Shown here: positions 1 through 64,000 of the stretch, piece after piece
Layout: the number at the start of each line of letters is the position of its first letter
Position numbering within the stretch: position 1 is the stretch's first letter
NCBI RefSeq assembly: GCF_009762325.1
Contig: NZ_CP034348.1
Coordinates: 62,001-126,000 of the forward strand
Reading direction: 5' to 3'
DNA: 64,000 nt
From: Roseovarius faecimaris
GTDB taxonomy: Bacteria; Pseudomonadota; Alphaproteobacteria; Rhodobacterales; Rhodobacteraceae
Notes under the pieces: generated by a model
What the model was told of the DNA's origin: nothing
Database searches by the model: none
The model's input: only the letters and a program-made list of their open reading frames with translations
Position numbers and translations under genes: made by a program

Positions 1-1
1 T

Positions 2-1096
2 GATTTTTGCCGCGTCTCCCAGGCCTTTGACGTGATCCATATGATCGGCCCCTTCGTGGAGGCACAGGACATCCCGCCTAGCCTGCGCCATTTCGCCATG
101 ACCAAATCGGTGCTGACCCTCACGGATAAGGTGCCGTTCGTTTTCTTTCGCGGCACCGAAGCCGTGGCCGACGCCTATGAGATGATCCGCATCGCGCAGG
201 GGCTGAGCCATGAGGAGTTTGCAGAAACACCTTGTAGCTATTCTGTGGCCAACTCCAACTCGCCTCTGATGCTTGATCTGCTGATGTGCCGCGGGATCAT
301 CGACGCGGCGCGGGCCGGGCAGGTGATGGTTCTGACCCCGTTCACCTTGTCCGGCGCCATGGCCCCGGTCACGATTCCGGGGGCATTGGTGCAGCAAAAT
401 GCCGAAGCACTGGCCGGCCTGAGTCTGTCGCAAATCGTGCGGCCCGGAGCGCCGGTGGTCTATGGCAGTTTCACCTCCAATGTAGACATGAGATCCGGCG
501 CGCCCGCCTTTGGCACTCCGGAATATGTCAAGGCGGCCTTTGCCTCGGGCCAACTTGCGCGGCGCTACAATCTGCCTCTGCGCTCGTCTGGTGTTACCGC
601 CTCCAACGCACCCGACGCGCAGGCGGCCTATGAGATGCAGATGTCGCTCTGGGGTGCACTGATGGGGGGGACGAACCTGTTGTTGCACGGGGCAGGATGG
701 CTGGAGGGCGGGCTGACGGCCTCGGCGGAGAAGTTCATCATGGATGTGGAGATGCTCCAGATGTTCGCGGAGCTGTTCAAGCCGCTGGAGGTCAATGAGG
801 ACACGCTGGGGCTGGCCGCGATCAGGGATGTGGGCCATGGCGGTCATTTCTTTGGTACGCAACACACGATTGAGCGGTTTGAAACAGCGTTCTACTCGCC
901 GCTTCTTTCGGATTGGTCCAATTTCGAAAACTGGACTGATCGGGGATCACTCGATGCCACGCAACGCGCCAACCGGATCTTTCACGATACCGTGGCCGCG
1001 CATGAACCTCCGCCCCTGCCCGCAGACCGGCTTGAAGAGATGGAGGCGTTCGTCGCGCGGCGCATTGCGGAGGGCGGCGCGGATATCGATCGATAA
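2..1096 (+). CDS. Trimethylamine methyltransferase (MttB) family protein, 3' part only
   Basis: The frame is open to the left edge and the first ~30 bases already encode family-like sequence, so the gene starts outside the window; 364 codons plus a stop are present, against about 500 residues for full MttB-family proteins. Members move a methyl group from a methylamine or quaternary amine to a corrinoid protein. The barrel core is recognisable: an SVANSNSPL stretch, GAMAPVT, YGSFTSNVDMRSGAPAFGTPE, and a glycine-rich LLHGAGWLEGGL segment. No in-frame TAG occurs here, so there is no sign of pyrrolysine as in archaeal MttB; this fits the non-pyrrolysine branch, some of which act on glycine betaine. 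Substrate cannot be read from the sequence. No corrinoid protein gene lies in the visible part. Confidence 0.85.
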   Translation, partial: DFCRVSQAFDVIHMIGPFVEAQDIPPSLRHFAMTKSVLTLTDKVPFVFFRGTEAVADAYEMIRIAQGLSHEEFAETPCSYSVANSNSPLMLDLLMCRGIIDAARAGQVMVLTPFTLSGAMAPVTIPGALVQQNAEALAGLSLSQIVRPGAPVVYGSFTSNVDMRSGAPAFGTPEYVKAAFASGQLARRYNLPLRSSGVTASNAPDAQAAYEMQMSLWGALMGGTNLLLHGAGWLEGGLTASAEKFIMDVEMLQMFAELFKPLEVNEDTLGLAAIRDVGHGGHFFGTQHTIERFETAFYSPLLSDWSNFENWTDRGSLDATQRANRIFHDTVAAHEPPPLPADRLEEMEAFVARRIAEGGADIDR

Positions 1097-1194
1097 AATT
1101 CGAGTCTCATTTACGCGCAAGCCTGCCCGCGTTTCACGGAATGTTAGGCCCTGACGATCCAGGATGCGGGCACATCCAGATCGGAGGTTAGGGC

Positions 1195-1572
1195 ATGAAT
1201 GTTTCATCAATCAGCAGTGCGAACAACATGGTGCGGCCTGGCAAGGCAGCCCAATCAGTAGGTCACATGGCCAAGGCGGCGGTCACAGCCGCGAAAGAGG
1301 CGGGCGCGGTTCTGCCCAAAAACGCACAGGGCCTTGCCGCCTCGGCGGTGGCGCACGGGGTGGACCCGGCAACCCTGTTCGAGTCGATGATCCCGCCGCC
1401 ACCCGCTGTGGAAGACACCCCACCGGATGACGGTGCAACCGCACCTGACCCTGACCCGGTGCAAGCGGCTGAGGCAGGATTTGGCGAAGCGGCCACAATC
1501 ACCGGCGGCGTGACCACCGGTGCCGAGACGGCCTTGGAGCTGCTTCAGGAAAGTGTTGATGTGACGGTATGA
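1195..1572 (+). CDS. Small hypothetical protein, Ala/Pro-rich
   Basis: A 125-residue protein I do not recognise. The N-terminus (MNVSSISSANN) is followed by an Ala-rich amphipathic stretch (residues about 18-55), a Pro/Asp-rich linker (about 65-85, with PPPPAVEDTPPDD) and a C-terminal helix-like segment ending in LELLQESVDVTV. There is no signal peptide or membrane segment. The start codon follows a GGAGGTTAGGGC Shine-Dalgarno-like sequence, and a strong hairpin follows the stop, so it looks like a stand-alone expressed unit. The short Ser/Ala N-terminus loosely recalls YjfB-type motility proteins, but the match is too weak to name it. Confidence 0.55.
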   Translation: MNVSSISSANNMVRPGKAAQSVGHMAKAAVTAAKEAGAVLPKNAQGLAASAVAHGVDPATLFESMIPPPPAVEDTPPDDGATAPDPDPVQAAEAGFGEAATITGGVTTGAETALELLQESVDVTV

Positions 1573-1583
1573 GCATGATCTGA

Positions 1584-1606
1584 GGCAGGCCAGTCACTGG
1601 CCTGCC
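1584..1606. terminator. Bidirectional hairpin between convergent genes
   Basis: Perfect 11-bp inverted repeat with a one-base centre (GGCAGGCCAGT / ACTGGCCTGCC). It lies between the end of the small orphan gene on the plus strand and the end of ald on the minus strand. No strong T-run follows on either side, so it may act with Rho or as a 3' stabiliser. Confidence 0.6.
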
Positions 1607-1620
1607 CCGGATCGGCTCAA

Positions 1621-2739
1621 TCAGCCCTTGATCACCATTTGCGGCGAGATCACGTCGATCCCGAGCGCCTTGCCGACCGCGTAGTAGGTCAGCTTGCCCG
1701 CATGGACGTTGAGCCCGTTGAGCAGGTGCGCATCATCGGCGCAGGCCTGTTTCCAGCCCTTGTCGGCCAGCGCCAGCATGAAGGGCATGGTGGCATTGCC
1801 GAGCGCGATCGTCGAGGTGCGCGCCACGGCGCCGGGCATGTTGGCCACGCAGTAATGCATGATCCCGTCCACTTCATAGATCGGATCGGCGTGGGTCGTT
1901 GCCTTGGACGTCTCAAAGCAGCCGCCTTGGTCAATCGCCACGTCCACCAGCACAGCGCCGGGTTTCATCGACGCGAATTGCTCGCGCTTGACCAGCTTGG
2001 GCGCTTCGGCACCGGGGATCAGCACCGCGCCGATCACCATGTCAGCCTGGGTCAGATGTTCGGCCAGCAGACCGGCAGAGGAATAGCCGGTATTGAAGGT
2101 ATGCCCGAACACATCGTCGAGATAGCGCAGACGCGGCAGCGAGCGGTCAAGCACGGTCACATCCGCGCCCATCCCTGCGGCAATCTTGGCTGCGTGGGTG
2201 CCGACAACACCGCCGCCGATCACCAGAACTTTGGCCGGACCCACGCCGGGCACGCCGCCCATCAGCACACCGCGCCCGCCATTGGCCTTTTGCAGCGTGT
2301 AGGCACCGACCTGCGGCGCAAGCCGCCCGGCCACTTCCGACATCGGGGCCAGAAGCGGCAGACCGCCACGGTCGTCGGTCACGGTTTCATAGGCAATCGC
2401 CGTGCAGCCCGACGCCAGCAGATCATGGGTCTGATCAGGATCGGGCGCGAGGTGCAGATAAGTGAAGAGCAACTGGCCTTCGCGTAGCATCTTGCGCTCG
2501 ACCGCCTGCGGCTCCTTCACTTTCACGATCATGTCGGCGATGGCGAAAATCTCTTCGGCGGTGTCGAGGATATGCGCCCCGGCAGCTACATAGTCGGCAT
2601 CGGTGAAGCCAGCGCCATTCCCGGCACCGGATTGAACTATCACCTCATGGCCATGGGCCACGGCCTCCTGTGCGGCGTTCGGGGTCATCCCGACGCGAAA
2701 TTCCTGTGGTTTGATCTCGGTGGGGCATCCGATTTTCAT
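1621..2739 (-). CDS. ald: Alanine dehydrogenase
   Basis: NAD-dependent oxidative deamination of L-alanine to pyruvate and ammonia in the cytoplasm. The 372-residue length is typical. Substrate-binding and catalytic residues fall at the family positions: Arg15 (EFRVGMTP), Lys75 (KVKEP) and His96 (YLHLAPD). A Rossmann segment VIGGGVVGTHAAKIA lies near residue 170. The start was placed at the ATG giving MKIGCPTEIK because it is preceded by GAGGAGAAACCC and matches the family N-terminus; an in-frame extension to 2817 would add 26 unlikely residues. An Lrp/AsnC regulator is transcribed divergently 136 bp away, the usual arrangement for alanine-inducible ald control. Confidence 0.96.
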   Translation of the reverse strand: MKIGCPTEIKPQEFRVGMTPNAAQEAVAHGHEVIVQSGAGNGAGFTDADYVAAGAHILDTAEEIFAIADMIVKVKEPQAVERKMLREGQLLFTYLHLAPDPDQTHDLLASGCTAIAYETVTDDRGGLPLLAPMSEVAGRLAPQVGAYTLQKANGGRGVLMGGVPGVGPAKVLVIGGGVVGTHAAKIAAGMGADVTVLDRSLPRLRYLDDVFGHTFNTGYSSAGLLAEHLTQADMVIGAVLIPGAEAPKLVKREQFASMKPGAVLVDVAIDQGGCFETSKATTHADPIYEVDGIMHYCVANMPGAVARTSTIALGNATMPFMLALADKGWKQACADDAHLLNGLNVHAGKLTYYAVGKALGIDVISPQMVIKG

Positions 2740-2875
2740 GGGGTTTCTCCTCGCTCCATATGCGGGCAAAATGCCGCAAGCTGCACGCAATTGGATTGAA
2801 AATTCATGCAGGATCACGAGTATCTTGCGAAGAATAATGCGTTTGAATAGGATATTGACGAAAGGATTTGCGCGT
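2740..2875. promoter_or_regulatory. Divergent ald / Lrp-family promoter region
   Basis: 136 bp between divergent ald and its likely Lrp-type regulator. The part near the regulator is AT-rich relative to the surroundings (around 2805-2870, e.g. TTGAAAATTCAT and AGAATAATGCG), as expected for Lrp-family sites, but no single operator can be defined by eye. Function is inferred from gene arrangement. Confidence 0.5.
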
Positions 2876-3334
2876 ATGTCCCTCGACTCAACCGATCATC
2901 GCTTGCTCGCCGTATTGCAGAAACGTGGGCGTATCTCGAATGCGGATCTGGCCGAGGAGGTCAATCTTTCGGCTAGTGCCTGCCACCGCCGGGTGCACCG
3001 GCTGGAGGCGGAGGGCTATATCCGAGGTTATGTCGCCCTGCTGGACGCGCGCAAGCTGGGCGTGCCGGCGACAGTCTTTGTGGAGATCACGTTGGCCACG
3101 CAAGCCGACGAAGTGCTTGAGGCGTTCGAGAAGGCGGTGTCGCGCATTCCTGACGTGCTTGAATGCCATCTGACGGCGGGCACGGCGGATTACATCCTCA
3201 AGATCGTGGCGGAGAACACCGAGGATTTCGCGCGCATTCACCGCCAGTACCTTACCCGGCTGCCCGGCGTGTCGAAGATGCAGTCGAGCTTTGCCCTGCG
3301 TACGGTGGTCAACACAACGGCGCTGCCGGTTTGA
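2876..3334 (+). CDS. Lrp/AsnC family transcriptional regulator
   Basis: A 152-residue DNA-binding regulator: N-terminal winged helix-turn-helix (about residues 5-55, with ISNADLAEEVNLSASACHRRV as the HTH) and C-terminal RAM/AsnC ligand-binding domain (about 65-140). The start MSLDSTDHRLL is the family-typical one; the frame stays open upstream to 2711 but crosses the divergent promoter. Its position next to ald predicts control of alanine dehydrogenase by L-alanine, as for AldR/AdeR-type regulators, by inference from context. No other target is evident in the window. Confidence 0.92.
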   Translation: MSLDSTDHRLLAVLQKRGRISNADLAEEVNLSASACHRRVHRLEAEGYIRGYVALLDARKLGVPATVFVEITLATQADEVLEAFEKAVSRIPDVLECHLTAGTADYILKIVAENTEDFARIHRQYLTRLPGVSKMQSSFALRTVVNTTALPV

Positions 3335-3419
3335 TTCAAATTCGAACGATGTGACGCGAACAAGGTAAACCAGTTGTTGGTCTTACGATGCCATCCTGTG
3401 CGCCTCTTGAGGTACAGGC

Positions 3420-4415
3420 ATGGCAAAAACTTGGAACGCGCTGGATAACGAGTTTGCCGTGTCCAGCGGGAGCAATGTCAATTCTACACCCGGCCGGTCA
3501 GATTTCGACTATCCGCCAAGTAGTTCGATCAATCTGGTCATTATCTCCAATGACGGTGATCCGGACCCCAAAACCTTCTCATTGGGTGATACCTACGACA
3601 TAAGCTGGGACGGCAACGGTGGCGGTGGCAGTATCGAGGACGCCACGGTTGTCCGCAGCGACGAAGCCCCCGCTGGCGGGGGTCTTATCGTGTTCGAGGG
3701 GCTCGATCAGAATGGCGAGCTGGTTCAGGTCATCTGGACCCCTGATTTTGACCTCGAAAGCTGGTATTGGGACAGTTTCAACGGAGGCGTTCCACCTCAG
3801 TTCTATGTCAGCGATCAGAACAGCAGCTATACGCATACGGTTGTCTGTTTCGAGGCCAGCATGCCAATCTCCACGCCGCGCGGTCACGTCGCGGCGGGTC
3901 TTATCCGAGCCGGGCAATCGGTCTGCACTCTCGATGGCGGGCATCAGCCGGTGCTTTGGACCGGGCATATGCGGGCGAAAGGGGTTGGGGCCGCCGCACC
4001 GGTGCGCTTTGCGCCCGGAACCATCGGCAATTCGCAGGAACTGATTGTTTCGCAACAACACCGGATCCTGGTGCGCTCGCCCCTGGCCGAGCTACTCTTT
4101 GCCTCGCACGAGGTTCTGGTGCCTGCCAAGGCGATGCTGGGCGAACCTGGAGTGACCCTCCAGATCAGACATGACATCACCTATGTGCATCTGCTTCTCG
4201 CGCGGCATCACATCCTGAATGCCGCGGGCGCGCCATGCGAAAGCCTCTTCATGGGCACGCGGGCCGATCTCATAACCGCCGGGCGGATGAGCGCCGGGGA
4301 CCGACATCGGTTCGGCGAAATCGATCATGTGGCTGCGCGCCCCATGCTGACCTACCGTGAGTCACGTTGTATCGTGGGGACACGATTGCCGGAGCCTTGC
4401 AGCGCATCGATATGA
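3420..4415 (+). CDS. Hint (Hedgehog/intein-like) domain protein
   Basis: A 331-residue protein. The N-terminal ~140 residues are acidic and Gly/Asp-rich without a recognised fold. The C-terminal half is a Hint2-type domain starting at Cys143 (CFEASMPISTPRG), with the downstream block LIVSQQHRILVRSP and a region around LLLARHHIL. Such proteins are common in marine Rhodobacterales, often as secreted proteins that may self-process at the Cys. No Sec signal is visible; export by type I secretion is possible but no transporter lies nearby. It is not an intein, because nothing follows the Hint domain. An Lrp gene lies upstream and a hairpin follows. Confidence 0.8.
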   Translation: MAKTWNALDNEFAVSSGSNVNSTPGRSDFDYPPSSSINLVIISNDGDPDPKTFSLGDTYDISWDGNGGGGSIEDATVVRSDEAPAGGGLIVFEGLDQNGELVQVIWTPDFDLESWYWDSFNGGVPPQFYVSDQNSSYTHTVVCFEASMPISTPRGHVAAGLIRAGQSVCTLDGGHQPVLWTGHMRAKGVGAAAPVRFAPGTIGNSQELIVSQQHRILVRSPLAELLFASHEVLVPAKAMLGEPGVTLQIRHDITYVHLLLARHHILNAAGAPCESLFMGTRADLITAGRMSAGDRHRFGEIDHVAARPMLTYRESRCIVGTRLPEPCSASI

Positions 4416-4419
4416 AAAC

Positions 4420-4443
4420 GGCCCCGGCGTTTCCACCGGGGCC
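4420..4443. terminator. Hairpin after the Hint-domain gene
   Basis: GGCCCCGG and CCGGGGCC flank an 8-base loop CGTTTCCA. On the minus strand the loop reads TGGAAACG and can close as a GAAA tetraloop. The hairpin core is the same as at 5253-5280. Only a weak T stretch follows on the plus strand (CCTTAG). Confidence 0.55.
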
Positions 4444-4767
4444 TTAGTGGTGCGCGTTTCCGTGAGTGATGCGCACCAAAAGCATGTGTCAGATACTCGC
4501 TACACCGCTTTAGTTATCTTTGTACTAACCTGAACATCACACGCTTCGCTTGTCGTGGACTATCGAGCAAAGCCATGCGCGGTTCATGGGGAAAAAACCG
4601 GGGATTCGTCCCGTAAGGAAAACCTTACCTTTTGGGGTTTTGACGTTACGTCAGAATGAATGGCCCGGCTGAGTAGATAAATAATGTCAGCATTTCCGCA
4701 ATAAAATCGACCAAAGTGCCCGCGCTCAGAAGTTGATCGGCAAAAGCAGCTGTGCCACCAAGAGTGA
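4444..4767. other. 324-bp non-coding stretch with several palindromes
   Basis: No convincing gene. It holds an inverted repeat GGTGCGC/GCGCACC at 4449-4455 and 4471-4477, an inverted repeat GTAAGG-AAAA-CCTTAC at 4613-4628 followed by CTTTTGGGGTTTT, and a 13-bp palindrome TGACGTTACGTCA at 4641-4653. A minus-strand open frame ending at 4646 overlaps the next gene and has no ribosome binding site I can support. The stretch is more AT-rich than its neighbours. Confidence 0.5.
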
Positions 4768-5232
4768 ATGGAAGAGTCAGCAGCCGTCCGCGCGGCGGAT
4801 CAGTTCTTGAAAGATGTCTGGACCGGCGAGCCACCGACCGTCTCACGGCTGATAGAACTGCTTGATGCGCTGATTGCCAGTTACCACCTGACGACCGAGG
4901 CCATAGCCCCAGAAGCAACAACCGATCCGCCAAACAGGGATTGGAAAGCGGTTTACGATCAAACCGCCAAGCGGTTCCCAAATCTGGGTCTGTACCCCAT
5001 CGCCGACCCGCTGGCTGAGGGTGCTGGCACGTTGATGATGGGTGATGCGATTGATGATATCGCAGACATAACCTCGGACCTTCGGGATGTGGTTTGGGTC
5101 GCTGAAAATCACGGAGCCAAATGCGCGGACACTCATTTCAGGCAGCTTTATGTCCATTGGGGCACCCATGCACGTGAGTTGCTTCTGTTGTTGCATGCGA
5201 AACAAACCTGGCAACCCTTCGATCATTCCTGA
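4768..5232 (+). CDS. DUF5063 domain protein
   Basis: A 154-residue soluble protein. The C-terminal part (about residues 85-150) carries the DUF5063 pattern: DAIDDIADITSDLRDVVW, then FRQLYVHWGTHARELLLLLH. The N-terminal helices (KDVWTGEPPTVSRLIELLDAL) also fit that family, which is all-helical and of unknown function. It stands alone between a palindrome-rich stretch and a terminator shared with pnp. No strong Shine-Dalgarno precedes the ATG (AAGAGTGA only), so the start is less certain than the identity. Confidence 0.75.
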   Translation: MEESAAVRAADQFLKDVWTGEPPTVSRLIELLDALIASYHLTTEAIAPEATTDPPNRDWKAVYDQTAKRFPNLGLYPIADPLAEGAGTLMMGDAIDDIADITSDLRDVVWVAENHGAKCADTHFRQLYVHWGTHARELLLLLHAKQTWQPFDHS

Positions 5233-5252
5233 CCGGCCCGGAGGCTATGAAA

Positions 5253-5280
5253 AAAGCCCCGGCGTTTCCACCGGGGCTTT
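5253..5280. terminator. Intrinsic terminator of pnp (bidirectional)
   Basis: AAAGCCCCGG and CCGGGGCTTT flank CGTTTCCA. Read on the minus strand, downstream of pnp, it is a GC-rich stem with a GAAA-type loop followed by six T residues, a classical intrinsic terminator. On the plus strand it ends the DUF5063 gene with CTTTCTC. Confidence 0.85.
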
Positions 5281-5303
5281 CTCAACTCAAAGGCGGGTGA
5301 CGA

Positions 5304-7448
<2,145 letters not shown>

Positions 7449-7630
7449 CTGTCGTCTTTCTCGTTGGAGGCGCTCTCGGGCGTATCCCGAGTCCTCCCAT
7501 TTCACTGGCGGCCCCATTGCCGCCGACCCCAATCATTCCTTCATGTGCCCGGGGTCCGGGGCATCACGTCTCAGATGGCCGGGCCATACAGGAGTTTGGG
7601 TTCAATTGAAAGCAGAGACTTCTGTGCCGG

Positions 7631-9097
7631 TTACAGGCCGGGTGCGATGTGGCGCAGGGTCTCGGCGGCTCGTTCGATATCCTGACCGAGAGGGCGATCC
7701 TGCTGCAGCATGGCCACGTCGGCGCGGATCGCGCTGTGCAGGGTCTTTACCACCGGGCTGAGCCTCTCTGGTGCGCGCAGGTCAATCGCCTGCGCGGCGG
7801 CCATGGCCTCGGTGCCCGCAAGCAGGTGAAAGGCGCGCATCTGGTCGATGAGTTTGGCCGCGGCCAGCGGGGTGAGGGCGGCGACATCCTCGACAGTGTC
7901 CGACACCGGCGCAGGGTCGAACACCACCGGCATTGCATGGCGACGGATCTCGGCCAGAAGCGAGGCGCAGGTCTTTTGCATCGGCACCATCCCGGCGCTG
8001 GCTCCGCCGATGGGCGAAAGGTATTTCGGCAGGCCCGACAATTCGGGGTTCATCAGCTTTTGAGTGCGTTGCAGCGAGGCATGCGCGGTCATCGCCATCG
8101 CAAGGCTCACGCCCTCCAGCGCCAGCGCCAGCGCGGGCGCGTGGTAATGCCCGGTCGAGGCCATTTCTCCACCATCCAGCACGCTTGGGCTGTCGGCCCC
8201 GGCATTGGCCTCGTCCTCCCAGATCGCAATCGCGCGGGTGAGGGCATCTTCGGCCGCTCCTGTGACGGTGGCGACAAGCCGGAAACTCAGGCTTTCCTGC
8301 ACCCGACGCGGGGTATCCTCGCACCCCTCGAGCCGGGTGCGGAACCAGGTCGCGGCCTGCTGTTGACCCGGTGCGGGCCGCAGCGCGTTGATATCCTCGC
8401 GCAGGATCGTGCGATTGGCGCCGTAGCCAGCATAGCTGAGCAGGACCGCCGCCTTCGCCATGTCGAGCCCCTGCCGAGCGGCGTGCAATGCCAGGGCGGC
8501 GCGGGCGGTCGAGAAGGCCCCTGTATTGCAGAGCGCCAGAGCGTCCTTGGGTTGCAGCGGCGGTGCGCTCGTCGCGGCTTGCGCCAGCGCCTCGCTTGCA
8601 GGCAGCCGCGCGCCCTTGTGCCAGAGCTGCCCGTGACCCAGAAGCGCGTTGGCCCAGACCGCATTCACCGTCAGGTCGGCGGCCCCGATCGAGCCGAACT
8701 CGGGCACCACCGGAGCAAGCCCTGCATTGTAGACTGCAAGCATGTGCTCGACCGTCTCAAGGGACAGCCCTGACCGCCCGGCAGCCGCAGACAGAAGCCG
8801 CGCCAGCAGCATCGCGCGCCCGGTGATCTCGGGCAGGGCCGGGCCGGTGGCCACGCTGCGCCCATCCACAAGCTGTTGCTGAAAGGCGGGGATGTCCTCA
8901 GGCGGAATGCGATGGGCAAGGTTGCCGCCCAGCCCGGTGTTCAGTCCATAGACCGGCGTATCGGACGCCGCCAGCTCTTCCACCGGGCCGCGTGCATCGA
9001 TAATGCGCTGGCGTATGGTCTCGGGCAACTCAAGCGGCGCATGGCTTTTCAGCGCGGCGCAGAATTGGGCAAGGGTCACACGCGCCGAGAGGTCCAT
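7631..9097 (-). CDS. Aromatic amino acid lyase (HutH/PAL) paralogue without the Ala-Ser-Gly triad
   Basis: A 488-residue member of the histidine/phenylalanine ammonia-lyase fold. The family Tyr is present (Tyr50, VYGLNTGLGG) and the overall length is normal, but the segment that forms the MIO electrophile reads GSIGAADL (residues 136-142) where true HutH has GSVGASGDL: Ala-Ser-Gly has become Ala-Ala with one residue lost. The canonical cofactor therefore cannot form and standard lyase activity is unlikely. It is coupled to the upstream cyclodeaminase-like gene by TGATG; a GTG one codon earlier is an alternative start. A genuine hutH lies 10 kb away. Role unknown: alternative chemistry or a binding/regulatory role are both open. 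Confidence 0.88.
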   Translation of the reverse strand: MDLSARVTLAQFCAALKSHAPLELPETIRQRIIDARGPVEELAASDTPVYGLNTGLGGNLAHRIPPEDIPAFQQQLVDGRSVATGPALPEITGRAMLLARLLSAAAGRSGLSLETVEHMLAVYNAGLAPVVPEFGSIGAADLTVNAVWANALLGHGQLWHKGARLPASEALAQAATSAPPLQPKDALALCNTGAFSTARAALALHAARQGLDMAKAAVLLSYAGYGANRTILREDINALRPAPGQQQAATWFRTRLEGCEDTPRRVQESLSFRLVATVTGAAEDALTRAIAIWEDEANAGADSPSVLDGGEMASTGHYHAPALALALEGVSLAMAMTAHASLQRTQKLMNPELSGLPKYLSPIGGASAGMVPMQKTCASLLAEIRRHAMPVVFDPAPVSDTVEDVAALTPLAAAKLIDQMRAFHLLAGTEAMAAAQAIDLRAPERLSPVVKTLHSAIRADVAMLQQDRPLGQDIERAAETLRHIAPGL

Positions 9098-10119
9098 CAC
9101 CAGAACCTCAGCCGCTGGCCAACGCCCAGCCGCCTGGCCTTTTCCAGCATCATATGGCCCAGCGCGATATCCGAGAGCGACAGGCCACGATGCCAGAAGA
9201 GGATCGTTTCCTCCGCGCTTTCGCGCCCCGGCTTCTTGCCCGCCACGATCTCACCAAGCTCCGCATGTAACGTCTCAGCGGTCAGTTTGCCTTGGTCAAC
9301 GTGCTCGCGCAGAGCACCGAAAATGCCACGCGCCTGACCCCAGTCGTCCATCACCACCTTGGCCATGATATCGGTCAGGTTCAGCTCGACCGCCGACATG
9401 GTGCCGTAGGGGATGACAAGCGCGCCGGGCTTGATCCACTCGGTCTTGAACAGCGGCGTGGGCTGACTGAGGCGGCTGGCCTCGACCATGATATCCGCGC
9501 CTTCGAGGCAGCTTTGCCAGTTGTCCGTCACGATGATCTTGCGGCCCAGATCGGCCTCAAGCTGGGCGGCAAAGGCCTCGCGACTTTCGGGGCGGCGGGA
9601 ATGTACGCGGACCTCGTCAAAGTCGAAGAGATGGCACAGGAGCCGCACATTCCAATAGGCGGTGCCGCGCGCACCGATGTGGCCCAGGACCTTCGGCTTG
9701 TCTGGCGCGAGATATTTGGCCCCCAAAGCGGTGACCGCCCCGGTCCGCATCTCGGTGATCCCGGTCGCGTCAACGATGGCCTTGGGCGCGCCCATGCGCG
9801 GATCAAAGAGGGTCAGCAGGCCGTATTCGCTGGGCCGGTCCTGTGTGTAATTGTCCACGAAATCGCCGACGACCTTGGTGCCTGCGCTGTCGATCTCGCC
9901 GCCGATCCAGCCACGCAGCACGTTGAAATGCCCCTCGACCCCGGCGCGGGGGCGGATATGCATGCGGGGCTCGATCGAGGTGTCGCCCGCGCCCTGCATC
10001 CTGAGACCATCCTCGACCGCGCTGAGGATTTCGGCATCGGTCAGGTGCAGCGCCTCCACATCGAAGCGGTTGAGATAGTCCAGATAGACGGGCGGGGTGT
10101 TGGTGGGAGGCTGCGACAT
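9097..10119 (-). CDS. Ornithine cyclodeaminase / mu-crystallin family protein
   Basis: A 340-residue NAD(P)-binding enzyme. The family hallmark MRTGAVTALGAKYLA is present near the middle, followed by a Rossmann segment VLGHIGARGTAYWNVRLL and the EASRLSQPTPLF region. Known relatives catalyse ornithine cyclodeamination, cyclic imine reduction or amino acid dehydrogenation, so the substrate cannot be assigned. The start MSQPPTNTPP is preceded by AGGTG; an upstream extension to 10266 would run through the operator-like palindrome. The following gene is the MIO-less HutH paralogue, overlapping by one base, so the two products probably act together. A palindrome resembling the hutI/hutF one lies 20 bp upstream of the start. 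Confidence 0.88.
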   Translation of the reverse strand: MSQPPTNTPPVYLDYLNRFDVEALHLTDAEILSAVEDGLRMQGAGDTSIEPRMHIRPRAGVEGHFNVLRGWIGGEIDSAGTKVVGDFVDNYTQDRPSEYGLLTLFDPRMGAPKAIVDATGITEMRTGAVTALGAKYLAPDKPKVLGHIGARGTAYWNVRLLCHLFDFDEVRVHSRRPESREAFAAQLEADLGRKIIVTDNWQSCLEGADIMVEASRLSQPTPLFKTEWIKPGALVIPYGTMSAVELNLTDIMAKVVMDDWGQARGIFGALREHVDQGKLTAETLHAELGEIVAGKKPGRESAEETILFWHRGLSLSDIALGHMMLEKARRLGVGQRLRFW

Positions 10120-10138
10120 GGGGCACCTATGTGGCTGT

Positions 10139-10156
10139 CTTATGTCTGGACATAAG
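10139..10156. promoter_or_regulatory. Operator-like palindrome (hut-type motif)
   Basis: Inverted repeat CTTATGTC-TG-GACATAAG, 8 bp per arm, 20 bp upstream of the cyclodeaminase-like start. It shares TTATGTCTnnACATA with the element at 21738-21751 between hutI and hutF. The geometry fits a GntR/HutC-type dimer site; the regulator is not in this window. Confidence 0.6.
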
Positions 10157-10193
10157 CATGGAACACAGTTTGCGGCAATGGTTCTGGCGATAG

Positions 10194-10214
10194 AGAATTT
10201 TCTGCGAAAATTCT
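10194..10214. terminator. AT-rich hairpin downstream of dctM
   Basis: Perfect inverted repeat AGAATTTTC-TGC-GAAAATTCT starting 4 bases beyond the dctM stop codon on the minus strand. No T-run follows. It may mark the transcript end of the TRAP operon or a processing site; its arms resemble those of the palindrome at 28320-28341. Confidence 0.45.
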
Positions 10215-10217
10215 GGG

Positions 10218-11771
10218 TCAGAACACGACTGACGGCAACCAGGTGGCCAGTGCCGGGACGGCCCAAATCGTGGCGATTCCGAGTATTTGGAGAACAATGA
10301 AAGGTGCGACGCCGCGATAGATCATGCCGGTGGTCACGCTGTCGGGGGCGGCCCCACGCAGATAGAAAAGCGAAAAGCCGAAAGGCGGCGTGAGGAAAGA
10401 GGTTTGCAGGTTGATCGCGATGAGGATGGCGAGCCAGACCGGGTCATGCCCCATGAGGATGAGGATCGGGGCCAGAAGCGGCAGCAGGATCACCGTGATC
10501 TCGACGAAATCGAGGAAGAAGCCCAGCACGAAGATCAGAGCCATGGAGAAGATCAGAGCGCCGGTGGCTCCACCGGGCATCTGTTCGAGAATATGCGCCA
10601 CGCGGTCCTCACCCCCCAGTCCCACGAAGACGAGAGAGAAGACGGAGGCCATCAGGATGGTGGCAAAGATCATCGAGCTGACTGTCATGGTGGTGGTGAC
10701 GGCGCTTGCAAGGATCTTCTCGGTATGGAGCTTTCGCAGCGAGGCGAGGATTGCCGTGAATCCCAGCAGGGCGAGCGCGCCGTAAAGCAGGCCGAGAGCA
10801 AGCGCGCCCGCACCGGCATCCGAACGTTGCAGGCGCACGGGGGCGAGGCCGGCTGCGACCGCGAGCACAAGCAAGGCGGCGGCTCCGGCTAGGATGAGTT
10901 TCTTGTTCACCCCTTGCCGTGCCCCTGCCATGAGAATGGCCCCGATGGCCCCTACGCTGGCGGCTTCGGTCGGCGTGGCGATACCGCCCAGGATCGCGCC
11001 CAGAACGGCGATGATCAGCACCACGGGAGGCACGATGGCCCCGGCCACCTCGGCCCAGTGCGGGCGGCCCTCGGGGGTGGGGGCGGGCGGCATGTCCTGC
11101 GGGCGGACAAGGCCCCGGCCCAGCACATAGAGGATGTAGATGGCCACGAGGGTGAGCCCCGGGATCAGCGCACCGGCGAAAATTTGGCCGACAGAGATGG
11201 TTTCAACCGAGAACTTGCCTTGCTCATACTGCGCCTGTTGATAGGCCGAGGACATGACATCCGACAGGATGATGAGGAGCGTCGAGGGCGGGATGATCTG
11301 CCCGAGCGTACCGGCTGTGCAGACCAGCCCGGAGGCCAGGCGCGGGTCATAGTCCGTGCGCAGCATGGTGGGCAGGGCGATGAGGCCCATGGCGATCACC
11401 GTCGCCCCGACGATGCCGGTGGAGGCCGCGAGCAGGGCGCCCACGAGGATCACCGAAATCCCGAGCCCGCCGCGCAGCTGACCAAAGAGGCGGCCCATCG
11501 TATCCAGCAGGTCTTCGGCGATATGCGACCGCTCCAGAATCACGCCCATGGTGACAAAGAGCGGAATGGCAATCAGCACGTCATTGGTGAGCACGCCAAA
11601 CACCCGTTGGCCCAAAGCGCCCAGCAGGCCGATCTGCATGGCACCGGTAGCCCAACCAAGATAGGCAAAAGCAATGGCCGTCCCGGCAATGGCAAAGCTC
11701 ACCGGGAAGCCAAGCAGGATCGCCCCCATCAGCGCAGCAAACATAAGCAGGTCGAGATATTCTGCGATCAT
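10218..11771 (-). CDS. dctM: TRAP transporter large permease (DctM)
   Basis: A 517-residue inner-membrane protein of the ion-transporter fold with a dozen or more hydrophobic segments, starting MIAEYLDLLMFAALMGAILLGFPV. It is longer than the usual ~430 residues because of extra sequence near the middle (after ILAGAAALLVLAVAAG), a variant seen in some DctM proteins. It couples Na+ movement to uptake of a substrate delivered by DctP. The start overlaps the dctQ stop as ATGA, so an upstream in-frame extension was rejected. Conserved C-terminal blocks LGFFLDFVEITVILLPLL and TSFLTPPFGFSLFYLRG are present. Confidence 0.95.
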   Translation of the reverse strand: MIAEYLDLLMFAALMGAILLGFPVSFAIAGTAIAFAYLGWATGAMQIGLLGALGQRVFGVLTNDVLIAIPLFVTMGVILERSHIAEDLLDTMGRLFGQLRGGLGISVILVGALLAASTGIVGATVIAMGLIALPTMLRTDYDPRLASGLVCTAGTLGQIIPPSTLLIILSDVMSSAYQQAQYEQGKFSVETISVGQIFAGALIPGLTLVAIYILYVLGRGLVRPQDMPPAPTPEGRPHWAEVAGAIVPPVVLIIAVLGAILGGIATPTEAASVGAIGAILMAGARQGVNKKLILAGAAALLVLAVAAGLAPVRLQRSDAGAGALALGLLYGALALLGFTAILASLRKLHTEKILASAVTTTMTVSSMIFATILMASVFSLVFVGLGGEDRVAHILEQMPGGATGALIFSMALIFVLGFFLDFVEITVILLPLLAPILILMGHDPVWLAILIAINLQTSFLTPPFGFSLFYLRGAAPDSVTTGMIYRGVAPFIVLQILGIATIWAVPALATWLPSVVF

Positions 11772-12262
11772 GTGCGGAGCCTGACGATATTGCGCATCAG
11801 ACACGCCAGCGACTGGATGAGAAGCAGAATACAAAAGGCCGGGATCAGCGTCTTGAGCAGGAAGACCGCCGGGATGCCGCCGACCGAGATCGCGCCCTCA
11901 TAGATCGCCCAGGCATTGCGAACGGACGGAAAGGACCAGTAGAGCAACGCCAGCATCGACGGGATCAGCAGGACGATATGGCCAAACACATCAATCCGCG
12001 CCTGACCGCGCGGGCTGGCTTTGGCCTGAAAGATATCAACGCGCACATGGTCATCGACCAGAAGCGTATAGCCTGCCCCCAGCATGAAGAGCGTGGCATG
12101 CATGTAAAGCACGCTTTCGTTCAGCGCGATGAAGCTGATGCCATAGACATAGCGCAGCACAACGATGCCGAATTGCACCAGCACCATCGCAATGGCGAGC
12201 CAGCGCACGATGCGGCCCACCATGCGATTGATAGTGTCGAGGTGATCCGCCAGTCGTTCCAT
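11768..12262 (-). CDS. dctQ: TRAP transporter small permease (DctQ)
   Basis: A 164-residue membrane protein with four predicted helices (about residues 15-40, 48-70, 88-110, 128-150) and the DctQ-type pattern LLVDDHVRVDIF after helix 2. It forms the membrane complex with DctM, whose start codon overlaps this stop. The start MERLADHLDTINR was preferred over an upstream in-frame start that would add 26 non-homologous-looking residues and collide with the dctP end. Confidence 0.92.
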   Translation of the reverse strand: MERLADHLDTINRMVGRIVRWLAIAMVLVQFGIVVLRYVYGISFIALNESVLYMHATLFMLGAGYTLLVDDHVRVDIFQAKASPRGQARIDVFGHIVLLIPSMLALLYWSFPSVRNAWAIYEGAISVGGIPAVFLLKTLIPAFCILLLIQSLACLMRNIVRLRT

Positions 12263-12317
12263 GCCCCAGCCCCGTTTGAAGCGGTCCGGCAAAGCTGCCG
12301 GACCACCCTTGTCTTGA

Positions 12318-13403
12318 TCAGTACCCCAGCACTTTCGCACGGGCGTTCATCTGGCCGTTATCCGCATAGACCATGTAGCGACCGATGCTTTCGCGATAGG
12401 CCACGAAGCTTTCCGCGATGCGCTGAACCAGTTCATCCTCGTCGTCGCGCAGTTTACCGATCACCGTATCGGCGGCCTTGCCCATCTCCATCACGATGCT
12501 TTCCGGCAGTTCGCGGACCATCACGCCTTCTTCGGCAACAAGCTTTTCAAGCGCGCGGGCATGCTTGGTCTCGTACTCGGTCCAGACGTCGTTGTAGAGG
12601 CTGGAACAGGCCGTCGCGACCACCAGCTTGAGGTCATCGGAGAGCGCGTCATAGGCAGCCGCGTTTACACCGCATTCCTCGGCCGAGGACGGCTCACCGA
12701 TGCCGGGCCAGTAGTAGTTCTTGGCGATCTGGTGATAGCCGAGCGCCGAGTCTGTCCACGGCCCGATGAATTCGCCGGCATCGAGCGCACCGGACTGCAG
12801 CGCCTGGAACATCGCAGGGCCAGACATCGCCTGTACCGCCATGCCGATTTCGGCACACATTTCCGAAGCTAGGCCGGTGGAGCGATATTTCATGCCCTTC
12901 AGATCATCCACGGAATTGATCTCATCCCGGAACCAGCCGAACCACTGCGGGCCGGAATTGCCGCAGAGGAAGGGCTTGATGCCGAAGCGGCCATACATCT
13001 CATCGTAAAGCGCCTGACCGCCGCCTTGGACCATCCAGCCCACTTGTTCATCCGCGCGCAGGCCGAAAGGCTGCGAGCCGAAGAGCAGGATACCCTTGGA
13101 TTTGGAGCCCCAATAGGCGGGCACCGCGTGATAAAGATGCGCCGTGCCTTCGGAAACGGCATCAAACACACCGCGACCCGGCACGATTTCACCGGCAGCG
13201 TGCAGTTTCACTTCAAGCCGCCCGCCTGACAGCGTGGTGATTCTGTCAGCCAGTGTCTGAGCGGCCACCCCCGGCCCGGGCAGGTTCTTGGGCCAGGCGG
13301 TGACCATGGTCCATTGGGTGATGTCCTGGGCAATTGCCGGGCTGGCCAGCGCCGCCCCTGCCGTGCCGATGGCCCCGGCCTTGATAAAGTCACGTCGTTT
13401 CAT
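12318..13403 (-). CDS. dctP: TRAP transporter substrate-binding protein (DctP)
   Basis: A 361-residue periplasmic binding protein with a twin-arginine-type signal (MKRRDFIKAGAIGTAGAALASPAIAQ). The mature part resembles the TakP-like branch: WPKNLPGPGVAAQ near the N-terminus, AAGEIVPGRGVFDAVSEG, and GMKYRSTGL, whose Arg in this family binds the carboxylate of the ligand. It begins the dctPQM unit and lies 26 bp after a flavin-reductase-like gene in the hut region. From context an imidazole or histidine-derived carboxylate is a reasonable guess, but relatives bind 2-oxo acids and other organic acids. Confidence 0.93.
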   Translation of the reverse strand: MKRRDFIKAGAIGTAGAALASPAIAQDITQWTMVTAWPKNLPGPGVAAQTLADRITTLSGGRLEVKLHAAGEIVPGRGVFDAVSEGTAHLYHAVPAYWGSKSKGILLFGSQPFGLRADEQVGWMVQGGGQALYDEMYGRFGIKPFLCGNSGPQWFGWFRDEINSVDDLKGMKYRSTGLASEMCAEIGMAVQAMSGPAMFQALQSGALDAGEFIGPWTDSALGYHQIAKNYYWPGIGEPSSAEECGVNAAAYDALSDDLKLVVATACSSLYNDVWTEYETKHARALEKLVAEEGVMVRELPESIVMEMGKAADTVIGKLRDDEDELVQRIAESFVAYRESIGRYMVYADNGQMNARAKVLGY

Positions 13404-13429
13404 CCGTTATCCTCCGTGTTGAAAATCAT

Positions 13430-14083
13430 TCAGCTCTTGCCTTCCAGCCCGTCTGCCTCTGCTTGGCTGGCACCGGGGATGCGCATCTCAAACACCTCGC
13501 GCACCACGGTGTAGTCATAATATCCCATTCTTGCGATGGGCTGGATTTTCGCAATGTCCATCTTGCCGTCGGGCTGGATCATTGCGTCATCCACCCGGAT
13601 CCGTTCGACCCGGCCATAGACCACATCGACAAACCCGCCGGGCGTGTCCTCGGGAAGCCGATGCGTGGCGATGTGGCGGCACTCGAACTGCGCCGGGCTT
13701 TCGGCCACATAAGCGCCCGGCGCCTCGGTGCAGGCGGCCTTGGTCACGCCCGCCCGCTCGAACTCATCCACGTCGCTGGTAACGGCCATGGCGCTGATAT
13801 TCACTGCTTCGCGCAGGTCCCAGGTGGCCATGTTCCAGACGAACCAGCCGGTTTCCTCGGCATTGACCACCGTGTCCTTGCGTCGCCCGTCGGCGTGCTG
13901 ATTGGCGGCAAACATCACCATCGGCGGATCGTAGGTCAGGTTCTGCCACTGGCTGTAGGGGGCGAGGTTGTGAACCCCGTCCTTGCTGATCGTCGACAGC
14001 CAGCCAATCGGCCGCGGCACGGTGCAGCTCTTGAACGGCGAAAAGGGCAGGGGGCAGGGCTCATGCCCCGGTGCGTATTCCAT
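13430..14083 (-). CDS. Flavin reductase family protein
   Basis: A 217-residue FMN-binding split-barrel protein of the flavin-reductase-like family. The N-terminal PRPIGWLSTISKDGVHNLAPYSQWQNLTYDPP block is diagnostic for FMN-dependent family members, as is the middle NMATWDLREAVNISA. Such proteins reduce free FMN for a partner or act as small oxidoreductases; no flavin-dependent monooxygenase is next door. It sits between hutU (65 bp upstream) and dctP (26 bp downstream) on the same strand, so it is probably co-expressed with one or both. Confidence 0.85.
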   Translation of the reverse strand: MEYAPGHEPCPLPFSPFKSCTVPRPIGWLSTISKDGVHNLAPYSQWQNLTYDPPMVMFAANQHADGRRKDTVVNAEETGWFVWNMATWDLREAVNISAMAVTSDVDEFERAGVTKAACTEAPGAYVAESPAQFECRHIATHRLPEDTPGGFVDVVYGRVERIRVDDAMIQPDGKMDIAKIQPIARMGYYDYTVVREVFEMRIPGASQAEADGLEGKS

Positions 14084-14126
14084 CTGGTTTCCTGTCTCAG
14101 CGTAAACTCAAATCTTCATCCCGTAG

Positions 14127-14146
14127 GGTGCGTGATTTCACGCACC
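14127..14146. terminator. Hairpin downstream of hutU
   Basis: GGTGCGTGA-TT-TCACGCACC, 9-bp perfect arms, 2 bases beyond the hutU stop on the minus strand. No T-run. A GGTGCGC/GCGCACC pair at 4449-4477 is a looser relative, so this may be a repeated intergenic hairpin. Confidence 0.55.
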
Positions 14147-14148
14147 AA

Positions 14149-15819
14149 TCACCCCAAAATTCCCGGCAAGTTCAGCCCATGCTCGCGGGCGCAGTCAATC
14201 GCGATGTCATAGCCCGCATCCGCATGGCGCATCACGCCTGTGGCCGGATCGTTCCAGAGCACCCGCTCCAGCCGCCGGTCCGCGTCCTCGCTGCCATCGC
14301 AGCAGATCACCATGCCCGAATGCTGCGAGAAGCCCATGCCAACCCCGCCGCCATGATGCAGGCTCACCCATGTCGCACCTGACGCTGTGTTCAGCAGTGC
14401 ATTCAGCAGCGGCCAGTCCGACACGGCGTCTGAGCCATCTTTCATCGCCTCGGTCTCGCGGTTGGGCGAGGCGACCGAGCCGCTGTCGAGATGGTCCCGT
14501 CCGATCACCACCGGGGCCTTCAACTCGCCATTGCGCACCATCTCGTTGAACGCAAGGCCCGCCCGGTGCCGCTCTCCGAGGCCGATCCAGCAGATCCGCG
14601 CGGGCAGACCCTGAAAGGCAATACGCTCCTGTGCCATGGCGAGCCATTGATGCAGATGGGTGTCCTCGGGAAAGAGCTCCTTCATCTTGGCGTCGGTCTT
14701 GTAGATATCTTCCGGGTCGCCCGACAGAGCACACCAGCGGAACGGCCCCACGCCGCGGCAGAAGAGTGGGCGGATATAGGCCGGCACGAAACCGGGGAAG
14801 GCAAAAGCATTTTCCAGCCCCTCCTCCAGCGCCACCTGCCGGATGTTGTTGCCGTAATCCAGCGTCGGTACGCCTGCGTTCCAGAAATCGACCATCGCCT
14901 TCACATGCACTTTCATGCTTGCGCGGGCCGCTTTCTCCACCGCCTTCGGATCGCTCTCCTGTTTGGCGCGCCATTCGGCCACGGACCAGCCTTGCGGCAG
15001 ATAGCCATGCACCGGGTCATGGGCGCTTGTCTGGTCGGTCACGATGTCCGGGTGCACGCCGCGTTCCACGAGTTCCGCAAACACATCCGCCGCGTTGCCG
15101 ATCAGGCCCACTGACTTTGCCTCGCCCGCCTTTGTCCAGCGGTCGATCATCTCAAGCGCCTCATCGAGCGTATGTGCTTTCTCGTCCAGATACCGTGTGC
15201 GAATGCGGAAATCGACGCGCGTCTCATCGCATTCCACCGCAAGACAGCACGCACCGGCAAAGACCGCGGCCAGAGGCTGTGCGCCGCCCATACCACCCAG
15301 GCCGCCGGTCAGGATCCACCGGCCCGTGAGGTTGCCATCGTAATGCTGCCGCCCGGCCTCGGCAAAGGTCTCGTAAGTGCCCTGCACGATCCCCTGCGTG
15401 CCGATGTAAATCCAGCTTCCGGCCGTCATCTGGCCATACATCATCAGCCCTTTCTTATCGAGCTCGCTGAAATGGTCCCAATTGGCCCAGTGGGGCACGA
15501 TGTTGGAGTTGGCGATCAGCACCCTTGGTGCATCCTTGTGGGTCTGGAAAACCCCCACAGGCTTACCCGACTGCACCAGCAGCGTCTGGTCCTCGTCCAA
15601 CCCCTTCAGCGTGGCGACGATCCGGTCGAAATCTTCCCAGGTCCGTGCCGCGCGGCCGATCCCGCCATAGACGACCAACTCATGCGGGTTCTCGGCCACG
15701 TCCGGGTGCAGGTTGTTCATCAGCATGCGCATCGGCGCTTCTGTGGTCCAATGCTTCGCGGTGATCTCGGCCCCGGTATCGGGATAGATGTCGCGGGTAT
15801 TGTGACGCGGATTGGTCAT
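14149..15819 (-). CDS. hutU: Urocanate hydratase
   Basis: NAD-dependent hydration of urocanate to imidazolonepropionate, the second step of histidine degradation. The 556-residue length is standard. Family landmarks are all visible: [11 protein letters not shown], the glycine-rich [12 protein letters not shown] (about 171-182), TDQTSAHDP, and [14 protein letters not shown] with the catalytic Cys at residue 410. It is the last hut gene of the minus-strand operon, separated from hutG by two genes for a CoA-transferase and an acyl-CoA dehydrogenase, 11 bp after the latter. Confidence 0.98.
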
Positions 15820-15830
15820 TGCATATCTCC

Positions 15831-16976
15831 TTAATGGGCGAGCAGATGCCCGGCGATGATGTTGCGTTGAATCTCGGAAGATCCTTCGTAAATGCGCATG
15901 ATCCTGAGGTCGCGGGTGATCCGCTCGATCGGGAAATCTCTTGTGTAGCCATAGCCGCCATGAATCTGCAGCGCCGTATCGGCCACCATATCGGCCACTT
16001 CTGAGGCCTTCAGCTTGGCCATGGCCGCAGCTTTGGAAAAGCGGTGACCAAGGCTGCGCTGGCGTGCTGCGTCCAGCGCCATGAGCCGTGCGGCCTGCAG
16101 CTCAAGCGCCATGTCGGCGAGCATCCAGCGAATGCCCTGTTTGTCGCTGAGCGCCTCACCGCCGATAACGCGTTCCTTGGCATAGTCCTTTGCTGCATCG
16201 AGCGCGGCCTGTGCCATTCCGATACATTGCGCCGCCACTTCCACGCGGCCATTGTCGAGCACCTGCATCGCGGTTTTGAAACCCTGACCCGCCTCGCCGA
16301 CAAGAGCGGTGTCGGGCAGGTGGCAGTCGAGCGAAAGCGAGAAGACATGCCCGCCCTTCAACCCCATCGTCCGTTCGGGCGGCCCGGCTTCGAAGCCCGG
16401 TGTGCCTTTGGGCAGGAGGAACGCGCTGATGCCGCGGTGCCGTGCATCCGGGTCGGTGACGGCAAAGACCACGATGAAATCCGCGACACCGCCATTCGAG
16501 ATAAAGCACTTGTTGCCTTTGAGGTGCCAGCCGTCCCCGGACCTTACGGCCCGTGTCCGCATATCGGCCGGATCGCTGCCCGCCGTCGGCTCGGTCAGGG
16601 CAAAGGCACCCAACATATGGCTTGTCGCAGCCTTGGGCAGCCACTCGGCTTTCTGCGTATCTGTTCCGCCAATGAGGATCGCATCCGTGGCAAGGTAGTG
16701 CGCCGTCAAGGCCGATGCGGTCGAGCCGCAACCTCCCGCCACGATCTCGACCGCGCGCAGGAGCGCCAACGCAGACACGCCAGAGCCGCCATGCTCCTCG
16801 GGCAGGTTCGCGCCCAGCATCCCGGCCTCGGCCAGGGTGGCCAGCTGTTCGTGCACGAAGGCCGCACTTTCATCGGTCTCCGCCGCCCTGGGCGCGATCC
16901 GTTCCTTCACGATCCGCTCCAGAACGTCGCAGAACAGACGCTCTTCCTCGCTCAGCATGTGCCAAATGTCGCTCAT
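15831..16976 (-). CDS. Acyl-CoA dehydrogenase inside the hut operon
   Basis: A 381-residue FAD enzyme of the short/medium-chain type that inserts an alpha,beta double bond in acyl-CoA. FAD-binding [11 protein letters not shown] is at about 125-135, the C-terminal signature [16 protein letters not shown] near 337-352, and the catalytic base is Glu364 in IYEGSSEIQ. Its start overlaps the stop of the CoA-transferase gene (ATGA) and hutU follows after 11 bp, so it is tightly built into the hut operon. Nothing in standard histidine degradation needs it. A fitting substrate would be imidazolepropionyl-CoA, oxidised to urocanoyl-CoA; this is inference from position and chemistry. Confidence 0.95.
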
Positions 16977-18139
16977 GCGATCACACCCTTTTCCTTTAGC
17001 TCTGCGAACCGCTCCGCATCCACCCCACAGAACTCGGCAAGCACTTGCGCCTGATCCGCGGCCAACCCCGGAGCCGCGCGCGTCGCCAGCGGTTTCTCTC
17101 CGTCGAACCAGACAGGTTGCCCGACAACCGGGCGCTCACCTTGCTGAACGAGGTTGCGGGCCGTCGCATGAGGGCTGGTGCTGGCCTGCGCGATGTCCCA
17201 GATAGGCGCGCTGGGAAGTCCGGCTTCGGCCAGCGCCACCATTGCCGCCTCGGTGCTCTGGTTGCGGCTCCAGGCCTCGATCATGGCCTTCAGCTTAGGC
17301 TCGTTCTGCGTACGCGCCTCGTCGGTTGCATATCGCGCATCCTCGGGCAGTTCCGGCTGTCCGATGAGCTGCGCAAGCCGGGCAAATTGTGCCGGTGTCA
17401 GCACGGCGATCACGACTTGTCCGTCCTGCGTGGCAAAACAGCCAAACGGTGTGGAAAGCGGGTGGCGGTTGCCCACGCGCGCCGGCAATGTGCCGCCATA
17501 GAAATGCAAGGCATGGCTGGTGGTCAGCAACGAATAGAGCGCATCATACATGGACACATCGAGCACGGTGCCCTGTCCCGTGCGACCGCGCTGCACCAGC
17601 GCCGCGAGGATCGACCAGCTGCCAAAGAGCCCGCCCAAAAGGTCGGCCACCGACTCGCCCGTCTTGAGCGGTGCGCCACCATCCTCGCCCGTCGCCGCCA
17701 TAAGTCCCGACATGGCCTGCACCACCAGATCATAGGCAGGCAAATCGCGAAACGGCCCTGTCTGGCCAAACCCGGAGATCCGCGCATAGATCAACCCCGG
17801 ATTGGCCTCGCGCAGAATCTCCGGGCCCAGCCCGATCTTCTCGGCGACGCCGGGCCGGAAATTCTCGACCAGCACGTCACATTTACCGGCGATCTCGCGC
17901 GCAAGAGACAGCCCTTCGGAATCTTTCAGGTTCAGCGCGATGCTGTGCTTGCCCCGGTTGTTGAGATGAAAGAGCGCGCTTTCACCATCGAGAAAGGGCC
18001 CGATATGGCGATAGTCGTCGCCCCGCGCAGGCTCCAGCTTGATCACCTGGGCGCCAAGGTCAGCCAGCAGCGCAGTGCAATAGGGCCCGGCAAGCACTCG
18101 CGTGAGGTCAAGCACCCTGATCCCGTCCAGTGGTTTCAT
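16973..18139 (-). CDS. CaiB/BaiF (family III) CoA-transferase inside the hut operon
   Basis: A 388-residue family III CoA-transferase. Landmarks: LDLTRVLAGPYCTALLADLGA at the N-terminus, the ENFRPG block, and the catalytic Asp137 in AYDLVVQAMSG, followed by GESVADLLGG. Family members move CoA between carboxylic acids through an aspartyl-CoA anhydride. It overlaps hutG upstream (ATGA) and the acyl-CoA dehydrogenase downstream (ATGA). Together the pair could run a CoA loop: activate a propionate-side-chain acid with CoA taken from its own unsaturated product. Donor and acceptor acids cannot be read from sequence. Confidence 0.94.
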   Translation of the reverse strand: MKPLDGIRVLDLTRVLAGPYCTALLADLGAQVIKLEPARGDDYRHIGPFLDGESALFHLNNRGKHSIALNLKDSEGLSLAREIAGKCDVLVENFRPGVAEKIGLGPEILREANPGLIYARISGFGQTGPFRDLPAYDLVVQAMSGLMAATGEDGGAPLKTGESVADLLGGLFGSWSILAALVQRGRTGQGTVLDVSMYDALYSLLTTSHALHFYGGTLPARVGNRHPLSTPFGCFATQDGQVVIAVLTPAQFARLAQLIGQPELPEDARYATDEARTQNEPKLKAMIEAWSRNQSTEAAMVALAEAGLPSAPIWDIAQASTSPHATARNLVQQGERPVVGQPVWFDGEKPLATRAAPGLAADQAQVLAEFCGVDAERFAELKEKGVIA

Positions 18140-18927
18140 GTCGATTGCGCCCGCGCCCAGGCGTCAAGCCCTGCCAATATGTCCTTGAGATGCACCCTGA
18201 GCCTATCTGCGCGATCGTGGAGATATGGCCAGGGCGGGGCCTCGTCCATGTAGGTTGATTGCGCCAATTCCATCTGGATCGCGTGCCATCCGTCGTCCGG
18301 CCGCCCGTAATGCCGCGTGGTCCACCCGCCCCTGAACCGGCCATTGGTGACAGAGCTGTATCCCGCCGCCCGCCCGCAGGCCGTTTCCACCAGTTCGGCT
18401 ATGTCGGGCGCACAGGTCACGCCATCATTCGTGCCGATGTTGAAATCCGGCAGTACGCCCTCGAAGAGGAACGGGATACGAGAGCGTATGGAGTGGCAGT
18501 CGTAGAGCACTGCCACCCCATGCGTTGCGCGCACTCTTTCCAGTTCACTTTGCAAGCTGGCGTGATAAGGCGCGTGGAATAACTCCCGGCGATACTCTAC
18601 CTCGCCGCCAGAAGGCGGCACAGACCAGATCTCCTGACCGTCGAAATCCGTCATCGGGACAAGCCCGGTGGTGTTCTGACCCGGATAGAGGCTCTGCCCG
18701 CTCGGGTCACGGTTGGCGTCGATCACGTAGCGATGGAAGGTCGCGCGCACTGTGGTGACACCCTCCAGCAAACCGTCATAGAGCTTGTGGATGTTCCAGT
18801 CGGTATCGGCCAGCGCCCGACCCGTTTCATTCAGCTTTGCCCGCACGTCAGCAGGCACATACGTCCCCGTATGCGGCAGGCCCAGCACAATCGGCCCGTC
18901 GCCCTGCACCACCTCAACCGGCTGCAT
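18136..18927 (-). CDS. hutG: N-formylglutamate deformylase
   Basis: A 263-residue N-formylglutamate amidohydrolase-family zinc enzyme that releases formate and glutamate, the last step after HutF. Typical blocks: GLPHTGTYVP near the N-terminus, HRYVIDANRDPSGQSLYPGQNTTGL, the HAPYHA segment, and LYDCHSIRSRIPFLFEG with metal-ligand His. The start MQPVEVVQGDG is preceded by AGGGGGGTGCC; 12 extra upstream residues in frame come from an intergenic repeat. It lies 57 bp after hutH and overlaps the CoA-transferase gene by 4 bases. Confidence 0.95.
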   Translation of the reverse strand: MQPVEVVQGDGPIVLGLPHTGTYVPADVRAKLNETGRALADTDWNIHKLYDGLLEGVTTVRATFHRYVIDANRDPSGQSLYPGQNTTGLVPMTDFDGQEIWSVPPSGGEVEYRRELFHAPYHASLQSELERVRATHGVAVLYDCHSIRSRIPFLFEGVLPDFNIGTNDGVTCAPDIAELVETACGRAAGYSSVTNGRFRGGWTTRHYGRPDDGWHAIQMELAQSTYMDEAPPWPYLHDRADRLRVHLKDILAGLDAWARAQST

Positions 18928-18937
18928 GGCACCCCCC

Positions 18938-18962
18938 TGCTTCTTCCTGGAAAAAGTCCTCA
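18938..18962 (-). repeat. Intergenic repeat copy (GGAG-TTTTT-CCAGGAAGAAG type)
   Basis: In the hutH-hutG gap, minus strand: GAGGACTTTTTCC followed by AGGAAGAAGCAGG. It resembles copies at 25825-25857, 36319-36353, 60652-60685 and 63932-63962, all intergenic. Confidence 0.4.
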
Positions 18963-18984
18963 TTCGACACTGGTCGCATCGCGC

Positions 18985-20511
18985 TTACAACTCCATGCTC
19001 AGGCCAGCGGCAGCGACCAGATCGCCCTCCCGGATCATCACGGCCGCAGAATGCAGATCGGGCGCCAGGTACCGGTCCGCTTCCAGCACGGGCACCGCCT
19101 GCCGCAGCCGTGCGACAACCGCCTGCAAGGGGGGGCTTGTCTTCAGCGGTGCGCGGAAGCCGACGCCCTGCGCGGCGCATATCGCTTCGACCCCCAGAAT
19201 GGTGTTCAGGTTCTGCACCATCCGGCTCAGCCGCCGCGCGGCATGTGCCGCCATGCTCACATGGTCCTCCTGATTGGCGGAGGTCGGCGTGCTGTCTGTC
19301 GTGCAGGGATTTGCCAGGTGTTTGTTTTCGCTCATCAGGGCGGCGGTCGTCACCTCGGCAATCATCAGGCCCGAATTCAGCCCCGGCTCTGGTGTCAGGA
19401 AAGGGGGCAGATCGAAGCTGAGCGTCGGGTCCACCATCAGCGCGACGCGCCGCTGCGCGATTGCACCAATCTCGGCCACCGCCATGGCGATCTGATCGGC
19501 GGCAAAACCCACCGGCTCGGCGTGGAAGTTCCCGCCCGAGACAATCCGCCCCTCACTTACCAGCACCAGAGGATTGTCGGTGACGGCGTTGGCCTCAACT
19601 TCCAGCACCTCGCCCGCCCGGCGCAGCAGGTCCATCGCCGCGCCGGTCACCTGTGCCTGACACCGGATGCAATAGGGGTCTTGCACTCGTGTGTCGTCCT
19701 CGCGGTGGCTCTCGCGGATTTCGCTACCCTCCATCAACGCCCTCTGCGCCCGCGCCGCTTCGATCTGACCACGGTGACCGCGCAGGGTGTGTATCTCGTC
19801 CACTAGGGGTGCCGTCGATCCCATGATCGCATCGGTCGAGAGCGCAGAGGTGACAATCGCGCCCTGCGCCGCGCGCCATGCGCCCCACAATCCGACCAGC
19901 GCGCATGCTGTAGAGAATTGTGTGCCGTTGATCAGCGCCAGCCCTTCCTTTGGCCCCAGCTCGATCGCGGAGAGCCCCGCCGCGCGCAAGGCGTCAGCTG
20001 CAGTCACGCGGTCGCCGTCATAGGTCACCTCGCCCTCGCCCATCATCGCCGCTGCCATGTGTGCCAGCGGGGCAAGGTCGCCCGATGCGCCCACGCTGCC
20101 CTGTTCGGGGACCACCGGGATCACACCCGCTGTCAGCATATCTTCGATGAGCTGCACGGTGGTCCAGCGCACGCCAGACGCCCCCCGCCCAAGCGACATG
20201 AGCTTGAGCACCATCATCAGCCGCGTTGTGGCCTCGTCGAGCGCATCACCCACGCCACAGCAATGCGACAGGATCAGGTTGCGCTGAAGCTGCGCGGTGT
20301 CCCTGGCCGGGATCTTGACCGAGGCAAGCTTGCCGAAGCCCGTGTTCACGCCATAGACGGCGTCTTCTCCTGCTGCCGCGCGCGCCACCAGATCGGCCGC
20401 GGCCTCGACCCCCGGTTTCACCGAGCGGTCAAGCGAGACCGCCAGCCGCCCTCGCCAGATGCGTTCCAGCTGCGCCAGCGTCACCGCGCCCGGTATCAAC
20501 ACCTCGCTCAC
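18985..20511 (-). CDS. hutH: Histidine ammonia-lyase
   Basis: Non-oxidative deamination of L-histidine to urocanate. 508 residues from a GTG start whose last two bases are the first two of the hutI TGA (GTGA overlap); this start gives the usual N-terminus and places the MIO-forming Ala142-Ser143-Gly144 at the positions known for bacterial HutH, in [16 protein letters not shown]. The catalytic Tyr53 ([10 protein letters not shown]) and the [10 protein letters not shown] region are also present. An in-frame extension to 20769 lies inside hutI and is not coding in this frame. Confidence 0.98.
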
Positions 20512-21710
20512 GGCTTGCCTCCAAAGATACGCCTGTTCAGCGGGTTGAAGCCAATCCGATACGATAGCTCCGCCGGATGCTCCACGTCCCAGACCGCCAG
20601 ATCGGCGCGCTTGCCCGGCGCGATCACGCCGCAATCGGTCAGCCCCAATGCCTGCGCGGCGTTGCGTGTTACCCCGGCCAATGCCTCTTCGGGTGTCATC
20701 CGGAAGAGTGTGCATCCCATGTTCATCGTCAGAAGCAGCGAGGCCAGAGGCGATGACCCCGGATTGCAATCCGTGGCCAGGGCCATCGGTACGGCATGCG
20801 CCCGGAAGGCCTCTATCGGCGGGGCCTGGGTCTCGCGGATCGTGTAGAAGGCTCCGGGCAGGATCACGGCAACAGAGCCCGCTGCGGCCAGCGCGCGGGC
20901 ATCCGCCTCATTGGCATATTCCACGTGATCCGCCGACAACGCGCCGTAACGCGCGGCAAGTTGCGTGCCGCCAATATGGCTGAGTTGCTCGGCATGGAGT
21001 TTCACCGGCAGGCCCAGTTCTTTCGCCCGCGCAAATACCGGCTCGATCTCATCCACAGAGAAGGCGATCCCCTCGCAGAACCCATCTACCGCATCGGCAA
21101 GGCCCTCTGCATGGGCGGCTTCCAGTGCGGGCAGGCAAACCTCACGGATATACTCGGCCTTGCGCCCGTCATACTCTTTCGGCAGGGCATGCGCGCCCAG
21201 GAACGAGGTCTTCACCCGCACGTCCCGCGCGCCCTCGATGGCCCGTGCCGCGCGTAACATCTTCAGCTCGGTGTCGATGTCGAGGCCATAGCCTGACTTG
21301 ACTTCGATCACCGCCGCACCCTCGGCGATCAGCGCATCGGCAAAGCGCAGGGCCCCGGCCAGAAGCTCGGCCTGGCTGGCCGCGCGCGTGGCCGTAACGG
21401 TCGAGACGATCCCGCCCCCGGCCCGCGCCACTTCCTCATAGCTTGCACCGTTGAGGCGCATTTCAAACTCGCCCGCGCGGTGTCCGCCATGGACGATATG
21501 CGTGTGGCAATCGATCAGCGCAGGCGTGATCAGCCGCCCTTGCATATCCTCGCCCTCGTCTGCTTCGGCAGGGCACTCCGTATCGGGGCCGACCCAGGCG
21601 ATCCGCCCGTCCTTCACCCACAGCGCGGCCTGGCGCAGCAGCCCGTAGGGCGCGCCATCCCTCATGGTGGCAATCGTTGCATTTCGCAGCAGCATCGCGG
21701 TCACTATCAT
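20508..21710 (-). CDS. hutI: Imidazolonepropionase
   Basis: Metal-dependent amidohydrolase that opens imidazolonepropionate to N-formiminoglutamate. 400 residues; the HxH metal pair is His69/His71 ([12 protein letters not shown]), followed by [21 protein letters not shown] and [10 protein letters not shown], all family landmarks. It is first in the minus-strand hut operon and overlaps hutH by GTGA. A second ATG five codons in (21695) is an alternative start; neither has a strong Shine-Dalgarno. The gene faces hutF across a 68-bp gap that contains a palindromic operator candidate. Confidence 0.97.
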
Positions 21711-21737
21711 CTTGCGTCAAAGGGTCGTTCAGATTAT

Positions 21738-21751
21738 TATGTCTATACATA
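21738..21751. promoter_or_regulatory. Operator-like palindrome between hutI and hutF
   Basis: TATGT-CTAT-ACATA in an AT-rich 68-bp divergent gap, about midway between the two starts. It matches the HutC-like pattern TGTnTAnACA and is shared in part with the perfect palindrome at 10139-10156. A site here could control both directions of the hut cluster. Confidence 0.6.
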
Positions 21752-21778
21752 TTAATCGAGTCAACACGGGAATTGGAT

Positions 21779-23143
21779 ATGGACACGATTTGGGCAAAGA
21801 CGGCCCTGCTGCCCGCGGGATGGGCCGAGGATGTGACGGTTTCGCTGGATGCGAGCGGGCGTATTGAATCCGCGGAACCGGGCACAGCGCCCGGGGGCGT
21901 CCGCGTCGGCATCCTGCTGCCCGCACCGGTCAATGCCCATTCCCATGCCTTTCAGCGCGCCATGGCGGGCATGACTGAACGCCGCGGCCCCGATCCGCGC
22001 GATACGTTCTGGACCTGGCGGCAACTCATGTACCGGTTCCTCGATCGGCTGACGCCCGAACAGGTACAGGCGATTGCAGCCTTGGTGCAGATGGAAATGC
22101 TGGAGGCGGGCTATGCCACCAATGTCGAGTTCCACTATTTGCATCACCAGCCCGGCGGCATGCCCTATGACACCCTTTCGGAAATGGCGCAGCGGATCGT
22201 AGCGGCGACAGAACAGACCGGGATCGGCCTTACCCTGCTGCCGGTTCAATACCAGTTCGGCGGCTGCGACCGGTCCGGACTGGGCCCCGGGCAGATCCGC
22301 TTTGGCAACGACCCCGAACGCTTTGCCCGGCTGGTCGAGGAGAGCCGTGCAGCGATCAGCGGCCTGCCCGCCGATACGGTGCTTGGGATTGCGCCGCATA
22401 GCCTGCGCGCGGTTGCCCCCGAAGACATTCGACGCGCGCCCGAGCTGTCAGGTAGAGGCCCGGTCCATCTGCACCTCGCCGAGCAGGTCAAAGAGGTGGA
22501 AGAGGTCTCGGCCGCCTGGGGGGCGCGGCCGGTGGAATGGCTGTTGGACAATGTCGAGGTCAGTGACCAATGGTGCCTGATCCACTGCACCCAGATGGAG
22601 CCGCATGAGACCACCGGCCTTGCGGCCACCAGCGCGGTTGCGGGGCTTTGCCCGATCACCGAATCGAGCCTGGGCGACGGTATCTTTGACGGTGTGCGCT
22701 GGCTGGCCGCGGGCGGCTCGATCGCGGTGGGGTCTGACAGCAACATCCGCATCTCGCTGTCGGAAGAGTTGCGCACGCTCGACTATTCCCAACGCCTGCG
22801 GGACCGTTCCCGCGCCGCGCTGGCCACGCCCGAACACTCCACCGCACGCCGCCTGCTTGAAGCGATCTGCGCAGGTGGGGCCAGGGCTGCTGGACGCGAA
22901 ACAGGGCGGATCGCCCCAGGCATGTGGGCCGATCTCATGGCGCTCGATGCGGAGCATATCGACCTTGAGGGCCTATCCGGTGACATGCTGCTCGATACCT
23001 GGGTGTTTGCCGGGGATGACCGCAAGGTGCGCGATGTCTGGTCTGCGGGCCGCCACCTTGTCATTCAGGGCCGCCACCGCGCCCGTGACGCGATCGAGGC
23101 CGCCTATCGCCGTGCCATGGCTCCGCTGCGGGACGCTCTGTAA
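21779..23143 (+). CDS. hutF: Formimidoylglutamate deiminase
   Basis: Amidohydrolase that converts N-formiminoglutamate to N-formylglutamate and ammonia; the presence of hutF plus hutG defines the five-step version of the histidine pathway. 454 residues, with metal-ligand His54/His56 (NAHSHAFQRAMAG), FHYLHHQPGG, HLAEQVKEVEE and ESSLGDGIFD blocks typical of HutF. The start MDTIWAKTALL was chosen from the family N-terminus; the longer open frame would read back across the operator. It is the only hut gene on the plus strand. Confidence 0.96.
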   Translation: MDTIWAKTALLPAGWAEDVTVSLDASGRIESAEPGTAPGGVRVGILLPAPVNAHSHAFQRAMAGMTERRGPDPRDTFWTWRQLMYRFLDRLTPEQVQAIAALVQMEMLEAGYATNVEFHYLHHQPGGMPYDTLSEMAQRIVAATEQTGIGLTLLPVQYQFGGCDRSGLGPGQIRFGNDPERFARLVEESRAAISGLPADTVLGIAPHSLRAVAPEDIRRAPELSGRGPVHLHLAEQVKEVEEVSAAWGARPVEWLLDNVEVSDQWCLIHCTQMEPHETTGLAATSAVAGLCPITESSLGDGIFDGVRWLAAGGSIAVGSDSNIRISLSEELRTLDYSQRLRDRSRAALATPEHSTARRLLEAICAGGARAAGRETGRIAPGMWADLMALDAEHIDLEGLSGDMLLDTWVFAGDDRKVRDVWSAGRHLVIQGRHRARDAIEAAYRRAMAPLRDAL

Positions 23144-23150
23144 CACCCGT

Positions 23151-23167
23151 CCCGGATCAGGTCCGGG
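23151..23167. terminator. CCCGGA/TCCGGG hairpin after hutF
   Basis: CCCGGA-TCAGG-TCCGGG, 7 bases past the hutF stop and ahead of the convergent methyltransferase gene. Related hairpins are at 23935-23949 and 41597-41613. Confidence 0.5.
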
Positions 23168-23188
23168 GCGCGCCTCTGTCCGGGTGCA

Positions 23189-23920
23189 CTACCGCGCCAC
23201 CACCAGCCGGTAGCCGCAGTCGCGTTCGGTCAACGTCATCACCTTGCCATAGCGCGACTCCCATGCGCCGCTCTCCAGATCATCGCGCAACTGGGCAAGT
23301 TCACGCGACACATCCCCCAATGCCCAAAAAGGTGACATGGCCGCGCGCACGGTGTCGTCAAGATAGGCCCAAGGCCGCCGCCAATACGCGCTCAGAAACC
23401 CATCCGTGCAATCCTGCGGGATCGGCACCGGTGTGATCTCTACAGATCCCAGCCACGCCTCATAATCCGACAGCTTCGGCATCTGCCCCTCGTCCAGTGC
23501 GATCAACCCCGGGAAATAGTCCAGCAACCAGAAATCGCGAAAGCCGGGATCATAGGTCAGAATTACCACCGGCCCCTTGGTCACCCGCCGCATCTCGGCC
23601 ATGCCCTTGGCCTTATCGCGCCAATGATGCACCGTCAGCACCGCCATCGCGGCGTCAAAACTCCGGTCATCGAAAGGCAACTCCTCAGCGCTGGCCTGCA
23701 CTACGGGCGCTGACCCTTTCGGGCGTTGCGCGATCATTTCGGCGGACGGCTCTGCCGCCACCACTTCGCAGTGGTCAGGCTCATAGGATCCGGCCCCCGC
23801 CCCCACATTCACCACGCTTTGAGCATCGCCCAACGCGGCATGAAGCACCGCCGCAATCCGTGCGTCGGGCTTGCGTCGCGTGGCATAGCCTTTTCCAATC
23901 CGGTCATAGGTCTCGGCCAA
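23189..23920 (-). CDS. Class I SAM-dependent methyltransferase
   Basis: A 243-residue Rossmann-fold methyltransferase. Motif I is VVNVGAGAGSYEP (about 36-48), an acidic motif II follows in VVAAEPSAEM, then ELPFDDRSFDAAMAVLTVHHW (motifs III-IV) and a MRRVTKGPVVILTYDP strand (motif V), the pattern of UbiE/small-molecule methyltransferases. Substrate unknown. It is flanked by two CCCGGA-type hairpins, so it is probably transcribed alone and not part of the hut or D-glutamate modules. Confidence 0.88.
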   Translation of the reverse strand: MAETYDRIGKGYATRRKPDARIAAVLHAALGDAQSVVNVGAGAGSYEPDHCEVVAAEPSAEMIAQRPKGSAPVVQASAEELPFDDRSFDAAMAVLTVHHWRDKAKGMAEMRRVTKGPVVILTYDPGFRDFWLLDYFPGLIALDEGQMPKLSDYEAWLGSVEITPVPIPQDCTDGFLSAYWRRPWAYLDDTVRAAMSPFWALGDVSRELAQLRDDLESGAWESRYGKVMTLTERDCGYRLVVAR

Positions 23921-23934
23921 AGGTTCCTCCTGGC

Positions 23935-23949
23935 CCGGATCTGATCCGG
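23935..23949. terminator. CCGGATC/GATCCGG hairpin
   Basis: Perfect 7-1-7 inverted repeat between the D-amino-acid transaminase end and the methyltransferase start on the minus strand. Probably ends the D-glutamate operon transcript. Confidence 0.45.
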
Positions 23950-23982
23950 AACCTCTGCTTCCCCCATGCCCAGACTATCAGA

Positions 23983-24852
23983 TCAGATCGCGGTTTTCAG
24001 GCTCTCTTCAAGGTAGATCTCGCGGAGCCGCCTGGCCCGTGCGCCCGGCGTGCCATCACCCAGGGTCACCCCGTCAATCTCGACCACCGGCATTACGAAG
24101 GTACTGGCCGAGGTGATAAACGCCTCATCCGCGCCCTGCGCTTCCTCGATGGTGAAGTTGCGCTCTTCCACTTCCATCTGCGCCTCGCGGGCAAAGCGCA
24201 GGACCGCCGCGCGGGTGATCCCGTGCAGGATGTCGTTGGACAGGGCACGGGTGATGATCTTGTTGCCTTTGACGATATAGGCATTGTTCGACGTGCCCTC
24301 GGTCACCGCGCCGTCCTCGACCATCCAGGCATCGTCACAGCCCGCTTTCTTGGCCATCATCTTGCCCATTGAGGGGTAGAGAAGCTGCGTCGTCTTGATA
24401 TCGCGACGATGCCAGCGCAGGTCTTCGATGCTGATCACGCGAATGCCCTTATCGGCCACCGGGCTTTGTGCCAGGCCAGGCTTGGACTGGGTGAACAGCA
24501 CCAGGGTCGGTTTGGTCGTTTCCGGGTCGGGAAAGACAAAATCCCGGTCATCGGGCGCCCCGCGCGTGACCTGCAGATAGACCATCCCGTCAGTGACATC
24601 GTTGATACGCACCAACTCGCGATGGATCGCCAGAAGATCGTCGAACGCTTCGGGCTTTTGCATGTCGAGCTCGTTCAGCGACCGATCCAGCCGTTTCAGG
24701 TGCCCGTCGAAATCAATCAGCTTGCCGCCCAGAACCGAGGTGACTTCATAGACACCGTCGCCCATCAGGAAGGCCCGGTCGAAGATCGATACCTTGGCTT
24801 CATTCTCGGGCAGGTAGTCGCCATTCACGTAAACTGTGCGCATATCTTTCAT
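23983..24852 (-). CDS. dat: D-amino-acid transaminase
   Basis: PLP-dependent fold-type IV aminotransferase, 289 residues, interconverting D-amino acids and 2-oxo acids such as D-glutamate/2-oxoglutarate. Typical blocks: VSIFDRAFLMGDGVYEV near the N-terminus, the PLP Lys in RRDIKTTQLLYPSMGK, and AVTEGTSNNAYIV. The start MKDMRTVYVNG overlaps the dgcA stop as ATGA and was chosen for that coupling; ATG at 24843 gives the more usual MRTVYVNG. Co-transcription with dgcA and dgcN points to D-glutamate handling. Confidence 0.92.
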   Translation of the reverse strand: MKDMRTVYVNGDYLPENEAKVSIFDRAFLMGDGVYEVTSVLGGKLIDFDGHLKRLDRSLNELDMQKPEAFDDLLAIHRELVRINDVTDGMVYLQVTRGAPDDRDFVFPDPETTKPTLVLFTQSKPGLAQSPVADKGIRVISIEDLRWHRRDIKTTQLLYPSMGKMMAKKAGCDDAWMVEDGAVTEGTSNNAYIVKGNKIITRALSNDILHGITRAAVLRFAREAQMEVEERNFTIEEAQGADEAFITSASTFVMPVVEIDGVTLGDGTPGARARRLREIYLEESLKTAI

Positions 24853-25814
24853 CCCCACAAGGCCGCTTCGGGGGGGTGCACCCCGGCGGCGTCAAATGTC
24901 AAAGCGTTGTCGCGGTCTTCGGCCAGAAGGAGCGGGCCGTCAAGGTCCGTCACCATCGCGCCCTGGGCCACCAGTGTGGCCGGGGCCATGGCGAGCGATG
25001 AGCCCACCATACAACCGACCATCACCTTGTAGCCTTCGGCCAGCGCCGCTTCGCGCAGCGCCAGGGCTTCGGTCAGACCACCGGTTTTGTCGAGCTTGAT
25101 GTTGACGACGTCATATTTGCCCTTCAGATGCGGCAGGCTTGCGCGGTCATGGCAGCTTTCATCGGCACATACCGGCACGGGCCGCTCCATGCCGATCAGC
25201 GCGTCGTCATCTGCTGCCGGCAAGGGTTGTTCCACCAGCGCCACCCCAAGCCGCACCAGATGAGGGGCCAGATCGGCATAGACCTCGGCACTCCAGCCTT
25301 CATTGGCATCCACGATGATGGTCGCATCTGGCGCACCCGCGCGGACAGCCTCAAGCCGGGGCATGTCATCCGGTGTGCCCAGCTTGATCTTGAGAAGCGG
25401 ACGAAACGCATTCTGCGCCGCCTGCGCCTGCATCTTCTCAGGCGTGTCGAGAGAGAGTGTGTACGCGGTAATCTCCGGGCCCGGCGCCGTGAGACCGGCC
25501 AGTTCCCAGGCGCGTTTGCCCGCAATCTTGGCTTCGAGATCCCAGAGGGCACAATCCACCGCGTTCCGCGCCGCGCCCGCGGGCAACAGATCATAGAGCG
25601 CTTGGCGGCTCACCGTGTCCGGCAGCCCGGCAATCTCGGCCTCCACGCTTTCCAGCGTCTCGTCATAGCGCGCATAGGGCACGCATTCGCCGCAGCCTGT
25701 CACGCCATCCTGCACGATCCGCACCGTCAGCACCTTCGCCTCGGTCCGGCTTCCGCGCGAAATGGTGAAGACCTGCGCCAGCTTGAACACATCCCGCGTC
25801 ACGGTGATCTTCAT
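24849..25814 (-). CDS. dgcA: N-acetyl-D-glutamate racemase DgcA-like (enolase superfamily, dipeptide-epimerase type)
   Basis: A 321-residue muconate-lactonizing/dipeptide epimerase-type enzyme. The KxK acid/base motif (LLKIKLGT), metal ligands in IIVDANEGW, ALVEQPLP and PVCADESCHD, and the opposite base Lys in VNIKLDKTGG are all present, so it should be an active 1,1-proton-transfer epimerase. By sequence alone it could be an L-Ala-D/L-Glu epimerase; adjacency to a DgcN-type protein favours the D-glutamate route in which N-acetyl-D-glutamate is racemised. Start MKITVTRDVF has GAGGTGAAG upstream; it overlaps dat by 4 bases. Confidence 0.88.
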   Translation of the reverse strand: MKITVTRDVFKLAQVFTISRGSRTEAKVLTVRIVQDGVTGCGECVPYARYDETLESVEAEIAGLPDTVSRQALYDLLPAGAARNAVDCALWDLEAKIAGKRAWELAGLTAPGPEITAYTLSLDTPEKMQAQAAQNAFRPLLKIKLGTPDDMPRLEAVRAGAPDATIIVDANEGWSAEVYADLAPHLVRLGVALVEQPLPAADDDALIGMERPVPVCADESCHDRASLPHLKGKYDVVNIKLDKTGGLTEALALREAALAEGYKVMVGCMVGSSLAMAPATLVAQGAMVTDLDGPLLLAEDRDNALTFDAAGVHPPEAALWG

Positions 25815-25824
25815 GTCTTCACCT

Positions 25825-25857
25825 CTTCTTCCTGGTAAGAATACTCCCGCCGGAGGC
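25825..25857 (-). repeat. Intergenic repeat copy
   Basis: Minus strand reads GCCTCCGGCGGGAGTATT, then CTTACCAGGAAGAAG, between dgcN and dgcA. The 5' part is an inverted repeat (CCTCC/GGGAG region). It closely matches the copy at 60652-60685. Confidence 0.55.
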
Positions 25858-25889
25858 ATCGTTCAGACACCACCGGCGCTGAGTTTGGA

Positions 25890-26891
25890 TCAGATCGCGG
25901 CGAGCGCGTCCACCAGCTTGTCCGACCCATAACGATACGGGTCCGTGGCGGGCAGGCCCATCTCGGCCTCGACCTGTGCCAGATAGGCCTTGGCATCCTC
26001 GTCCGACAAATGCTGCGTATTGACCGACACACCGACCACCTGACAGGCCGGGTTTGAGATCTGTGCCAGCGGCAGCGCGGTGTCGCGCAGCGCCTGCAAG
26101 CTGGGCGGGGTGTATTCGGGCAGCCCGCGCATGTGTTCGCGCGTGGGCTCATGGCACAGGATCAGCGCATCGGGCTGTCCGCCGTGAATGAGCGCCATGG
26201 TCACGCCGGAATAGCTGACATGAAAGAGGCTGCCTTGCCCCTCGATCAGATCCCAGTGATCGGGGTCATTGTCGGGCGTCAGGTACTCGATGGAGCCCGC
26301 CATGAAATCGGCGATCACCGCATCAAGCGGCACCCCATGGCCGGTGATCAGGATACCGGTCTGACCGGTCGCCCGGAACGTTGCCTTCATTCCGCGCGCA
26401 ACCATGTCGCGTTCCATTGCCATGGCCGTGTACATCTTGCCGACCGAACAATCGGTGCCGACAGCCAGACAGCGCTTTCCGGTGCGTTTCTTGCCATTGG
26501 CAATCGGGTACCCGACAGAGGGCACGCGCACATCATGCAGCGTGCCGCCGTGGGTTTGCGCCGCGGCCATCAGATCGCCCTCGTCACGGAGCAAATTGTG
26601 CAGGCCCGACGCCAGATCATAGCCCATCTCCAGCGCCTCGATAAGAACTTCCTTCCATGCCGGGCTGATCACCCCGCCGCGATTGGCCACCCCAATCACC
26701 AGCGTCTTGGCGCCCAGGCTCTTGGCTTCGGCGAGCGTCAGGTCTTTCAGTCCCAGATCGGCACCGCAGCCGGGCAGACGGATCTGCCCCAGAGCGTAGT
26801 CGGGCCGCCAGTCGCGGATGCCGATGGCCACCTTGGCGGCCAGCATATCGGGCGCGTCGCCCAGAAACAGCAGATACGGGTGTTCAATCAT
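25890..26891 (-). CDS. dgcN: DgcN-type protein (DUF1611 family, D-glutamate N-acetylation)
   Basis: A 333-residue DUF1611-family protein with an N-terminal Rossmann-like part (residues 1-130) and a P-loop-like site GTDCSVGKM near residue 145, followed by RATGQTGILITG and a conserved IEGQGSLFHVSYSGV. Members paired with an enolase-superfamily racemase have been described as DgcN, the N-acetyltransferase that starts a D-glutamate catabolic route to N-acetyl-L-glutamate. That function is assigned from family and gene pairing, not from residues I can verify. dgcA follows after 75 bp carrying a repeat. Confidence 0.85.
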   Translation of the reverse strand: MIEHPYLLFLGDAPDMLAAKVAIGIRDWRPDYALGQIRLPGCGADLGLKDLTLAEAKSLGAKTLVIGVANRGGVISPAWKEVLIEALEMGYDLASGLHNLLRDEGDLMAAAQTHGGTLHDVRVPSVGYPIANGKKRTGKRCLAVGTDCSVGKMYTAMAMERDMVARGMKATFRATGQTGILITGHGVPLDAVIADFMAGSIEYLTPDNDPDHWDLIEGQGSLFHVSYSGVTMALIHGGQPDALILCHEPTREHMRGLPEYTPPSLQALRDTALPLAQISNPACQVVGVSVNTQHLSDEDAKAYLAQVEAEMGLPATDPYRYGSDKLVDALAAI

Positions 26892-27005
26892 GGCGTCATC
26901 CCCTCGGATTCGATGTCAGATGGCAGTTTCGGATGTTTTCCGCGCGAAGTCTTGTTGATCAGGAGGATAATTCAAACATATAAGCAATAATCTACGAAAA
27001 AATAT

Positions 27006-28250
27006 CTATTCCGGCGAATTATCTTCGCTCAACTCTGTCATCACTTCGGCCTGCAACATACCGGGCATCGCCATTCCGATCACACCGGTTGCCAATACTT
27101 CTCCGGTGTCTTCGGGGGCCTCGCGACTGACGCGCCGCGCAATACCCAGAAGCGCCACGCCGATCCCGAAGATCATCACCAGAAGCTGCAGGCCACGCCC
27201 ATCGGCCATGCTGATCACATTGGGACCCAGCAACATCCCGAACACCTGGCCGAATTGCAGCAAAAACGCCATTGTGCCGCTTGCCGGGACCACCTGACCG
27301 GGCTGCAACTGGTCATTGGCGTGGGCGGCCAGGATCGAATAGACCGGCAAGGTCGCCCCTGCGATGATCGCAAAGCCAATCACCGTCCAGCGCGGCGACG
27401 GGTCCATCATCAACCAGAAGGCTGCCAGTGCCGAAATCACGCTCAATCCGATCACCACATACCGCCGGTCGGTATTGTCCGAGATCCAGCCCAGCGGATA
27501 TTGTGAAATCCCCGCGGCCATCATCGCCACGACCAGGGCACCTGATGCGGTCGCATCGCTATATCCCTGCCCGAGCGCATAGAGCGGTAGGCCGATGAAC
27601 CAGGCCGAAACCGATATGCTCATGAAGAAGATCCCCAGGACCGCCATGGGCGACACCCGGTACAGCTTCGCGATACCCAGCCGTTCCGGCACCTCGAAAT
27701 CGGGCGCGCGATTGTTCGACAGAAGAAGCGGGACAATCGCCACAGACATCAGCACCGATACGATGCCGAACATCAGATTTCCTGTCGGATCAGGAAAGCC
27801 CACCAGCGCCGTGCCGAGGGCTGGCCCCAGAGTTTGAATGATGAAGTAGATCGAAAGCACCTGCGCACGAATGCGGTTTTCGGACTTCGCGTTCAGCCAG
27901 CTTTCGGTGACCACGTAAAGCCCCGGAAAACAAACGCCAGCGAGGAAACGCATGGCGCTCCAGCTATAGGGATCGGAAGTGAGCAGGTGAACAATCGCAG
28001 CGGTCGAAACCATGGACGCAAGCGCCGAAAAAACACGGATATGACCGACTTTCGCGATCATTGGAGGAACTGAAACGGTACCGATGAGCGCGCCAAGCGG
28101 GTAGCAGGCCTGCATGAGCGAAATCGTCAGCGGGCTGAACCCCAGCCCGGCCCCCCGGATCGACAAAAGCGTGACCAGCAGGCCATTGGCCACCATCAGA
28201 AGAAGCATGCCCAGAAAGAGCGCCCAATTGTCGATCAATGCCCGTTTCAT
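27006..28250 (-). CDS. MFS transporter
   Basis: A 414-residue 12-helix major facilitator with the YcaD/DHA-like pattern: N-terminal MANGLLVTLLSIRGAGLGFSP-like segment, VTESWLNAKSENRIRAQVLSIYF between helices 4 and 5, and GWISDNTDRRYV as the repeated loop motif. Start MKRALIDNWALFLG avoids a 21-residue hydrophilic in-frame extension. It is on the same strand as the D-glutamate genes, 114 bp upstream of dgcN, so D-amino acid or cell-wall-derived substrate transport is possible. Two perfect palindromes lie between it and mcl1. Confidence 0.88.
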   Translation of the reverse strand: MKRALIDNWALFLGMLLLMVANGLLVTLLSIRGAGLGFSPLTISLMQACYPLGALIGTVSVPPMIAKVGHIRVFSALASMVSTAAIVHLLTSDPYSWSAMRFLAGVCFPGLYVVTESWLNAKSENRIRAQVLSIYFIIQTLGPALGTALVGFPDPTGNLMFGIVSVLMSVAIVPLLLSNNRAPDFEVPERLGIAKLYRVSPMAVLGIFFMSISVSAWFIGLPLYALGQGYSDATASGALVVAMMAAGISQYPLGWISDNTDRRYVVIGLSVISALAAFWLMMDPSPRWTVIGFAIIAGATLPVYSILAAHANDQLQPGQVVPASGTMAFLLQFGQVFGMLLGPNVISMADGRGLQLLVMIFGIGVALLGIARRVSREAPEDTGEVLATGVIGMAMPGMLQAEVMTELSEDNSPE

Positions 28251-28319
28251 GACTGGCACGCTGTCGGCGATGCCTGGCCTGGTCGCATCTGTTTGCGACC
28301 AGCTTCGTCGCATCCGAAT

Positions 28320-28371
28320 AGAAAATTCGTACGAATTTTCTCATCTTGAAGATTTTTCGTACGAAAAATCT
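28320..28371. promoter_or_regulatory. Tandem pair of perfect 22-bp palindromes
   Basis: Both palindromes are centred on TTCGTACGAA; arms start AGAAAA in the first (28320-28341) and AGATTT in the second (28350-28371). Their centres are 30 bp apart, about three helical turns, in the divergent gap between the MFS gene and mcl1. This looks like a paired operator for a cooperative regulator; a dispersed palindromic repeat is the alternative. Confidence 0.65.
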
Positions 28372-28479
28372 CTGCTCGATCACGGTGCTGCACCTGCAAA
28401 ATCGCCTTGCGCCTGTCTGCGCAATTTAATACCGAACGAGCCAAGATTTCCGCAATTTCATGACCCGAGAGGAGCGATC

Positions 28480-29436
28480 ATGTCCTTCCGTTTGCAACCG
28501 TCCGCCCCCGCCCGCCCGAACCGCTGTCAGCTTTTCGGACCGGCCTCCAATACCAAACTGTTTGAGAAAATGGCGGCTTCCTCAGCGGATGTGATCAATA
28601 TCGACCTCGAAGACAGCGTTGCGCCAACCGACAAGGACATGGCCCGCGCCAATGCCATCGAGGCGATCAACACAGTCGACTGGGGCAACAAGTACCTGTC
28701 GGTACGCATCAACGGGCTCGACACTGGCTGGTGGTATCGCGACGTGGTGGACCTGCTGGAGCAATGTGGCGACCGGCTCGATCAGATCATGATCCCGAAA
28801 GTCGGTTGTGCGGGCGATATCTACGCCGTCGATGCGCTGGTCACCGCTGTCGAACGTGCCAAGGGCCGAACCAAGCCGATCAGTTTCGAGGTGATTATCG
28901 AATCCGCAGCTGGCATCGCTCATGTGGAAGAAATCGCCGCAGCGTCGCCCCGCATGCAGGCGATGAGCCTCGGGGCTGCGGATTTTGCGGCCTCCATGGG
29001 TATGGCGACCACAGGTATCGGCGGCACGCAGGAGAACTACTACATGCACCGCGCCGGTGAGAAATACTGGTCCGACCCCTGGCACTGGGCTCAAGCCGCT
29101 ATCGTCGCCGCTTGCCGCACGCATGGCCTTTTGCCGGTCGATGGTCCCTTTGGTGATTTCTCCGACGATGAAGGGTTCCGCGCTCAGGCGTTGCGGTCGG
29201 CGACTCTGGGTATGGTTGGCAAATGGGCCATCCATCCCAAACAGATTGCCCTGGCTAACGAGGTGTTCACACCCTCCGACGAAGCCGTGCAGGAGGCCCG
29301 TGAGATCCTCGCCGCAATGGAAGAGGCCAAAGCCCGCGGCGAAGGGGCGACCACCTACAAGGGGCGCCTTGTCGATATCGCTTCGATCAAACAGGCCGAG
29401 GTGATCGTGAAACAGGCCGAGATGATCGCAGGCTGA
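28480..29436 (+). CDS. mcl1: L-malyl-CoA/beta-methylmalyl-CoA lyase
   Basis: A 318-residue CitE-like aldolase, the same length as Rhodobacter Mcl1, that cleaves malyl-CoA to acetyl-CoA and glyoxylate and methylmalyl-CoA to propionyl-CoA and glyoxylate. Conserved blocks: RCQLFGPAS, NIDLEDSVAP (Mg ligand Asp/Glu region), MIPKVGC, FEVIIESAAGI with the metal-binding Glu, and KWAIHPKQI. In this lineage it serves the ethylmalonyl-CoA pathway or glyoxylate-linked assimilation. Start ATG follows GAGAGGAGCGATC. The upstream palindromes may control it. Confidence 0.95.
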   Translation: MSFRLQPSAPARPNRCQLFGPASNTKLFEKMAASSADVINIDLEDSVAPTDKDMARANAIEAINTVDWGNKYLSVRINGLDTGWWYRDVVDLLEQCGDRLDQIMIPKVGCAGDIYAVDALVTAVERAKGRTKPISFEVIIESAAGIAHVEEIAAASPRMQAMSLGAADFAASMGMATTGIGGTQENYYMHRAGEKYWSDPWHWAQAAIVAACRTHGLLPVDGPFGDFSDDEGFRAQALRSATLGMVGKWAIHPKQIALANEVFTPSDEAVQEAREILAAMEEAKARGEGATTYKGRLVDIASIKQAEVIVKQAEMIAG

Positions 29437-29443
29437 TCCAGGC

Positions 29444-29472
29444 GGTAGGGTGGGGGTTCACCCCACCTTACC
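29444..29472. terminator. Hairpin between convergent mcl1 and the bicupin gene
   Basis: Twelve-bp stem (GGTAGGGTGGGG with CCCCACCTTACC, one G-T pair) and a 5-base loop GTTCA, immediately after mcl1 and 2 bases from the bicupin stop. Serves either strand; no T-run. Confidence 0.6.
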
Positions 29473-29474
29473 TC

Positions 29475-30134
29475 TCATGATTGCGGCAAGTGCCCGGTCT
29501 TCATCCACAAAAGACATCCCTCGTTCGAGCGAGGCGCATGCGATGACCCGTCTGGATTGCGCAACCATGTGCCAGTCGGATAGTGGCCATGCTCATCCTC
29601 AAAGCCCCCCTCGAGCACAAAAATTTCTTCGCCCCCCACATGCGTGTGCGGGGTGGCCACCGTGCCTGGCTGAAAACGCAGCATCCGGACATATTCCTCA
29701 CCGTGCCGGTGCAGCGGAAGGACCGTCAACCCGTCTACCCCGGTTGGCTCAAAACCGGCATCGCGCGTGCTTACGCTGAACTGCGCGCTGTCGTCGGCTG
29801 CGAACTGGTGCAGCTTCACCAGAATTGTGCACCCCTCCCTGGTGTGCGGCTTGTGTGATGTGCCAATCGGGTTGCGCACATAGGAACCGGCCGGAAAGTC
29901 CCCGCTTTCATCCGAGAAAACCCCGTCGAGCACCAGAAACTCCTCTCCTCCGCCATGTTCATGCGCGTCAAAGTACGAATCCGGCGCGAAACGGACGATG
30001 GTGGTTGCTCGCGCCACCTCCTCACCGATCCGGTCGAGCATCATCCGTTCCACACCGGCGGCGGGGGAGGCGACCCAATCATACTCGTCCGGATGCACCA
30101 CCACACGCTTGCTGAAATCCGCATTAAGCCTCAT
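29475..30134 (-). CDS. Bicupin protein with two ChrR-like cupin repeats
   Basis: A 219-residue cytoplasmic protein made of two similar cupin domains. Repeat 1 holds HEHGGGEEFLVLDGVFSDESG; repeat 2 holds HTHVGGEEIFVLEGGFEDEHG, each with the HxHxxxEE metal-binding motif and the following FPAGSYVRNP / YPTGTWLRNP turn. ChrR-type cupins bind zinc or other metals and can act as sensors or dioxygenase-like enzymes; here there is no anti-sigma helical part. It overlaps the TetR regulator by 4 bases, so the two form one self-regulated unit. Confidence 0.88.
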   Translation of the reverse strand: MRLNADFSKRVVVHPDEYDWVASPAAGVERMMLDRIGEEVARATTIVRFAPDSYFDAHEHGGGEEFLVLDGVFSDESGDFPAGSYVRNPIGTSHKPHTREGCTILVKLHQFAADDSAQFSVSTRDAGFEPTGVDGLTVLPLHRHGEEYVRMLRFQPGTVATPHTHVGGEEIFVLEGGFEDEHGHYPTGTWLRNPDGSSHAPRSNEGCLLWMKTGHLPQS

Positions 30135-30703
30135 CTCGGGTCTCCTGTCATCCGTTGTTTCAATGCCTCAGTGGCCGCATCATAAGGGGCAAGCCGTCCC
30201 GCCGCGCGCGCTATGATCTGCGCGCCTTCCAGAAGCGCCAGGCAAGCGGCCGCCTCTGCTTTCGGGTCGCTGATCCCACGCATCGACTTATCCTGACGCG
30301 CCCGCTCAAAGGCGTTCTCAAGCCAGTTCAGGGTCTGTTGGTGGAACCGCTCCAGAATTGCCTTAACCTCGACTGACAGATGCTCTCGACCGACCGCGAA
30401 GGCCACGCAGAGACACAGCTGCCGCCCGTCGTTCAACGCGGCTCGGTACAAGGACACGAGCGAGGCGATCGCCGCGCCCCCGCTGCCCGCATTCATCGCG
30501 ATGTTCCCGCGCTGCCGTTCCAATTTGGCCGCGTACAGATCAAGCAGAGCCAGGGCCAGATCCGCTTTCCTGGGAAAATGATAGTGGATGCTGGCGGTTT
30601 TGATTCCGATCTCTTCGGCCAGCGCACCAAAACTTACCGCGTCATAGCCATGTTGGCGCATCAGGCGTTCCGCCGAGGTTAGGAGGGCGCGTTTCGTGTC
30701 CAT
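30131..30703 (-). CDS. TetR/AcrR family regulator
   Basis: A 190-residue regulator. The N-terminal HTH (residues about 8-50) includes MRQHGYDAVSFGALAEEIGI and KTASIHYHFPRKADLALALL, the TetR signature. The C-terminal ligand domain has LCLCVAFAVGREHL, with two Cys (VGREHLS context) reminiscent of thiol- or electrophile-sensing relatives. It is followed, with ATGA overlap, by the bicupin. A palindrome 3 bp upstream of its start codon is the likely autoregulatory site. Confidence 0.92.
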   Translation of the reverse strand: MDTKRALLTSAERLMRQHGYDAVSFGALAEEIGIKTASIHYHFPRKADLALALLDLYAAKLERQRGNIAMNAGSGGAAIASLVSLYRAALNDGRQLCLCVAFAVGREHLSVEVKAILERFHQQTLNWLENAFERARQDKSMRGISDPKAEAAACLALLEGAQIIARAAGRLAPYDAATEALKQRMTGDPR

Positions 30704-30705
30704 AT

Positions 30706-30723
30706 CTACCTACTACTAGGTAG
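30706..30723. promoter_or_regulatory. Likely TetR operator
   Basis: CTACCTA-CTAC-TAGGTAG, 7-bp perfect arms, just upstream of the TetR start codon. Occupancy would block the TetR-bicupin transcript. Confidence 0.6.
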
Positions 30724-30761
30724 GCAACTGATTGCACAAGCCCCAAACCCGATTGCGAGCA

Positions 30762-31400
30762 TCACAAATCCGTGCTCAACCTTCTGATCAGTGCGATGGC
30801 CCGGCGCACAGATGTCACCGCTGTCCCGATCGTCAGGATCCAGAGGGCCGCGATCAGTACCGTCAGACCAGACATACCGATAAACGGGACCAAAACAGCC
30901 AATACCGCCGCGGCGGTAACAACTGCCATACGCTGCGGCTTTGCCATCGGGCCGCTGAAATCATTCACGCCGTCCGTGGCGCGCCCCAACTCCCGCACAT
31001 AGGCCGTGCCGATGGCCATCGCGGCGGCGGCCCATCCGAGTGCGGGCAGGCCAACGCCATAGCCAAGCCCCGCCAGTATCAACAGGTCCGAAACCCGGTC
31101 CGGCGCTTCGTTCCAGAAGGCACCGTCTGGTTCGCCCTTTCCGGCCTCGACCGCGACCAGCCCGTCAAAGAGGTTGCACAACAGCCTGATCTGACACCCC
31201 AGAGCGCCCAGAAGAAGCAGTATCACGAAAAGCGGTCCCTGCGCCTGCGCTCCAAGGTAAAACGCTGCGCCGGCTACCGCCGCCGCCACCATGCTGGCAA
31301 TGGAGATCTGATTTGGAGTGACATCGCTTGCAGCAAGCCATCTGGTCAGCATACGGGCCCAGCCCGTCTCACGGCTGGCCAGGGGGCGTCGGTTGGTCAT
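30762..31400 (-). CDS. CDP-alcohol phosphatidyltransferase-like membrane protein
   Basis: A 212-residue membrane protein with about six hydrophobic helices. It keeps part of the CDP-alcohol phosphotransferase signature but in altered form: NLFDGLVAVEAGKGEPDGAFWNEAPDRVSD (split here as NLFDGLVAVEAGKGEPD and GAFWNEAPDRVSD), where the usual D..DG..AR has N and AV, and the G to D spacing is longer. It is third in an operon after plsC and cdsA, so it probably makes or modifies a phospholipid head group from the CDP-diacylglycerol supplied by CdsA. The alcohol is unknown. Confidence 0.78.
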   Translation of the reverse strand: MTNRRPLASRETGWARMLTRWLAASDVTPNQISIASMVAAAVAGAAFYLGAQAQGPLFVILLLLGALGCQIRLLCNLFDGLVAVEAGKGEPDGAFWNEAPDRVSDLLILAGLGYGVGLPALGWAAAAMAIGTAYVRELGRATDGVNDFSGPMAKPQRMAVVTAAAVLAVLVPFIGMSGLTVLIAALWILTIGTAVTSVRRAIALIRRLSTDL

Positions 31401-31449
31401 GTGGTGCTGCTCCTTACGTTACCGCTGTTGTCTGCCATGCGCGCGGCAC

Positions 31450-32394
31450 TCAGACAGCCCAATAGAATCTTATCAGGTGGAAAAAGACAGGGGCCGCGAA
31501 AATCAGCGAATCCAGCCGGTCGATGAACCCACCATGCCCCGCGATCGTTGCGCCCCAGTCCTTTACGCCCCGATCGCGTTTCACCGCTGACAGTACAAGC
31601 CCTCCGAAAAAGCCCATAAGTGCGATCAAAAGCGCCATGAGCCCGGCCTGCCAGAATTCGAACGGGGTGATCCACCAGAGACAGGCCCCGAGTATGGTGG
31701 CCGATCCGACGCCGCCCAAAAAGCCCTCGACTGTTTTCGAGGGTGAAAGGCGTGGCGCAATCTTGTGCCGGCCAAAGAGTTTGCCCCAGATGTATTGCAA
31801 TACATCGCTTGCCTGCACCACGATCACCAGAAAAGCGATCAGCAGAATGGTGTGCCCTTCGAAGCCGGGAATGTCGAGGCTGAGCAGGGCCGGGATGTGC
31901 GAGACGCAATAGATTGCGATCATCGCCGCCCACTGCACCTCGGCGACACGGATGAGGAAGTTATCGGTCTCGCCGCGCAGGGCGCTGAGGATGGGCATTC
32001 CGAGGAAGACATAGACCGGGATGAAGATCGACGAAAACCCGTACCAGTCTGTCCAGACGGACCAGAATTGCAGCGGCAGCGCGATATAGAAAAGCGCTGC
32101 CAGCATCCAGGTGTCAGCCCGCCGGGCGTTGGTCAGTGTCACGAACTCGCGCAGCGCCGCGAAGGAGCAGATCGCAAAGAGGACCACCACACCCGACCGC
32201 CCCCACCAGAAGGCGAGGGCCAGCACGGCCGCCATCACCCACCAGGCATTGATGCGCGAGACGAGGTTTTCGATGAGAGGATCATCCGCCCCTTTCTTCT
32301 GTGCCAGAAGCCCCGCCACGGCCGACGCGGTGATCAGGACCGCCAGTACCATGATACCCAGAACGACCAGCGCGGTATCGTAACCAAAGATCAC
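31450..32394 (-). CDS. cdsA: Phosphatidate cytidylyltransferase
   Basis: CTP + phosphatidate -> CDP-diacylglycerol in the inner membrane. 314 residues from a GTG start that overlaps the plsC stop (GTGA); the in-frame extension upstream lies within plsC. About eight hydrophobic helices. The signature regions are SPSKTVEGFLGG and KRDRGVKDWGATIAGHGGFIDRLDS (given here in part: KDWGATIAGHGGFIDRLDS). A second, housekeeping cdsA may exist elsewhere, since this copy is in a plsC-cdsA-CDP-alcohol transferase operon rather than with rseP or dxr. Confidence 0.93.
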   Translation of the reverse strand: MIFGYDTALVVLGIMVLAVLITASAVAGLLAQKKGADDPLIENLVSRINAWWVMAAVLALAFWWGRSGVVVLFAICSFAALREFVTLTNARRADTWMLAALFYIALPLQFWSVWTDWYGFSSIFIPVYVFLGMPILSALRGETDNFLIRVAEVQWAAMIAIYCVSHIPALLSLDIPGFEGHTILLIAFLVIVVQASDVLQYIWGKLFGRHKIAPRLSPSKTVEGFLGGVGSATILGACLWWITPFEFWQAGLMALLIALMGFFGGLVLSAVKRDRGVKDWGATIAGHGGFIDRLDSLIFAAPVFFHLIRFYWAV

Positions 32395-33023
32395 GCCCTG
32401 CCCTCCTCGGAATGAAGGGCCAGTACCATCGTTTCGGCCCTGCGCAGGAAGGCGTCTTTGCTTTCGCCTTTCTCCAAACTCATCGCCGCGCCAAACTTGA
32501 CCGTGCATATGTAGGGCACCGGGATCACCTCGCCCTTGGGCAGGACCCGGTTGAGGTTTTCGATCCAGGCCGGGATCAGCGGGATATCCGGCCGCTGCTC
32601 GGCCAGGTGGAAGATGCCCGGCTTGAAGGGCAGCAGCAGGTCATCACCGCTGTTACGCGTCCCTTCCGGGAAGATGATCAGTGAAGAGCCTTCGTCAAGC
32701 GCCTCGACCATCTGCTCAATCGGGTCTTGCGTGCGAGTTTCGGGGTTGCGGTCGATCAACACCGCGTTGATCACATGGGTGCCGATGAACCGCCGCACGG
32801 GGCTTGTCAGCCAATAATCCGCCGCCGCCACGGGACGTGTCCGCCATCTGAGGGCACCGAGTACGGTCCAAATCAGGATGAAATCGCCATTGCTGGTGTG
32901 ATTGGCGAAATAGATCGCCTGCCGTCGATCTGGCGCACCCCCGGGCCAGAATCCCTGTACAGCTGTGATCAGCCGGGAAAATCCTATGATCGCTAAGGCT
33001 GTAACGCGCGCAACAATGGGCAT
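32391..33023 (-). CDS. plsC: 1-acyl-glycerol-3-phosphate acyltransferase (PlsC family)
   Basis: A 210-residue acyltransferase with the NHTSNGDF (HX4D) catalytic motif near residue 41 and FPEGTRNSGD near 118, plus an N-terminal hydrophobic anchor. It would acylate lysophosphatidate to phosphatidate, the substrate of the next gene. It is first in a three-gene lipid operon; 122 bp separate it from the upstream cupin gene. Confidence 0.9.
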   Translation of the reverse strand: MPIVARVTALAIIGFSRLITAVQGFWPGGAPDRRQAIYFANHTSNGDFILIWTVLGALRWRTRPVAAADYWLTSPVRRFIGTHVINAVLIDRNPETRTQDPIEQMVEALDEGSSLIIFPEGTRNSGDDLLLPFKPGIFHLAEQRPDIPLIPAWIENLNRVLPKGEVIPVPYICTVKFGAAMSLEKGESKDAFLRRAETMVLALHSEEGRA

Positions 33024-33145
33024 GGACGCTCCCCTCTCTGTCTCAAGAGAGCGCCGGCCCGCCGCAAAGGCAAGTCAGGAAAGACATACCTGCCGGAACC
33101 GCTTTGTTGAGCAACCTTTCGCCCGTTTGCTGAACGCGCGTTTTG

Positions 33146-33493
33146 TCACTTCACGATCACATAGACCTTGCGTACCGTCTCTTCGATGTCCCAGCGCCCG
33201 GTCCAGCCCTTTGGCAAGGTCACTACGGACCCCGCCGAGATCGCTGTCTCGCGCCCATCGGCATCGGTGATCACGCCGCGCCCACTCAGGATGGTGGCCA
33301 CTTCACAGTCAGGCCGATCCACCACCGGCCATCCGCCAGGCGCGCATTCCCACACGCCCACCGCAATGCCGCCCTGGTTGCTCAACTCCGCCACGCTGAC
33401 CTGTGGGTCGCCCCGGTCCGCGCCCGCCCTCTGGCCTGCCGGGCTAAGCTCCATATCCGCCGCGCCGATGATGCTTGGAATTTCAGTATTCAT
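33146..33493 (-). CDS. Small cupin protein (Cupin_3 type)
   Basis: A 115-residue single-domain cupin of the type first described with ureidoglycine aminohydrolase: GVWECAPGGWPVVDRPDCEVATILSGRGVITDADG, then SAGSVVTLPKGWTGRWDIEETVRKVYVI (quoted in part). The fold is a small beta barrel; relatives bind metal or sugars and many have no known function. It lacks the full HxH...E set, so catalysis is doubtful. It lies 122 bp before plsC on the same strand and may be independent. Confidence 0.82.
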   Translation of the reverse strand: MNTEIPSIIGAADMELSPAGQRAGADRGDPQVSVAELSNQGGIAVGVWECAPGGWPVVDRPDCEVATILSGRGVITDADGRETAISAGSVVTLPKGWTGRWDIEETVRKVYVIVK

Positions 33494-33648
33494 ATTGCTT
33501 CCCCTATTTCTTCGCGAACCTTAGGGGCAACGCGCCACAAGGATCAAACAGAACCCTGCCTTCATCCGCTAAAAATACCCGGAAACCTAAAGCGCAATCA
33601 AAAGCGCGCCCCGAAGCCCGGAGCGCGCATTGACCGAAAAATGAAGCC

Positions 33649-34320
33649 TCAGCCCTGTGCGGTGGGCAGGATCACGATTTCCACACGCCGGTTTTGCGCC
33701 CGGCCTTCCGGCGTGAGGTTGGACGCCACCGGCTGATCCTCTCCGCGGCCGAAGGTCTGGATACGCTCAAACGCCACGCCTCCGTTCATCAGCACATCGG
33801 CCACCGCATTGGCGCGGCGTTCAGAAAGTTGCTGGTTATAGCCTGCCTCACCGGTGTTGTCGGTGTGCCCCACCACCTGCACGGTGGAATTGGGATAGCG
33901 TTGCAGATTTTGCGCGACGGTCAGGATATCTGTGCGCAGCGCGGGCTGCACGGTATAGCTGTCCACCGCAAAGAGAACATCCTGCGGCATCGACACGATC
34001 AGACGGTCACCGGTGTTGGTGATGCCGATATTCTGGCTGTTGAGTTGTTGGCGCAGCTCTGCTTCCTGACGGTCCAGCATATTGCCGATGGCCGCGCCGC
34101 CAATGGCGCCGACCGCACCACCGACCAGCGCGCCCTTGGCCTTGTCGTCGCTGACCAGCGCACCGGTTACCGCGCCCACGATCCCGCCTGCAATCGCGCC
34201 GGTCTGGGTCTTCTGGTAGCCATTGTTGTCCACACCCACCATCGCAGGGTCGGTGCAGCCCGCCAGCGCAATCAAAGCGATGCCGGACAGAATCTTAACA
34301 GGGGATTTCACTCGGGTCAT
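33649..34320 (-). CDS. OmpA-family lipoprotein (YiaD-like)
   Basis: A 223-residue outer-membrane lipoprotein: signal peptide with lipobox LAGC (Cys about 22), a glycine-zipper segment (GAIAGGIVGAVTGALVS... GGAVGAIGGAAIG) that can insert in membrane, and a C-terminal OmpA peptidoglycan-binding domain (about 115-218) with VVGHTDNTGEAGYNQQLSERRA and GRGEDQPVASN. It links outer membrane and cell wall. Start MTRVKSPVKIL immediately precedes the signal. It appears monocistronic. Confidence 0.93.
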   Translation of the reverse strand: MTRVKSPVKILSGIALIALAGCTDPAMVGVDNNGYQKTQTGAIAGGIVGAVTGALVSDDKAKGALVGGAVGAIGGAAIGNMLDRQEAELRQQLNSQNIGITNTGDRLIVSMPQDVLFAVDSYTVQPALRTDILTVAQNLQRYPNSTVQVVGHTDNTGEAGYNQQLSERRANAVADVLMNGGVAFERIQTFGRGEDQPVASNLTPEGRAQNRRVEIVILPTAQG

Positions 34321-34440
34321 ATCTCTCGTGCCTCAAAGTTGCTGCCCGATTGATCGGGTCTGAGGCGATGATATGCAATAACACAGGCTTTCCCAAGCCA
34401 TTTCCGGGGGGAATTCGGCGGGGATTTGCGCAAATCCCGC

Positions 34441-35262
34441 TTAATCCGCGTTGGCATACCAATCGTCAATGATCCGAACCGCTTCCTCGGCCGTTTCGAC
34501 GAAACGGAAGAGGTCCAGGTCCTCGGGGCTGATCGTGCCGGCCTCGGACAGGGCTTCCCAGTTGATGATCGAGCGCCAGAATTTTTCGCCAAAGAGCAGG
34601 AACGGCACCTTGTTCATACGGTCGGTCTGAATGAGCGTGAGCGACTCGAACATTTCGTCAAGCGTGCCAAAGCCGCCGGGAAAACAACAGATTGCCTTGG
34701 CGCGCATCAGGAAATGCATCTTGCGAATGGCGAAATAGTGGAAGTTGAAGCACAGGCCCGGCGTTACGTATTCGTTGGGCGCCTGTTCGTGCGGCAGCAC
34801 GATGTTGAGGCCGATGGAGTTGCCCCCCGCGTCCGCGGCCCCCCGGTTGCCCGCTTCCATCACGCCGGGCCCGCCGCCAGTGGCAACGACATATTCCTTG
34901 CCATATGTGGCCATGGACTTGTCGGTCATCAGCCGGGCGAATTCGCGCGCCTCGTCGTAATAGGATGACAGCTCTGCCAGCGTTTCAGTGCGCGCACTGT
35001 CTTTCTTCGCGGGCTCTGGAATACGCGCACCGCCAAAAAGCACGACGGTACTCTCGATACCGCGTTCATTGAGGATCATTTCGGGCTTCAGTAACTCAAG
35101 CTGAAGCCGTACCGGGCGCAGCTCCTCGCGGCACATGAAATCAGGGTCGTTGAAGGCCAACCTGTAAGCAGGTGCACGGGTCTGCGGTGTATCGGGTACC
35201 TGTTCAGCGGTGCGTCGATCCGTGCCGGAATCACGGAACTGGCTATGGCGTTCGTCATTCAT
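34441..35262 (-). CDS. LOG/TIGR00730 family Rossmann-fold protein
   Basis: A 273-residue protein of the lysine-decarboxylase-like (LOG) family, whose better-known members are cytokinin riboside 5'-monophosphate phosphoribohydrolases acting on nucleotides. The motifs VVATGGGPGVMEAGNRGA and CFPGGFGTLDEMFE (PGGxGTxxE) are intact. The N-terminal ~45 residues are an extra, charged extension seen in the longer bacterial subfamily. It is divergent to the threonine dehydratase-like gene by 85 bp. Confidence 0.9.
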   Translation of the reverse strand: MNDERHSQFRDSGTDRRTAEQVPDTPQTRAPAYRLAFNDPDFMCREELRPVRLQLELLKPEMILNERGIESTVVLFGGARIPEPAKKDSARTETLAELSSYYDEAREFARLMTDKSMATYGKEYVVATGGGPGVMEAGNRGAADAGGNSIGLNIVLPHEQAPNEYVTPGLCFNFHYFAIRKMHFLMRAKAICCFPGGFGTLDEMFESLTLIQTDRMNKVPFLLFGEKFWRSIINWEALSEAGTISPEDLDLFRFVETAEEAVRIIDDWYANAD

Positions 35263-35347
35263 TTGAAAATCGTACCCTTATATTGGACCCTGTCGCCTCA
35301 TGGGTATAGGGATTGTCGGGACTTGGCCAGACAAAGGGATGTGAGAC

Positions 35348-36283
35348 ATGAAGTGGCGCGATCAGATCAAAGCCGCCTCCGCTCGGATCGCGGGCCATGT
35401 GCGCCGGACGCCAGTCATGATCGCAGACCTTTCGGGCCGCCCGGTCGCGCTCAAGCTGGAGCATGTGCAACACACCGGGAGCTTCAAGGCGCGTGGTGCA
35501 TTCAACACGCTCTTGTCTGAAGAGGTGCCTGCCGCCGGGCTGGTGGCAGCCTCGGGTGGCAATCACGGCGCTGCGGTTGCCCATGCCGCCCGGAGCCTTG
35601 GCCACGGCGCGCGCATTTTCGTGCCCGAGATCGCAGGCCCCGCCAAGATCGCGCTTATCGAACGCACAGGGGCCACGCTGGAGGTGGTTCCAGGCGCCTA
35701 TGCCAATGCACTGGCGGCCGCACAGGCCTTTGAAGCCCAGACCGGCGCGATGCAGGTCCATGCCTATGACGCACCCGCCACCGTGGCGGGTCAGGGCACG
35801 CTCATGGCCGAATGGGAAGATCAGGGCCTTGAGGCGGACACCGTCCTGATTGCCGTTGGCGGTGGCGGGCTGATCGCGGGGGCTCTGGCCTGGCTTCAGG
35901 GGCGGCGCAAGGTGGTGGCGGTGGAGCCTAAAACCTGCGCGGCGCTGCATGCCGCACTGGCCGCAGGAGAGCCGGTCGATGTCGACGTCTCGGGAGTTGC
36001 CGCAAACGCGCTGGGCGCTCGGCGGATCGGGAGCATCTGCTTTGACCTGGCCAAGGCGCAGGGCGTCGAAACGGTTCTGGTTTCGGATCAGTCGATTATC
36101 GAAGCACAGGGCCTGTTCTGGCGCGAGATGCGCCAACTGGTGGAGCCTGCCGGTGCCGCTGCCCTCGCCGCGCTCATCGGTGGTGCCTATCGGCCGGAAC
36201 CCGGAGAGCGTGTTGCGGTCCTGATCTGCGGTGGCAATATCGCGCCTGACCCTCTCCAGCATCAGATCATGCCCGGGTCATGA
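35348..36283 (+). CDS. Threonine/serine dehydratase-like PLP enzyme
   Basis: A 311-residue fold-type II PLP enzyme. The Schiff-base Lys is in HTGSFKARGAFNT; the phosphate-binding loop is AVGGGGLIAG; ASGGNHGAAVA binds the substrate carboxylate. There is no ACT regulatory domain, so it is the short catabolic type (serine/threonine dehydratase or serine racemase-like). Position near LOG and Sua5 gives no pathway hint. Start ATG follows GGGATGTGAGAC. Confidence 0.88.
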   Translation: MKWRDQIKAASARIAGHVRRTPVMIADLSGRPVALKLEHVQHTGSFKARGAFNTLLSEEVPAAGLVAASGGNHGAAVAHAARSLGHGARIFVPEIAGPAKIALIERTGATLEVVPGAYANALAAAQAFEAQTGAMQVHAYDAPATVAGQGTLMAEWEDQGLEADTVLIAVGGGGLIAGALAWLQGRRKVVAVEPKTCAALHAALAAGEPVDVDVSGVAANALGARRIGSICFDLAKAQGVETVLVSDQSIIEAQGLFWREMRQLVEPAGAAALAALIGGAYRPEPGERVAVLICGGNIAPDPLQHQIMPGS

Positions 36284-36318
36284 CGTATTCCAATTGAGCG
36301 CCTTCGGCGCGCCCTTTC

Positions 36319-36353
36319 TCTTCTTGTTGATCAAAATACTCCAAACCGGCCGG
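36319..36353 (-). repeat. Intergenic repeat copy
   Basis: Minus strand: CCGGCCGGTTTGGAGTATTTT, shortened to CGGTTTGGAGTATTTT, then GATCAACAAGAAGAG. Located between convergent threonine dehydratase and Sua5 genes and similar to the copies at 25825 and 60652. Confidence 0.45.
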
Positions 36354-36391
36354 TGCCACATGATTTAAGGAGGATCGCGGGAAGGGCGCGG

Positions 36392-37336
36392 TCAGGTCCG
36401 GGGCGCTGCGGCCCGCCGCAACCGATCATTGATCGCACGACCCAGCCCTGTTTCGGGTATGGGGGAAACGGCAATCGGTGCCGCGCGTTTGTCCAGTGTG
36501 TGCAATGCGCCGAATAGATTTGCCGCCGCTTCCACCAGATCGCCCGCGCGGCTGAGATTGAGATCGCACTCCACCGGCCCGAAGCCCAGCAGCACCTCGC
36601 CCTCACGCGCGGCTTGCGCGTTCAGCCGCACCGGCGCGCCGGGCGCGTAATGCGAGGCCATTTGTCCCGGAGCCGTGAGCGTGTCGTCATTACCATGTAC
36701 AACCAAGGGCGCGCCCAGTGCCTGCTCCAGAGCCTCCAGCGGCAAGCCCCCGGGGCGCAGAAGAACAGGCTGCTCCCAAAGACCCACAATCGTCGATTCA
36801 ACGCCTACGTCACAGGCCCCGCCATCCACAATCGCCTCAATCCGCCCGCCAAGCCCGGTCTGCACATGCGCAGCCGTGGTTGGGCTGATCCGTCCCGAAG
36901 GGTTGGCTGAAGGGGCGGCCACGGGGCCCGCGAACCGCTTCAGCAAGGCCCGCGCCACTGGATGTGCGGGCGCCCGGACGGCCAGCGTCGGCAACTCGGC
37001 GGTCACCAGCGGCGACAGGCCATGCCCGTCGCGCAGCGGCAGCACGAGCGTCAAGGGGCCTGGCCAAAAAGCGGCTGCAAGCCGGTCCGCCGCATCAGAC
37101 CACTGTACCAGTGCCTTTGCCGCGGTCACGCCCGGCACATGCACGATCAGAGGATTGAATCTGGGTCGCCCCTTGGCCTCGAAAATGCGCGCCACCGCGT
37201 TGTCGCTGCGCGCGTCGCCGCCCAGACCATAGACCGTCTCGGTCGGAAACGCGACAAGCCCGCCCGCGTGCCAGATCTCTGCCGCGCGCGACAGACCGGC
37301 CGCATCCGCTTGAAGCATTTCTGTAGCAATTGGCAT
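36392..37336 (-). CDS. tsaC: Threonylcarbamoyl-AMP synthase (Sua5 type)
   Basis: Makes threonylcarbamoyl-AMP for the t6A37 modification of ANN-decoding tRNAs. 314 residues, the long Sua5 form: YrdC domain (about 10-195) with FPTETVYGLGGDA, KGRPRFNPLIVH and APSANPSGRISPT, followed by the C-terminal Sua5 domain (about 210-310) after APGQMASHYAPG. It is convergent with the dehydratase-like gene and divergent from the acyl-CoA dehydrogenase operon. Confidence 0.95.
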   Translation of the reverse strand: MPIATEMLQADAAGLSRAAEIWHAGGLVAFPTETVYGLGGDARSDNAVARIFEAKGRPRFNPLIVHVPGVTAAKALVQWSDAADRLAAAFWPGPLTLVLPLRDGHGLSPLVTAELPTLAVRAPAHPVARALLKRFAGPVAAPSANPSGRISPTTAAHVQTGLGGRIEAIVDGGACDVGVESTIVGLWEQPVLLRPGGLPLEALEQALGAPLVVHGNDDTLTAPGQMASHYAPGAPVRLNAQAAREGEVLLGFGPVECDLNLSRAGDLVEAAANLFGALHTLDKRAAPIAVSPIPETGLGRAINDRLRRAAAPRT

Positions 37337-37468
37337 TTAGGAGCTCTGACGTGGCGTTTCGGTTGCTGGCCCTGACGCCATCACTAGGCTAGGGCTGAAA
37401 GGCACTGCATAGAGGCGGCAGGCTGCCTTGCCAAGCGCCCGCGCAATGAATTGAACGAGGAGGAGCGC

Positions 37469-39187
37469 ATGACATATCGCGCACCGGTTGAGGATTATCT
37501 CTTTTTGCTGACCCACGTCGTCGGATTGGATCAGGTGACGGCGACCGACAAATTTGCCGAGGCCACGCCCGACATGGCGTCGGCCATTCTTACCGAAGCC
37601 GGGCGCATGTGCGAAGACGTGCTGGCCCCGCTGCAACGGGCGGGTGACACGCACCCGGCGGTTCTGGAAAACGGGGTCGTGCGCACCTCGCCCGGTTTCG
37701 CCGAAGGATACCAGGCCATTGCCGATGGTGGCTGGGTGGCGATCTCGGCCGATCCGGCCTATGGCGGCATGGGCCTGCCGCTGTGCCTGACCACTGCCGT
37801 GAACGAGATGATGAGCGGGGCCTGCCTGAGCCTGCAGCTGAACCCGCTGATGACTCAGGGCCAGATCGAGGCGTTGGAGAACCATGCCAGCGACGAGATC
37901 AGACAGACCTATCTGCCCAAGCTGGTCAGCGGGGAGTGGTGCGGCACCATGAACCTCACAGAGGCGCAGGCGGGCAGCGACGTGGGCGCTCTGCGCTCCA
38001 AGGCCGAGCGTAATGATGACGGCAGCTATTCGATCACCGGGCAGAAGATCTTCATCTCGTGGGGTGACAACGACTTTACCGGGAATGTCTGTCACCTCGT
38101 CCTGGCGCGTCTGCCCGATGGCGGCCCCGGCACCAAGGGGATCAGCCTGTTCATCGTGCCGAAATTCATTCCTGACGCCGAGGGCAACCCGGGCGAGCGT
38201 AACAGCCTGAGCGTGGTCAGCCTGGAACACAAGATGGGCTTGCATGGCAGCCCGACGGCGGTGATGCAGTATGACGGCGCGAAGGGCTGGCTGATCGGCG
38301 AGGAACATGACGGTATACGTTGCATGTTCACCATGATGAACAACGCGCGGCTGGGTGTGGGCGTGCAGGGTATCGGCGCCGCTGAAGGGGCTTATCAGCA
38401 TGCGCTCGCCTATGCGCTGGAGCGCAAGCAGGGCCGTACGCCGCTGCATGACGGGGCAGGCACGATCCTGGATCATGCCAATGTGCGCCGGATGATGGCC
38501 ACGATGAAGGCCGATGCCTTTGCTGCCCGCGCCATTGCGCTGGCCAATGCTGTGGCGATCGACATGGCCCATGCCACGGGGTCGTCAGACTGGCAGGCGC
38601 GCGCGGCATTTCTGACGCCGATCACCAAGGGCTTCGGGACAGAGATCGGCATCAACCTGGCCAATCTTGGCATGCAGGTCCATGGCGGCATGGGATATAT
38701 CGAAGAGACGGGCGCGGCGCAGTTCCTCCGCGACGTACGTGTCACGGCGATCTATGAGGGCACCAACGGGATCCAGTCGATGGACCTTGTGGGCCGCAAG
38801 CTGGCCGATGGCGGCGAGGCGGCGGCGGTGTTGCTCGATGAGATCGAAGAACAGGCCGAAGCGGCACGTCAGAGCCTGCCCGATCTGGCGGAACCGGTCT
38901 GGCAAGCCACCGAAAGCCTGCGCGAGGCGACCGAGTGGATGGTGGCGCAGGACAACATGAACGACCGCTTTGCCGGCTCTGTACCCTTCCTTCGTGCCTT
39001 CGCCCGTGTGCTGGGCGGGCACTATCACCTTGCCGCGGCCCTGGCCGAGGGGGGCGATGGTTCGCGCACCCGCCTCGCGCGGTTCTATATCCGGGCGTTG
39101 CTTCCCCAATATGCCGCCTATCTGGCTCATGCCACGCTGGGTGCCACGGATCTCTATGCTCTGACCGAGGAAGACCTCGGCGCATGA
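37469..39187 (+). CDS. Acyl-CoA dehydrogenase, DmdC-like long type
   Basis: A 572-residue member of the long acyl-CoA dehydrogenases with an N-terminal extra helix region (MTYRAPVEDYLFLLTHVVG) and an extra C-terminal domain (after about 455). FAD-binding MNLTEAQAGSDVGALRS, YSITGQKIFISWG and the C-terminal GGMGYIEETGAAQFLRDVR / IYEGTNGIQ (catalytic Glu) are present. DmdC of marine Rhodobacterales (methylthiopropionyl-CoA dehydrogenase) belongs here, as do ordinary medium/long-chain enzymes. Start ATG follows GAGGAGGAGCGC. The MBL gene overlaps its stop by ATGA. Confidence 0.92.
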   Translation: MTYRAPVEDYLFLLTHVVGLDQVTATDKFAEATPDMASAILTEAGRMCEDVLAPLQRAGDTHPAVLENGVVRTSPGFAEGYQAIADGGWVAISADPAYGGMGLPLCLTTAVNEMMSGACLSLQLNPLMTQGQIEALENHASDEIRQTYLPKLVSGEWCGTMNLTEAQAGSDVGALRSKAERNDDGSYSITGQKIFISWGDNDFTGNVCHLVLARLPDGGPGTKGISLFIVPKFIPDAEGNPGERNSLSVVSLEHKMGLHGSPTAVMQYDGAKGWLIGEEHDGIRCMFTMMNNARLGVGVQGIGAAEGAYQHALAYALERKQGRTPLHDGAGTILDHANVRRMMATMKADAFAARAIALANAVAIDMAHATGSSDWQARAAFLTPITKGFGTEIGINLANLGMQVHGGMGYIEETGAAQFLRDVRVTAIYEGTNGIQSMDLVGRKLADGGEAAAVLLDEIEEQAEAARQSLPDLAEPVWQATESLREATEWMVAQDNMNDRFAGSVPFLRAFARVLGGHYHLAAALAEGGDGSRTRLARFYIRALLPQYAAYLAHATLGATDLYALTEEDLGA

Positions 39188-40230
39188 AGGACGCCACATT
39201 ACAGCCGATGCGCTTCCCTTGGCCCGAACCGCCCGCCCATGGCGAATCCATAGAGGTGGCGAAAGGCGTGCTCTGGATCAGGCTTCCGCTGCCCATGGCG
39301 CTGGATCATGTGAATATCTACGCGCTGGACGAAGGTGACAGCTGGTCCATCGTTGACACCGGCATCCACTCGCGCCGCTCAGTGACCCTTTGGGAGCAGG
39401 TGCTTGCCGGGCCATTGCAGGGCAAGCCGGTCAGCCGCGTGATCCTCACCCATCACCATCCTGATCATGTGGGCATGGCGGGCTGGCTGATGGCGCGCTT
39501 CGGTGCCGAACTTGTCACCACCCGCACTGCCTGGCTGATGGCGCGAATGCTGATCCTGGACCAAGAGGAACGCCCGACCGAGCAGGCGCTGCGCCATTGG
39601 CGCCGTGCGGGGATGGACCCCGAGATTTACGAGCAGCGCAAGAATGACCGGCCCTATAATTTCGCCGATGTCTGCGCGCCCCTGCCGGTGGGCTATACCC
39701 GGCTGAAACAGGATGACACGCTCACCTCTGCGGGCCGCACATGGGACGTGCATATCGGCAATGGCCACGCGCCCGAGCATCTGACGCTCTGGAGCCGGGA
39801 CGATAATCTTGTCATAGCTGGCGATCAGATCATCAGTTCGATCAGCCCCAATATCGGCGTTTATCCGACCGAGCCCGAGGCCGACCCGGTGGCCGACTGG
39901 CTGGAGGCTTGCGACCGGCTCTCGTGCCTCGCGCGCGAGGATCATCTCGTGCTTTCAGGGCATAAACTGCCCTTCACCGGGCTGCCTGTCCGCATGCGCC
40001 AGCTTATCGAGAATCACCATGGCGCCCTGGCGCGCCTGCTGGCGCATCTCGATACGCCAAAGGTCGCTTCAGAGTGCTTTGCGCCGCTCTTCAAACGAAA
40101 AATTGATGGCGGGATCTACGGATTGGCCCTTGTCGAAGCGGTTGCACATCTCAATCATCTGCATCAGCTTGGTGATGTCACGCGCAGCCTGCGCGACGAT
40201 GGCGCCTGGCTATGGGAGAGAGCGAAATGA
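39184..40230 (+). CDS. MBL-fold metallo-hydrolase
   Basis: A 348-residue metallo-beta-lactamase-fold hydrolase. The metal motif THHHPDHVGMAGWL (HxHxDH) is at about residues 90-103, then GNGHAPEHLTLW and GDQIISSISPNIG, with a winged C-terminal region from ~230. Translation starts within the acyl-CoA dehydrogenase stop (ATGA), and the next gene starts within its stop. Close acyl-CoA dehydrogenase context suggests a thioesterase or acyl-CoA-related hydrolase, which is inference only. Confidence 0.9.
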   Translation: MKDATLQPMRFPWPEPPAHGESIEVAKGVLWIRLPLPMALDHVNIYALDEGDSWSIVDTGIHSRRSVTLWEQVLAGPLQGKPVSRVILTHHHPDHVGMAGWLMARFGAELVTTRTAWLMARMLILDQEERPTEQALRHWRRAGMDPEIYEQRKNDRPYNFADVCAPLPVGYTRLKQDDTLTSAGRTWDVHIGNGHAPEHLTLWSRDDNLVIAGDQIISSISPNIGVYPTEPEADPVADWLEACDRLSCLAREDHLVLSGHKLPFTGLPVRMRQLIENHHGALARLLAHLDTPKVASECFAPLFKRKIDGGIYGLALVEAVAHLNHLHQLGDVTRSLRDDGAWLWERAK

Positions 40231-40709
40231 GTGGCACGCAAGACAAGATCGAAACCTCGGTGGAATATGCCGAGGCCGATGTCCTGCCACGCTGCCACGA
40301 AATCCACTCCGATCCCGACGCGCGCGCACGATGCCTCGAAGAACGCTCCGCGGCACTGAGACAGGAGCCCATCGCCCGAAAAAGCCCGGCTGAATGGGCT
40401 TATGAACGGCTGATTCTCTACATCCAGAACTTCGAGGAAACGCTCGATAACGAGCACGAGATCGCGATGGGATTCACCGGGGCAGAAGCGGGGGTAATGC
40501 GGATCGAAGGCATGGGGTACTTTGATCCCGATATCATCACCTTTTACGGCAGCGATCCGACCGGCACCAAAACCCAGCAGATTCAGCATGTCAGTCAGTT
40601 GAACGTGATCCTGCGGGCCCTGCCAAAACAGGTGGAAGAAGCCGCGCCGACACGTATCGGCTTTCGACTGGCACAAGCTTTGGAGCAGGATGACGCACAG
40701 GGCGACTAG
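40227..40709 (+). CDS. DUF6173-like small protein
   Basis: A 160-residue cytoplasmic protein without signal or membrane segments. The C-terminal half carries the recognisable run AYERLILYIQNFEETLDN, then EIAMGFTGAEAGVMRIEGMGYF and HVSQLNVILRALPKQ, which I match from memory to the uncharacterised DUF6173 family. The N-terminal part is charged. Start ATG overlaps the MBL stop as ATGA, so it is the third gene of a coupled operon; an in-frame start at 40212 is less likely. Function unknown. Confidence 0.7.
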   Translation: MSGTQDKIETSVEYAEADVLPRCHEIHSDPDARARCLEERSAALRQEPIARKSPAEWAYERLILYIQNFEETLDNEHEIAMGFTGAEAGVMRIEGMGYFDPDIITFYGSDPTGTKTQQIQHVSQLNVILRALPKQVEEAAPTRIGFRLAQALEQDDAQGD

Positions 40710-40784
40710 GGCGTGACAGCCCGGATCAAATACAGTATCCAACGCTCGATTTACACGTGACGATCAACGGGGAACTTGAATAAC

Positions 40785-40919
40785 ATGGCAGATCACAAGC
40801 ACGGCGAAATGAACATCGACGTTCAAGAGAAGACCTTTGCAGGCTTCGTGAAATGGGTCACCTGGGGCGCGATCGTTTCGATCGGCGTGCTGGTGTTTCT
40901 TGCGCTGGTCAATTCCTGA
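40785..40919 (+). CDS. aa3-type cytochrome c oxidase subunit IV
   Basis: A 44-residue protein beginning [18 protein letters not shown] and ending in one transmembrane helix (about 24-43, [19 protein letters not shown]). This matches the short bacterial aa3 oxidase subunit IV (COX4_pro_2 family) with its typical N-terminal MxxHxHG and the F-x-G-F-V-K-W motif. It is a peripheral subunit of the respiratory oxidase complex, far from the main cox genes as usual in this lineage. Start chosen from the family N-terminus; a weak GGGGAAC lies upstream. Confidence 0.9.
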
Positions 40920-40951
40920 TCCGGCGCACTAACATCTGAGAGGTAGGGAGT

Positions 40952-41587
40952 ATGTTGCAGCGCCTGTTGGCCGGGATGATCGGTTTGTTGATGTTGGCCG
41001 GTTGCGGTGTGGAACCGGTATTCGCACCTGAGGAGTTTGTGCGCTCCAAGATCTACCGCCATGACGGCCCGCCACGGCTTACCCTCTACACGATGATCAA
41101 CAACTCGACCGGAGCGGGGGCGCATACCTCGCTCATGGTCAATGGCTCGCAGCGTGTCATCTTTGACCCGGCGGGCTCTTTTGCCCATGAAACGCTGCCA
41201 GAGCGCAACGACGTTGTCTTTGGCATCACTCCGGCCGTCGCGGATGTCTATACACGCTATCACGCGCGCGAGACGTTTCATGTCCGCGTGCAGGAGCTTG
41301 ATGTCTCACCCGAACTGGCCGAGGCCGTGCTGCGGGCGGTGATGGCATATGGGGCTGTTCCGCGGGCGCAATGCGCCTTGAGCACCTCGACGATCCTGTC
41401 GGAATTCTTCCCGGGGACGATCAAGCGCGGCTGGTATCCCAAGAAGCTTGCGGATGACTTCCAAACCATCCCGGGCGTGACCAGCCGGACGCTGCGCGAG
41501 TATGACAGCGACGACAATCGCGGCGTGCTGGCAAACTGGGATCCCGAGCGCCTCGCCGCCGAGAAGGCCACCGCTGACGCGGAATGA
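40952..41587 (+). CDS. Lipoprotein of unknown function, possible permuted NlpC/P60-like peptidase
   Basis: A 211-residue lipoprotein with a signal peptide and lipobox LAGC (Cys about 18). The mature part shows an early His in GAGAHTSLMVNGSQRVIFDPAGSF (quoted in part) and a later Cys in AQCALSTSTILSEFF, an order seen in circularly permuted NlpC/P60-type cysteine peptidases and relatives. That resemblance is only by motif order and spacing; no family is certain. It follows CoxIV by 32 bp. A perfect CCCGGACC/GGTCCGGG hairpin follows. Confidence 0.75.
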   Translation: MLQRLLAGMIGLLMLAGCGVEPVFAPEEFVRSKIYRHDGPPRLTLYTMINNSTGAGAHTSLMVNGSQRVIFDPAGSFAHETLPERNDVVFGITPAVADVYTRYHARETFHVRVQELDVSPELAEAVLRAVMAYGAVPRAQCALSTSTILSEFFPGTIKRGWYPKKLADDFQTIPGVTSRTLREYDSDDNRGVLANWDPERLAAEKATADAE

Positions 41588-41596
41588 GCCCTTTGT

Positions 41597-41613
41597 CCCG
41601 GACCTGGTCCGGG
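41597..41613. terminator. CCCGGACC-T-GGTCCGGG hairpin
   Basis: Perfect 8-1-8 inverted repeat between the lipoprotein gene and the convergent HTH-MGMT gene; third and best member of the CCCGGA hairpin set in this window. Confidence 0.6.
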
Positions 41614-41618
41614 GCATA

Positions 41619-42467
41619 TCACGCCTCCGCCCGGGCGCTTTCCCAGGCGAGGATCGCCCGTTTCACGGGCAGCCCCCAATGATAGCCCCCCAGTCCGCCG
41701 GATTTCCGCAAGGCCCGGTGACACGGGATGAGATAGCTCACCGGGTTACGCCCGACCGCTGTACCCACCGCGCGTACCGCCTTGGGGCTGCCAATGCTCT
41801 GAGCAATCTCCGAATAGGTGGTCACTTGCCCTGACGGGATGTGCAGCAGGGCCTCCCAGACCTTGATCTGAAACGGCGCGCCGATCAGGTAAAGCGGCGT
41901 GCGCTCTCCCCCTGTCCCACCGGCACCAAATGCGGCCTCCACCCAGTCACGCAGCATCATCGGGTCTTCGACATATGCCGCCTTGGGCCATCGCGAGACC
42001 AGATCTTCCATGGTCGCCTCTTCACCCGCTTCCGCGGCAAAGCCGATCCCGCAAATCCCTCTCTCGGTACCCATGACGAGCGCGAGTCCAAACGGGCTGT
42101 CAAACCAACCCCAGTAAATCTTCAGACCTTCGCCTTTGCGAGCGAATTCGCCCGGGCTCATCGCTTCCCAGCGCAGGAAGAGGTCATGCAAGCGCCCGGA
42201 ACCGCTGAGGCCCAGCTCATGCGCTGTGCCCAGCGTCGTAAAACGCTGTGCAAGCAAGGTCTTGGCATGGCCGAGCGCCAGATATTGCTGATAGCGCTTC
42301 GGAGATACGCCGACCCATTGTGTGAAGAGCCTCTGAAAATGTGCCGGGCTCATCTGCATCTCAGTTGCGAGGTCGTTCAGACTCAGCGCATCTTCGGCGT
42401 CGTCGATCAACTCAATCGCCCGGCGCATGACATGGTAGTGATAGCTCTGGTTTGGCTCGGCATTCAT
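41619..42467 (-). CDS. AraC-type HTH / methylated-DNA-[protein]-cysteine methyltransferase
   Basis: A 282-residue DNA repair protein: N-terminal AraC helix-turn-helix (about 15-95, with SLNDLATEMQMSPAHFQRLFTQWVGVSP) and C-terminal MGMT domain (about 195-275) with the alkyl-acceptor Cys in PCHRALRKSGGLGGYHWG. It removes O6-alkyl from guanine by suicide transfer. The N-terminal Ada zinc domain of E. coli Ada (the phosphotriester sensor) is missing, so methyl-phosphotriester-driven induction by that route is not expected. An in-frame start at 42494 adds nine residues. Confidence 0.93.
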   Translation of the reverse strand: MNAEPNQSYHYHVMRRAIELIDDAEDALSLNDLATEMQMSPAHFQRLFTQWVGVSPKRYQQYLALGHAKTLLAQRFTTLGTAHELGLSGSGRLHDLFLRWEAMSPGEFARKGEGLKIYWGWFDSPFGLALVMGTERGICGIGFAAEAGEEATMEDLVSRWPKAAYVEDPMMLRDWVEAAFGAGGTGGERTPLYLIGAPFQIKVWEALLHIPSGQVTTYSEIAQSIGSPKAVRAVGTAVGRNPVSYLIPCHRALRKSGGLGGYHWGLPVKRAILAWESARAEA

Positions 42468-42595
42468 CGGTCTAACCTCATCTTGTTCCGCCAAGATACG
42501 CCCGCGCCACGGCCCTTGCGACCCGAATATTGCGGTTTGACCCTCCGCACCTTATCTCTCTGCCAGGGCGTTTTGCCCATCCAGGGACGGCGTTG

Positions 42596-44467
42596 ATGCG
42601 ATTACTCCTGAAGCTTTCTGCTCTTGCCATCTCTACGCTGACGCCTCTTGAGGCGCGCGCCTGCTGGGAGGCGCCGACACCCGAGTGTTTCACCGCGAAG
42701 GCCAACGAAATGACGCTGGCCTATCATGCCGAGGGCCCGGCGCTGGCGCGGTTGCACGACCTGATCGCCTGGGACATGCTGCCGTCCGACGCCGCTGCGG
42801 CCCGTATCATGCTCAATGGGCTGACTTATGAGGATCTGATCGCCTACCACGCCGCCGATGATCCGGGTGCGCCAGATGACGATAGTTTCGAACGCGCGCT
42901 TCTCCTGACGCTGGGCCTCGTCGATCCCGGAGCTGTCGAGCCGGTCCCGGGCGAGGATCTGTTGGCGATATATTCCCTCGCCCTGCAAACTGAGGACCCG
43001 GTGCTTGCCGCGCGCTGGTACGACCACTTGCCGGATTACCTTGCCGCTACGTCAGGTCTGCCTGCACCGGACGGGGCTGATGCAAAACCCGCCGACCCCT
43101 ATGCCGAGGCGCAGGCAGAGGCCATCAGTGCGTTGACCCACTTGCGTGAAGGACGAATTGAGGCGTCTGTCGAACGCGCGACCGGCCTGAGCGGAGAGGC
43201 GGGTTTTCTGATCTGGCGGGCGCTCGCACGCCATGCCATTGACACCGAAGACATGACGCTGCTCACCCGTGCCGTCGCCGGGATGCAGACCGCGCTGACC
43301 CCGCCCGAGGAACAGCCATTTGACGAAGAAACTTTCGCCCTCGCGCTGGAGGCGGCCGAGCGGGAATTCGCGCGCACAGGCGACCCCGACGCCATGGCAC
43401 ATGTCTATGAGATGTTCGACACCCACACCGCCGCGCTGCCTACCGGGGCTGCGCTTACTGCGGCGCTTGCCCGCCGCTACCTGATGCGTGAGACGGGACA
43501 AACGGGAGAAGATGGTTTTGATGCCGCGCTCGCGGATATGGCCCGCGCCATGCGCACGGGTGAAGACGAGGATGACGCGACGCCAATGCGCAATGCCCGT
43601 ACAGCCTTGCGGCTTGGACTGGAAGCCGAGGCCGACGCGTTGATCGAGATGGTTTTTGCCACATATCCAGGCGTGCCCCGACTGTTTCTCTCTGATTTGC
43701 CTGGTGCATCCGCCCCCTGGGCCAATGCCTGGCTTGACCGGATGTTGATCCGATACGACACGATCACGGCTGATCCCTCGGCTTTTGAAGCGCGCCCGTA
43801 CTGGAGCCTCTGGTCCGATCAGGACGCGCTGGACGGCGCTATCGCAATCACCCGACGCCTTGCGCTTTATGGCCGCCATGACGAGGCACGGGAATTTGCC
43901 CATCGCGCGCTGGGACATATCGCCCGTGTGACCGGTGGTGCAATGCTGCCGGACGGGATCAGCCAGTCAGCGACATTCGAAGCTGAGACAGCACCGGTCC
44001 TGCTGGCCCCTCAGGATGCGGTCACCCGGATGCAGGCGCTGGGTTATGACGCGGTCCGCATGGCTTATGCGCTGGCCGATGCCGGGCAATACCTGCCTGC
44101 GCTTGCGCTGATCCGGGAGGTGGACGGGGTTCGGCCGCTCGGCCACTGGATCAATGAGGTCACACGCGTTCCCGACCCCATGAAGCATGACTATCTGCAG
44201 CTGTTGTCCCGTCTGATCGAAGAGGAAATCACCCGGCTCGCTGCCGCCGCCCGCCCTGATCTCGGACAGGAGCTTCGCGTGCTGGCCGTGTCGTTCCACG
44301 CCGGTCAGGGCGATATGGCCACAGCCAGGCGATATTTCGAGCAGATCGAGTCCACTGGCACGACACCCGCCATCTATTATCAGCTCGCAGCCCTGCGCGG
44401 CACCGCCCGCACGCTTGATCCGGCGCTGCGCCCGGTGGCCTATCCCTACGACGACTTTGCGCTTTGA
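42596..44467 (+). CDS. Large exported helical-repeat protein, unknown function
   Basis: A 623-residue protein with a Sec signal peptide (MRLLLKLSALAISTLTPLEARAC, cleavage near 20). The mature part is rich in paired Ala-rich helices (e.g. LARRYLMRETGQ, ARTALRLGLEAEADALIEMVF, ALAAARRYF-like segments near the C-terminus: DMATARRYFEQIES), giving a TPR/alpha-solenoid look. Two Cys close to the mature start (AC WEAPTPEC) may form a disulfide. I do not recognise a family. It is divergent from the MGMT-type gene and ends before a GCCACGGC hairpin. Start at 42596 is set by the signal peptide. Confidence 0.7.
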   Translation: MRLLLKLSALAISTLTPLEARACWEAPTPECFTAKANEMTLAYHAEGPALARLHDLIAWDMLPSDAAAARIMLNGLTYEDLIAYHAADDPGAPDDDSFERALLLTLGLVDPGAVEPVPGEDLLAIYSLALQTEDPVLAARWYDHLPDYLAATSGLPAPDGADAKPADPYAEAQAEAISALTHLREGRIEASVERATGLSGEAGFLIWRALARHAIDTEDMTLLTRAVAGMQTALTPPEEQPFDEETFALALEAAEREFARTGDPDAMAHVYEMFDTHTAALPTGAALTAALARRYLMRETGQTGEDGFDAALADMARAMRTGEDEDDATPMRNARTALRLGLEAEADALIEMVFATYPGVPRLFLSDLPGASAPWANAWLDRMLIRYDTITADPSAFEARPYWSLWSDQDALDGAIAITRRLALYGRHDEAREFAHRALGHIARVTGGAMLPDGISQSATFEAETAPVLLAPQDAVTRMQALGYDAVRMAYALADAGQYLPALALIREVDGVRPLGHWINEVTRVPDPMKHDYLQLLSRLIEEEITRLAAAARPDLGQELRVLAVSFHAGQGDMATARRYFEQIESTGTTPAIYYQLAALRGTARTLDPALRPVAYPYDDFAL

Positions 44468-44841
44468 CAGGGGCCACCAAAGCATTGCCACGGCCGCGCC
44501 GTGGCGGGTGTGATCCATTCACGAGGCAGGATGTGGGATCGCCCCAAATCTCCGGATGTATGTCTTCAACACCACAGACATCGCCGCTGGGGGCGAACAC
44601 CGCTCGTTCTCTGTAATCCGTCTTCGTCAGGGCCTTTTCGGGAGAGATCGCCACGAGGATCAGCCTTGAACTGTTGCAGGCATGGTCAGGATCTGTTTCC
44701 CGCAAGGGCTGAGCGACCTTGAAGTCTGGCTCAGCACGCCTCGGGCGCGCCGCGGTACGCCAGAGCCCGATCCTTCCCGAACGGGACACCCCAGTTGCGT
44801 TCGTGTTGCGCTTGCATGGATTTCCCGGCATAGGGACGGGT
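44468..44841. other. 374-bp stretch without a convincing gene
   Basis: It opens with a hairpin GCCACGGC-CGC-GCCGTGGC (44487-44505) that probably ends the preceding transcript. The rest is coding-like in GC content but has no frame with a supported start; minus-strand frames here run into the exported-protein gene. A promoter for nth is expected in its right part. A decayed gene cannot be excluded. Confidence 0.45.
44487..44505. terminator. Hairpin after the exported-protein gene
   Basis: Perfect GCCACGGC / GCCGTGGC arms with a CGC loop, 20 bases after the stop codon. No T-run. Confidence 0.5.
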
Positions 44842-45486
44842 ATGGCCAAACAACTGGATTATCATACCATCCGCGCAATGTTCGAGCGCTTCCACGCCGC
44901 AGAGCCCGAGCCAAAGGGCGAGCTTGAGCATGTGAATGTCTACACACTGGTTGTGGCTGTGGCGCTTTCGGCTCAGGCAACTGATGCGGGGGTCAACAAG
45001 GCCACGCGCACGCTTTTCAAGGTGGCCGACACACCGCAGAAGATGCTCGATCTGGGCCTTGAGGGGCTGACTGAACATATCAAGACCATCGGCCTTTTCC
45101 GCCAGAAGGCGAAAAATGTCATGAAGCTGAGCCAGATTCTTGTCGATGAGTATGGCGGCGAAGTGCCAAATTCGCGCGCCGCGCTGCAATCGCTTCCGGG
45201 TGTGGGCCGCAAGACGGCCAACGTGGTGCTCAACATGTGGTGGGGTATGCCCACGCAGGCGGTCGATACCCATATCTTCCGTGTCGGTAACCGCACGGGC
45301 ATCTGCCCAGGCAAGGACGTGAATGCCGTCGAGCGCGCCATCGAAGACAACATCCCGGCTGATTTTCAGCATCACGCCCATCACTGGTTGATCCTGCATG
45401 GCCGCTATACCTGCAAGGCACGCAAACCTGCCTGCGGCACCTGCCTAATCCGTGACCTTTGCCCCTTTGAGGACAAGACCCTATGA
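44842..45486 (+). CDS. nth: Endonuclease III
   Basis: Bifunctional DNA glycosylase/AP lyase for oxidised pyrimidines, 214 residues. Helix-hairpin-helix LPGVGRKTANVV with the nucleophile Lys124, then Asp142 in VDTHIFRV, and the [4Fe-4S] loop Cys191-Cys198-Cys201-Cys207 (C-x6-C-x2-C-x5-C). The start MAKQLDYHTIR was chosen from the usual length; the frame is open 123 bases further upstream but without family similarity. The kinase gene starts inside its stop (ATGA). Confidence 0.97.
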   Translation: MAKQLDYHTIRAMFERFHAAEPEPKGELEHVNVYTLVVAVALSAQATDAGVNKATRTLFKVADTPQKMLDLGLEGLTEHIKTIGLFRQKAKNVMKLSQILVDEYGGEVPNSRAALQSLPGVGRKTANVVLNMWWGMPTQAVDTHIFRVGNRTGICPGKDVNAVERAIEDNIPADFQHHAHHWLILHGRYTCKARKPACGTCLIRDLCPFEDKTL

Positions 45487-46469
45487 CCAAGTATCAAGCC
45501 GTTGGCATCGGAAATGCCGTTGTCGATGTTATCTGCCAATCCGACGATGCCTTCCTCTCTCGCATGGGGATCGAGAAGGGCATCATGCAGCTCATCGAAA
45601 TGGAACGTGCCGAGTTTCTCTATGAGAACATGACGGAACGCACCCAGATGGCGGGTGGGTCGGTGGCCAACACGATCGCGGGCCTCGGTGCGCTGGGGCT
45701 GAGCACCGCCTTTATCGGACGGGTCTGCGACGACGGTCCGGGCCGAGACTACGTGCGCGAGATGTCAGACGTCGGCACCGATTTTGTCAACGCGCCCGTG
45801 ACGGGCGGTGAATTGCCGACCTCGCGGTCGATGATCTTTGTCTCGCCCGATGGCGAGCGGTCAATGAACACCTATCTCGGCATTTCGACCGAGCTTGGCC
45901 CCGAGGACGTACCGGAAGAGGTGGCCGGCGGCTGCGGCCTGCTGGTTCTGGAGGGCTATCTTTTCGACAAAGACAAGGGCAAGGCTGCCTTCCTGGAAGC
46001 CGCGCGCGATTGTCGCGCGGGTGGTGGCAAGGCGGGGATTTCGCTCTCCGATCCGTTCTGCGTCGACCGTCACCGCGACGATTTTCGGCGTCTGGTGCGT
46101 GAACTCGACTACGTGATCGGGAATGACCATGAATGGCTGTCTCTGTACCAGACCGAAGACCTCGGTGCCGCGCTGGAGCAAGCCGCGGCAGAGAGTGGCC
46201 TTGTCGTCTGTACTCGCTCGGGCGAGGACGTGGTGATTGTCGAAGGCGAAGAAACCGTGCGCGTCCCGGTGGACGAGATCACCCCGGTGGATACCACCGG
46301 TGCGGGCGATCAGTTCGCCGCAGGCTTCCTTTATGGCGTGGCCACGGGCGCGCCTCTGGCAGTGGCGGGCCGCATGGGTTGTATCGCCGCAGCGGAGGTT
46401 ATCGCGCATTACGGTGCCCGCCCCGAGGCCGATGTGCTGGCCATGTTCCGGGCTGAGGGGTTGATCTGA
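45483..46469 (+). CDS. PfkB-family carbohydrate/adenosine kinase
   Basis: A 328-residue ribokinase-fold enzyme. Adenosine-kinase-like features are GNAVVDVICQ at the N-terminus and MAGGSVANTIAGLGALG (substrate loop), and the PfkB C-terminal signature is DTTGAGDQFAAGFLYG with the catalytic Asp. Most alphaproteobacterial members are annotated as adenosine kinase, but ribose or other sugars are possible. Translationally coupled to nth by ATGA; the next clear terminator is at 46643-46674. Confidence 0.93.
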   Translation: MTKYQAVGIGNAVVDVICQSDDAFLSRMGIEKGIMQLIEMERAEFLYENMTERTQMAGGSVANTIAGLGALGLSTAFIGRVCDDGPGRDYVREMSDVGTDFVNAPVTGGELPTSRSMIFVSPDGERSMNTYLGISTELGPEDVPEEVAGGCGLLVLEGYLFDKDKGKAAFLEAARDCRAGGGKAGISLSDPFCVDRHRDDFRRLVRELDYVIGNDHEWLSLYQTEDLGAALEQAAAESGLVVCTRSGEDVVIVEGEETVRVPVDEITPVDTTGAGDQFAAGFLYGVATGAPLAVAGRMGCIAAAEVIAHYGARPEADVLAMFRAEGLI

Positions 46470-46534
46470 CCCTTCGCGGGGCTTGAATAAGCGATGTGAG
46501 ATGCTGTAAGCCCCCGGGATCGAAAGGACACGCG

Positions 46535-46612
46535 ATGTTTTTGACCTGTTCAGAACGAGACTGCATGACCACCGCTCCGGAGGCGCGCGCGGGCTCTTTC
46601 TGCGTGTTCTGA
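46535..46612 (+). CDS. Possible 25-residue peptide ahead of a terminator
   Basis: ATG preceded by GAAAGGACACGCG encodes MFLTCSERDCMTTAPEARAG and then SFCVF, with three Cys in 25 residues. A palindromic AAGCTTTTTAAGCTT segment (46619-46633) and an intrinsic terminator follow at once, an arrangement resembling a leader peptide with attenuator, or a small regulatory RNA. No conservation can be checked here. Confidence 0.25.
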   Translation: MFLTCSERDCMTTAPEARAGSFCVF

Positions 46613-46642
46613 CGTCAGAAGCTTTTTAAGCTTTCTAACACC

Positions 46643-46674
46643 GGGCGGCACCATGAGGGGCCGCCTTTTCTTTT
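46643..46674 (+). terminator. Intrinsic terminator
   Basis: GC stem (GGGCGGC with GCCGCCT, one G-T pair) and a 10-base loop followed by TTTTCTTTT. It could end the nth-kinase transcript or a short independent RNA starting upstream of 46535. Confidence 0.75.
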
Positions 46675-46914
46675 GCCCATAGAGGAGATTCAGGCTGTGA
46701 CCCATCAGCCCTGCGAAGAGCCCGACGATATCGAGGAGACCGCGAATCCTTTCGTGGCCTCCTGCGCGTGGCACAGACCCATACGACACCGGCGCACCGG
46801 CTTTCCGCGAGACCACCTTGGTTATCGCGCCGATCAATATTTGTATAACGTATTGAAAATAAATATATAATTGAAATTTTGTCTGCGCTGCCTTAGATAT
46901 CGGTCACCCCATAA
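46675..46914. other. Non-coding gap before the tRNA genes
   Basis: Short frames exist on both strands (46673-46870 plus; 46550-46837 minus) but neither has a supported start. The right part (46840-46880) is strongly AT-rich (TTTGTATAACGTATTGAAAATAAA, quoted in part as GTATAACGTATTG) and probably holds the tRNA promoter. Confidence 0.45.
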
Positions 46915-46989
46915 GGGGCGTTCGTCTAGTGGTCAGGACACCTGTCTTTTGAACGGACAACACGGGTTCGACTCCCGTTCGCCCTACCA
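46915..46989 (+). tRNA. tRNA gene with Glu-type body and unusual anticodon loop (apparent TTT)
   Basis: Folds as a 75-nt tRNA with encoded CCA: acceptor GGGGCGT/TCGCCCT (G-T at 1-72, T-T at 7-66), D arm GTCT-AGTGGTCA-GGAC, anticodon arm CCTGT-CTTTTGA-ACGGA (27-43 is C-A), variable CAAC, T arm ACGGG-TTCGACT-CCCGT. The TTCGTCTAGTGG D arm is tRNA-Glu-like, but positions 34-36 read TTT with G37 instead of TTC with A37. Mismatches at both stems suggest either a divergent isoacceptor or a decaying copy. Identity is therefore uncertain. Confidence 0.6.
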
Positions 46990-46997
46990 TGGATCGG

Positions 46998-47072
46998 GGT
47001 CGCGTAGCTCAATGGGAGAGCGCCGGATTGTCTATCCGGGTGTTGCGGGTTCGAATCCCGTCGCGACCGCCA
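46998..47072 (+). tRNA. tRNA-Asp (GTC)
   Basis: A clean 75-nt cloverleaf: acceptor GGTCGCG/CGCGACC, D arm GCTC-AATGGGA-GAGC, anticodon arm CCGGA-TTGTCTA-TCCGG, variable GTGTT, T arm GCGGG-TTCGAAT-CCCGT (one G-T), discriminator G and CCA. Anticodon GTC decodes Asp. Position 37 is T and 38 is A, where a purine at 37 is the rule; the order looks swapped. It lies 8 bp after the other tRNA gene and should be co-transcribed. Confidence 0.82.
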
Positions 47073-47213
47073 ACCTCTTTGATCTCCAGAGCAGACCCGG
47101 TCATTCCGCTATAAAATTGAGGAGACGCCGCCCGCTCTTTCGGGCCCTCCGGTGATTTGAGCGCGGGATTGTGTTACAATACCCGAAAGACGCGCCTGGA
47201 AAGGAGCCTGAAC

Positions 47214-47750
47214 ATGTCCATTCTCATCCTGTACGCCAGCGTCGAAGGTCAGACAGGCAAGATTGTGCATCACCTCGCACGTATCCTTCGTAAACGTGGG
47301 CTGGAGGCGGCACTGGTTGATGTCGGCGAGCGTAACGCAAAGGTGTCCTACGATGGGGTAAGTCACGTCATCCTCGCCGCGCCTGTACATGAGCGGCGGC
47401 ACCCGAAACCGTTCGAGGTGCTGCTCGCGGCCGATCAGGAGGCGCTGACCCGGCTGCCGGTACTGATGATTTCAGTAAGCCTCAAAGCGGCGTTTGCTCA
47501 GACCAGGGAGGAGGCGCAGGATTTTCTTGACGAGATGAAACTGCGCACCGGCCTTGCGCCCGATGCCGAACTGCTTGTCGCAGGGGCCGTGCATCCGCAG
47601 GCTTACGACTACTACGCAGATCAGATTATGCGTCACGTGGTGCTGCGAGGTCAGAAGATCGATCCGCATAGTGAGCATGAATTCACCGACTGGGACGCTC
47701 TTGATCGCGACGTTCTGGCCTTTGTCGAGAGCGCAAGGACCAGCGCCTGA
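47214..47750 (+). CDS. Flavodoxin-domain protein, HemG-like
   Basis: A 178-residue FMN protein of the flavodoxin_5 / menaquinone-dependent protoporphyrinogen oxidase type: phosphate-binding loop LYASVEGQTGKI near residues 6-17, LAAPVHERRHPKPFEVLL around 62-78 and the VSVSLKAAF segment. HemG oxidises protoporphyrinogen IX to protoporphyrin IX with quinone as acceptor. Whether it serves haem synthesis here cannot be told. Start MSILILYAS follows AAGGAGCCTGAAC; a TACAAT box lies 34 bp upstream. A terminator follows at once. Confidence 0.82.
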   Translation: MSILILYASVEGQTGKIVHHLARILRKRGLEAALVDVGERNAKVSYDGVSHVILAAPVHERRHPKPFEVLLAADQEALTRLPVLMISVSLKAAFAQTREEAQDFLDEMKLRTGLAPDAELLVAGAVHPQAYDYYADQIMRHVVLRGQKIDPHSEHEFTDWDALDRDVLAFVESARTSA

Positions 47751-47754
47751 TCCC

Positions 47755-47775
47755 CCGCCTGGAACCGGCGGTTTT
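47755..47775 (+). terminator. Intrinsic terminator after the HemG-like gene
   Basis: CCGCC-TGGAACC-GGCGG stem-loop followed by TTTT, 5 bases past the stop. Confidence 0.7.
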
Positions 47776-47873
47776 CAAAATGAGTGGCCTTACCAAGCCG
47801 TTTGGCTCGGTTGGCGGGACAGCTTCTCATGCCCCCAGTTTTCTGGCCAAAAGCCGCAGAAGGCGATGAACAA

Positions 47874-48743
47874 TCACCCGCCGAGCTTGGCGTGTACCTC
47901 GTCGAGGTCGATCTCGCCGATTGGCATCTTGTTTGAGGGATCATCAAAGTCGTATTTGAACAGCTCGAAATCGCGGTGATAGATTTCCTTGATCAGATGC
48001 ATCGACAAATCGTCGAAATACTCCTCGACCGGATGTGCGCGTTTGGGGCCGTGGCCTTCGCTTTCGTTGAAGCGCGGGATATCCGCCAGGTCCACCGGCG
48101 TGGGTGTTTTGATAGCCTTCAAAACGTCGCCCATCCCGTCGTTGAAATGCTCGGTCCATATGATCTTGTCATAGGTGCCGCCATTGGCGATGAAGGTCGA
48201 AACATGCCCCGACATGGCCGACCAGTGGATATCCGGCTCCATCGGGCGGCGCCAGCGGATCGTGTCGCGCGCAAAGAGCAGAAAACGGCGGAAGCTCTTG
48301 ATCTGGTCAAACTCCTGCTTGCCGTCATCGCCGCCCACTTCGATCCCGTATTTCTGAATCAAAAGCGGGACCAGTTTGCCGCGGTAGCGTTTGCCGTTGC
48401 GCTGTATGCCGCAAATCTTGTCGAAAAAGCTCGAAAGGATGCGCGTATAGGGGTTGCGGACACAGGTGAAGGCGTAAGAGGTGTGGGTCTTCACATTGGC
48501 ATTGATCAGCTTCTGGCTCTCTTCGCGGGCCCATTTATGCAGCCCATCAGTGGCGTCGTGAATGTCGCCATCGAAGAATGAACCGTGATCGGAGTAATAC
48601 ATGATCTGCCCGATGGTCGAGCAGGCGCATTTCGGCACCACCCGATACACCACACTCTCACTCTCGGTCATCCAGGTGCCTGGGAACCCCATGAACGCTG
48701 CCTCCGATGCCTCTGGTCTCCCGTCTTTTACGGGTTTGTTCAT
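47874..48743 (-). CDS. Sulfotransferase family 2 protein
   Basis: A PAPS-dependent sulfotransferase-like protein, 289 residues from this start. The 5'-phosphosulfate loop region is VVYRVVPKCACSTIGQ and the 3'-phosphate region FTCVRNPYTRILSSFF, the pattern of Sulfotransfer_2 (chondroitin/dermatan-type) proteins; bacterial members modify exported polysaccharides. The start is uncertain: ATG at 48743 follows a palindrome directly and has no Shine-Dalgarno, while a GTG at 48812 gives 23 more residues. Divergent from the GT14 glycosyltransferase, so the two may share a surface polysaccharide. Confidence 0.85.
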   Translation of the reverse strand: MNKPVKDGRPEASEAAFMGFPGTWMTESESVVYRVVPKCACSTIGQIMYYSDHGSFFDGDIHDATDGLHKWAREESQKLINANVKTHTSYAFTCVRNPYTRILSSFFDKICGIQRNGKRYRGKLVPLLIQKYGIEVGGDDGKQEFDQIKSFRRFLLFARDTIRWRRPMEPDIHWSAMSGHVSTFIANGGTYDKIIWTEHFNDGMGDVLKAIKTPTPVDLADIPRFNESEGHGPKRAHPVEEYFDDLSMHLIKEIYHRDFELFKYDFDDPSNKMPIGEIDLDEVHAKLGG

Positions 48744-48759
48744 TTTTAGCCGGCTAAAA
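48744..48759. promoter_or_regulatory. 16-bp perfect palindrome next to the sulfotransferase start
   Basis: TTTTAGCC-GGCTAAAA, directly abutting the ATG at 48743. If that start is used, the palindrome overlaps the ribosome binding area; otherwise it is coding. Confidence 0.4.
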
Positions 48760-48845
48760 TAAGCAAAGAAAGCCTGTTTATTCGCAGCGCCTTCCCCTTT
48801 ATCAGTGTACACAAACGAGGCGCAATCGAGTTAACCGTTTCCGAA

Positions 48846-50423
48846 ATGGCAAAAATCGCCTTCATATTGCTGTGTCACAAAGACCCGGATGCCATCATCC
48901 GTCAGGCCGAGATGCTCACGGCAGCGGGCGATTATATGGCCATTCATTTCGATGCGTCCGCCAAGACAGAGCATTTCAACAAGATCAAGGCTGCTCTGAA
49001 GGACAATCCGAATGTCACTTTCGCGCGCAAACGCATTCGCTGCGGCTGGGGGGAGTGGTCTTTGGTGCAGGCCTCGCTTCATGCGGTTGAGGCAGCAGTG
49101 GAGCAGTTTCCGCGGGCAACCCATTTTTACATGCTTTCAGGCGATTGCATGGCGATCAAATCTGCCAGATATGCCCATCAGTTTCTGGATGGCGACGATG
49201 TCGATTACATCGAAAGCTTTGACTATTTCGAAAGCGACTGGATCAAGACAGGCTGGAAAGAAGAGCGGCTGATTTATCGCCACTGGTTCAATGAGCGCAC
49301 CCAGAAATGGCGCTTTTACCAGATGTTCGAATGGCAAAAGCGGCTAGGACTCAAACGTGACATTCCCCATGATATTCAGGTCCAGATTGGCAGCCAGTGG
49401 TGGTGCCTGCGTCGTCGCACGATCGAATGGATATTGGATTTCATCCGCAAACGCCGAGATGTAATGCGTTTTTTCCGCACCACTTGGATCCCGGATGAGA
49501 CCTTTTTTCAGACACTGGTGCGCCATCTTGTGCCAGATAAGGAAATCAAGGCGCGCACGCTTACCTTCCTGATGTTCACCGATTATGGCATGCCGGTCAC
49601 GTTCTACAACGACCACTATGACTTGCTTCTCAGCCAGGACTATCTCTTCGCCCGAAAGATCAGCCCCGAGGCCTTGGAGCTGAAAAAACGGCTCGGGGCG
49701 CTCTATGCCGATGATGAGGCCAGCTTCCAGATTTCCAACGAGGGGCGCAACCTGTTCAAATTCCTTACCGAGCGGGGCCGTTCCGGCCGACGCTTCGCGT
49801 CTCGCTTCTGGGAGACGGAAAGCACACTCGGGCGTGAACGTGAGCTGATGATCGTGATCTGCAAGAAGTGGCACGTGGCAAAGCGCCTGCTTGAGCGTAT
49901 CCGACAGGCGACCAATGTGCCGGCGATCGAGTATCTGTTCAATGAAGAAAGCACGGCCCTGCCCGATCTTGGAGGCATTCAGGCCACTATCGGAAAACGC
50001 ACGCGCCATCGGCGGGCACTGATGCGGATGCTGTTTGACTATTTTGAAACCGACAGGCTGATTGTCTGTATCGACCCGGGAAGTCTGGATCTTCTGCAGG
50101 ATTTCTGCGGCGACCGGTCGGTCACCAAGCTTCTGGAAGTCCAGTGCAATTTTACCGATGATTATCTGATCGGTCATGCTATGCGCGTGGGGCTGGCCGG
50201 TGAACAGACGCCGCCCGATACGCTTGAGCGGCTCCTGCCCACCATCCGGGGCGATATGAACTTTGAAAGTGACCAGATCCGCGATCAGGAGTTTGAGAAC
50301 CACCTGATCCTGCGCGAAAGCGATCCGAAGGATCACCAGAGCGATCTGTTGTCGCGCTTTCTGAATATCCCGACGGACCGCGCCCGCGAAATTGCTGAAC
50401 CTGACTATCTTTTTGCAGACTGA
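48846..50423 (+). CDS. GT14 beta-1,6-N-acetylglucosaminyltransferase-like protein with DUF5928-type tail
   Basis: A 525-residue cytoplasmic or membrane-associated glycosyltransferase. Residues 1-270 match the core-2/I-branching enzyme family: AFILLCHKDPDAI, IHFDASAKTEHF, WSLVQASLHAVEAAV, FYMLSGDCMAIKS and PDETFFQTLV. The rest (about 290-525) is a second domain with IVICKKWHVAKRLLERI and EVQCNFTDDYLIGHAMRVGL, as in the Rhodobacterales DUF5928 architecture. It likely adds a branch sugar to an extracellular polysaccharide. No signal peptide. The HIT gene follows after 8 bp. Confidence 0.9.
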   Translation: MAKIAFILLCHKDPDAIIRQAEMLTAAGDYMAIHFDASAKTEHFNKIKAALKDNPNVTFARKRIRCGWGEWSLVQASLHAVEAAVEQFPRATHFYMLSGDCMAIKSARYAHQFLDGDDVDYIESFDYFESDWIKTGWKEERLIYRHWFNERTQKWRFYQMFEWQKRLGLKRDIPHDIQVQIGSQWWCLRRRTIEWILDFIRKRRDVMRFFRTTWIPDETFFQTLVRHLVPDKEIKARTLTFLMFTDYGMPVTFYNDHYDLLLSQDYLFARKISPEALELKKRLGALYADDEASFQISNEGRNLFKFLTERGRSGRRFASRFWETESTLGRERELMIVICKKWHVAKRLLERIRQATNVPAIEYLFNEESTALPDLGGIQATIGKRTRHRRALMRMLFDYFETDRLIVCIDPGSLDLLQDFCGDRSVTKLLEVQCNFTDDYLIGHAMRVGLAGEQTPPDTLERLLPTIRGDMNFESDQIRDQEFENHLILRESDPKDHQSDLLSRFLNIPTDRAREIAEPDYLFAD

Positions 50424-50431
50424 GGTGCCCG

Positions 50432-50812
50432 ATGTCCTATGCCTATGATGATCAGAATATCTTCGCCAGGATCCTGCGTGGAGAAATTCCGAATGATACC
50501 GTGCTCGAAACGGAGCATACGCTCGCCTTCAATGACATACAGCCGCAAGCCCCGGTGCATGTGCTGGTAATTCCCAAGGGGGCTTATGTGTGTTTCGACC
50601 ATTTTTGTGCTGAGGCGTCTGACGCAGAGCTGACGGATTTCGCCCGTGCTGCCGCGGAGGTTTGCCGGATCAAGGGTGTCTGCCCCGATGGTTCCGGTGA
50701 AGGTTATCGGACCATTTCCAACGCCGGACCCGACGGTGTGCAGGAAGTTCCGCATTATCATCTGCATATTCTGGGCGGCCGTCACATGGGGCCGATGGTG
50801 AAGAAGGCGTAA
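50432..50812 (+). CDS. HIT-family nucleotide-binding hydrolase
   Basis: A 126-residue histidine-triad protein with VPHYHLHILGGRHMGP near the C-terminus, the HxHxH catalytic motif, and the N-terminal IFARILRGEIP typical of HinT/PKCI-type purine nucleoside phosphoramidases. It hydrolyses AMP conjugates. It starts 8 bp after the glycosyltransferase stop with GAGGTGCCCG upstream, so it is probably co-transcribed without a functional link. Confidence 0.95.
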   Translation: MSYAYDDQNIFARILRGEIPNDTVLETEHTLAFNDIQPQAPVHVLVIPKGAYVCFDHFCAEASDAELTDFARAAAEVCRIKGVCPDGSGEGYRTISNAGPDGVQEVPHYHLHILGGRHMGPMVKKA

Positions 50813-50965
50813 GCCTTTGTGCGGACAAGTCGCGCGTCCCTCCGGCCTCATTCGCCCAACGGCACCTAACCACAGCGATCTTGCGACGGCTCAATGCACG
50901 ACCTGTCTGAGGGGTATTGATCGCAACAACAGGTGAGGAGGCGTCCTGCGGGCGGACATCGATGT

Positions 50966-51808
50966 CTAAACGGCGATATTGTCGATCAGGCGCACCCCCG
51001 CCAGCCACGCGGCGGCAAACAGACGCGCCGGGCGTGTGGGCGACTTGAGCGTACTCAGGTCATCGGCGGCACGCAGATCGAGATACTCGACCTTGGTAAA
51101 TCCTGCAGCATCCAGACGGGAGAGGGCCGTGGCATGCAGCTCAGCAAAAGGCTGGCCGTCGCGGAGGCCCTCGGCGACGGCTTCCATCTCCTCATAAAGG
51201 GCCGGCGCGCGGGTGCGCGCGCGATCGGAGAGCAGCAGGTTGCGTGAGGACATGGCAAGCCCGTCGATTTCGCGGATGGTCGGGCACCCATGTACGGTGA
51301 GCGGGATATCGAGATCGCGCGCAAGGCGGGTCACGACCTGAAGCTGCTGGTAATCCTTTTCGCCAAAGAATGCATCGGTCGCTGAGGTCTGGGTAAAGAG
51401 CTTGGTAACAACCGTGGCCACGCCATCGAAATGGCCGGGGCGCATCACGCCGTCCATCACGTCGGTCAGGCCCGCAACGGACACCGTTGTGGCGAAGCCG
51501 TCGGGATAGATCTGCGGGCCATCGGGGCAATAGATGGCATCAATTCCGAAACGTTCGAGCTTGCGGGCATCCTCGTCTTCGGTGCGGGGATAATTCTTGA
51601 GGTCTTCTTCGGAGTTGAACTGCTTTGGATTCACGAAAATCGTGACGATCACATGATCGCAGACGGTCTTGGCCGCCGCGACGAGGGACAGGTGGCCATC
51701 ATGCAAGGCCCCCATGGTGGGCACCACACCAATGCGCGCGCCGGAAAGCTGCCAGGGGCGGGTGGTGGCGCGCAACTCTGGCAGAGTGCGAAGGATCGGA
51801 GGGATCAT
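50966..51808 (-). CDS. panC: Pantothenate synthetase
   Basis: ATP-dependent condensation of pantoate and beta-alanine to pantothenate. 280 residues with the HIGH-like nucleotidyl transferase motif in [32 protein letters not shown] and the KMSKS-like SSRNLLLS. Second gene of the panB-panC pair, overlapping panB by ATGA. Confidence 0.97.
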
Positions 51809-52632
51809 TTGGTTGGAGCCTTGTCGGAAAACGTATGTTCAGCTGCGGGAAAGCTGCGGGCGCGCACCTCGTCGGCATAGGCCCGGATGGCGGCGCGGCC
51901 ATCATCGCCGAGGGTGCCGAAGCGTTTGACGAATTTCGGCTTGAACGCGGTAAAAAGGCCCAGCATGTCATCGACCACAAGGATCTGGCCGTCGCAATTG
52001 GGTGAGGCGCCGATGCCGATCGTTGGAATCGTGATCTCGCCCGTGATGGTATCCGCAAGCGTGGCTGGAACCTTTTCCAACACAACCGAGAAGGCTCCGG
52101 CGTCTGATACGGCACGGGCATCGGCACGCAGTTGCTCAGCCTGATCGTCGCGGCCCTGGACCTTGTAGCCGCCCAGTGTGTTGATCGACTGGGGCGTGAG
52201 GCCAATATGCGCCATGACCGGCACACCGCGCGCAACGAGAAAAGCGATGGTCTCGGCCATATGGGTGCCGCCTTCGAGCTTCACCGCCCCGGCCGAGGTG
52301 TCGCGCATCAGAGCCGCCGCGTTGCGAAAGGCTTGCTCGGGGCTTTCTTCGTAAGAGCCGAAAGGCATATCGACCACCAGAAGCGATTTTGTCAGGCCCC
52401 GCGCGACGGCTGCGCCATGCAGGGTCATCATCTCCATTGTGACGCCAAGAGTGGAAGGCAGACCATGCAGCACCATGCCGACGCTGTCACCCACCAGCAC
52501 GAAATCGCAGACCCCATCCATCATCTGCGCCATGGGTGTGGTGTAGGCGGTCAGGCTCACGATGGGCGTGCCGCCTTTCATCGCGCGAATATCGTCGGGC
52601 ATTGGGGCGGTCTTCTGTGCGGTGGCGCTCAT
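51805..52632 (-). CDS. panB: 3-methyl-2-oxobutanoate hydroxymethyltransferase
   Basis: Makes ketopantoate from 2-oxoisovalerate and methylene-tetrahydrofolate, the first step of pantothenate synthesis. 275 residues, decameric TIM-barrel family; [40 protein letters not shown] and [21 protein letters not shown] are the conserved blocks. The start MSATAQK is followed by the usual N-terminus. Divergent from the ABC transporter operon. Confidence 0.97.
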
Positions 52633-52781
52633 CTGGGGCTCCGGCTATGCTGCATTGCAGCGAAAGCCTATCAAGTCGGACCGGCAAAATCCACCATTCT
52701 GTTATCGCGGCATTTTCTTGATTGAAACGTGATTTGGGTGGAAGGTGGGGATACCACTCAGAAACATACGGGAGAAGAGCC

Positions 52782-54257
52782 ATGATACTGCTGAGAAGCG
52801 CAACCCTTGCCGGGGTGTTTGGGCTGATGGCCGTCACGGCACAAGCACAAAGCGAGATCGTGGTGGGCCAGCAGCTTGAGCCGCCGCATCTGGACCCGAC
52901 CAGTGCCGCGGCGGGCGCGATTGACCAGGTGCTTTACTCCAATGTGTTCGAGGGGCTGACGCGCTTCGGCCCCGATGGCGCGGTCAACCCGGGCCTCGCG
53001 GAAAGCTGGGAGATTTCGGACGACGGGCTGACCTATACCTTCAAGCTGCATGAGGGCGTGACCTTTCATGACGGGACAGAGCTTGATGCGAGCGATGTGA
53101 AATTCACCCTAGACCGGGCGCGGGACGAGACCAGCCAGAACGCGCAAAAGGCCCTCTATGAGGGGATTGCGAATGTCGAAGTGGTGGACGAGCTCACCGT
53201 CAAAGTCACGCTGAGCGCGCCAAACGGGAACCTGCTTTTCAACCTGGCCTGGGGTGACGCGGTGATCGTGGCACCGGAAAGCATTGGTGAGATCAAGCAG
53301 ATGCCGGTGGGCACCGGAGCTTTCAAGTTTGACGACTGGGTGCAGGGGGACCGGATCACCCTGGTGCGTAATGAGGCCTATTGGGGCACGGCGGCAAAGC
53401 TCGACAAGGTGACGTTCAAGTTCATATCGGATCCGACCGCGGCCTTCGCCGCGATGATGGCAGAGGATGTCGACGTGTTTGGTGGCTACCCCGCGCCCGA
53501 AAACCTGCCGCAATTCGAAGCCGATCCGCGGTTTCAGGTGCTGGTGGGCTCGACCGAAGGCGAGACGATCCTGAGCACCAACAACAAGATGCCGCCGCTC
53601 GATGACGTGCGCGTGCGTCAGGCGATTGCCCATGCGATCGACCGTCAGGCGATCATTGATGGCGCGATGTTCGGATTGGGCACGCCCATCGGGACGCATT
53701 TCGCACCGCACAATCCCGATTATGTCGATCTGACCGGGGCCTCCGCCTATGACCCTGAGAAAGCGAAAGCGTTGCTGGCCGAGGCAGGGCTGCCGGATGG
53801 GTTTAGCACCACGCTGAAGCTGCCTCCGCCATCTTATGCGCGGCGCGGCGGGGAGATCGTCGCGGCGCAGTTGCGCGCGGTGGGGATCGACACCGAGATC
53901 AGCAATCTTGAATGGGCGCAATGGTTGGAGCAGGTGTTCAAGGGGAAGGATTATGGCTTGACCATCGTGAGCCATACTGAGCCGTTTGATATCGGGATTT
54001 ATGCGCGGCCCGATTACTATTTCCAGTATGACAGTGCGGATTTCCAGGCGCTCAACGCGGCGCTGACCGCCGAGACGGACCCGATGAAACGCTCGGATTT
54101 GCTGGCGCAAATGCAGACCATGATCGCTCAGGACTATGTGAATGGCTATTTGTTCCAGTTGGCGACGCCCACCGTGGCGAATGCAAAGATTCGAGGGTTG
54201 TGGAAGGATGCACCAACCCAGGCGACCGATCTGACCGGGGTGTATTGGGAGGAGTGA
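52782..54257 (+). CDS. ABC transporter substrate-binding protein, family 5 (dipeptide/oligopeptide type)
   Basis: A 491-residue periplasmic protein with a Sec signal (MILLRSATLAGVFGLMAVTAQAQ). Family 5 features: LEPPHLDPTSAAAGAIDQVLYSNVFEGLTRF, LAESWEISDDGLTYTFKLHEGVTFHDG and the FWY-type NEAYWG region. Ligands of this family include peptides, nickel, glutathione and sugars; here it is unknown. The ATG follows GGGAGAAGAGCC. It begins the SBP-permease-permease-ATPase operon and is separated from the first permease by two hairpins. Confidence 0.95.
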   Translation: MILLRSATLAGVFGLMAVTAQAQSEIVVGQQLEPPHLDPTSAAAGAIDQVLYSNVFEGLTRFGPDGAVNPGLAESWEISDDGLTYTFKLHEGVTFHDGTELDASDVKFTLDRARDETSQNAQKALYEGIANVEVVDELTVKVTLSAPNGNLLFNLAWGDAVIVAPESIGEIKQMPVGTGAFKFDDWVQGDRITLVRNEAYWGTAAKLDKVTFKFISDPTAAFAAMMAEDVDVFGGYPAPENLPQFEADPRFQVLVGSTEGETILSTNNKMPPLDDVRVRQAIAHAIDRQAIIDGAMFGLGTPIGTHFAPHNPDYVDLTGASAYDPEKAKALLAEAGLPDGFSTTLKLPPPSYARRGGEIVAAQLRAVGIDTEISNLEWAQWLEQVFKGKDYGLTIVSHTEPFDIGIYARPDYYFQYDSADFQALNAALTAETDPMKRSDLLAQMQTMIAQDYVNGYLFQLATPTVANAKIRGLWKDAPTQATDLTGVYWEE

Positions 54258-54263
54258 CCGGTG

Positions 54264-54307
54264 CCGTTTTCTGCACAGAAAACGGGGCAGAAAATATGCA
54301 TTTTCTG
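54264..54307. other. Two adjacent inverted repeats between binding protein and permease genes
   Basis: CCGTTTTCTG-CA-CAGAAAACGG (54264-54285) and CAGAAAAT-ATGC-ATTTTCTG (54288-54307), both sharing CAGAAAA/TTTTCTG arms. Located 6 bp after the binding-protein stop and within an otherwise coupled operon. Probably an RNA structure that stabilises the upstream mRNA or reduces read-through. Confidence 0.65.
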
Positions 54308-54394
54308 GCGCGCTGATCCCGGCGTTCCGGCCACGGGTTGGGCCGGGGCCATTGTCGACAGTATGTTACAAACGGCAAAAGAGCGGGGGCGCTG

Positions 54395-55342
54395 ATGCTG
54401 CGATACGTGGCGCGGCGACTGGTATCGCTGGGACTGTCATTGCTGGTGGCGTCGGCGGTGATCTTTTTTACGCTCGAGATCGTGCCAGGGGATCCCGCAG
54501 GATTCATGCTGGGGATGAACGCGCAGGAAGATACGCTCAACGCGCTGCGCGAAGAGCTTGGACTGAACCAGGGCCCTGTCGCGCGTTATCTGGGCTGGCT
54601 CGGTGGGATGATGCAGGGGGATTTTGGCATCTCCTATACCTATCGGACCCCGGTGGCGGAGATGATTGCCGATCGGCTCTGGATCAGCCTGCCTCTGGCG
54701 ATCTATGCGCTTAGCCTCACGGTACTGATTGCGTTCCCGGCCGGAATCTGGGCCGCCTCCCGGCGGGGGCGGCCCGCAGATGTGATCGTGATGGGAGTTA
54801 CACAGCTGGGCGTGGCGGTTCCGAATTTCTGGTTTGCCATGCTGATGGTACTTGTCTTTGCCATCACCCTGCGCTGGTTCGGAGCGGGTGGTTTTGCCGG
54901 TTGGGAAGAGGGGCTCTTGCCCGGGCTGAAGAGCCTCACCCTGCCCGCCATCGCATTGGCGCTGCCGCAAGCGAGCATTCTGACACGGGTCATGCGCTCG
55001 GCACTTCTGGATACGTTGGGCGAGGATTACATCCGCACCGCCCGGGCCAAGGGGCTGAGCCGGGGGCAGGCGCTGCGGCGGCACGCGCTGCGCAATGCGA
55101 TGATCCCGGTGCTGACCATCATCGGATTGCAGTTTTCCTTCCTGATGGCGGGCGCGATCATTATCGAGAATGTCTTTTTCCTGCCGGGTCTGGGGCAGCT
55201 TGTCTTCAAGGCGATCAGTGCGCGCGATCTCATCGTGGTGGAATCGGTCGTGATGTTGCTTGTCTTCGCGGTGATCGTAGTGAACTTCACCGTCGATATA
55301 GCCTATGCCTGGGTCGATCCCAGGCTGAGGGGGCGCCGATGA
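54395..55342 (+). CDS. ABC transporter permease (DppB-like)
   Basis: A 315-residue inner-membrane protein with six helices and the EAA loop SALLDTLGEDYIRTARAKGLSRGQALRRHALRNAM (in part). The N-terminal LEIVPGDPAGFML block and LGLNQGPVARYLGWLGGMMQGDFGISYTY loop are typical of DppB/OppB. Start MLRYVARRLVSLG is family-standard. The second permease starts inside its stop. Confidence 0.95.
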   Translation: MLRYVARRLVSLGLSLLVASAVIFFTLEIVPGDPAGFMLGMNAQEDTLNALREELGLNQGPVARYLGWLGGMMQGDFGISYTYRTPVAEMIADRLWISLPLAIYALSLTVLIAFPAGIWAASRRGRPADVIVMGVTQLGVAVPNFWFAMLMVLVFAITLRWFGAGGFAGWEEGLLPGLKSLTLPAIALALPQASILTRVMRSALLDTLGEDYIRTARAKGLSRGQALRRHALRNAMIPVLTIIGLQFSFLMAGAIIIENVFFLPGLGQLVFKAISARDLIVVESVVMLLVFAVIVVNFTVDIAYAWVDPRLRGRR

Positions 55343-56154
55343 GAGCAAACCTCATCTTCGGCGTTGTCTTGACAGCACTCTTTACCGGGGCGGCATTGCT
55401 GTCGTTTCTTTGGGTCCCCTACGACATCGAGACGATGGACATTGCCGGAAAGTTCAAGCCTCCGTCACTCGCGCACCCGCTTGGTACGGATCATTTCGGC
55501 CGTGATATTCTCAGCATGATCATGGTTGGTGCGCGCACGTCTATCGCGGTGGCGCTTGTCGCGGTGGGGATAGGGATGGGGCTGGGGGTGCCGCTCGGGC
55601 TTGCAGCGGCGGCCAACCGCGGCGGCTGGCTCGACGAGATTATAATGCGCGGTAACGACCTGATCTTTGCCTTTCCGAGCCTGCTGATCGCGATCATGAT
55701 CACCGCCGTGTTCGGTGCGAGCGCTCTCAATGCGATCATTGCCATCGGCATCTTCAACATTCCTGTCTTTGCCCGGCTGGTGCGGGGGGCTGCTCTGAGT
55801 CTGTGGACGAGAGACTTTGTCCTGGCTGCGCGGGTTTCGGGAAAGGGTGCTGCGCGTATTTCATTCGAGCACATTCTGCCCAATGTAACGAACCTGCTTA
55901 TCGTTCAGGGTACGATCCAGTTTTCCCTTGGTATCCTGGCCGAAGCCGGCCTGAGCTATGTCGGACTTGGGGCGCAGCCGCCAATCCCGAGCTGGGGCCG
56001 GATGCTGGCGGATAGTCAGACGATGATCTCCTTCGCACCACATCTGGCCTTGTTTCCGGGTTTGGCGATCTTGCTGACTGTGTTGGGGCTCAACCTTATG
56101 GGTGACGGCCTGCGTGACCGGCTCGACCCGAAGCTGAGGCGGCAGGCGCGATGA
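55339..56154 (+). CDS. ABC transporter permease (DppC-like)
   Basis: A 271-residue partner permease. It begins with a single helix (about 5-28) and the HPLGTDHFGRDILSMIMVGARTS motif of DppC/OppC, then the EAA loop FVLAARVSGKGAARISFEHILPN. Shorter than the usual ~290 residues at its N-terminus but otherwise complete. ATGA overlaps on both sides show translational coupling within the operon. Confidence 0.95.
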   Translation: MRANLIFGVVLTALFTGAALLSFLWVPYDIETMDIAGKFKPPSLAHPLGTDHFGRDILSMIMVGARTSIAVALVAVGIGMGLGVPLGLAAAANRGGWLDEIIMRGNDLIFAFPSLLIAIMITAVFGASALNAIIAIGIFNIPVFARLVRGAALSLWTRDFVLAARVSGKGAARISFEHILPNVTNLLIVQGTIQFSLGILAEAGLSYVGLGAQPPIPSWGRMLADSQTMISFAPHLALFPGLAILLTVLGLNLMGDGLRDRLDPKLRRQAR

Positions 56155-57737
56155 GCTTGCTGGAAATCTCCGGGCTCAGCATGAGCATTCACGGTCTGCC
56201 CGTCCTGCGCGATGTAAGCCTTTCGGTGCAGCCGGGTCAGATCACCGGCGTGATTGGCGAAAGCGGCTCCGGCAAGTCGATGACGGCGCTCAGCGTGATG
56301 CAGCTATTGCCTGAAGGCGCGCGGGCCTCGGGGCGGATCAGACTTGGCGGGCGTGAGATTCTTGAGCTGAGCGAGCGGCAGATGTGTGCGCTGCGCGGCG
56401 CGGAAATCGGAATGGTGTTTCAGGAACCGATGACGGCGCTGAACCCGTTGCATCCGATCGGCCGCCAGGTGGCCGAGACGATCCTGATCCACCAGAAGGT
56501 CAGCCGCACTGAAGCGATGGCCCGCGCCGCAGAAGCGCTGGAGCGGGTAGAGCTGCCTCAGAACCGATTCCCGCTGGGGCGGTTTCCGCATGAGCTGTCG
56601 GGCGGGCAACGTCAGCGCGTGGGCATCGCGATGGCGATTGCTTTGAAGCCCCGGCTTCTGATCGCTGACGAGCCGACCACCGCACTTGACGTGACCACGC
56701 AGGCCGAGGTGCTGCGTCTGATCAGGCGGCTGGTGGCTGAGGATGAGATGGGATGCCTGCTGATCAGTCATGACCTGGGTGTGGTGGCGGACATGGCCGA
56801 TGAGATTGTGATCATGCGGCATGGTCAGGTGCTGGAAACCGGACGGTTTGGCGGGCTCACGCACCCATATTCGCAGGCGCTTCTGGAGGCGTCGGACCAT
56901 AGGCCCGACCGCGAAGGAAACCCGGGCGAGGCACCGCTCCTGCGGGTCCGCGATGTGGTGCGTGAATACACGACGCCGCGCAAGGGCTGGACGGGCAAAC
57001 CGGGGACGTTCCGGGCCGTTGACGGGGTCAGCTTTGACATTCGCGAAGGGGAAAACCTGGGTCTTGTCGGAGAAAGCGGGTGTGGAAAGTCGACGCTGAC
57101 GCGCGCCATTCTGGGCCTTGATGCGCTGCAGGGCGGCTCAATCGAGATGCTTGGCGAGCGCGTCATCGCGGGCCAGAAGGTAAGCCGGGCCACACGGGCA
57201 CAGATGCAGGTCGTGTTTCAGGACCCCTATGGCAGCTTCAACCCGCGCCACAAGGTCGGGCGCCTGGTTGCAGAGCCGTTTCATCTGGCAGCGGACCCTC
57301 CCAAAGGAGCCGAGAGACAGGCGGCTGTTGCAGAGGCGTTGGAGAGCGTGGGGCTGACCGCGGCGGATGCCGAAAAGTACATACATGAGTTTTCAGGGGG
57401 ACAGCGGCAACGCATCGCCATTGCGCGGGCACTTCTCATCCGGCCCAGGCTGATCATTCTTGATGAGGCGGTCTCGGCGCTGGATGTGCAAGTCCGCGCT
57501 CAGATCCTCGACCTGCTGGCCGGGTTGAGCGACCGGTTTGGCCTGACCTATCTTTTCATCAGCCATGATCTGAGCGTTGTGCGCAACGTGACGGACCGGG
57601 TGATGGTAATGCAGGCCGGTAAGATCGTGGAACAGGGCACGACAGAAGATGTCTTTGCCAACCCTCGCCATGAGTATACCCGCGCGCTGATCGATGCTGT
57701 GCCCAGCTTGCCGCATAGGGCGATCACGGGTTTTTAG
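56151..57737 (+). CDS. Dual ATP-binding ABC transporter protein (DppD-DppF fusion)
   Basis: A 528-residue protein with two complete ATPase domains. Domain 1: Walker A GESGSGKSMT, signature LSGGQRQRVGIAMA, Walker B LLIADEPTTALD. Domain 2: Walker A GESGCGKSTL, signature FSGGQRQRIAIARA, Walker B LIILDEAVSALD. Each is followed by an H-loop (LLISHDLG, LFISHDLS). The fused form replaces separate D and F subunits. It completes the transporter. Confidence 0.96.
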   Translation: MSLLEISGLSMSIHGLPVLRDVSLSVQPGQITGVIGESGSGKSMTALSVMQLLPEGARASGRIRLGGREILELSERQMCALRGAEIGMVFQEPMTALNPLHPIGRQVAETILIHQKVSRTEAMARAAEALERVELPQNRFPLGRFPHELSGGQRQRVGIAMAIALKPRLLIADEPTTALDVTTQAEVLRLIRRLVAEDEMGCLLISHDLGVVADMADEIVIMRHGQVLETGRFGGLTHPYSQALLEASDHRPDREGNPGEAPLLRVRDVVREYTTPRKGWTGKPGTFRAVDGVSFDIREGENLGLVGESGCGKSTLTRAILGLDALQGGSIEMLGERVIAGQKVSRATRAQMQVVFQDPYGSFNPRHKVGRLVAEPFHLAADPPKGAERQAAVAEALESVGLTAADAEKYIHEFSGGQRQRIAIARALLIRPRLIILDEAVSALDVQVRAQILDLLAGLSDRFGLTYLFISHDLSVVRNVTDRVMVMQAGKIVEQGTTEDVFANPRHEYTRALIDAVPSLPHRAITGF

Positions 57738-57812
57738 GTTGCGGCCAGAAGTGGAGTAAACCATTGTGTTCGGGATGCAGCGACCAGGAAATTGCGGGAC
57801 AGGAGACCTCCT

Positions 57813-58595
57813 TTGTATCTGAAAGCTCTGTTCACCTGTCTGACCCTGATCATGGCCACCTTGAGCGGTGCGAGCCTGGCGCAACAGTCGCCGCCGACGC
57901 GGACGGAACTGATTGAATTCATCGGTCAGATTCCCGAGCTGAAAGGAACGCGCGAGGCGATGGCGCAACTGGGGTACAAAAGCCCGCAGTTGGATCTTGT
58001 GGTGGATCACGAGCAGCGGTTGTGGAACGACAAGGTGATCGCCGGCTATGTCGCCGACCGGCTGATCGGACTGTACAATGGTAACCTTCCTAATGGCTGG
58101 GCCCCTGAGGGGTTGATCGCACCACTTTTCGATTCCGGCTACACAAATCTGTCTCGCAGCGACAAGATTTTCTACTTCAAGGTGCAATCGGCAATCTTGA
58201 ATGCCATGTCCGTCAATGAATGCGGCCTGATCATTAAGGGGCGTATGTCAGAAAGACGGCTGGAGCGCACCATTAGCCGTGCCGAAGCCCGGTTGAGCGC
58301 CGATACGTTAAAGCGATATTATCAGCTGCAGCGGACGGCCATCCGTACTGGCGTAAGCAAGGCGCCCAAGACACTCAGCCCGGCGGACAGTGCCCGCATT
58401 CAGGAGAAACTGAACGCGGCCGTACGTAGCCGTATTGAGAGCGATCCGAACTTGAAAGGTGTGGCGGCCGCCATGGAAAATATGAACCGCGCATCGACGA
58501 CCAACGCCTGTCAGACAGGGCTGCTGTACTATGATACGGCCCTCAGCATGAAGGGGCGGGATCTGGATCATGTGCTGCTGTATATGAACGAGTAG
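57813..58595 (+). CDS. Exported protein of unknown function
   Basis: A 260-residue protein from a TTG start placed 6 bases after AGGAGA; a TTG at 57792 is an alternative. N-terminal signal peptide (YLKALFTCLTLIMATLSGASLAQQ). The mature part is mostly helical with no recognised domain; two Cys (NECGLI and NACQTG) could form a disulfide. The following gene starts one base inside its stop, so the two are coupled although their likely compartments differ. Confidence 0.65.
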   Translation: MYLKALFTCLTLIMATLSGASLAQQSPPTRTELIEFIGQIPELKGTREAMAQLGYKSPQLDLVVDHEQRLWNDKVIAGYVADRLIGLYNGNLPNGWAPEGLIAPLFDSGYTNLSRSDKIFYFKVQSAILNAMSVNECGLIIKGRMSERRLERTISRAEARLSADTLKRYYQLQRTAIRTGVSKAPKTLSPADSARIQEKLNAAVRSRIESDPNLKGVAAAMENMNRASTTNACQTGLLYYDTALSMKGRDLDHVLLYMNE

Positions 58596-59758
58596 TGGCA
58601 CGGCTGAAGATCGCCAATCGCGACGCGCGACGGCTCTGGCTCTGGACCAATGGCCTGTCCGCGACGCCCGTTGGCAAGCTCGATGTCATGGCGATCATCC
58701 GGCAGCTTGGATTTGTTCAGATCGACACGATCCGCAATGTCACCCGGGCGCATAATCACATCCTGTGGACCCGCAATCAGAATTATCGCGAAGGCATGCT
58801 CTGGCCGCTGTTGAAAAAGCGGGAGCTGTTCGAACATTTCACACATGATGCGTCGCTCATCCCGATGGAAACATTGCCCATCTGGCAACGCCAGTTTCGC
58901 AGGCTCGGGGAAAAAGCGGCGCGGGGGGCGTGGTATCAATCGGGGTTGGATAGCGGCGAGATTGGCAACATACGCAAGCGTATTGAACTGGAAGGCGCGC
59001 TGTCGACCCATGCGTTTGAGACCAAAGCGGAAAGCCGCGAAATGTGGGCCCGTCCACCGCATAAGAAGGCACTGGATCAGATGTGGTATGCGGGGGAGTT
59101 GGCCACCTGCTACCGCGAAGCCTTCGTAAAGTTTTACAACCTCGGAGAACGGGTTTTTCCCGCCCACCTTCGGGAGGGGCCAGAGGATGTTGAACAGATA
59201 GATATGCTTTGTGATCAAGCGCTTGACCGAATTTCAATGGGTACTTGCGGCGAGGTGCAGCGCTATTGGGAGGCGATGAGCGCGGTAGAGGCTCGGGGCT
59301 GGTTGCACCGCAGGCAGTTGGTTCCGGTCGACGTGCAAGGCGCCAACGGGCGCTGGCAAGAGGCCTGGGGCGCGCCGGATATCGAAACGCGGCTCAATGA
59401 GGCACCCTCGCCAACCATACGCCTGCGTATCTTAAATCCGTTTGATCCCGCCATACGGGACCGTATGCGATTGCAGCGCCTGTTTGGCTTCGAGTATCGC
59501 AACGAGATGTTCGTCCCCGCGGAAAAGCGGCGCTGGGGATACTACGTGTATCCGCTTCTGGAGGGAGACCGGTTTGTCGGCCGATGCGAGATCAAGGCGG
59601 ACCGGGCGGAAGGATGGATGCGTGTCACCGGCTTCTGGCCCGAACCCGGCGTGAAATGGAAACCGATCAGGCTCGACAGGTTCGAGGCCGAGCTGACTCG
59701 TCTCGCCCGGTTCATCGGGGTTCAAGACGTGGACTGGGATGTTCCAAGGCCCTGTTAG
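58595..59758 (+). CDS. YcaQ-like winged-helix protein (HTH_42 family)
   Basis: A 387-residue member of the YcaQ/AlkX family. YcaQ is a DNA glycosylase that unhooks interstrand crosslinks; the bacterial family contains three winged-helix domains. Family-like blocks: LGFVQIDTIRNVTRAHNHILWTRNQNY (in part), LFEHFTHDASLIPME, and ILNPFDPAIRDRMRLQRLFGFEY. The GTG start overlaps the TAG stop upstream by one base, and no ATG alternative is near. Substrate not verifiable from sequence. Confidence 0.88.
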   Translation: MARLKIANRDARRLWLWTNGLSATPVGKLDVMAIIRQLGFVQIDTIRNVTRAHNHILWTRNQNYREGMLWPLLKKRELFEHFTHDASLIPMETLPIWQRQFRRLGEKAARGAWYQSGLDSGEIGNIRKRIELEGALSTHAFETKAESREMWARPPHKKALDQMWYAGELATCYREAFVKFYNLGERVFPAHLREGPEDVEQIDMLCDQALDRISMGTCGEVQRYWEAMSAVEARGWLHRRQLVPVDVQGANGRWQEAWGAPDIETRLNEAPSPTIRLRILNPFDPAIRDRMRLQRLFGFEYRNEMFVPAEKRRWGYYVYPLLEGDRFVGRCEIKADRAEGWMRVTGFWPEPGVKWKPIRLDRFEAELTRLARFIGVQDVDWDVPRPC

Positions 59759-59881
59759 GACTGGCCTGTGGCCTCAAGCGAACGGCGTGCCCGACCCGAA
59801 AAGGCGCAGGTGCGCATGACTGGCGCTTGAGAGGCAAAAGCGATAGGCCAGAGGATGAAGAGAGGCAAGGGAGGCGCGGTT

Positions 59882-60622
59882 ATGCGGCTGAAAGGGAAGA
59901 CGGCGGTAATTACCGGAGCGGCAAGCGGCTTCGGAGCGGGAATCGCCCGGAAATTCGTCGCCGAAGGGGCCCGCGTAATGATCGCGGACCTCAATGCCAC
60001 CGGAGCGACGGCTATGGCGGCTGAACTTGGTGCAGAGGCCTGTGCGGTCGATGTGTCCGAGGCAGCCAGCGTACAAGACATGCATGACACAGCAGTGGCG
60101 GCGTTCGGGACACCGGATATCATTGTGAACAATGCAGGGATCACCCATCTGCCACAGCCGCTTGAAGAAGTGAACGAAACGGATTTTGACAGAGTTCTGG
60201 CCGTGAACTGCAAATCGGTCTACCTGACCGCGCGTGCCTTTGTGCCCGGGATGAAGGCGCGCGGGACAGGGACGATCCTGAATGTGGCATCGACCGCCGG
60301 AGTGAGTCCGCGGCCGAGGCTGAACTGGTACAATGCCAGCAAGGGGTGGATGATCACCGCGACCAAGGCCATGGCTGTTGAGCTTGCACCGCTCGGCATC
60401 CGGGTGAATGCCCTGAACCCGGTGGCGGGCGAGACCCCGCTTCTGGCCAGCTTCATGGGTGAAGATACCCCCGAGATGCGCGCCAAGTTTCTTAGCACCA
60501 TCCCCTTGGGCCGGTTTTCGACGCCTGAAGATATGGGAAATGCAGCCGCTTTCCTGTGCTCGGACGAGGCCAGCATGATTACGGGTGTCTGTATGGAAGT
60601 GGATGGTGGGCGCTGTATTTGA
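59882..60622 (+). CDS. SDR family oxidoreductase
   Basis: A 246-residue classical short-chain dehydrogenase. Cofactor motif TGAASGFGAGIARKF (TGxxxGxG), NNAG at IIVNNAGITH, catalytic Ser in ASTAG and Tyr-x3-Lys in WYNASKGW. The Asp in MIADLNATG, after the second strand, points to NAD(H). Start MRLKGKTAVITG follows GGGAGGCGCGGTT. Substrate unknown; nearest neighbours are unrelated. Confidence 0.93.
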   Translation: MRLKGKTAVITGAASGFGAGIARKFVAEGARVMIADLNATGATAMAAELGAEACAVDVSEAASVQDMHDTAVAAFGTPDIIVNNAGITHLPQPLEEVNETDFDRVLAVNCKSVYLTARAFVPGMKARGTGTILNVASTAGVSPRPRLNWYNASKGWMITATKAMAVELAPLGIRVNALNPVAGETPLLASFMGEDTPEMRAKFLSTIPLGRFSTPEDMGNAAAFLCSDEASMITGVCMEVDGGRCI

Positions 60623-60651
60623 CCCGCCGGGAAAGGTCGCTGTGCGGGTCT

Positions 60652-60685
60652 GCCTCCGGCGGGAGTATTTTGGCCAAGAAGAAGA
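60652..60685 (+). repeat. Intergenic repeat copy
   Basis: CCTCCGGCGGGAGTATTTTG followed by GCCAAGAAGAAG, between the SDR gene and gmd. The best-preserved copy in the window with that at 25825-25857; a shorter variant is at 63932-63962. Confidence 0.6.
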
Positions 60686-60772
60686 GGGGAAGGCTTCTGG
60701 CGCTGCCGGGGGTCTGTTCAAAGCGGGCCAATGGCGCTAATCGGGAATAACATCAGCTAGAGGGCGCGGATC

Positions 60773-61831
60773 TTGAAAAAAGCACTGATTACCGGCGTAA
60801 CCGGACAGGACGGGGCGTATCTGTCGGAGTTTCTTCTGGGCAAGGGCTACGAGGTGCATGGCATCAAGCGGCGCACCTCGCTGTTCAACACCGCGCGGAT
60901 CGACCATCTGTTCGAAGGCGAGCCGGGGCGCACAGGGCAGTTCCAGCTGCATCATGGGGACATGACAGACAGCTCGTCGCTTACGCATATCCTGCAGAAG
61001 GTACGGCCTGACGAGGTGTATAACCTTGCGGCGCAGAGCCACGTCGCGGTCAGTTTTGAAGAGCCGGAATATACCGCCAATTCCGATGCGATGGGAGCGC
61101 TTCGCCTTCTGGAGGCGATCCGGTTCCTGGGCATGGGAGAGACGACGCGCTTCTATCAGGCGTCCACCTCGGAGCTTTACGGGCTGGTGCAGGAAACTCC
61201 GCAGAAAGAGACAACGCCCTTCTATCCGCGTTCGCCCTATGCGGTGGCCAAGCTTTATGCCTACTGGATCACGGTGAATTATCGCGAGGCCTATGGCATG
61301 TACGCCTGTAACGGCATTCTCTTCAACCATGAGAGCCCCATCCGCGGAGAAACCTTTGTGACCCGCAAGATCACGCGGGCGCTGGCACGGATCAAGCTTG
61401 GCATGCAGGACGAGTTGCTTCTGGGCAATATGGATGCGCGGCGCGACTGGGGCCATGCACGTGACTATGTGCAGATGATGTGGCTCATGCTCCAGCAGGA
61501 GACGCCCGAGGATTATGTGATTGCCACGGGGCAACAATATTCGGTGCGGGAGTTTGTGTCGCGCGCTGCAGAGAAGCTCGACATGCACCTTACGTTTGAA
61601 GGGGCAGGCGTCGAGGAAGTGGCGCGGGATCAGGATGGTCGCGTCGTGGTGCGGGTTGATCCGCAATATTTCCGTCCGGCCGAGGTAGAGACCTTGCTGG
61701 GGGATGCCTCAAAGGCGCGGCAGCAGTTGGGCTGGGAGCCTGAGACGAGTTTCGAGGCGTTGGTGGATGAGATGGTAACATCCGACCTCGCCGAAGCCGA
61801 AGCCCAGTTGCGGGCTCAGGCGCATTCATGA
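60773..61831 (+). CDS. gmd: GDP-mannose 4,6-dehydratase
   Basis: Converts GDP-D-mannose to GDP-4-keto-6-deoxy-D-mannose. 352 residues from a TTG start (no ATG fits); NADP-binding [16 protein letters not shown], catalytic Thr132-Ser-Glu134 (STSELYG), Tyr156 and Lys160 ([15 protein letters not shown]), and TRRDWGHA-like [13 protein letters not shown]. It overlaps fcl by ATGA and begins the last operon of the window. Confidence 0.97.
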
Positions 61832-62748
61832 AGGTTTTTCTGACTGGCGGGCGTGGTATGGTCGGCCGCGCGGTGCAGGATGATCCTGCGGCTGCGGGGC
61901 ATGAGATCATCGCACCATCGTCAGTCGAGCTTGACCTGACCGATCGCGCTGCGGTCATCGCCTCCGTGGCCGAGGCTAAGCCCGATCTGGTGATCCATGC
62001 CGCCGGGCGGGTTGGCGGCATTCAGGCCAATATGGCCAACAAGGCCGGGTTTCTGACCGACAATATGGATATGGGGCTGAACATCGTGCTGGCCGCGAAA
62101 GCGGCGGGTGTGCCGCGCCTGCTCAACCTTGGCAGCAGTTGCATGTATCCGCATGATGCGCCCAACCCACTGGCCGAGGAGAGCCTTGGCAAGGGCGAGC
62201 TGGAGCCGACGAACGAAGGGTATGGACTGGCCAAGCTCGCGGTGGCGCGGCTCTGCGCCTTTGTCTCGGATGAAAATGAGGCGCTCAGCTACAAGACCCT
62301 GATGCCCTGTAACCTCTACGGGCTGCATGACAAGTTCGACCCGGCGCGGTCGCATCTGGTGCCTGCGATCATCCGGAAGGTGCATGAGGCGAAGCTGAGT
62401 GGTGCGGCAAGTGTCGAGATCTGGGGTGACGGGACCGCGCGGCGGGAATTCATGTTCGCCGGCGACCTGGCTGACGCGATCTGGACAGCGGCGGCCCGGT
62501 TCGATGAGCTTCCGGGTTTCATGAATGTCGGGCTTGGGGAAGACCGTTCAATCAACGACTATTACGCCGAAGCCGCCCGCGTGATCGGCTGGGAGGGCAC
62601 GTTTACTCATGACCTCACCAAGCCAACGGGCATGAAACAGAAGCTGGTTTCGGTCGACCGTGCCAAGTCGTTTGGCTGGTGTGCCCGGACGTCATTAGCG
62701 GACGGGCTGGCGCTGACATACGAGCATTTCAAGGAGCATCACGCATGA
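61828..62748 (+). CDS. fcl: GDP-L-fucose synthase-like epimerase/reductase (Fcl or ColC)
   Basis: A 306-residue [16 protein letters not shown] at the N-terminus, NLGSSCMYP with the catalytic Ser/Cys, and [12 protein letters not shown] (Tyr-x3-Lys). It performs 3,5-epimerisation and 4-reduction of a GDP-4-keto-sugar. Normal partner is Gmd, giving GDP-L-fucose; but because the next gene looks like the 3-dehydratase ColD, this enzyme could act as the epimerase/reductase that finishes GDP-L-colitose. Overlaps both neighbours by ATGA. Confidence 0.94.
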
Positions 62749-63929
62749 GCGAGATCACCTTTCCTCTGGCGACGACAAGCTGGGACGAGCGCGAATATGC
62801 CGCCATCGACCGGGTGATCAAATCCGGCATGTTCTCGATGGGGGCCGAGGTGCGCACCTTCGAAGAACAGTTTGCCGCTGCGATGGGATCTGCCTATGCG
62901 GTGATGGTCAATTCCGGTTCGTCGGCAAACCTGCTGATGATCGCGGCGCTGCGCTATCACTCGACGCATAATCTGCCCGAGGGGGCCGAAGTCATCGTCC
63001 CGGCGGTCAGTTGGTCGACGACGTATTATCCGTTGCACCAGTACGGCCTGGTGCAGAAATTCGTCGATATCGATCCTGAGACGCTGAACTATGACCTGGA
63101 TGCGCTGGAGGCGGCGATCGGACCCGAGACACGCGCGATCATGGTGGTGAACCTGCTTGGCAATCCCAATGACTTCGACCGGATCAAGGCAATCGTCGGT
63201 GACCGCGATATTCTTGTGTTTGAGGACAATTGCGAGTCGCTTGGCGCCACCTACAAGGGCCGTCAGGCCGGCACGTACGGGATCGCGGGCACCTATAGCT
63301 CGTTCTTCTCTCATCATATTGCCACGATGGAAGGCGGTCTTGTCGTCACCGACGATGAAGAGCTTTACCACATCATGCTGAGCGTGCGGTCGCATGGCTG
63401 GACCCGGCATTTGCCCAAGGTGAACCACGTAACAGGCACCAAGAGCGACGATCCGTTCGAGGAGAGTTTTAAATTCGTGCTGCCGGGCTACAACCTGCGT
63501 CCGCTTGAGATGAGCGGGGCCATCGGTCAGGAACAGATCGCCAAGCTGCCGATGATCGTGCGCGAAAGGCGTGCGAATGCGGAGCGGTTCCGGGCGCTGA
63601 TGCAGTCCTATCCGGAGTTACGCATTCAGCGGGAGATCGGCGAGAGCAGCTGGTTCGGATTTGCGATGGTGGTGCAGCCCGAGGCCGGGTTTGAGCGTGC
63701 CGCGCTGATCGCGTCGCTGACCCAGCATGGTGTGGAGTGCCGCCCCATCGTGGCCGGAAACTTCGCCAAGAATGAGGTGGTGACACGCCATATGCCCCAC
63801 CGCATTCATGGGGAGCTGCGCCATGCGGATGATATCGACCGCAACGGGCTCTTTATCGGCAACCACCACTACCCGCTCGACACCCAATGGAATGCGTTGC
63901 GCGCGGCATTGGATGCGGTGAGAGTATAG
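62745..63929 (+). CDS. Aminotransferase-fold 3-dehydratase (ColD-like), PLP lysine replaced by His
   Basis: A 394-residue DegT/DnrJ/EryC1/StrS-fold protein. The site that normally carries the PLP-binding Lys (SF..xK...EGG) reads SSFFSHHIATMEGG, with His190 at the Lys position, as in GDP-4-keto-6-deoxymannose-3-dehydratase (ColD) and CDP-sugar 3-dehydrases (DdhC/E1). Asp161 and VNSGSSANLL are kept for PLP binding. With gmd in the same operon the substrate is predicted to be GDP-4-keto-6-deoxymannose. A ColD-type enzyme uses PMP and glutamate rather than an internal aldimine. A normal sugar aminotransferase such as perosamine synthase is ruled out by the missing Lys. Confidence 0.88.
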   Translation: MSEITFPLATTSWDEREYAAIDRVIKSGMFSMGAEVRTFEEQFAAAMGSAYAVMVNSGSSANLLMIAALRYHSTHNLPEGAEVIVPAVSWSTTYYPLHQYGLVQKFVDIDPETLNYDLDALEAAIGPETRAIMVVNLLGNPNDFDRIKAIVGDRDILVFEDNCESLGATYKGRQAGTYGIAGTYSSFFSHHIATMEGGLVVTDDEELYHIMLSVRSHGWTRHLPKVNHVTGTKSDDPFEESFKFVLPGYNLRPLEMSGAIGQEQIAKLPMIVRERRANAERFRALMQSYPELRIQREIGESSWFGFAMVVQPEAGFERAALIASLTQHGVECRPIVAGNFAKNEVVTRHMPHRIHGELRHADDIDRNGLFIGNHHYPLDTQWNALRAALDAVRV

Positions 63930-63931
63930 CG

Positions 63932-63962
63932 CCCCCGGCAGGAGTTTTTCGCCAAGAAGAAG
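63932..63962 (+). repeat. Intergenic repeat copy (variant)
   Basis: CCCCCGGCAGGAGTTTTTC then GCCAAGAAGAAGC, 3 bases after the ColD-like stop. Last feature before the window edge; no gene is seen in 63963-64000. Confidence 0.45.
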
Positions 63963-64000
63963 CGCGCGCCTCTTTCTTCTCTGCTTTCAGGCTACGCCCG

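Follow-up and report, generated by a model that had tools for sequence, protein, structure and literature searches.

The window analyzed here is a stretch of 64,000 nt from Roseovarius faecimaris (contig NZ_CP034348.1, positions 62,001 to 126,000). Its minus strand carries the histidine degradation genes hutI, hutH and hutG, which are followed by genes for a family III CoA-transferase (CoAT) and an acyl-CoA dehydrogenase (ACAD), by hutU, by a flavin-reductase-like gene and by the genes of a DctPQM-type TRAP transporter, and hutF is divergently oriented. The features are, in window coordinates:

10218..11834, minus strand: TRAP large permease, DctM-like
11768..12340, minus strand: TRAP small permease, DctQ-like
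12318..13403, minus strand: TRAP solute-binding protein, DctP family
13430..14083, minus strand: flavin-reductase-like protein, downstream of hutU
14149..15819, minus strand: hutU, urocanate hydratase (955.6 bits, cut-off 375)
15831..16976, minus strand: ACAD, acyl-CoA dehydrogenase by family profile and alignment; predicted imidazolepropionyl-CoA dehydrogenase
16973..18139, minus strand: CoAT, family III CoA-transferase by family profile and alignment; predicted imidazolepropionate:urocanoyl-CoA CoA-transferase
18136..18963, minus strand: hutG, N-formylglutamate deformylase (360.7 bits, over the cut-off)
18985..20769, minus strand: hutH, histidine ammonia-lyase, by our reading and its conserved place (longest ORF, start provisional)
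20508..21710, minus strand: hutI, imidazolonepropionase
21677..23143, plus strand: hutF, formimidoylglutamate deiminase, divergent (longest ORF, start provisional)
21738..21751, no strand assigned: hut-type site TATGTCTATACATA between hutI and hutF, common to other hut promoters

An earlier note on this DNA had stated that hutG overlaps with the CoAT gene and the CoAT gene with the ACAD gene, and had placed hutU 11 bp further on. Both statements are exact: each overlap comprises the four bases ATGA, and 11 bp separate the ACAD stop from the hutU start. The protein cluster of the flavin-reductase-like gene is represented in 16 of 81 regions, i.e., the window and 80 related loci; in the 15 related loci the gene is mostly located after hutU, and in four it lies beyond hutF. 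A role of this gene in histidine degradation is not known to us. A second hut-type site, TATGTCTGGACATA, with one mismatch, was found at 10141-10154, at the start of an ornithine-cyclodeaminase-family gene (9097-10266), which is followed by a gene for a HutH-like aromatic ammonia-lyase (7631-9100; 310 bits, HutH cut-off 539). The latter two genes possibly form a further hut-controlled operon.

The CoA_transf_3 domain was detected in CoAT with 399.5 bits from residue 4 to 362 and spans the length of the protein. The predicted model (mean pLDDT 84.7) has the expected fold, and CaiB structures are among the solved matches in a fold-level search against the pdb. Asp166 is invariant in 34 sequences, and the best solved relatives also have an Asp at the aligned position; we take Asp166 to be the catalytic residue by correspondence with FRC Asp169. 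ACAD carries the N-terminal, middle and C-terminal domains of its family (Pfam PF02771, PF02770 and PF00441), and its predicted model (mean pLDDT 88.7) reached a TM of about 0.9 to solved ACADs in the pdb, again as fold-level matches. CarC (PDB 6fah) is among the solved relatives of ACAD. Glu364 at the YEG motif is invariant in 34 sequences and is presumably catalytic, as it corresponds to MCAD Glu376.

CoAT and ACAD stay under the cut-offs of all NCBIfam models listed, and thus their substrate cannot be read from the sequences alone. The best NCBIfam model for ACAD is the acyl-CoA reductase AcrC (385.9 bits, cut-off 640). Several specificities were tried and rejected. An identity with the carnitine enzymes CaiB and CaiA was discarded (129.9 bits versus a cut-off of 413, and 166.2 versus 540), as were succinate-glutarate CoA-transferase and glutaryl-CoA dehydrogenase (292.4 versus 750 and 235.3 versus 470 bits), formyl-CoA:oxalate CoA-transferase (225.6 versus 504.2 bits) and CoA:oxalate CoA-transferase (307 versus 522 bits). 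Both proteins also stayed under the curated cut-offs for mesaconate and further named specificities. A thiourocanate (ergothioneine) route was rejected as well, because the HutU of the window scores under both thiourocanate-type cut-offs.

The earlier note had proposed to search the hut clusters of other Rhodobacterales for the same gene order, and had considered an order found only here as evidence against its reading. The order recurs widely and the module is conserved. In a species genome collection, the best 80 of 214 CoAT relatives were kept, in which CoAT identity ranges from 76 to 50%. Among these 80 loci the ACAD gene directly follows the CoAT gene in 79, including one (L029) with an ACAD gene split by a frameshift, and it is absent from this place in L083. 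The three genes CoAT, ACAD and hutU are directly consecutive in 63 of these best 80 loci. The other 17 loci include three that are cut by contig ends and have hut genes upstream (L040, L057, L071), one with hut genes about 4 kb from the pair (L034), one with remnants of hut genes (L039), and seven in which CoAT and ACAD are followed by genes of an ABC importer (L014, L018, L021, L027, L028, L030, L043). The five most distant loci (L079-L083) have no hut gene within the stretch fetched.

As the best 80 represent the nearest relatives, with many Rhodobacterales among them, an evenly drawn sample is less biased, and 121 Rhodobacterales genomes were therefore screened for CoAT at an E value of at most 1e-120. 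CoAT was present in 7 and hutU in 63 genomes, and all seven CoAT genomes also have hutU (Fisher p 0.014). In six of the seven, ACAD alone separates CoAT and hutU, and in the seventh the two are about 5.6 kb apart. At this cut-off 56 of the 63 hutU genomes are devoid of CoAT, and the comparison of 7 with 63 genomes indicates that the module is accessory and not part of every hut pathway. The CoAT clade is uncommon elsewhere, with 7/289 and 7/299 genomes at 440 bits or more, a cut that was picked after viewing scores that continue below it, and with at most six candidates scored per genome, so that CoAT may have been missed in some genomes of these two sets. The raw tallies at E 1e-110 were 80/289 and 16/299, and the surroundings were inspected for 11 stretches. 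In two other orders CoAT was found at E 1e-130 solely in the respective seed genome (1/145 and 1/200).

A 14-bp site with the pattern TAWGTHTADACWTA is located in the interval between hutF and hutI. Among 58 embedded loci, 39 have this site near hutI when one mismatch is allowed, the other 19 have none there, and three matches lie at other places in these loci. The pattern had been drawn by eye from hut and CoAT promoters before the counting, which makes the count dependent on this choice; the empty remainder of the loci and shuffled sequences serve as controls. The site is also located upstream of CoAT in eight of nine CoAT-ACAD-ABC modules outside of the operon. In the modules outside of the operon, 16 matches lie within 600 bp upstream of CoAT, compared with none in the rest of the 159,182 bp, and 200 Markov-shuffled versions of the upstream sequences gave no match. 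L039 has two sites, which are located over 500 bp upstream, ahead of a hutI remnant, and L034 has no hut-type site with up to one mismatch. All four GntR proteins tested that are encoded beside outside modules pass the HutC cut-off (L018, L027, L028, L030), and the site can be regarded as a putative HutC site. The genome of the window encodes one HutC over the cut-off (258.2 bits versus 220), which is located far from hut (G000:C2:2870126-2870797; L172 13121-13822). This HutC gene adjoins another acyl-CoA dehydrogenase cluster, and a GntR gene of the same cluster as this HutC adjoins hutF in many related loci.

hutU is encoded in all 14 genomes in which it is not directly behind the pair, the three contig-cut loci being set aside, and in L034 it lies within the same locus as the pair. 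It is likewise present in ten of ten further genomes, which include three without an ACAD gene adjoining CoAT (G219, G295, G370); both counts stand without an exact base rate of hutU outside Rhodobacterales. In G370 a more distant CoAT (41%) adjoins a hutU fragment, with no ACAD gene between them. One of the ten, the alphaproteobacterial genome G219, has seven HutU-family genes, which are 73 to 47% identical to the HutU of the window. A CoAT tree, a quick one with 50 of 99 rows and with L001, L003 and three loci without a directly adjoining ACAD (L151, L152, L153) as outgroups, places the modules outside of the operon among the embedded ones (34 rows, SH-aLRT 99), and its well-supported branches require at least two changes of arrangement.

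The arrangement in L144, which stems from a genome of another class (G472) and has an unsure placement in the tree, is HutC-type regulator, hutU, CoAT (50%), ACAD (54%) and NCS1-type permease. By our reading the neighboring genes resemble those of Pseudomonas. The ORFs picked from 19.5 kb of this locus include no hutH, hutI, hutG or hutF, and an ordinary hut cluster with its own hutU is located elsewhere in this genome. A second hutU together with CoAT and ACAD and without hutH fits a route that makes urocanate without HutH. No hut-type site was found in L144 within two mismatches, which leaves the HutC-type gene as the sole indication of how this satellite operon is controlled.

Four further genomes show other arrangements, with hut genes no more than about 10 kb from the pair, namely G591 (L143), G012 (L145), G175 (L148) and G107 (L091). 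All four loci have a gene nearby that looks to us like a LysR gene, and L091 and L145 have the same TRAP system as the window. For three outer pairs (L146, L147, L149) no hut gene was present within the 19.5 kb fetched. Rieske oxygenase genes are located near hutH or HutC-type genes and beside outer pairs in two loci (L148 7026-8144; L091 11289-12413). In Paracoccus alkanivorans (L039), remnants of hutI and hutU (8517-8834 and 11310-11600) flank an intact CoAT-ACAD pair, as if hut genes had decayed around a retained pair; a full hutU is present elsewhere in this genome.

Gene order, promoter sites and co-occurrence link the CoAT-ACAD pair to hut. The tie to histidine degradation that the earlier note had read from a single operon is thus strongly supported by the conserved order, by the co-occurrence with hutU, by the shared promoter site and by the satellite operon of HutC-type regulator, hutU, CoAT and ACAD without hutH.

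The importers and the dehydrogenase give hints to the nature of the substrate. The ABC binding proteins linked to the pair belong to an amino-acid family, and all 37 have Ser at the position of the ammonium-binding Asp, a count that omits one unlinked row, the second match in L043, which is gapped at this position. Of five solved relatives compared, four have Asp there; the remaining one is a chain of two domains, one of which carries Asp at this position and the other Glu. The linked proteins keep the Arg of the ITPER motif. Following the glutamine-binding protein, we take the Asp to bind the alpha-ammonium group and the Arg to bind the carboxylate. The exchange of Asp for Ser together with the kept Arg suggests that these proteins probably bind an acid that is devoid of an alpha-amino group. 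Histidine was considered as a ligand and is disfavored by the changed ammonium-binding position. The window has a TRAP system instead of an ABC importer. The nearest solved relative of its binding protein, 5cm6, bears just the name of a DctP subunit; further solved relatives are 7ug8, named as ketoacid-binding, and 2hzk, which was deposited under a sorbitol/mannitol name and which we take to be a 2-oxoacid binder. These relatives argue weakly for an acid of this kind as the ligand. The importers could also carry urocanate or another acid.

In ACAD, Glu246, two residues past Arg244, is presumably near the acyl pocket by MCAD numbering. It is Glu in all 81 core sequences, and in the outer ACADs the position is Glu in 10 and Asp in one of 11 readable sequences, a twelfth being truncated. 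None of 13 ACAD paralogues of the window genome has Glu at this position and one has Asp, and three solved relatives that were compared have Gly. It is suggestive, though no more than that, that the acidic side chain could hold an imidazolium ring.

Imidazolepropionate (dihydrourocanate) and urocanate are one alpha,beta double bond apart, and a CoA-transferase together with an ACAD is an established means of inserting such a bond. We consider it quite probable that imidazolepropionate enters histidine degradation by a side route formed by the CoAT-ACAD pair. Imidazolepropionate would be taken up by the TRAP or ABC system that is linked to the pair, and CoAT would shift CoA from urocanoyl-CoA to it via an enzyme-bound aspartyl intermediate, a mechanism that is known for the CoAT family. 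ACAD would then use FAD to remove the alpha and beta hydrogens of imidazolepropionyl-CoA and yield urocanoyl-CoA. The electrons may pass to ETF and on to ETF-quinone oxidoreductase, a gene for which was found in the window genome. The next CoA transfer would release urocanate for HutU, HutI, HutF and HutG, and the loop, once primed by a little acyl-CoA, would proceed without ATP. We infer the substrate, the direction, the CoA donor and ETF as the acceptor; urocanoyl-CoA is plausible as the donor by analogy. The proposed conversion of imidazolepropionate to urocanate, which the earlier note had put forward, receives indirect support from the reaction logic, from the change at the ammonium position of the ABC binding proteins and from the invariant acidic residue of ACAD.

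The context, the binding proteins and Glu246 indicate an acid that lacks an alpha-amino group and joins hut, not the exact ring. The module might thus act on a relative of imidazolepropionate, such as N-methyl- or 2-thio-imidazolepropionate or another heteroaryl propionate, and deliver the matching urocanate analogue. We regard this as unlikely, as both the linked HutU of the window and the additional HutU encoded in L144 are urocanate hydratases of the ordinary kind and score under the two thiourocanate-type cut-offs. A different explanation would keep the compounds and turn the direction, so that activated urocanate would serve as an electron sink and be reduced to imidazolepropionate, as CaiB and CaiA do with carnitine. 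The chemistry is reversible in principle, and the best NCBIfam model of ACAD, albeit under its cut-off, is an acyl-CoA reductase. However, the pair is in line with importers and with the urocanate-consuming hutU, and the satellite operon L144 contains hutU but no hutH and so has no urocanate source of its own, which makes a reductive function decidedly unlikely. The importers and the position of hutU beside the pair argue for the oxidative direction.

Both enzyme families are large and versatile, and neither protein reaches an equivalog cut-off, as would also be expected if the pair handled an unrelated short acyl-CoA and merely rode in the operon. This is very unlikely in view of the fact that the pair is kept with hut across orders, has the same promoter site when it is separate and occurs in hutU-positive genomes in every case tested. 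Lastly, the pair might convert cis-urocanate, which is formed by sunlight and is not known to be used by HutU, to trans-urocanate via CoA esters and a transient reduction. This would also fit the linkage to hut and an importer for a non-amino acid, but it needs a net-neutral redox reaction by ACAD, for which we know of no precedent, and it appears most improbable.

For the entry of imidazolepropionate, the broader proposal is a dedicated aerobic pathway in which an importer, CoAT and ACAD under hut control form an ATP-free urocanoyl-CoA loop that joins hut at urocanate and constitutes a module portable between bacteria, in one genome with its own hutU; on balance we favor this proposal, with moderate confidence. 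It names two enzymes and two importer types for the breakdown of imidazolepropionate and points to culturable carriers, e.g., Paracoccus denitrificans DSM 413, whose locus L078 contains hutF to hutU together with CoAT and ACAD as well as genes of an ABC importer. Degradation of imidazolylpropionate by Pseudomonas testosteroni was reportedly, to judge from a title, the subject of a paper by Coote and Hassall in 1973, and since this paper exists, the physiology of bacterial imidazolepropionate degradation may already be known. Genes for imidazolepropionate breakdown were not described in the portions available of the open-licence literature searched, which mostly does not extend to subscription papers, and five names for the CoA esters concerned, as well as phrases for the degradation, were absent from this literature. 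According to parts of this literature, imidazole propionate is made by gut bacteria from urocanate and is associated with type 2 diabetes. A 2026 preprint deals with its formation in the gut, and the term acyl-CoA is absent from its main text (PMC13320830).

Several known systems can be compared with the window. In the main text of a survey of the HutC regulon, hutHUIFG are under HutC, and the regulon includes added transporters and extra hutH copies, whereas neither an acyl-CoA dehydrogenase nor a CoA-transferase is named there (PMC5343134). Urocanate reductase, UrdA, is described in a further study as a flavin enzyme that reduces urocanate, and its reaction connects the two compounds of the proposed route, urocanate and imidazole propionate (PMC10882135). 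The dehydrogenase of the window is, in contrast to UrdA, an ACAD by Pfam. UrdA is not known to need CoA.

The CaiB/CaiA system, which functions in carnitine metabolism, likewise combines a family III CoA-transferase with an enzyme of the ACAD family and cycles CoA between substrate and product, but it runs reductively on carnitine, and the window proteins score far under the carnitine-specific cut-offs. The caffeate CoA loop of Acetobacterium woodii, with CarA and CarC, shares the ATP-sparing transfer of CoA from product to substrate and an arylpropionate/arylacrylate pair; in contrast, it is reductive and anaerobic, and its substrate is caffeate. CoA loops are better known from anaerobic reduction, and, if true, the route proposed here would be an oxidative example of such a loop and a new entry point to the textbook pathway of histidine degradation.
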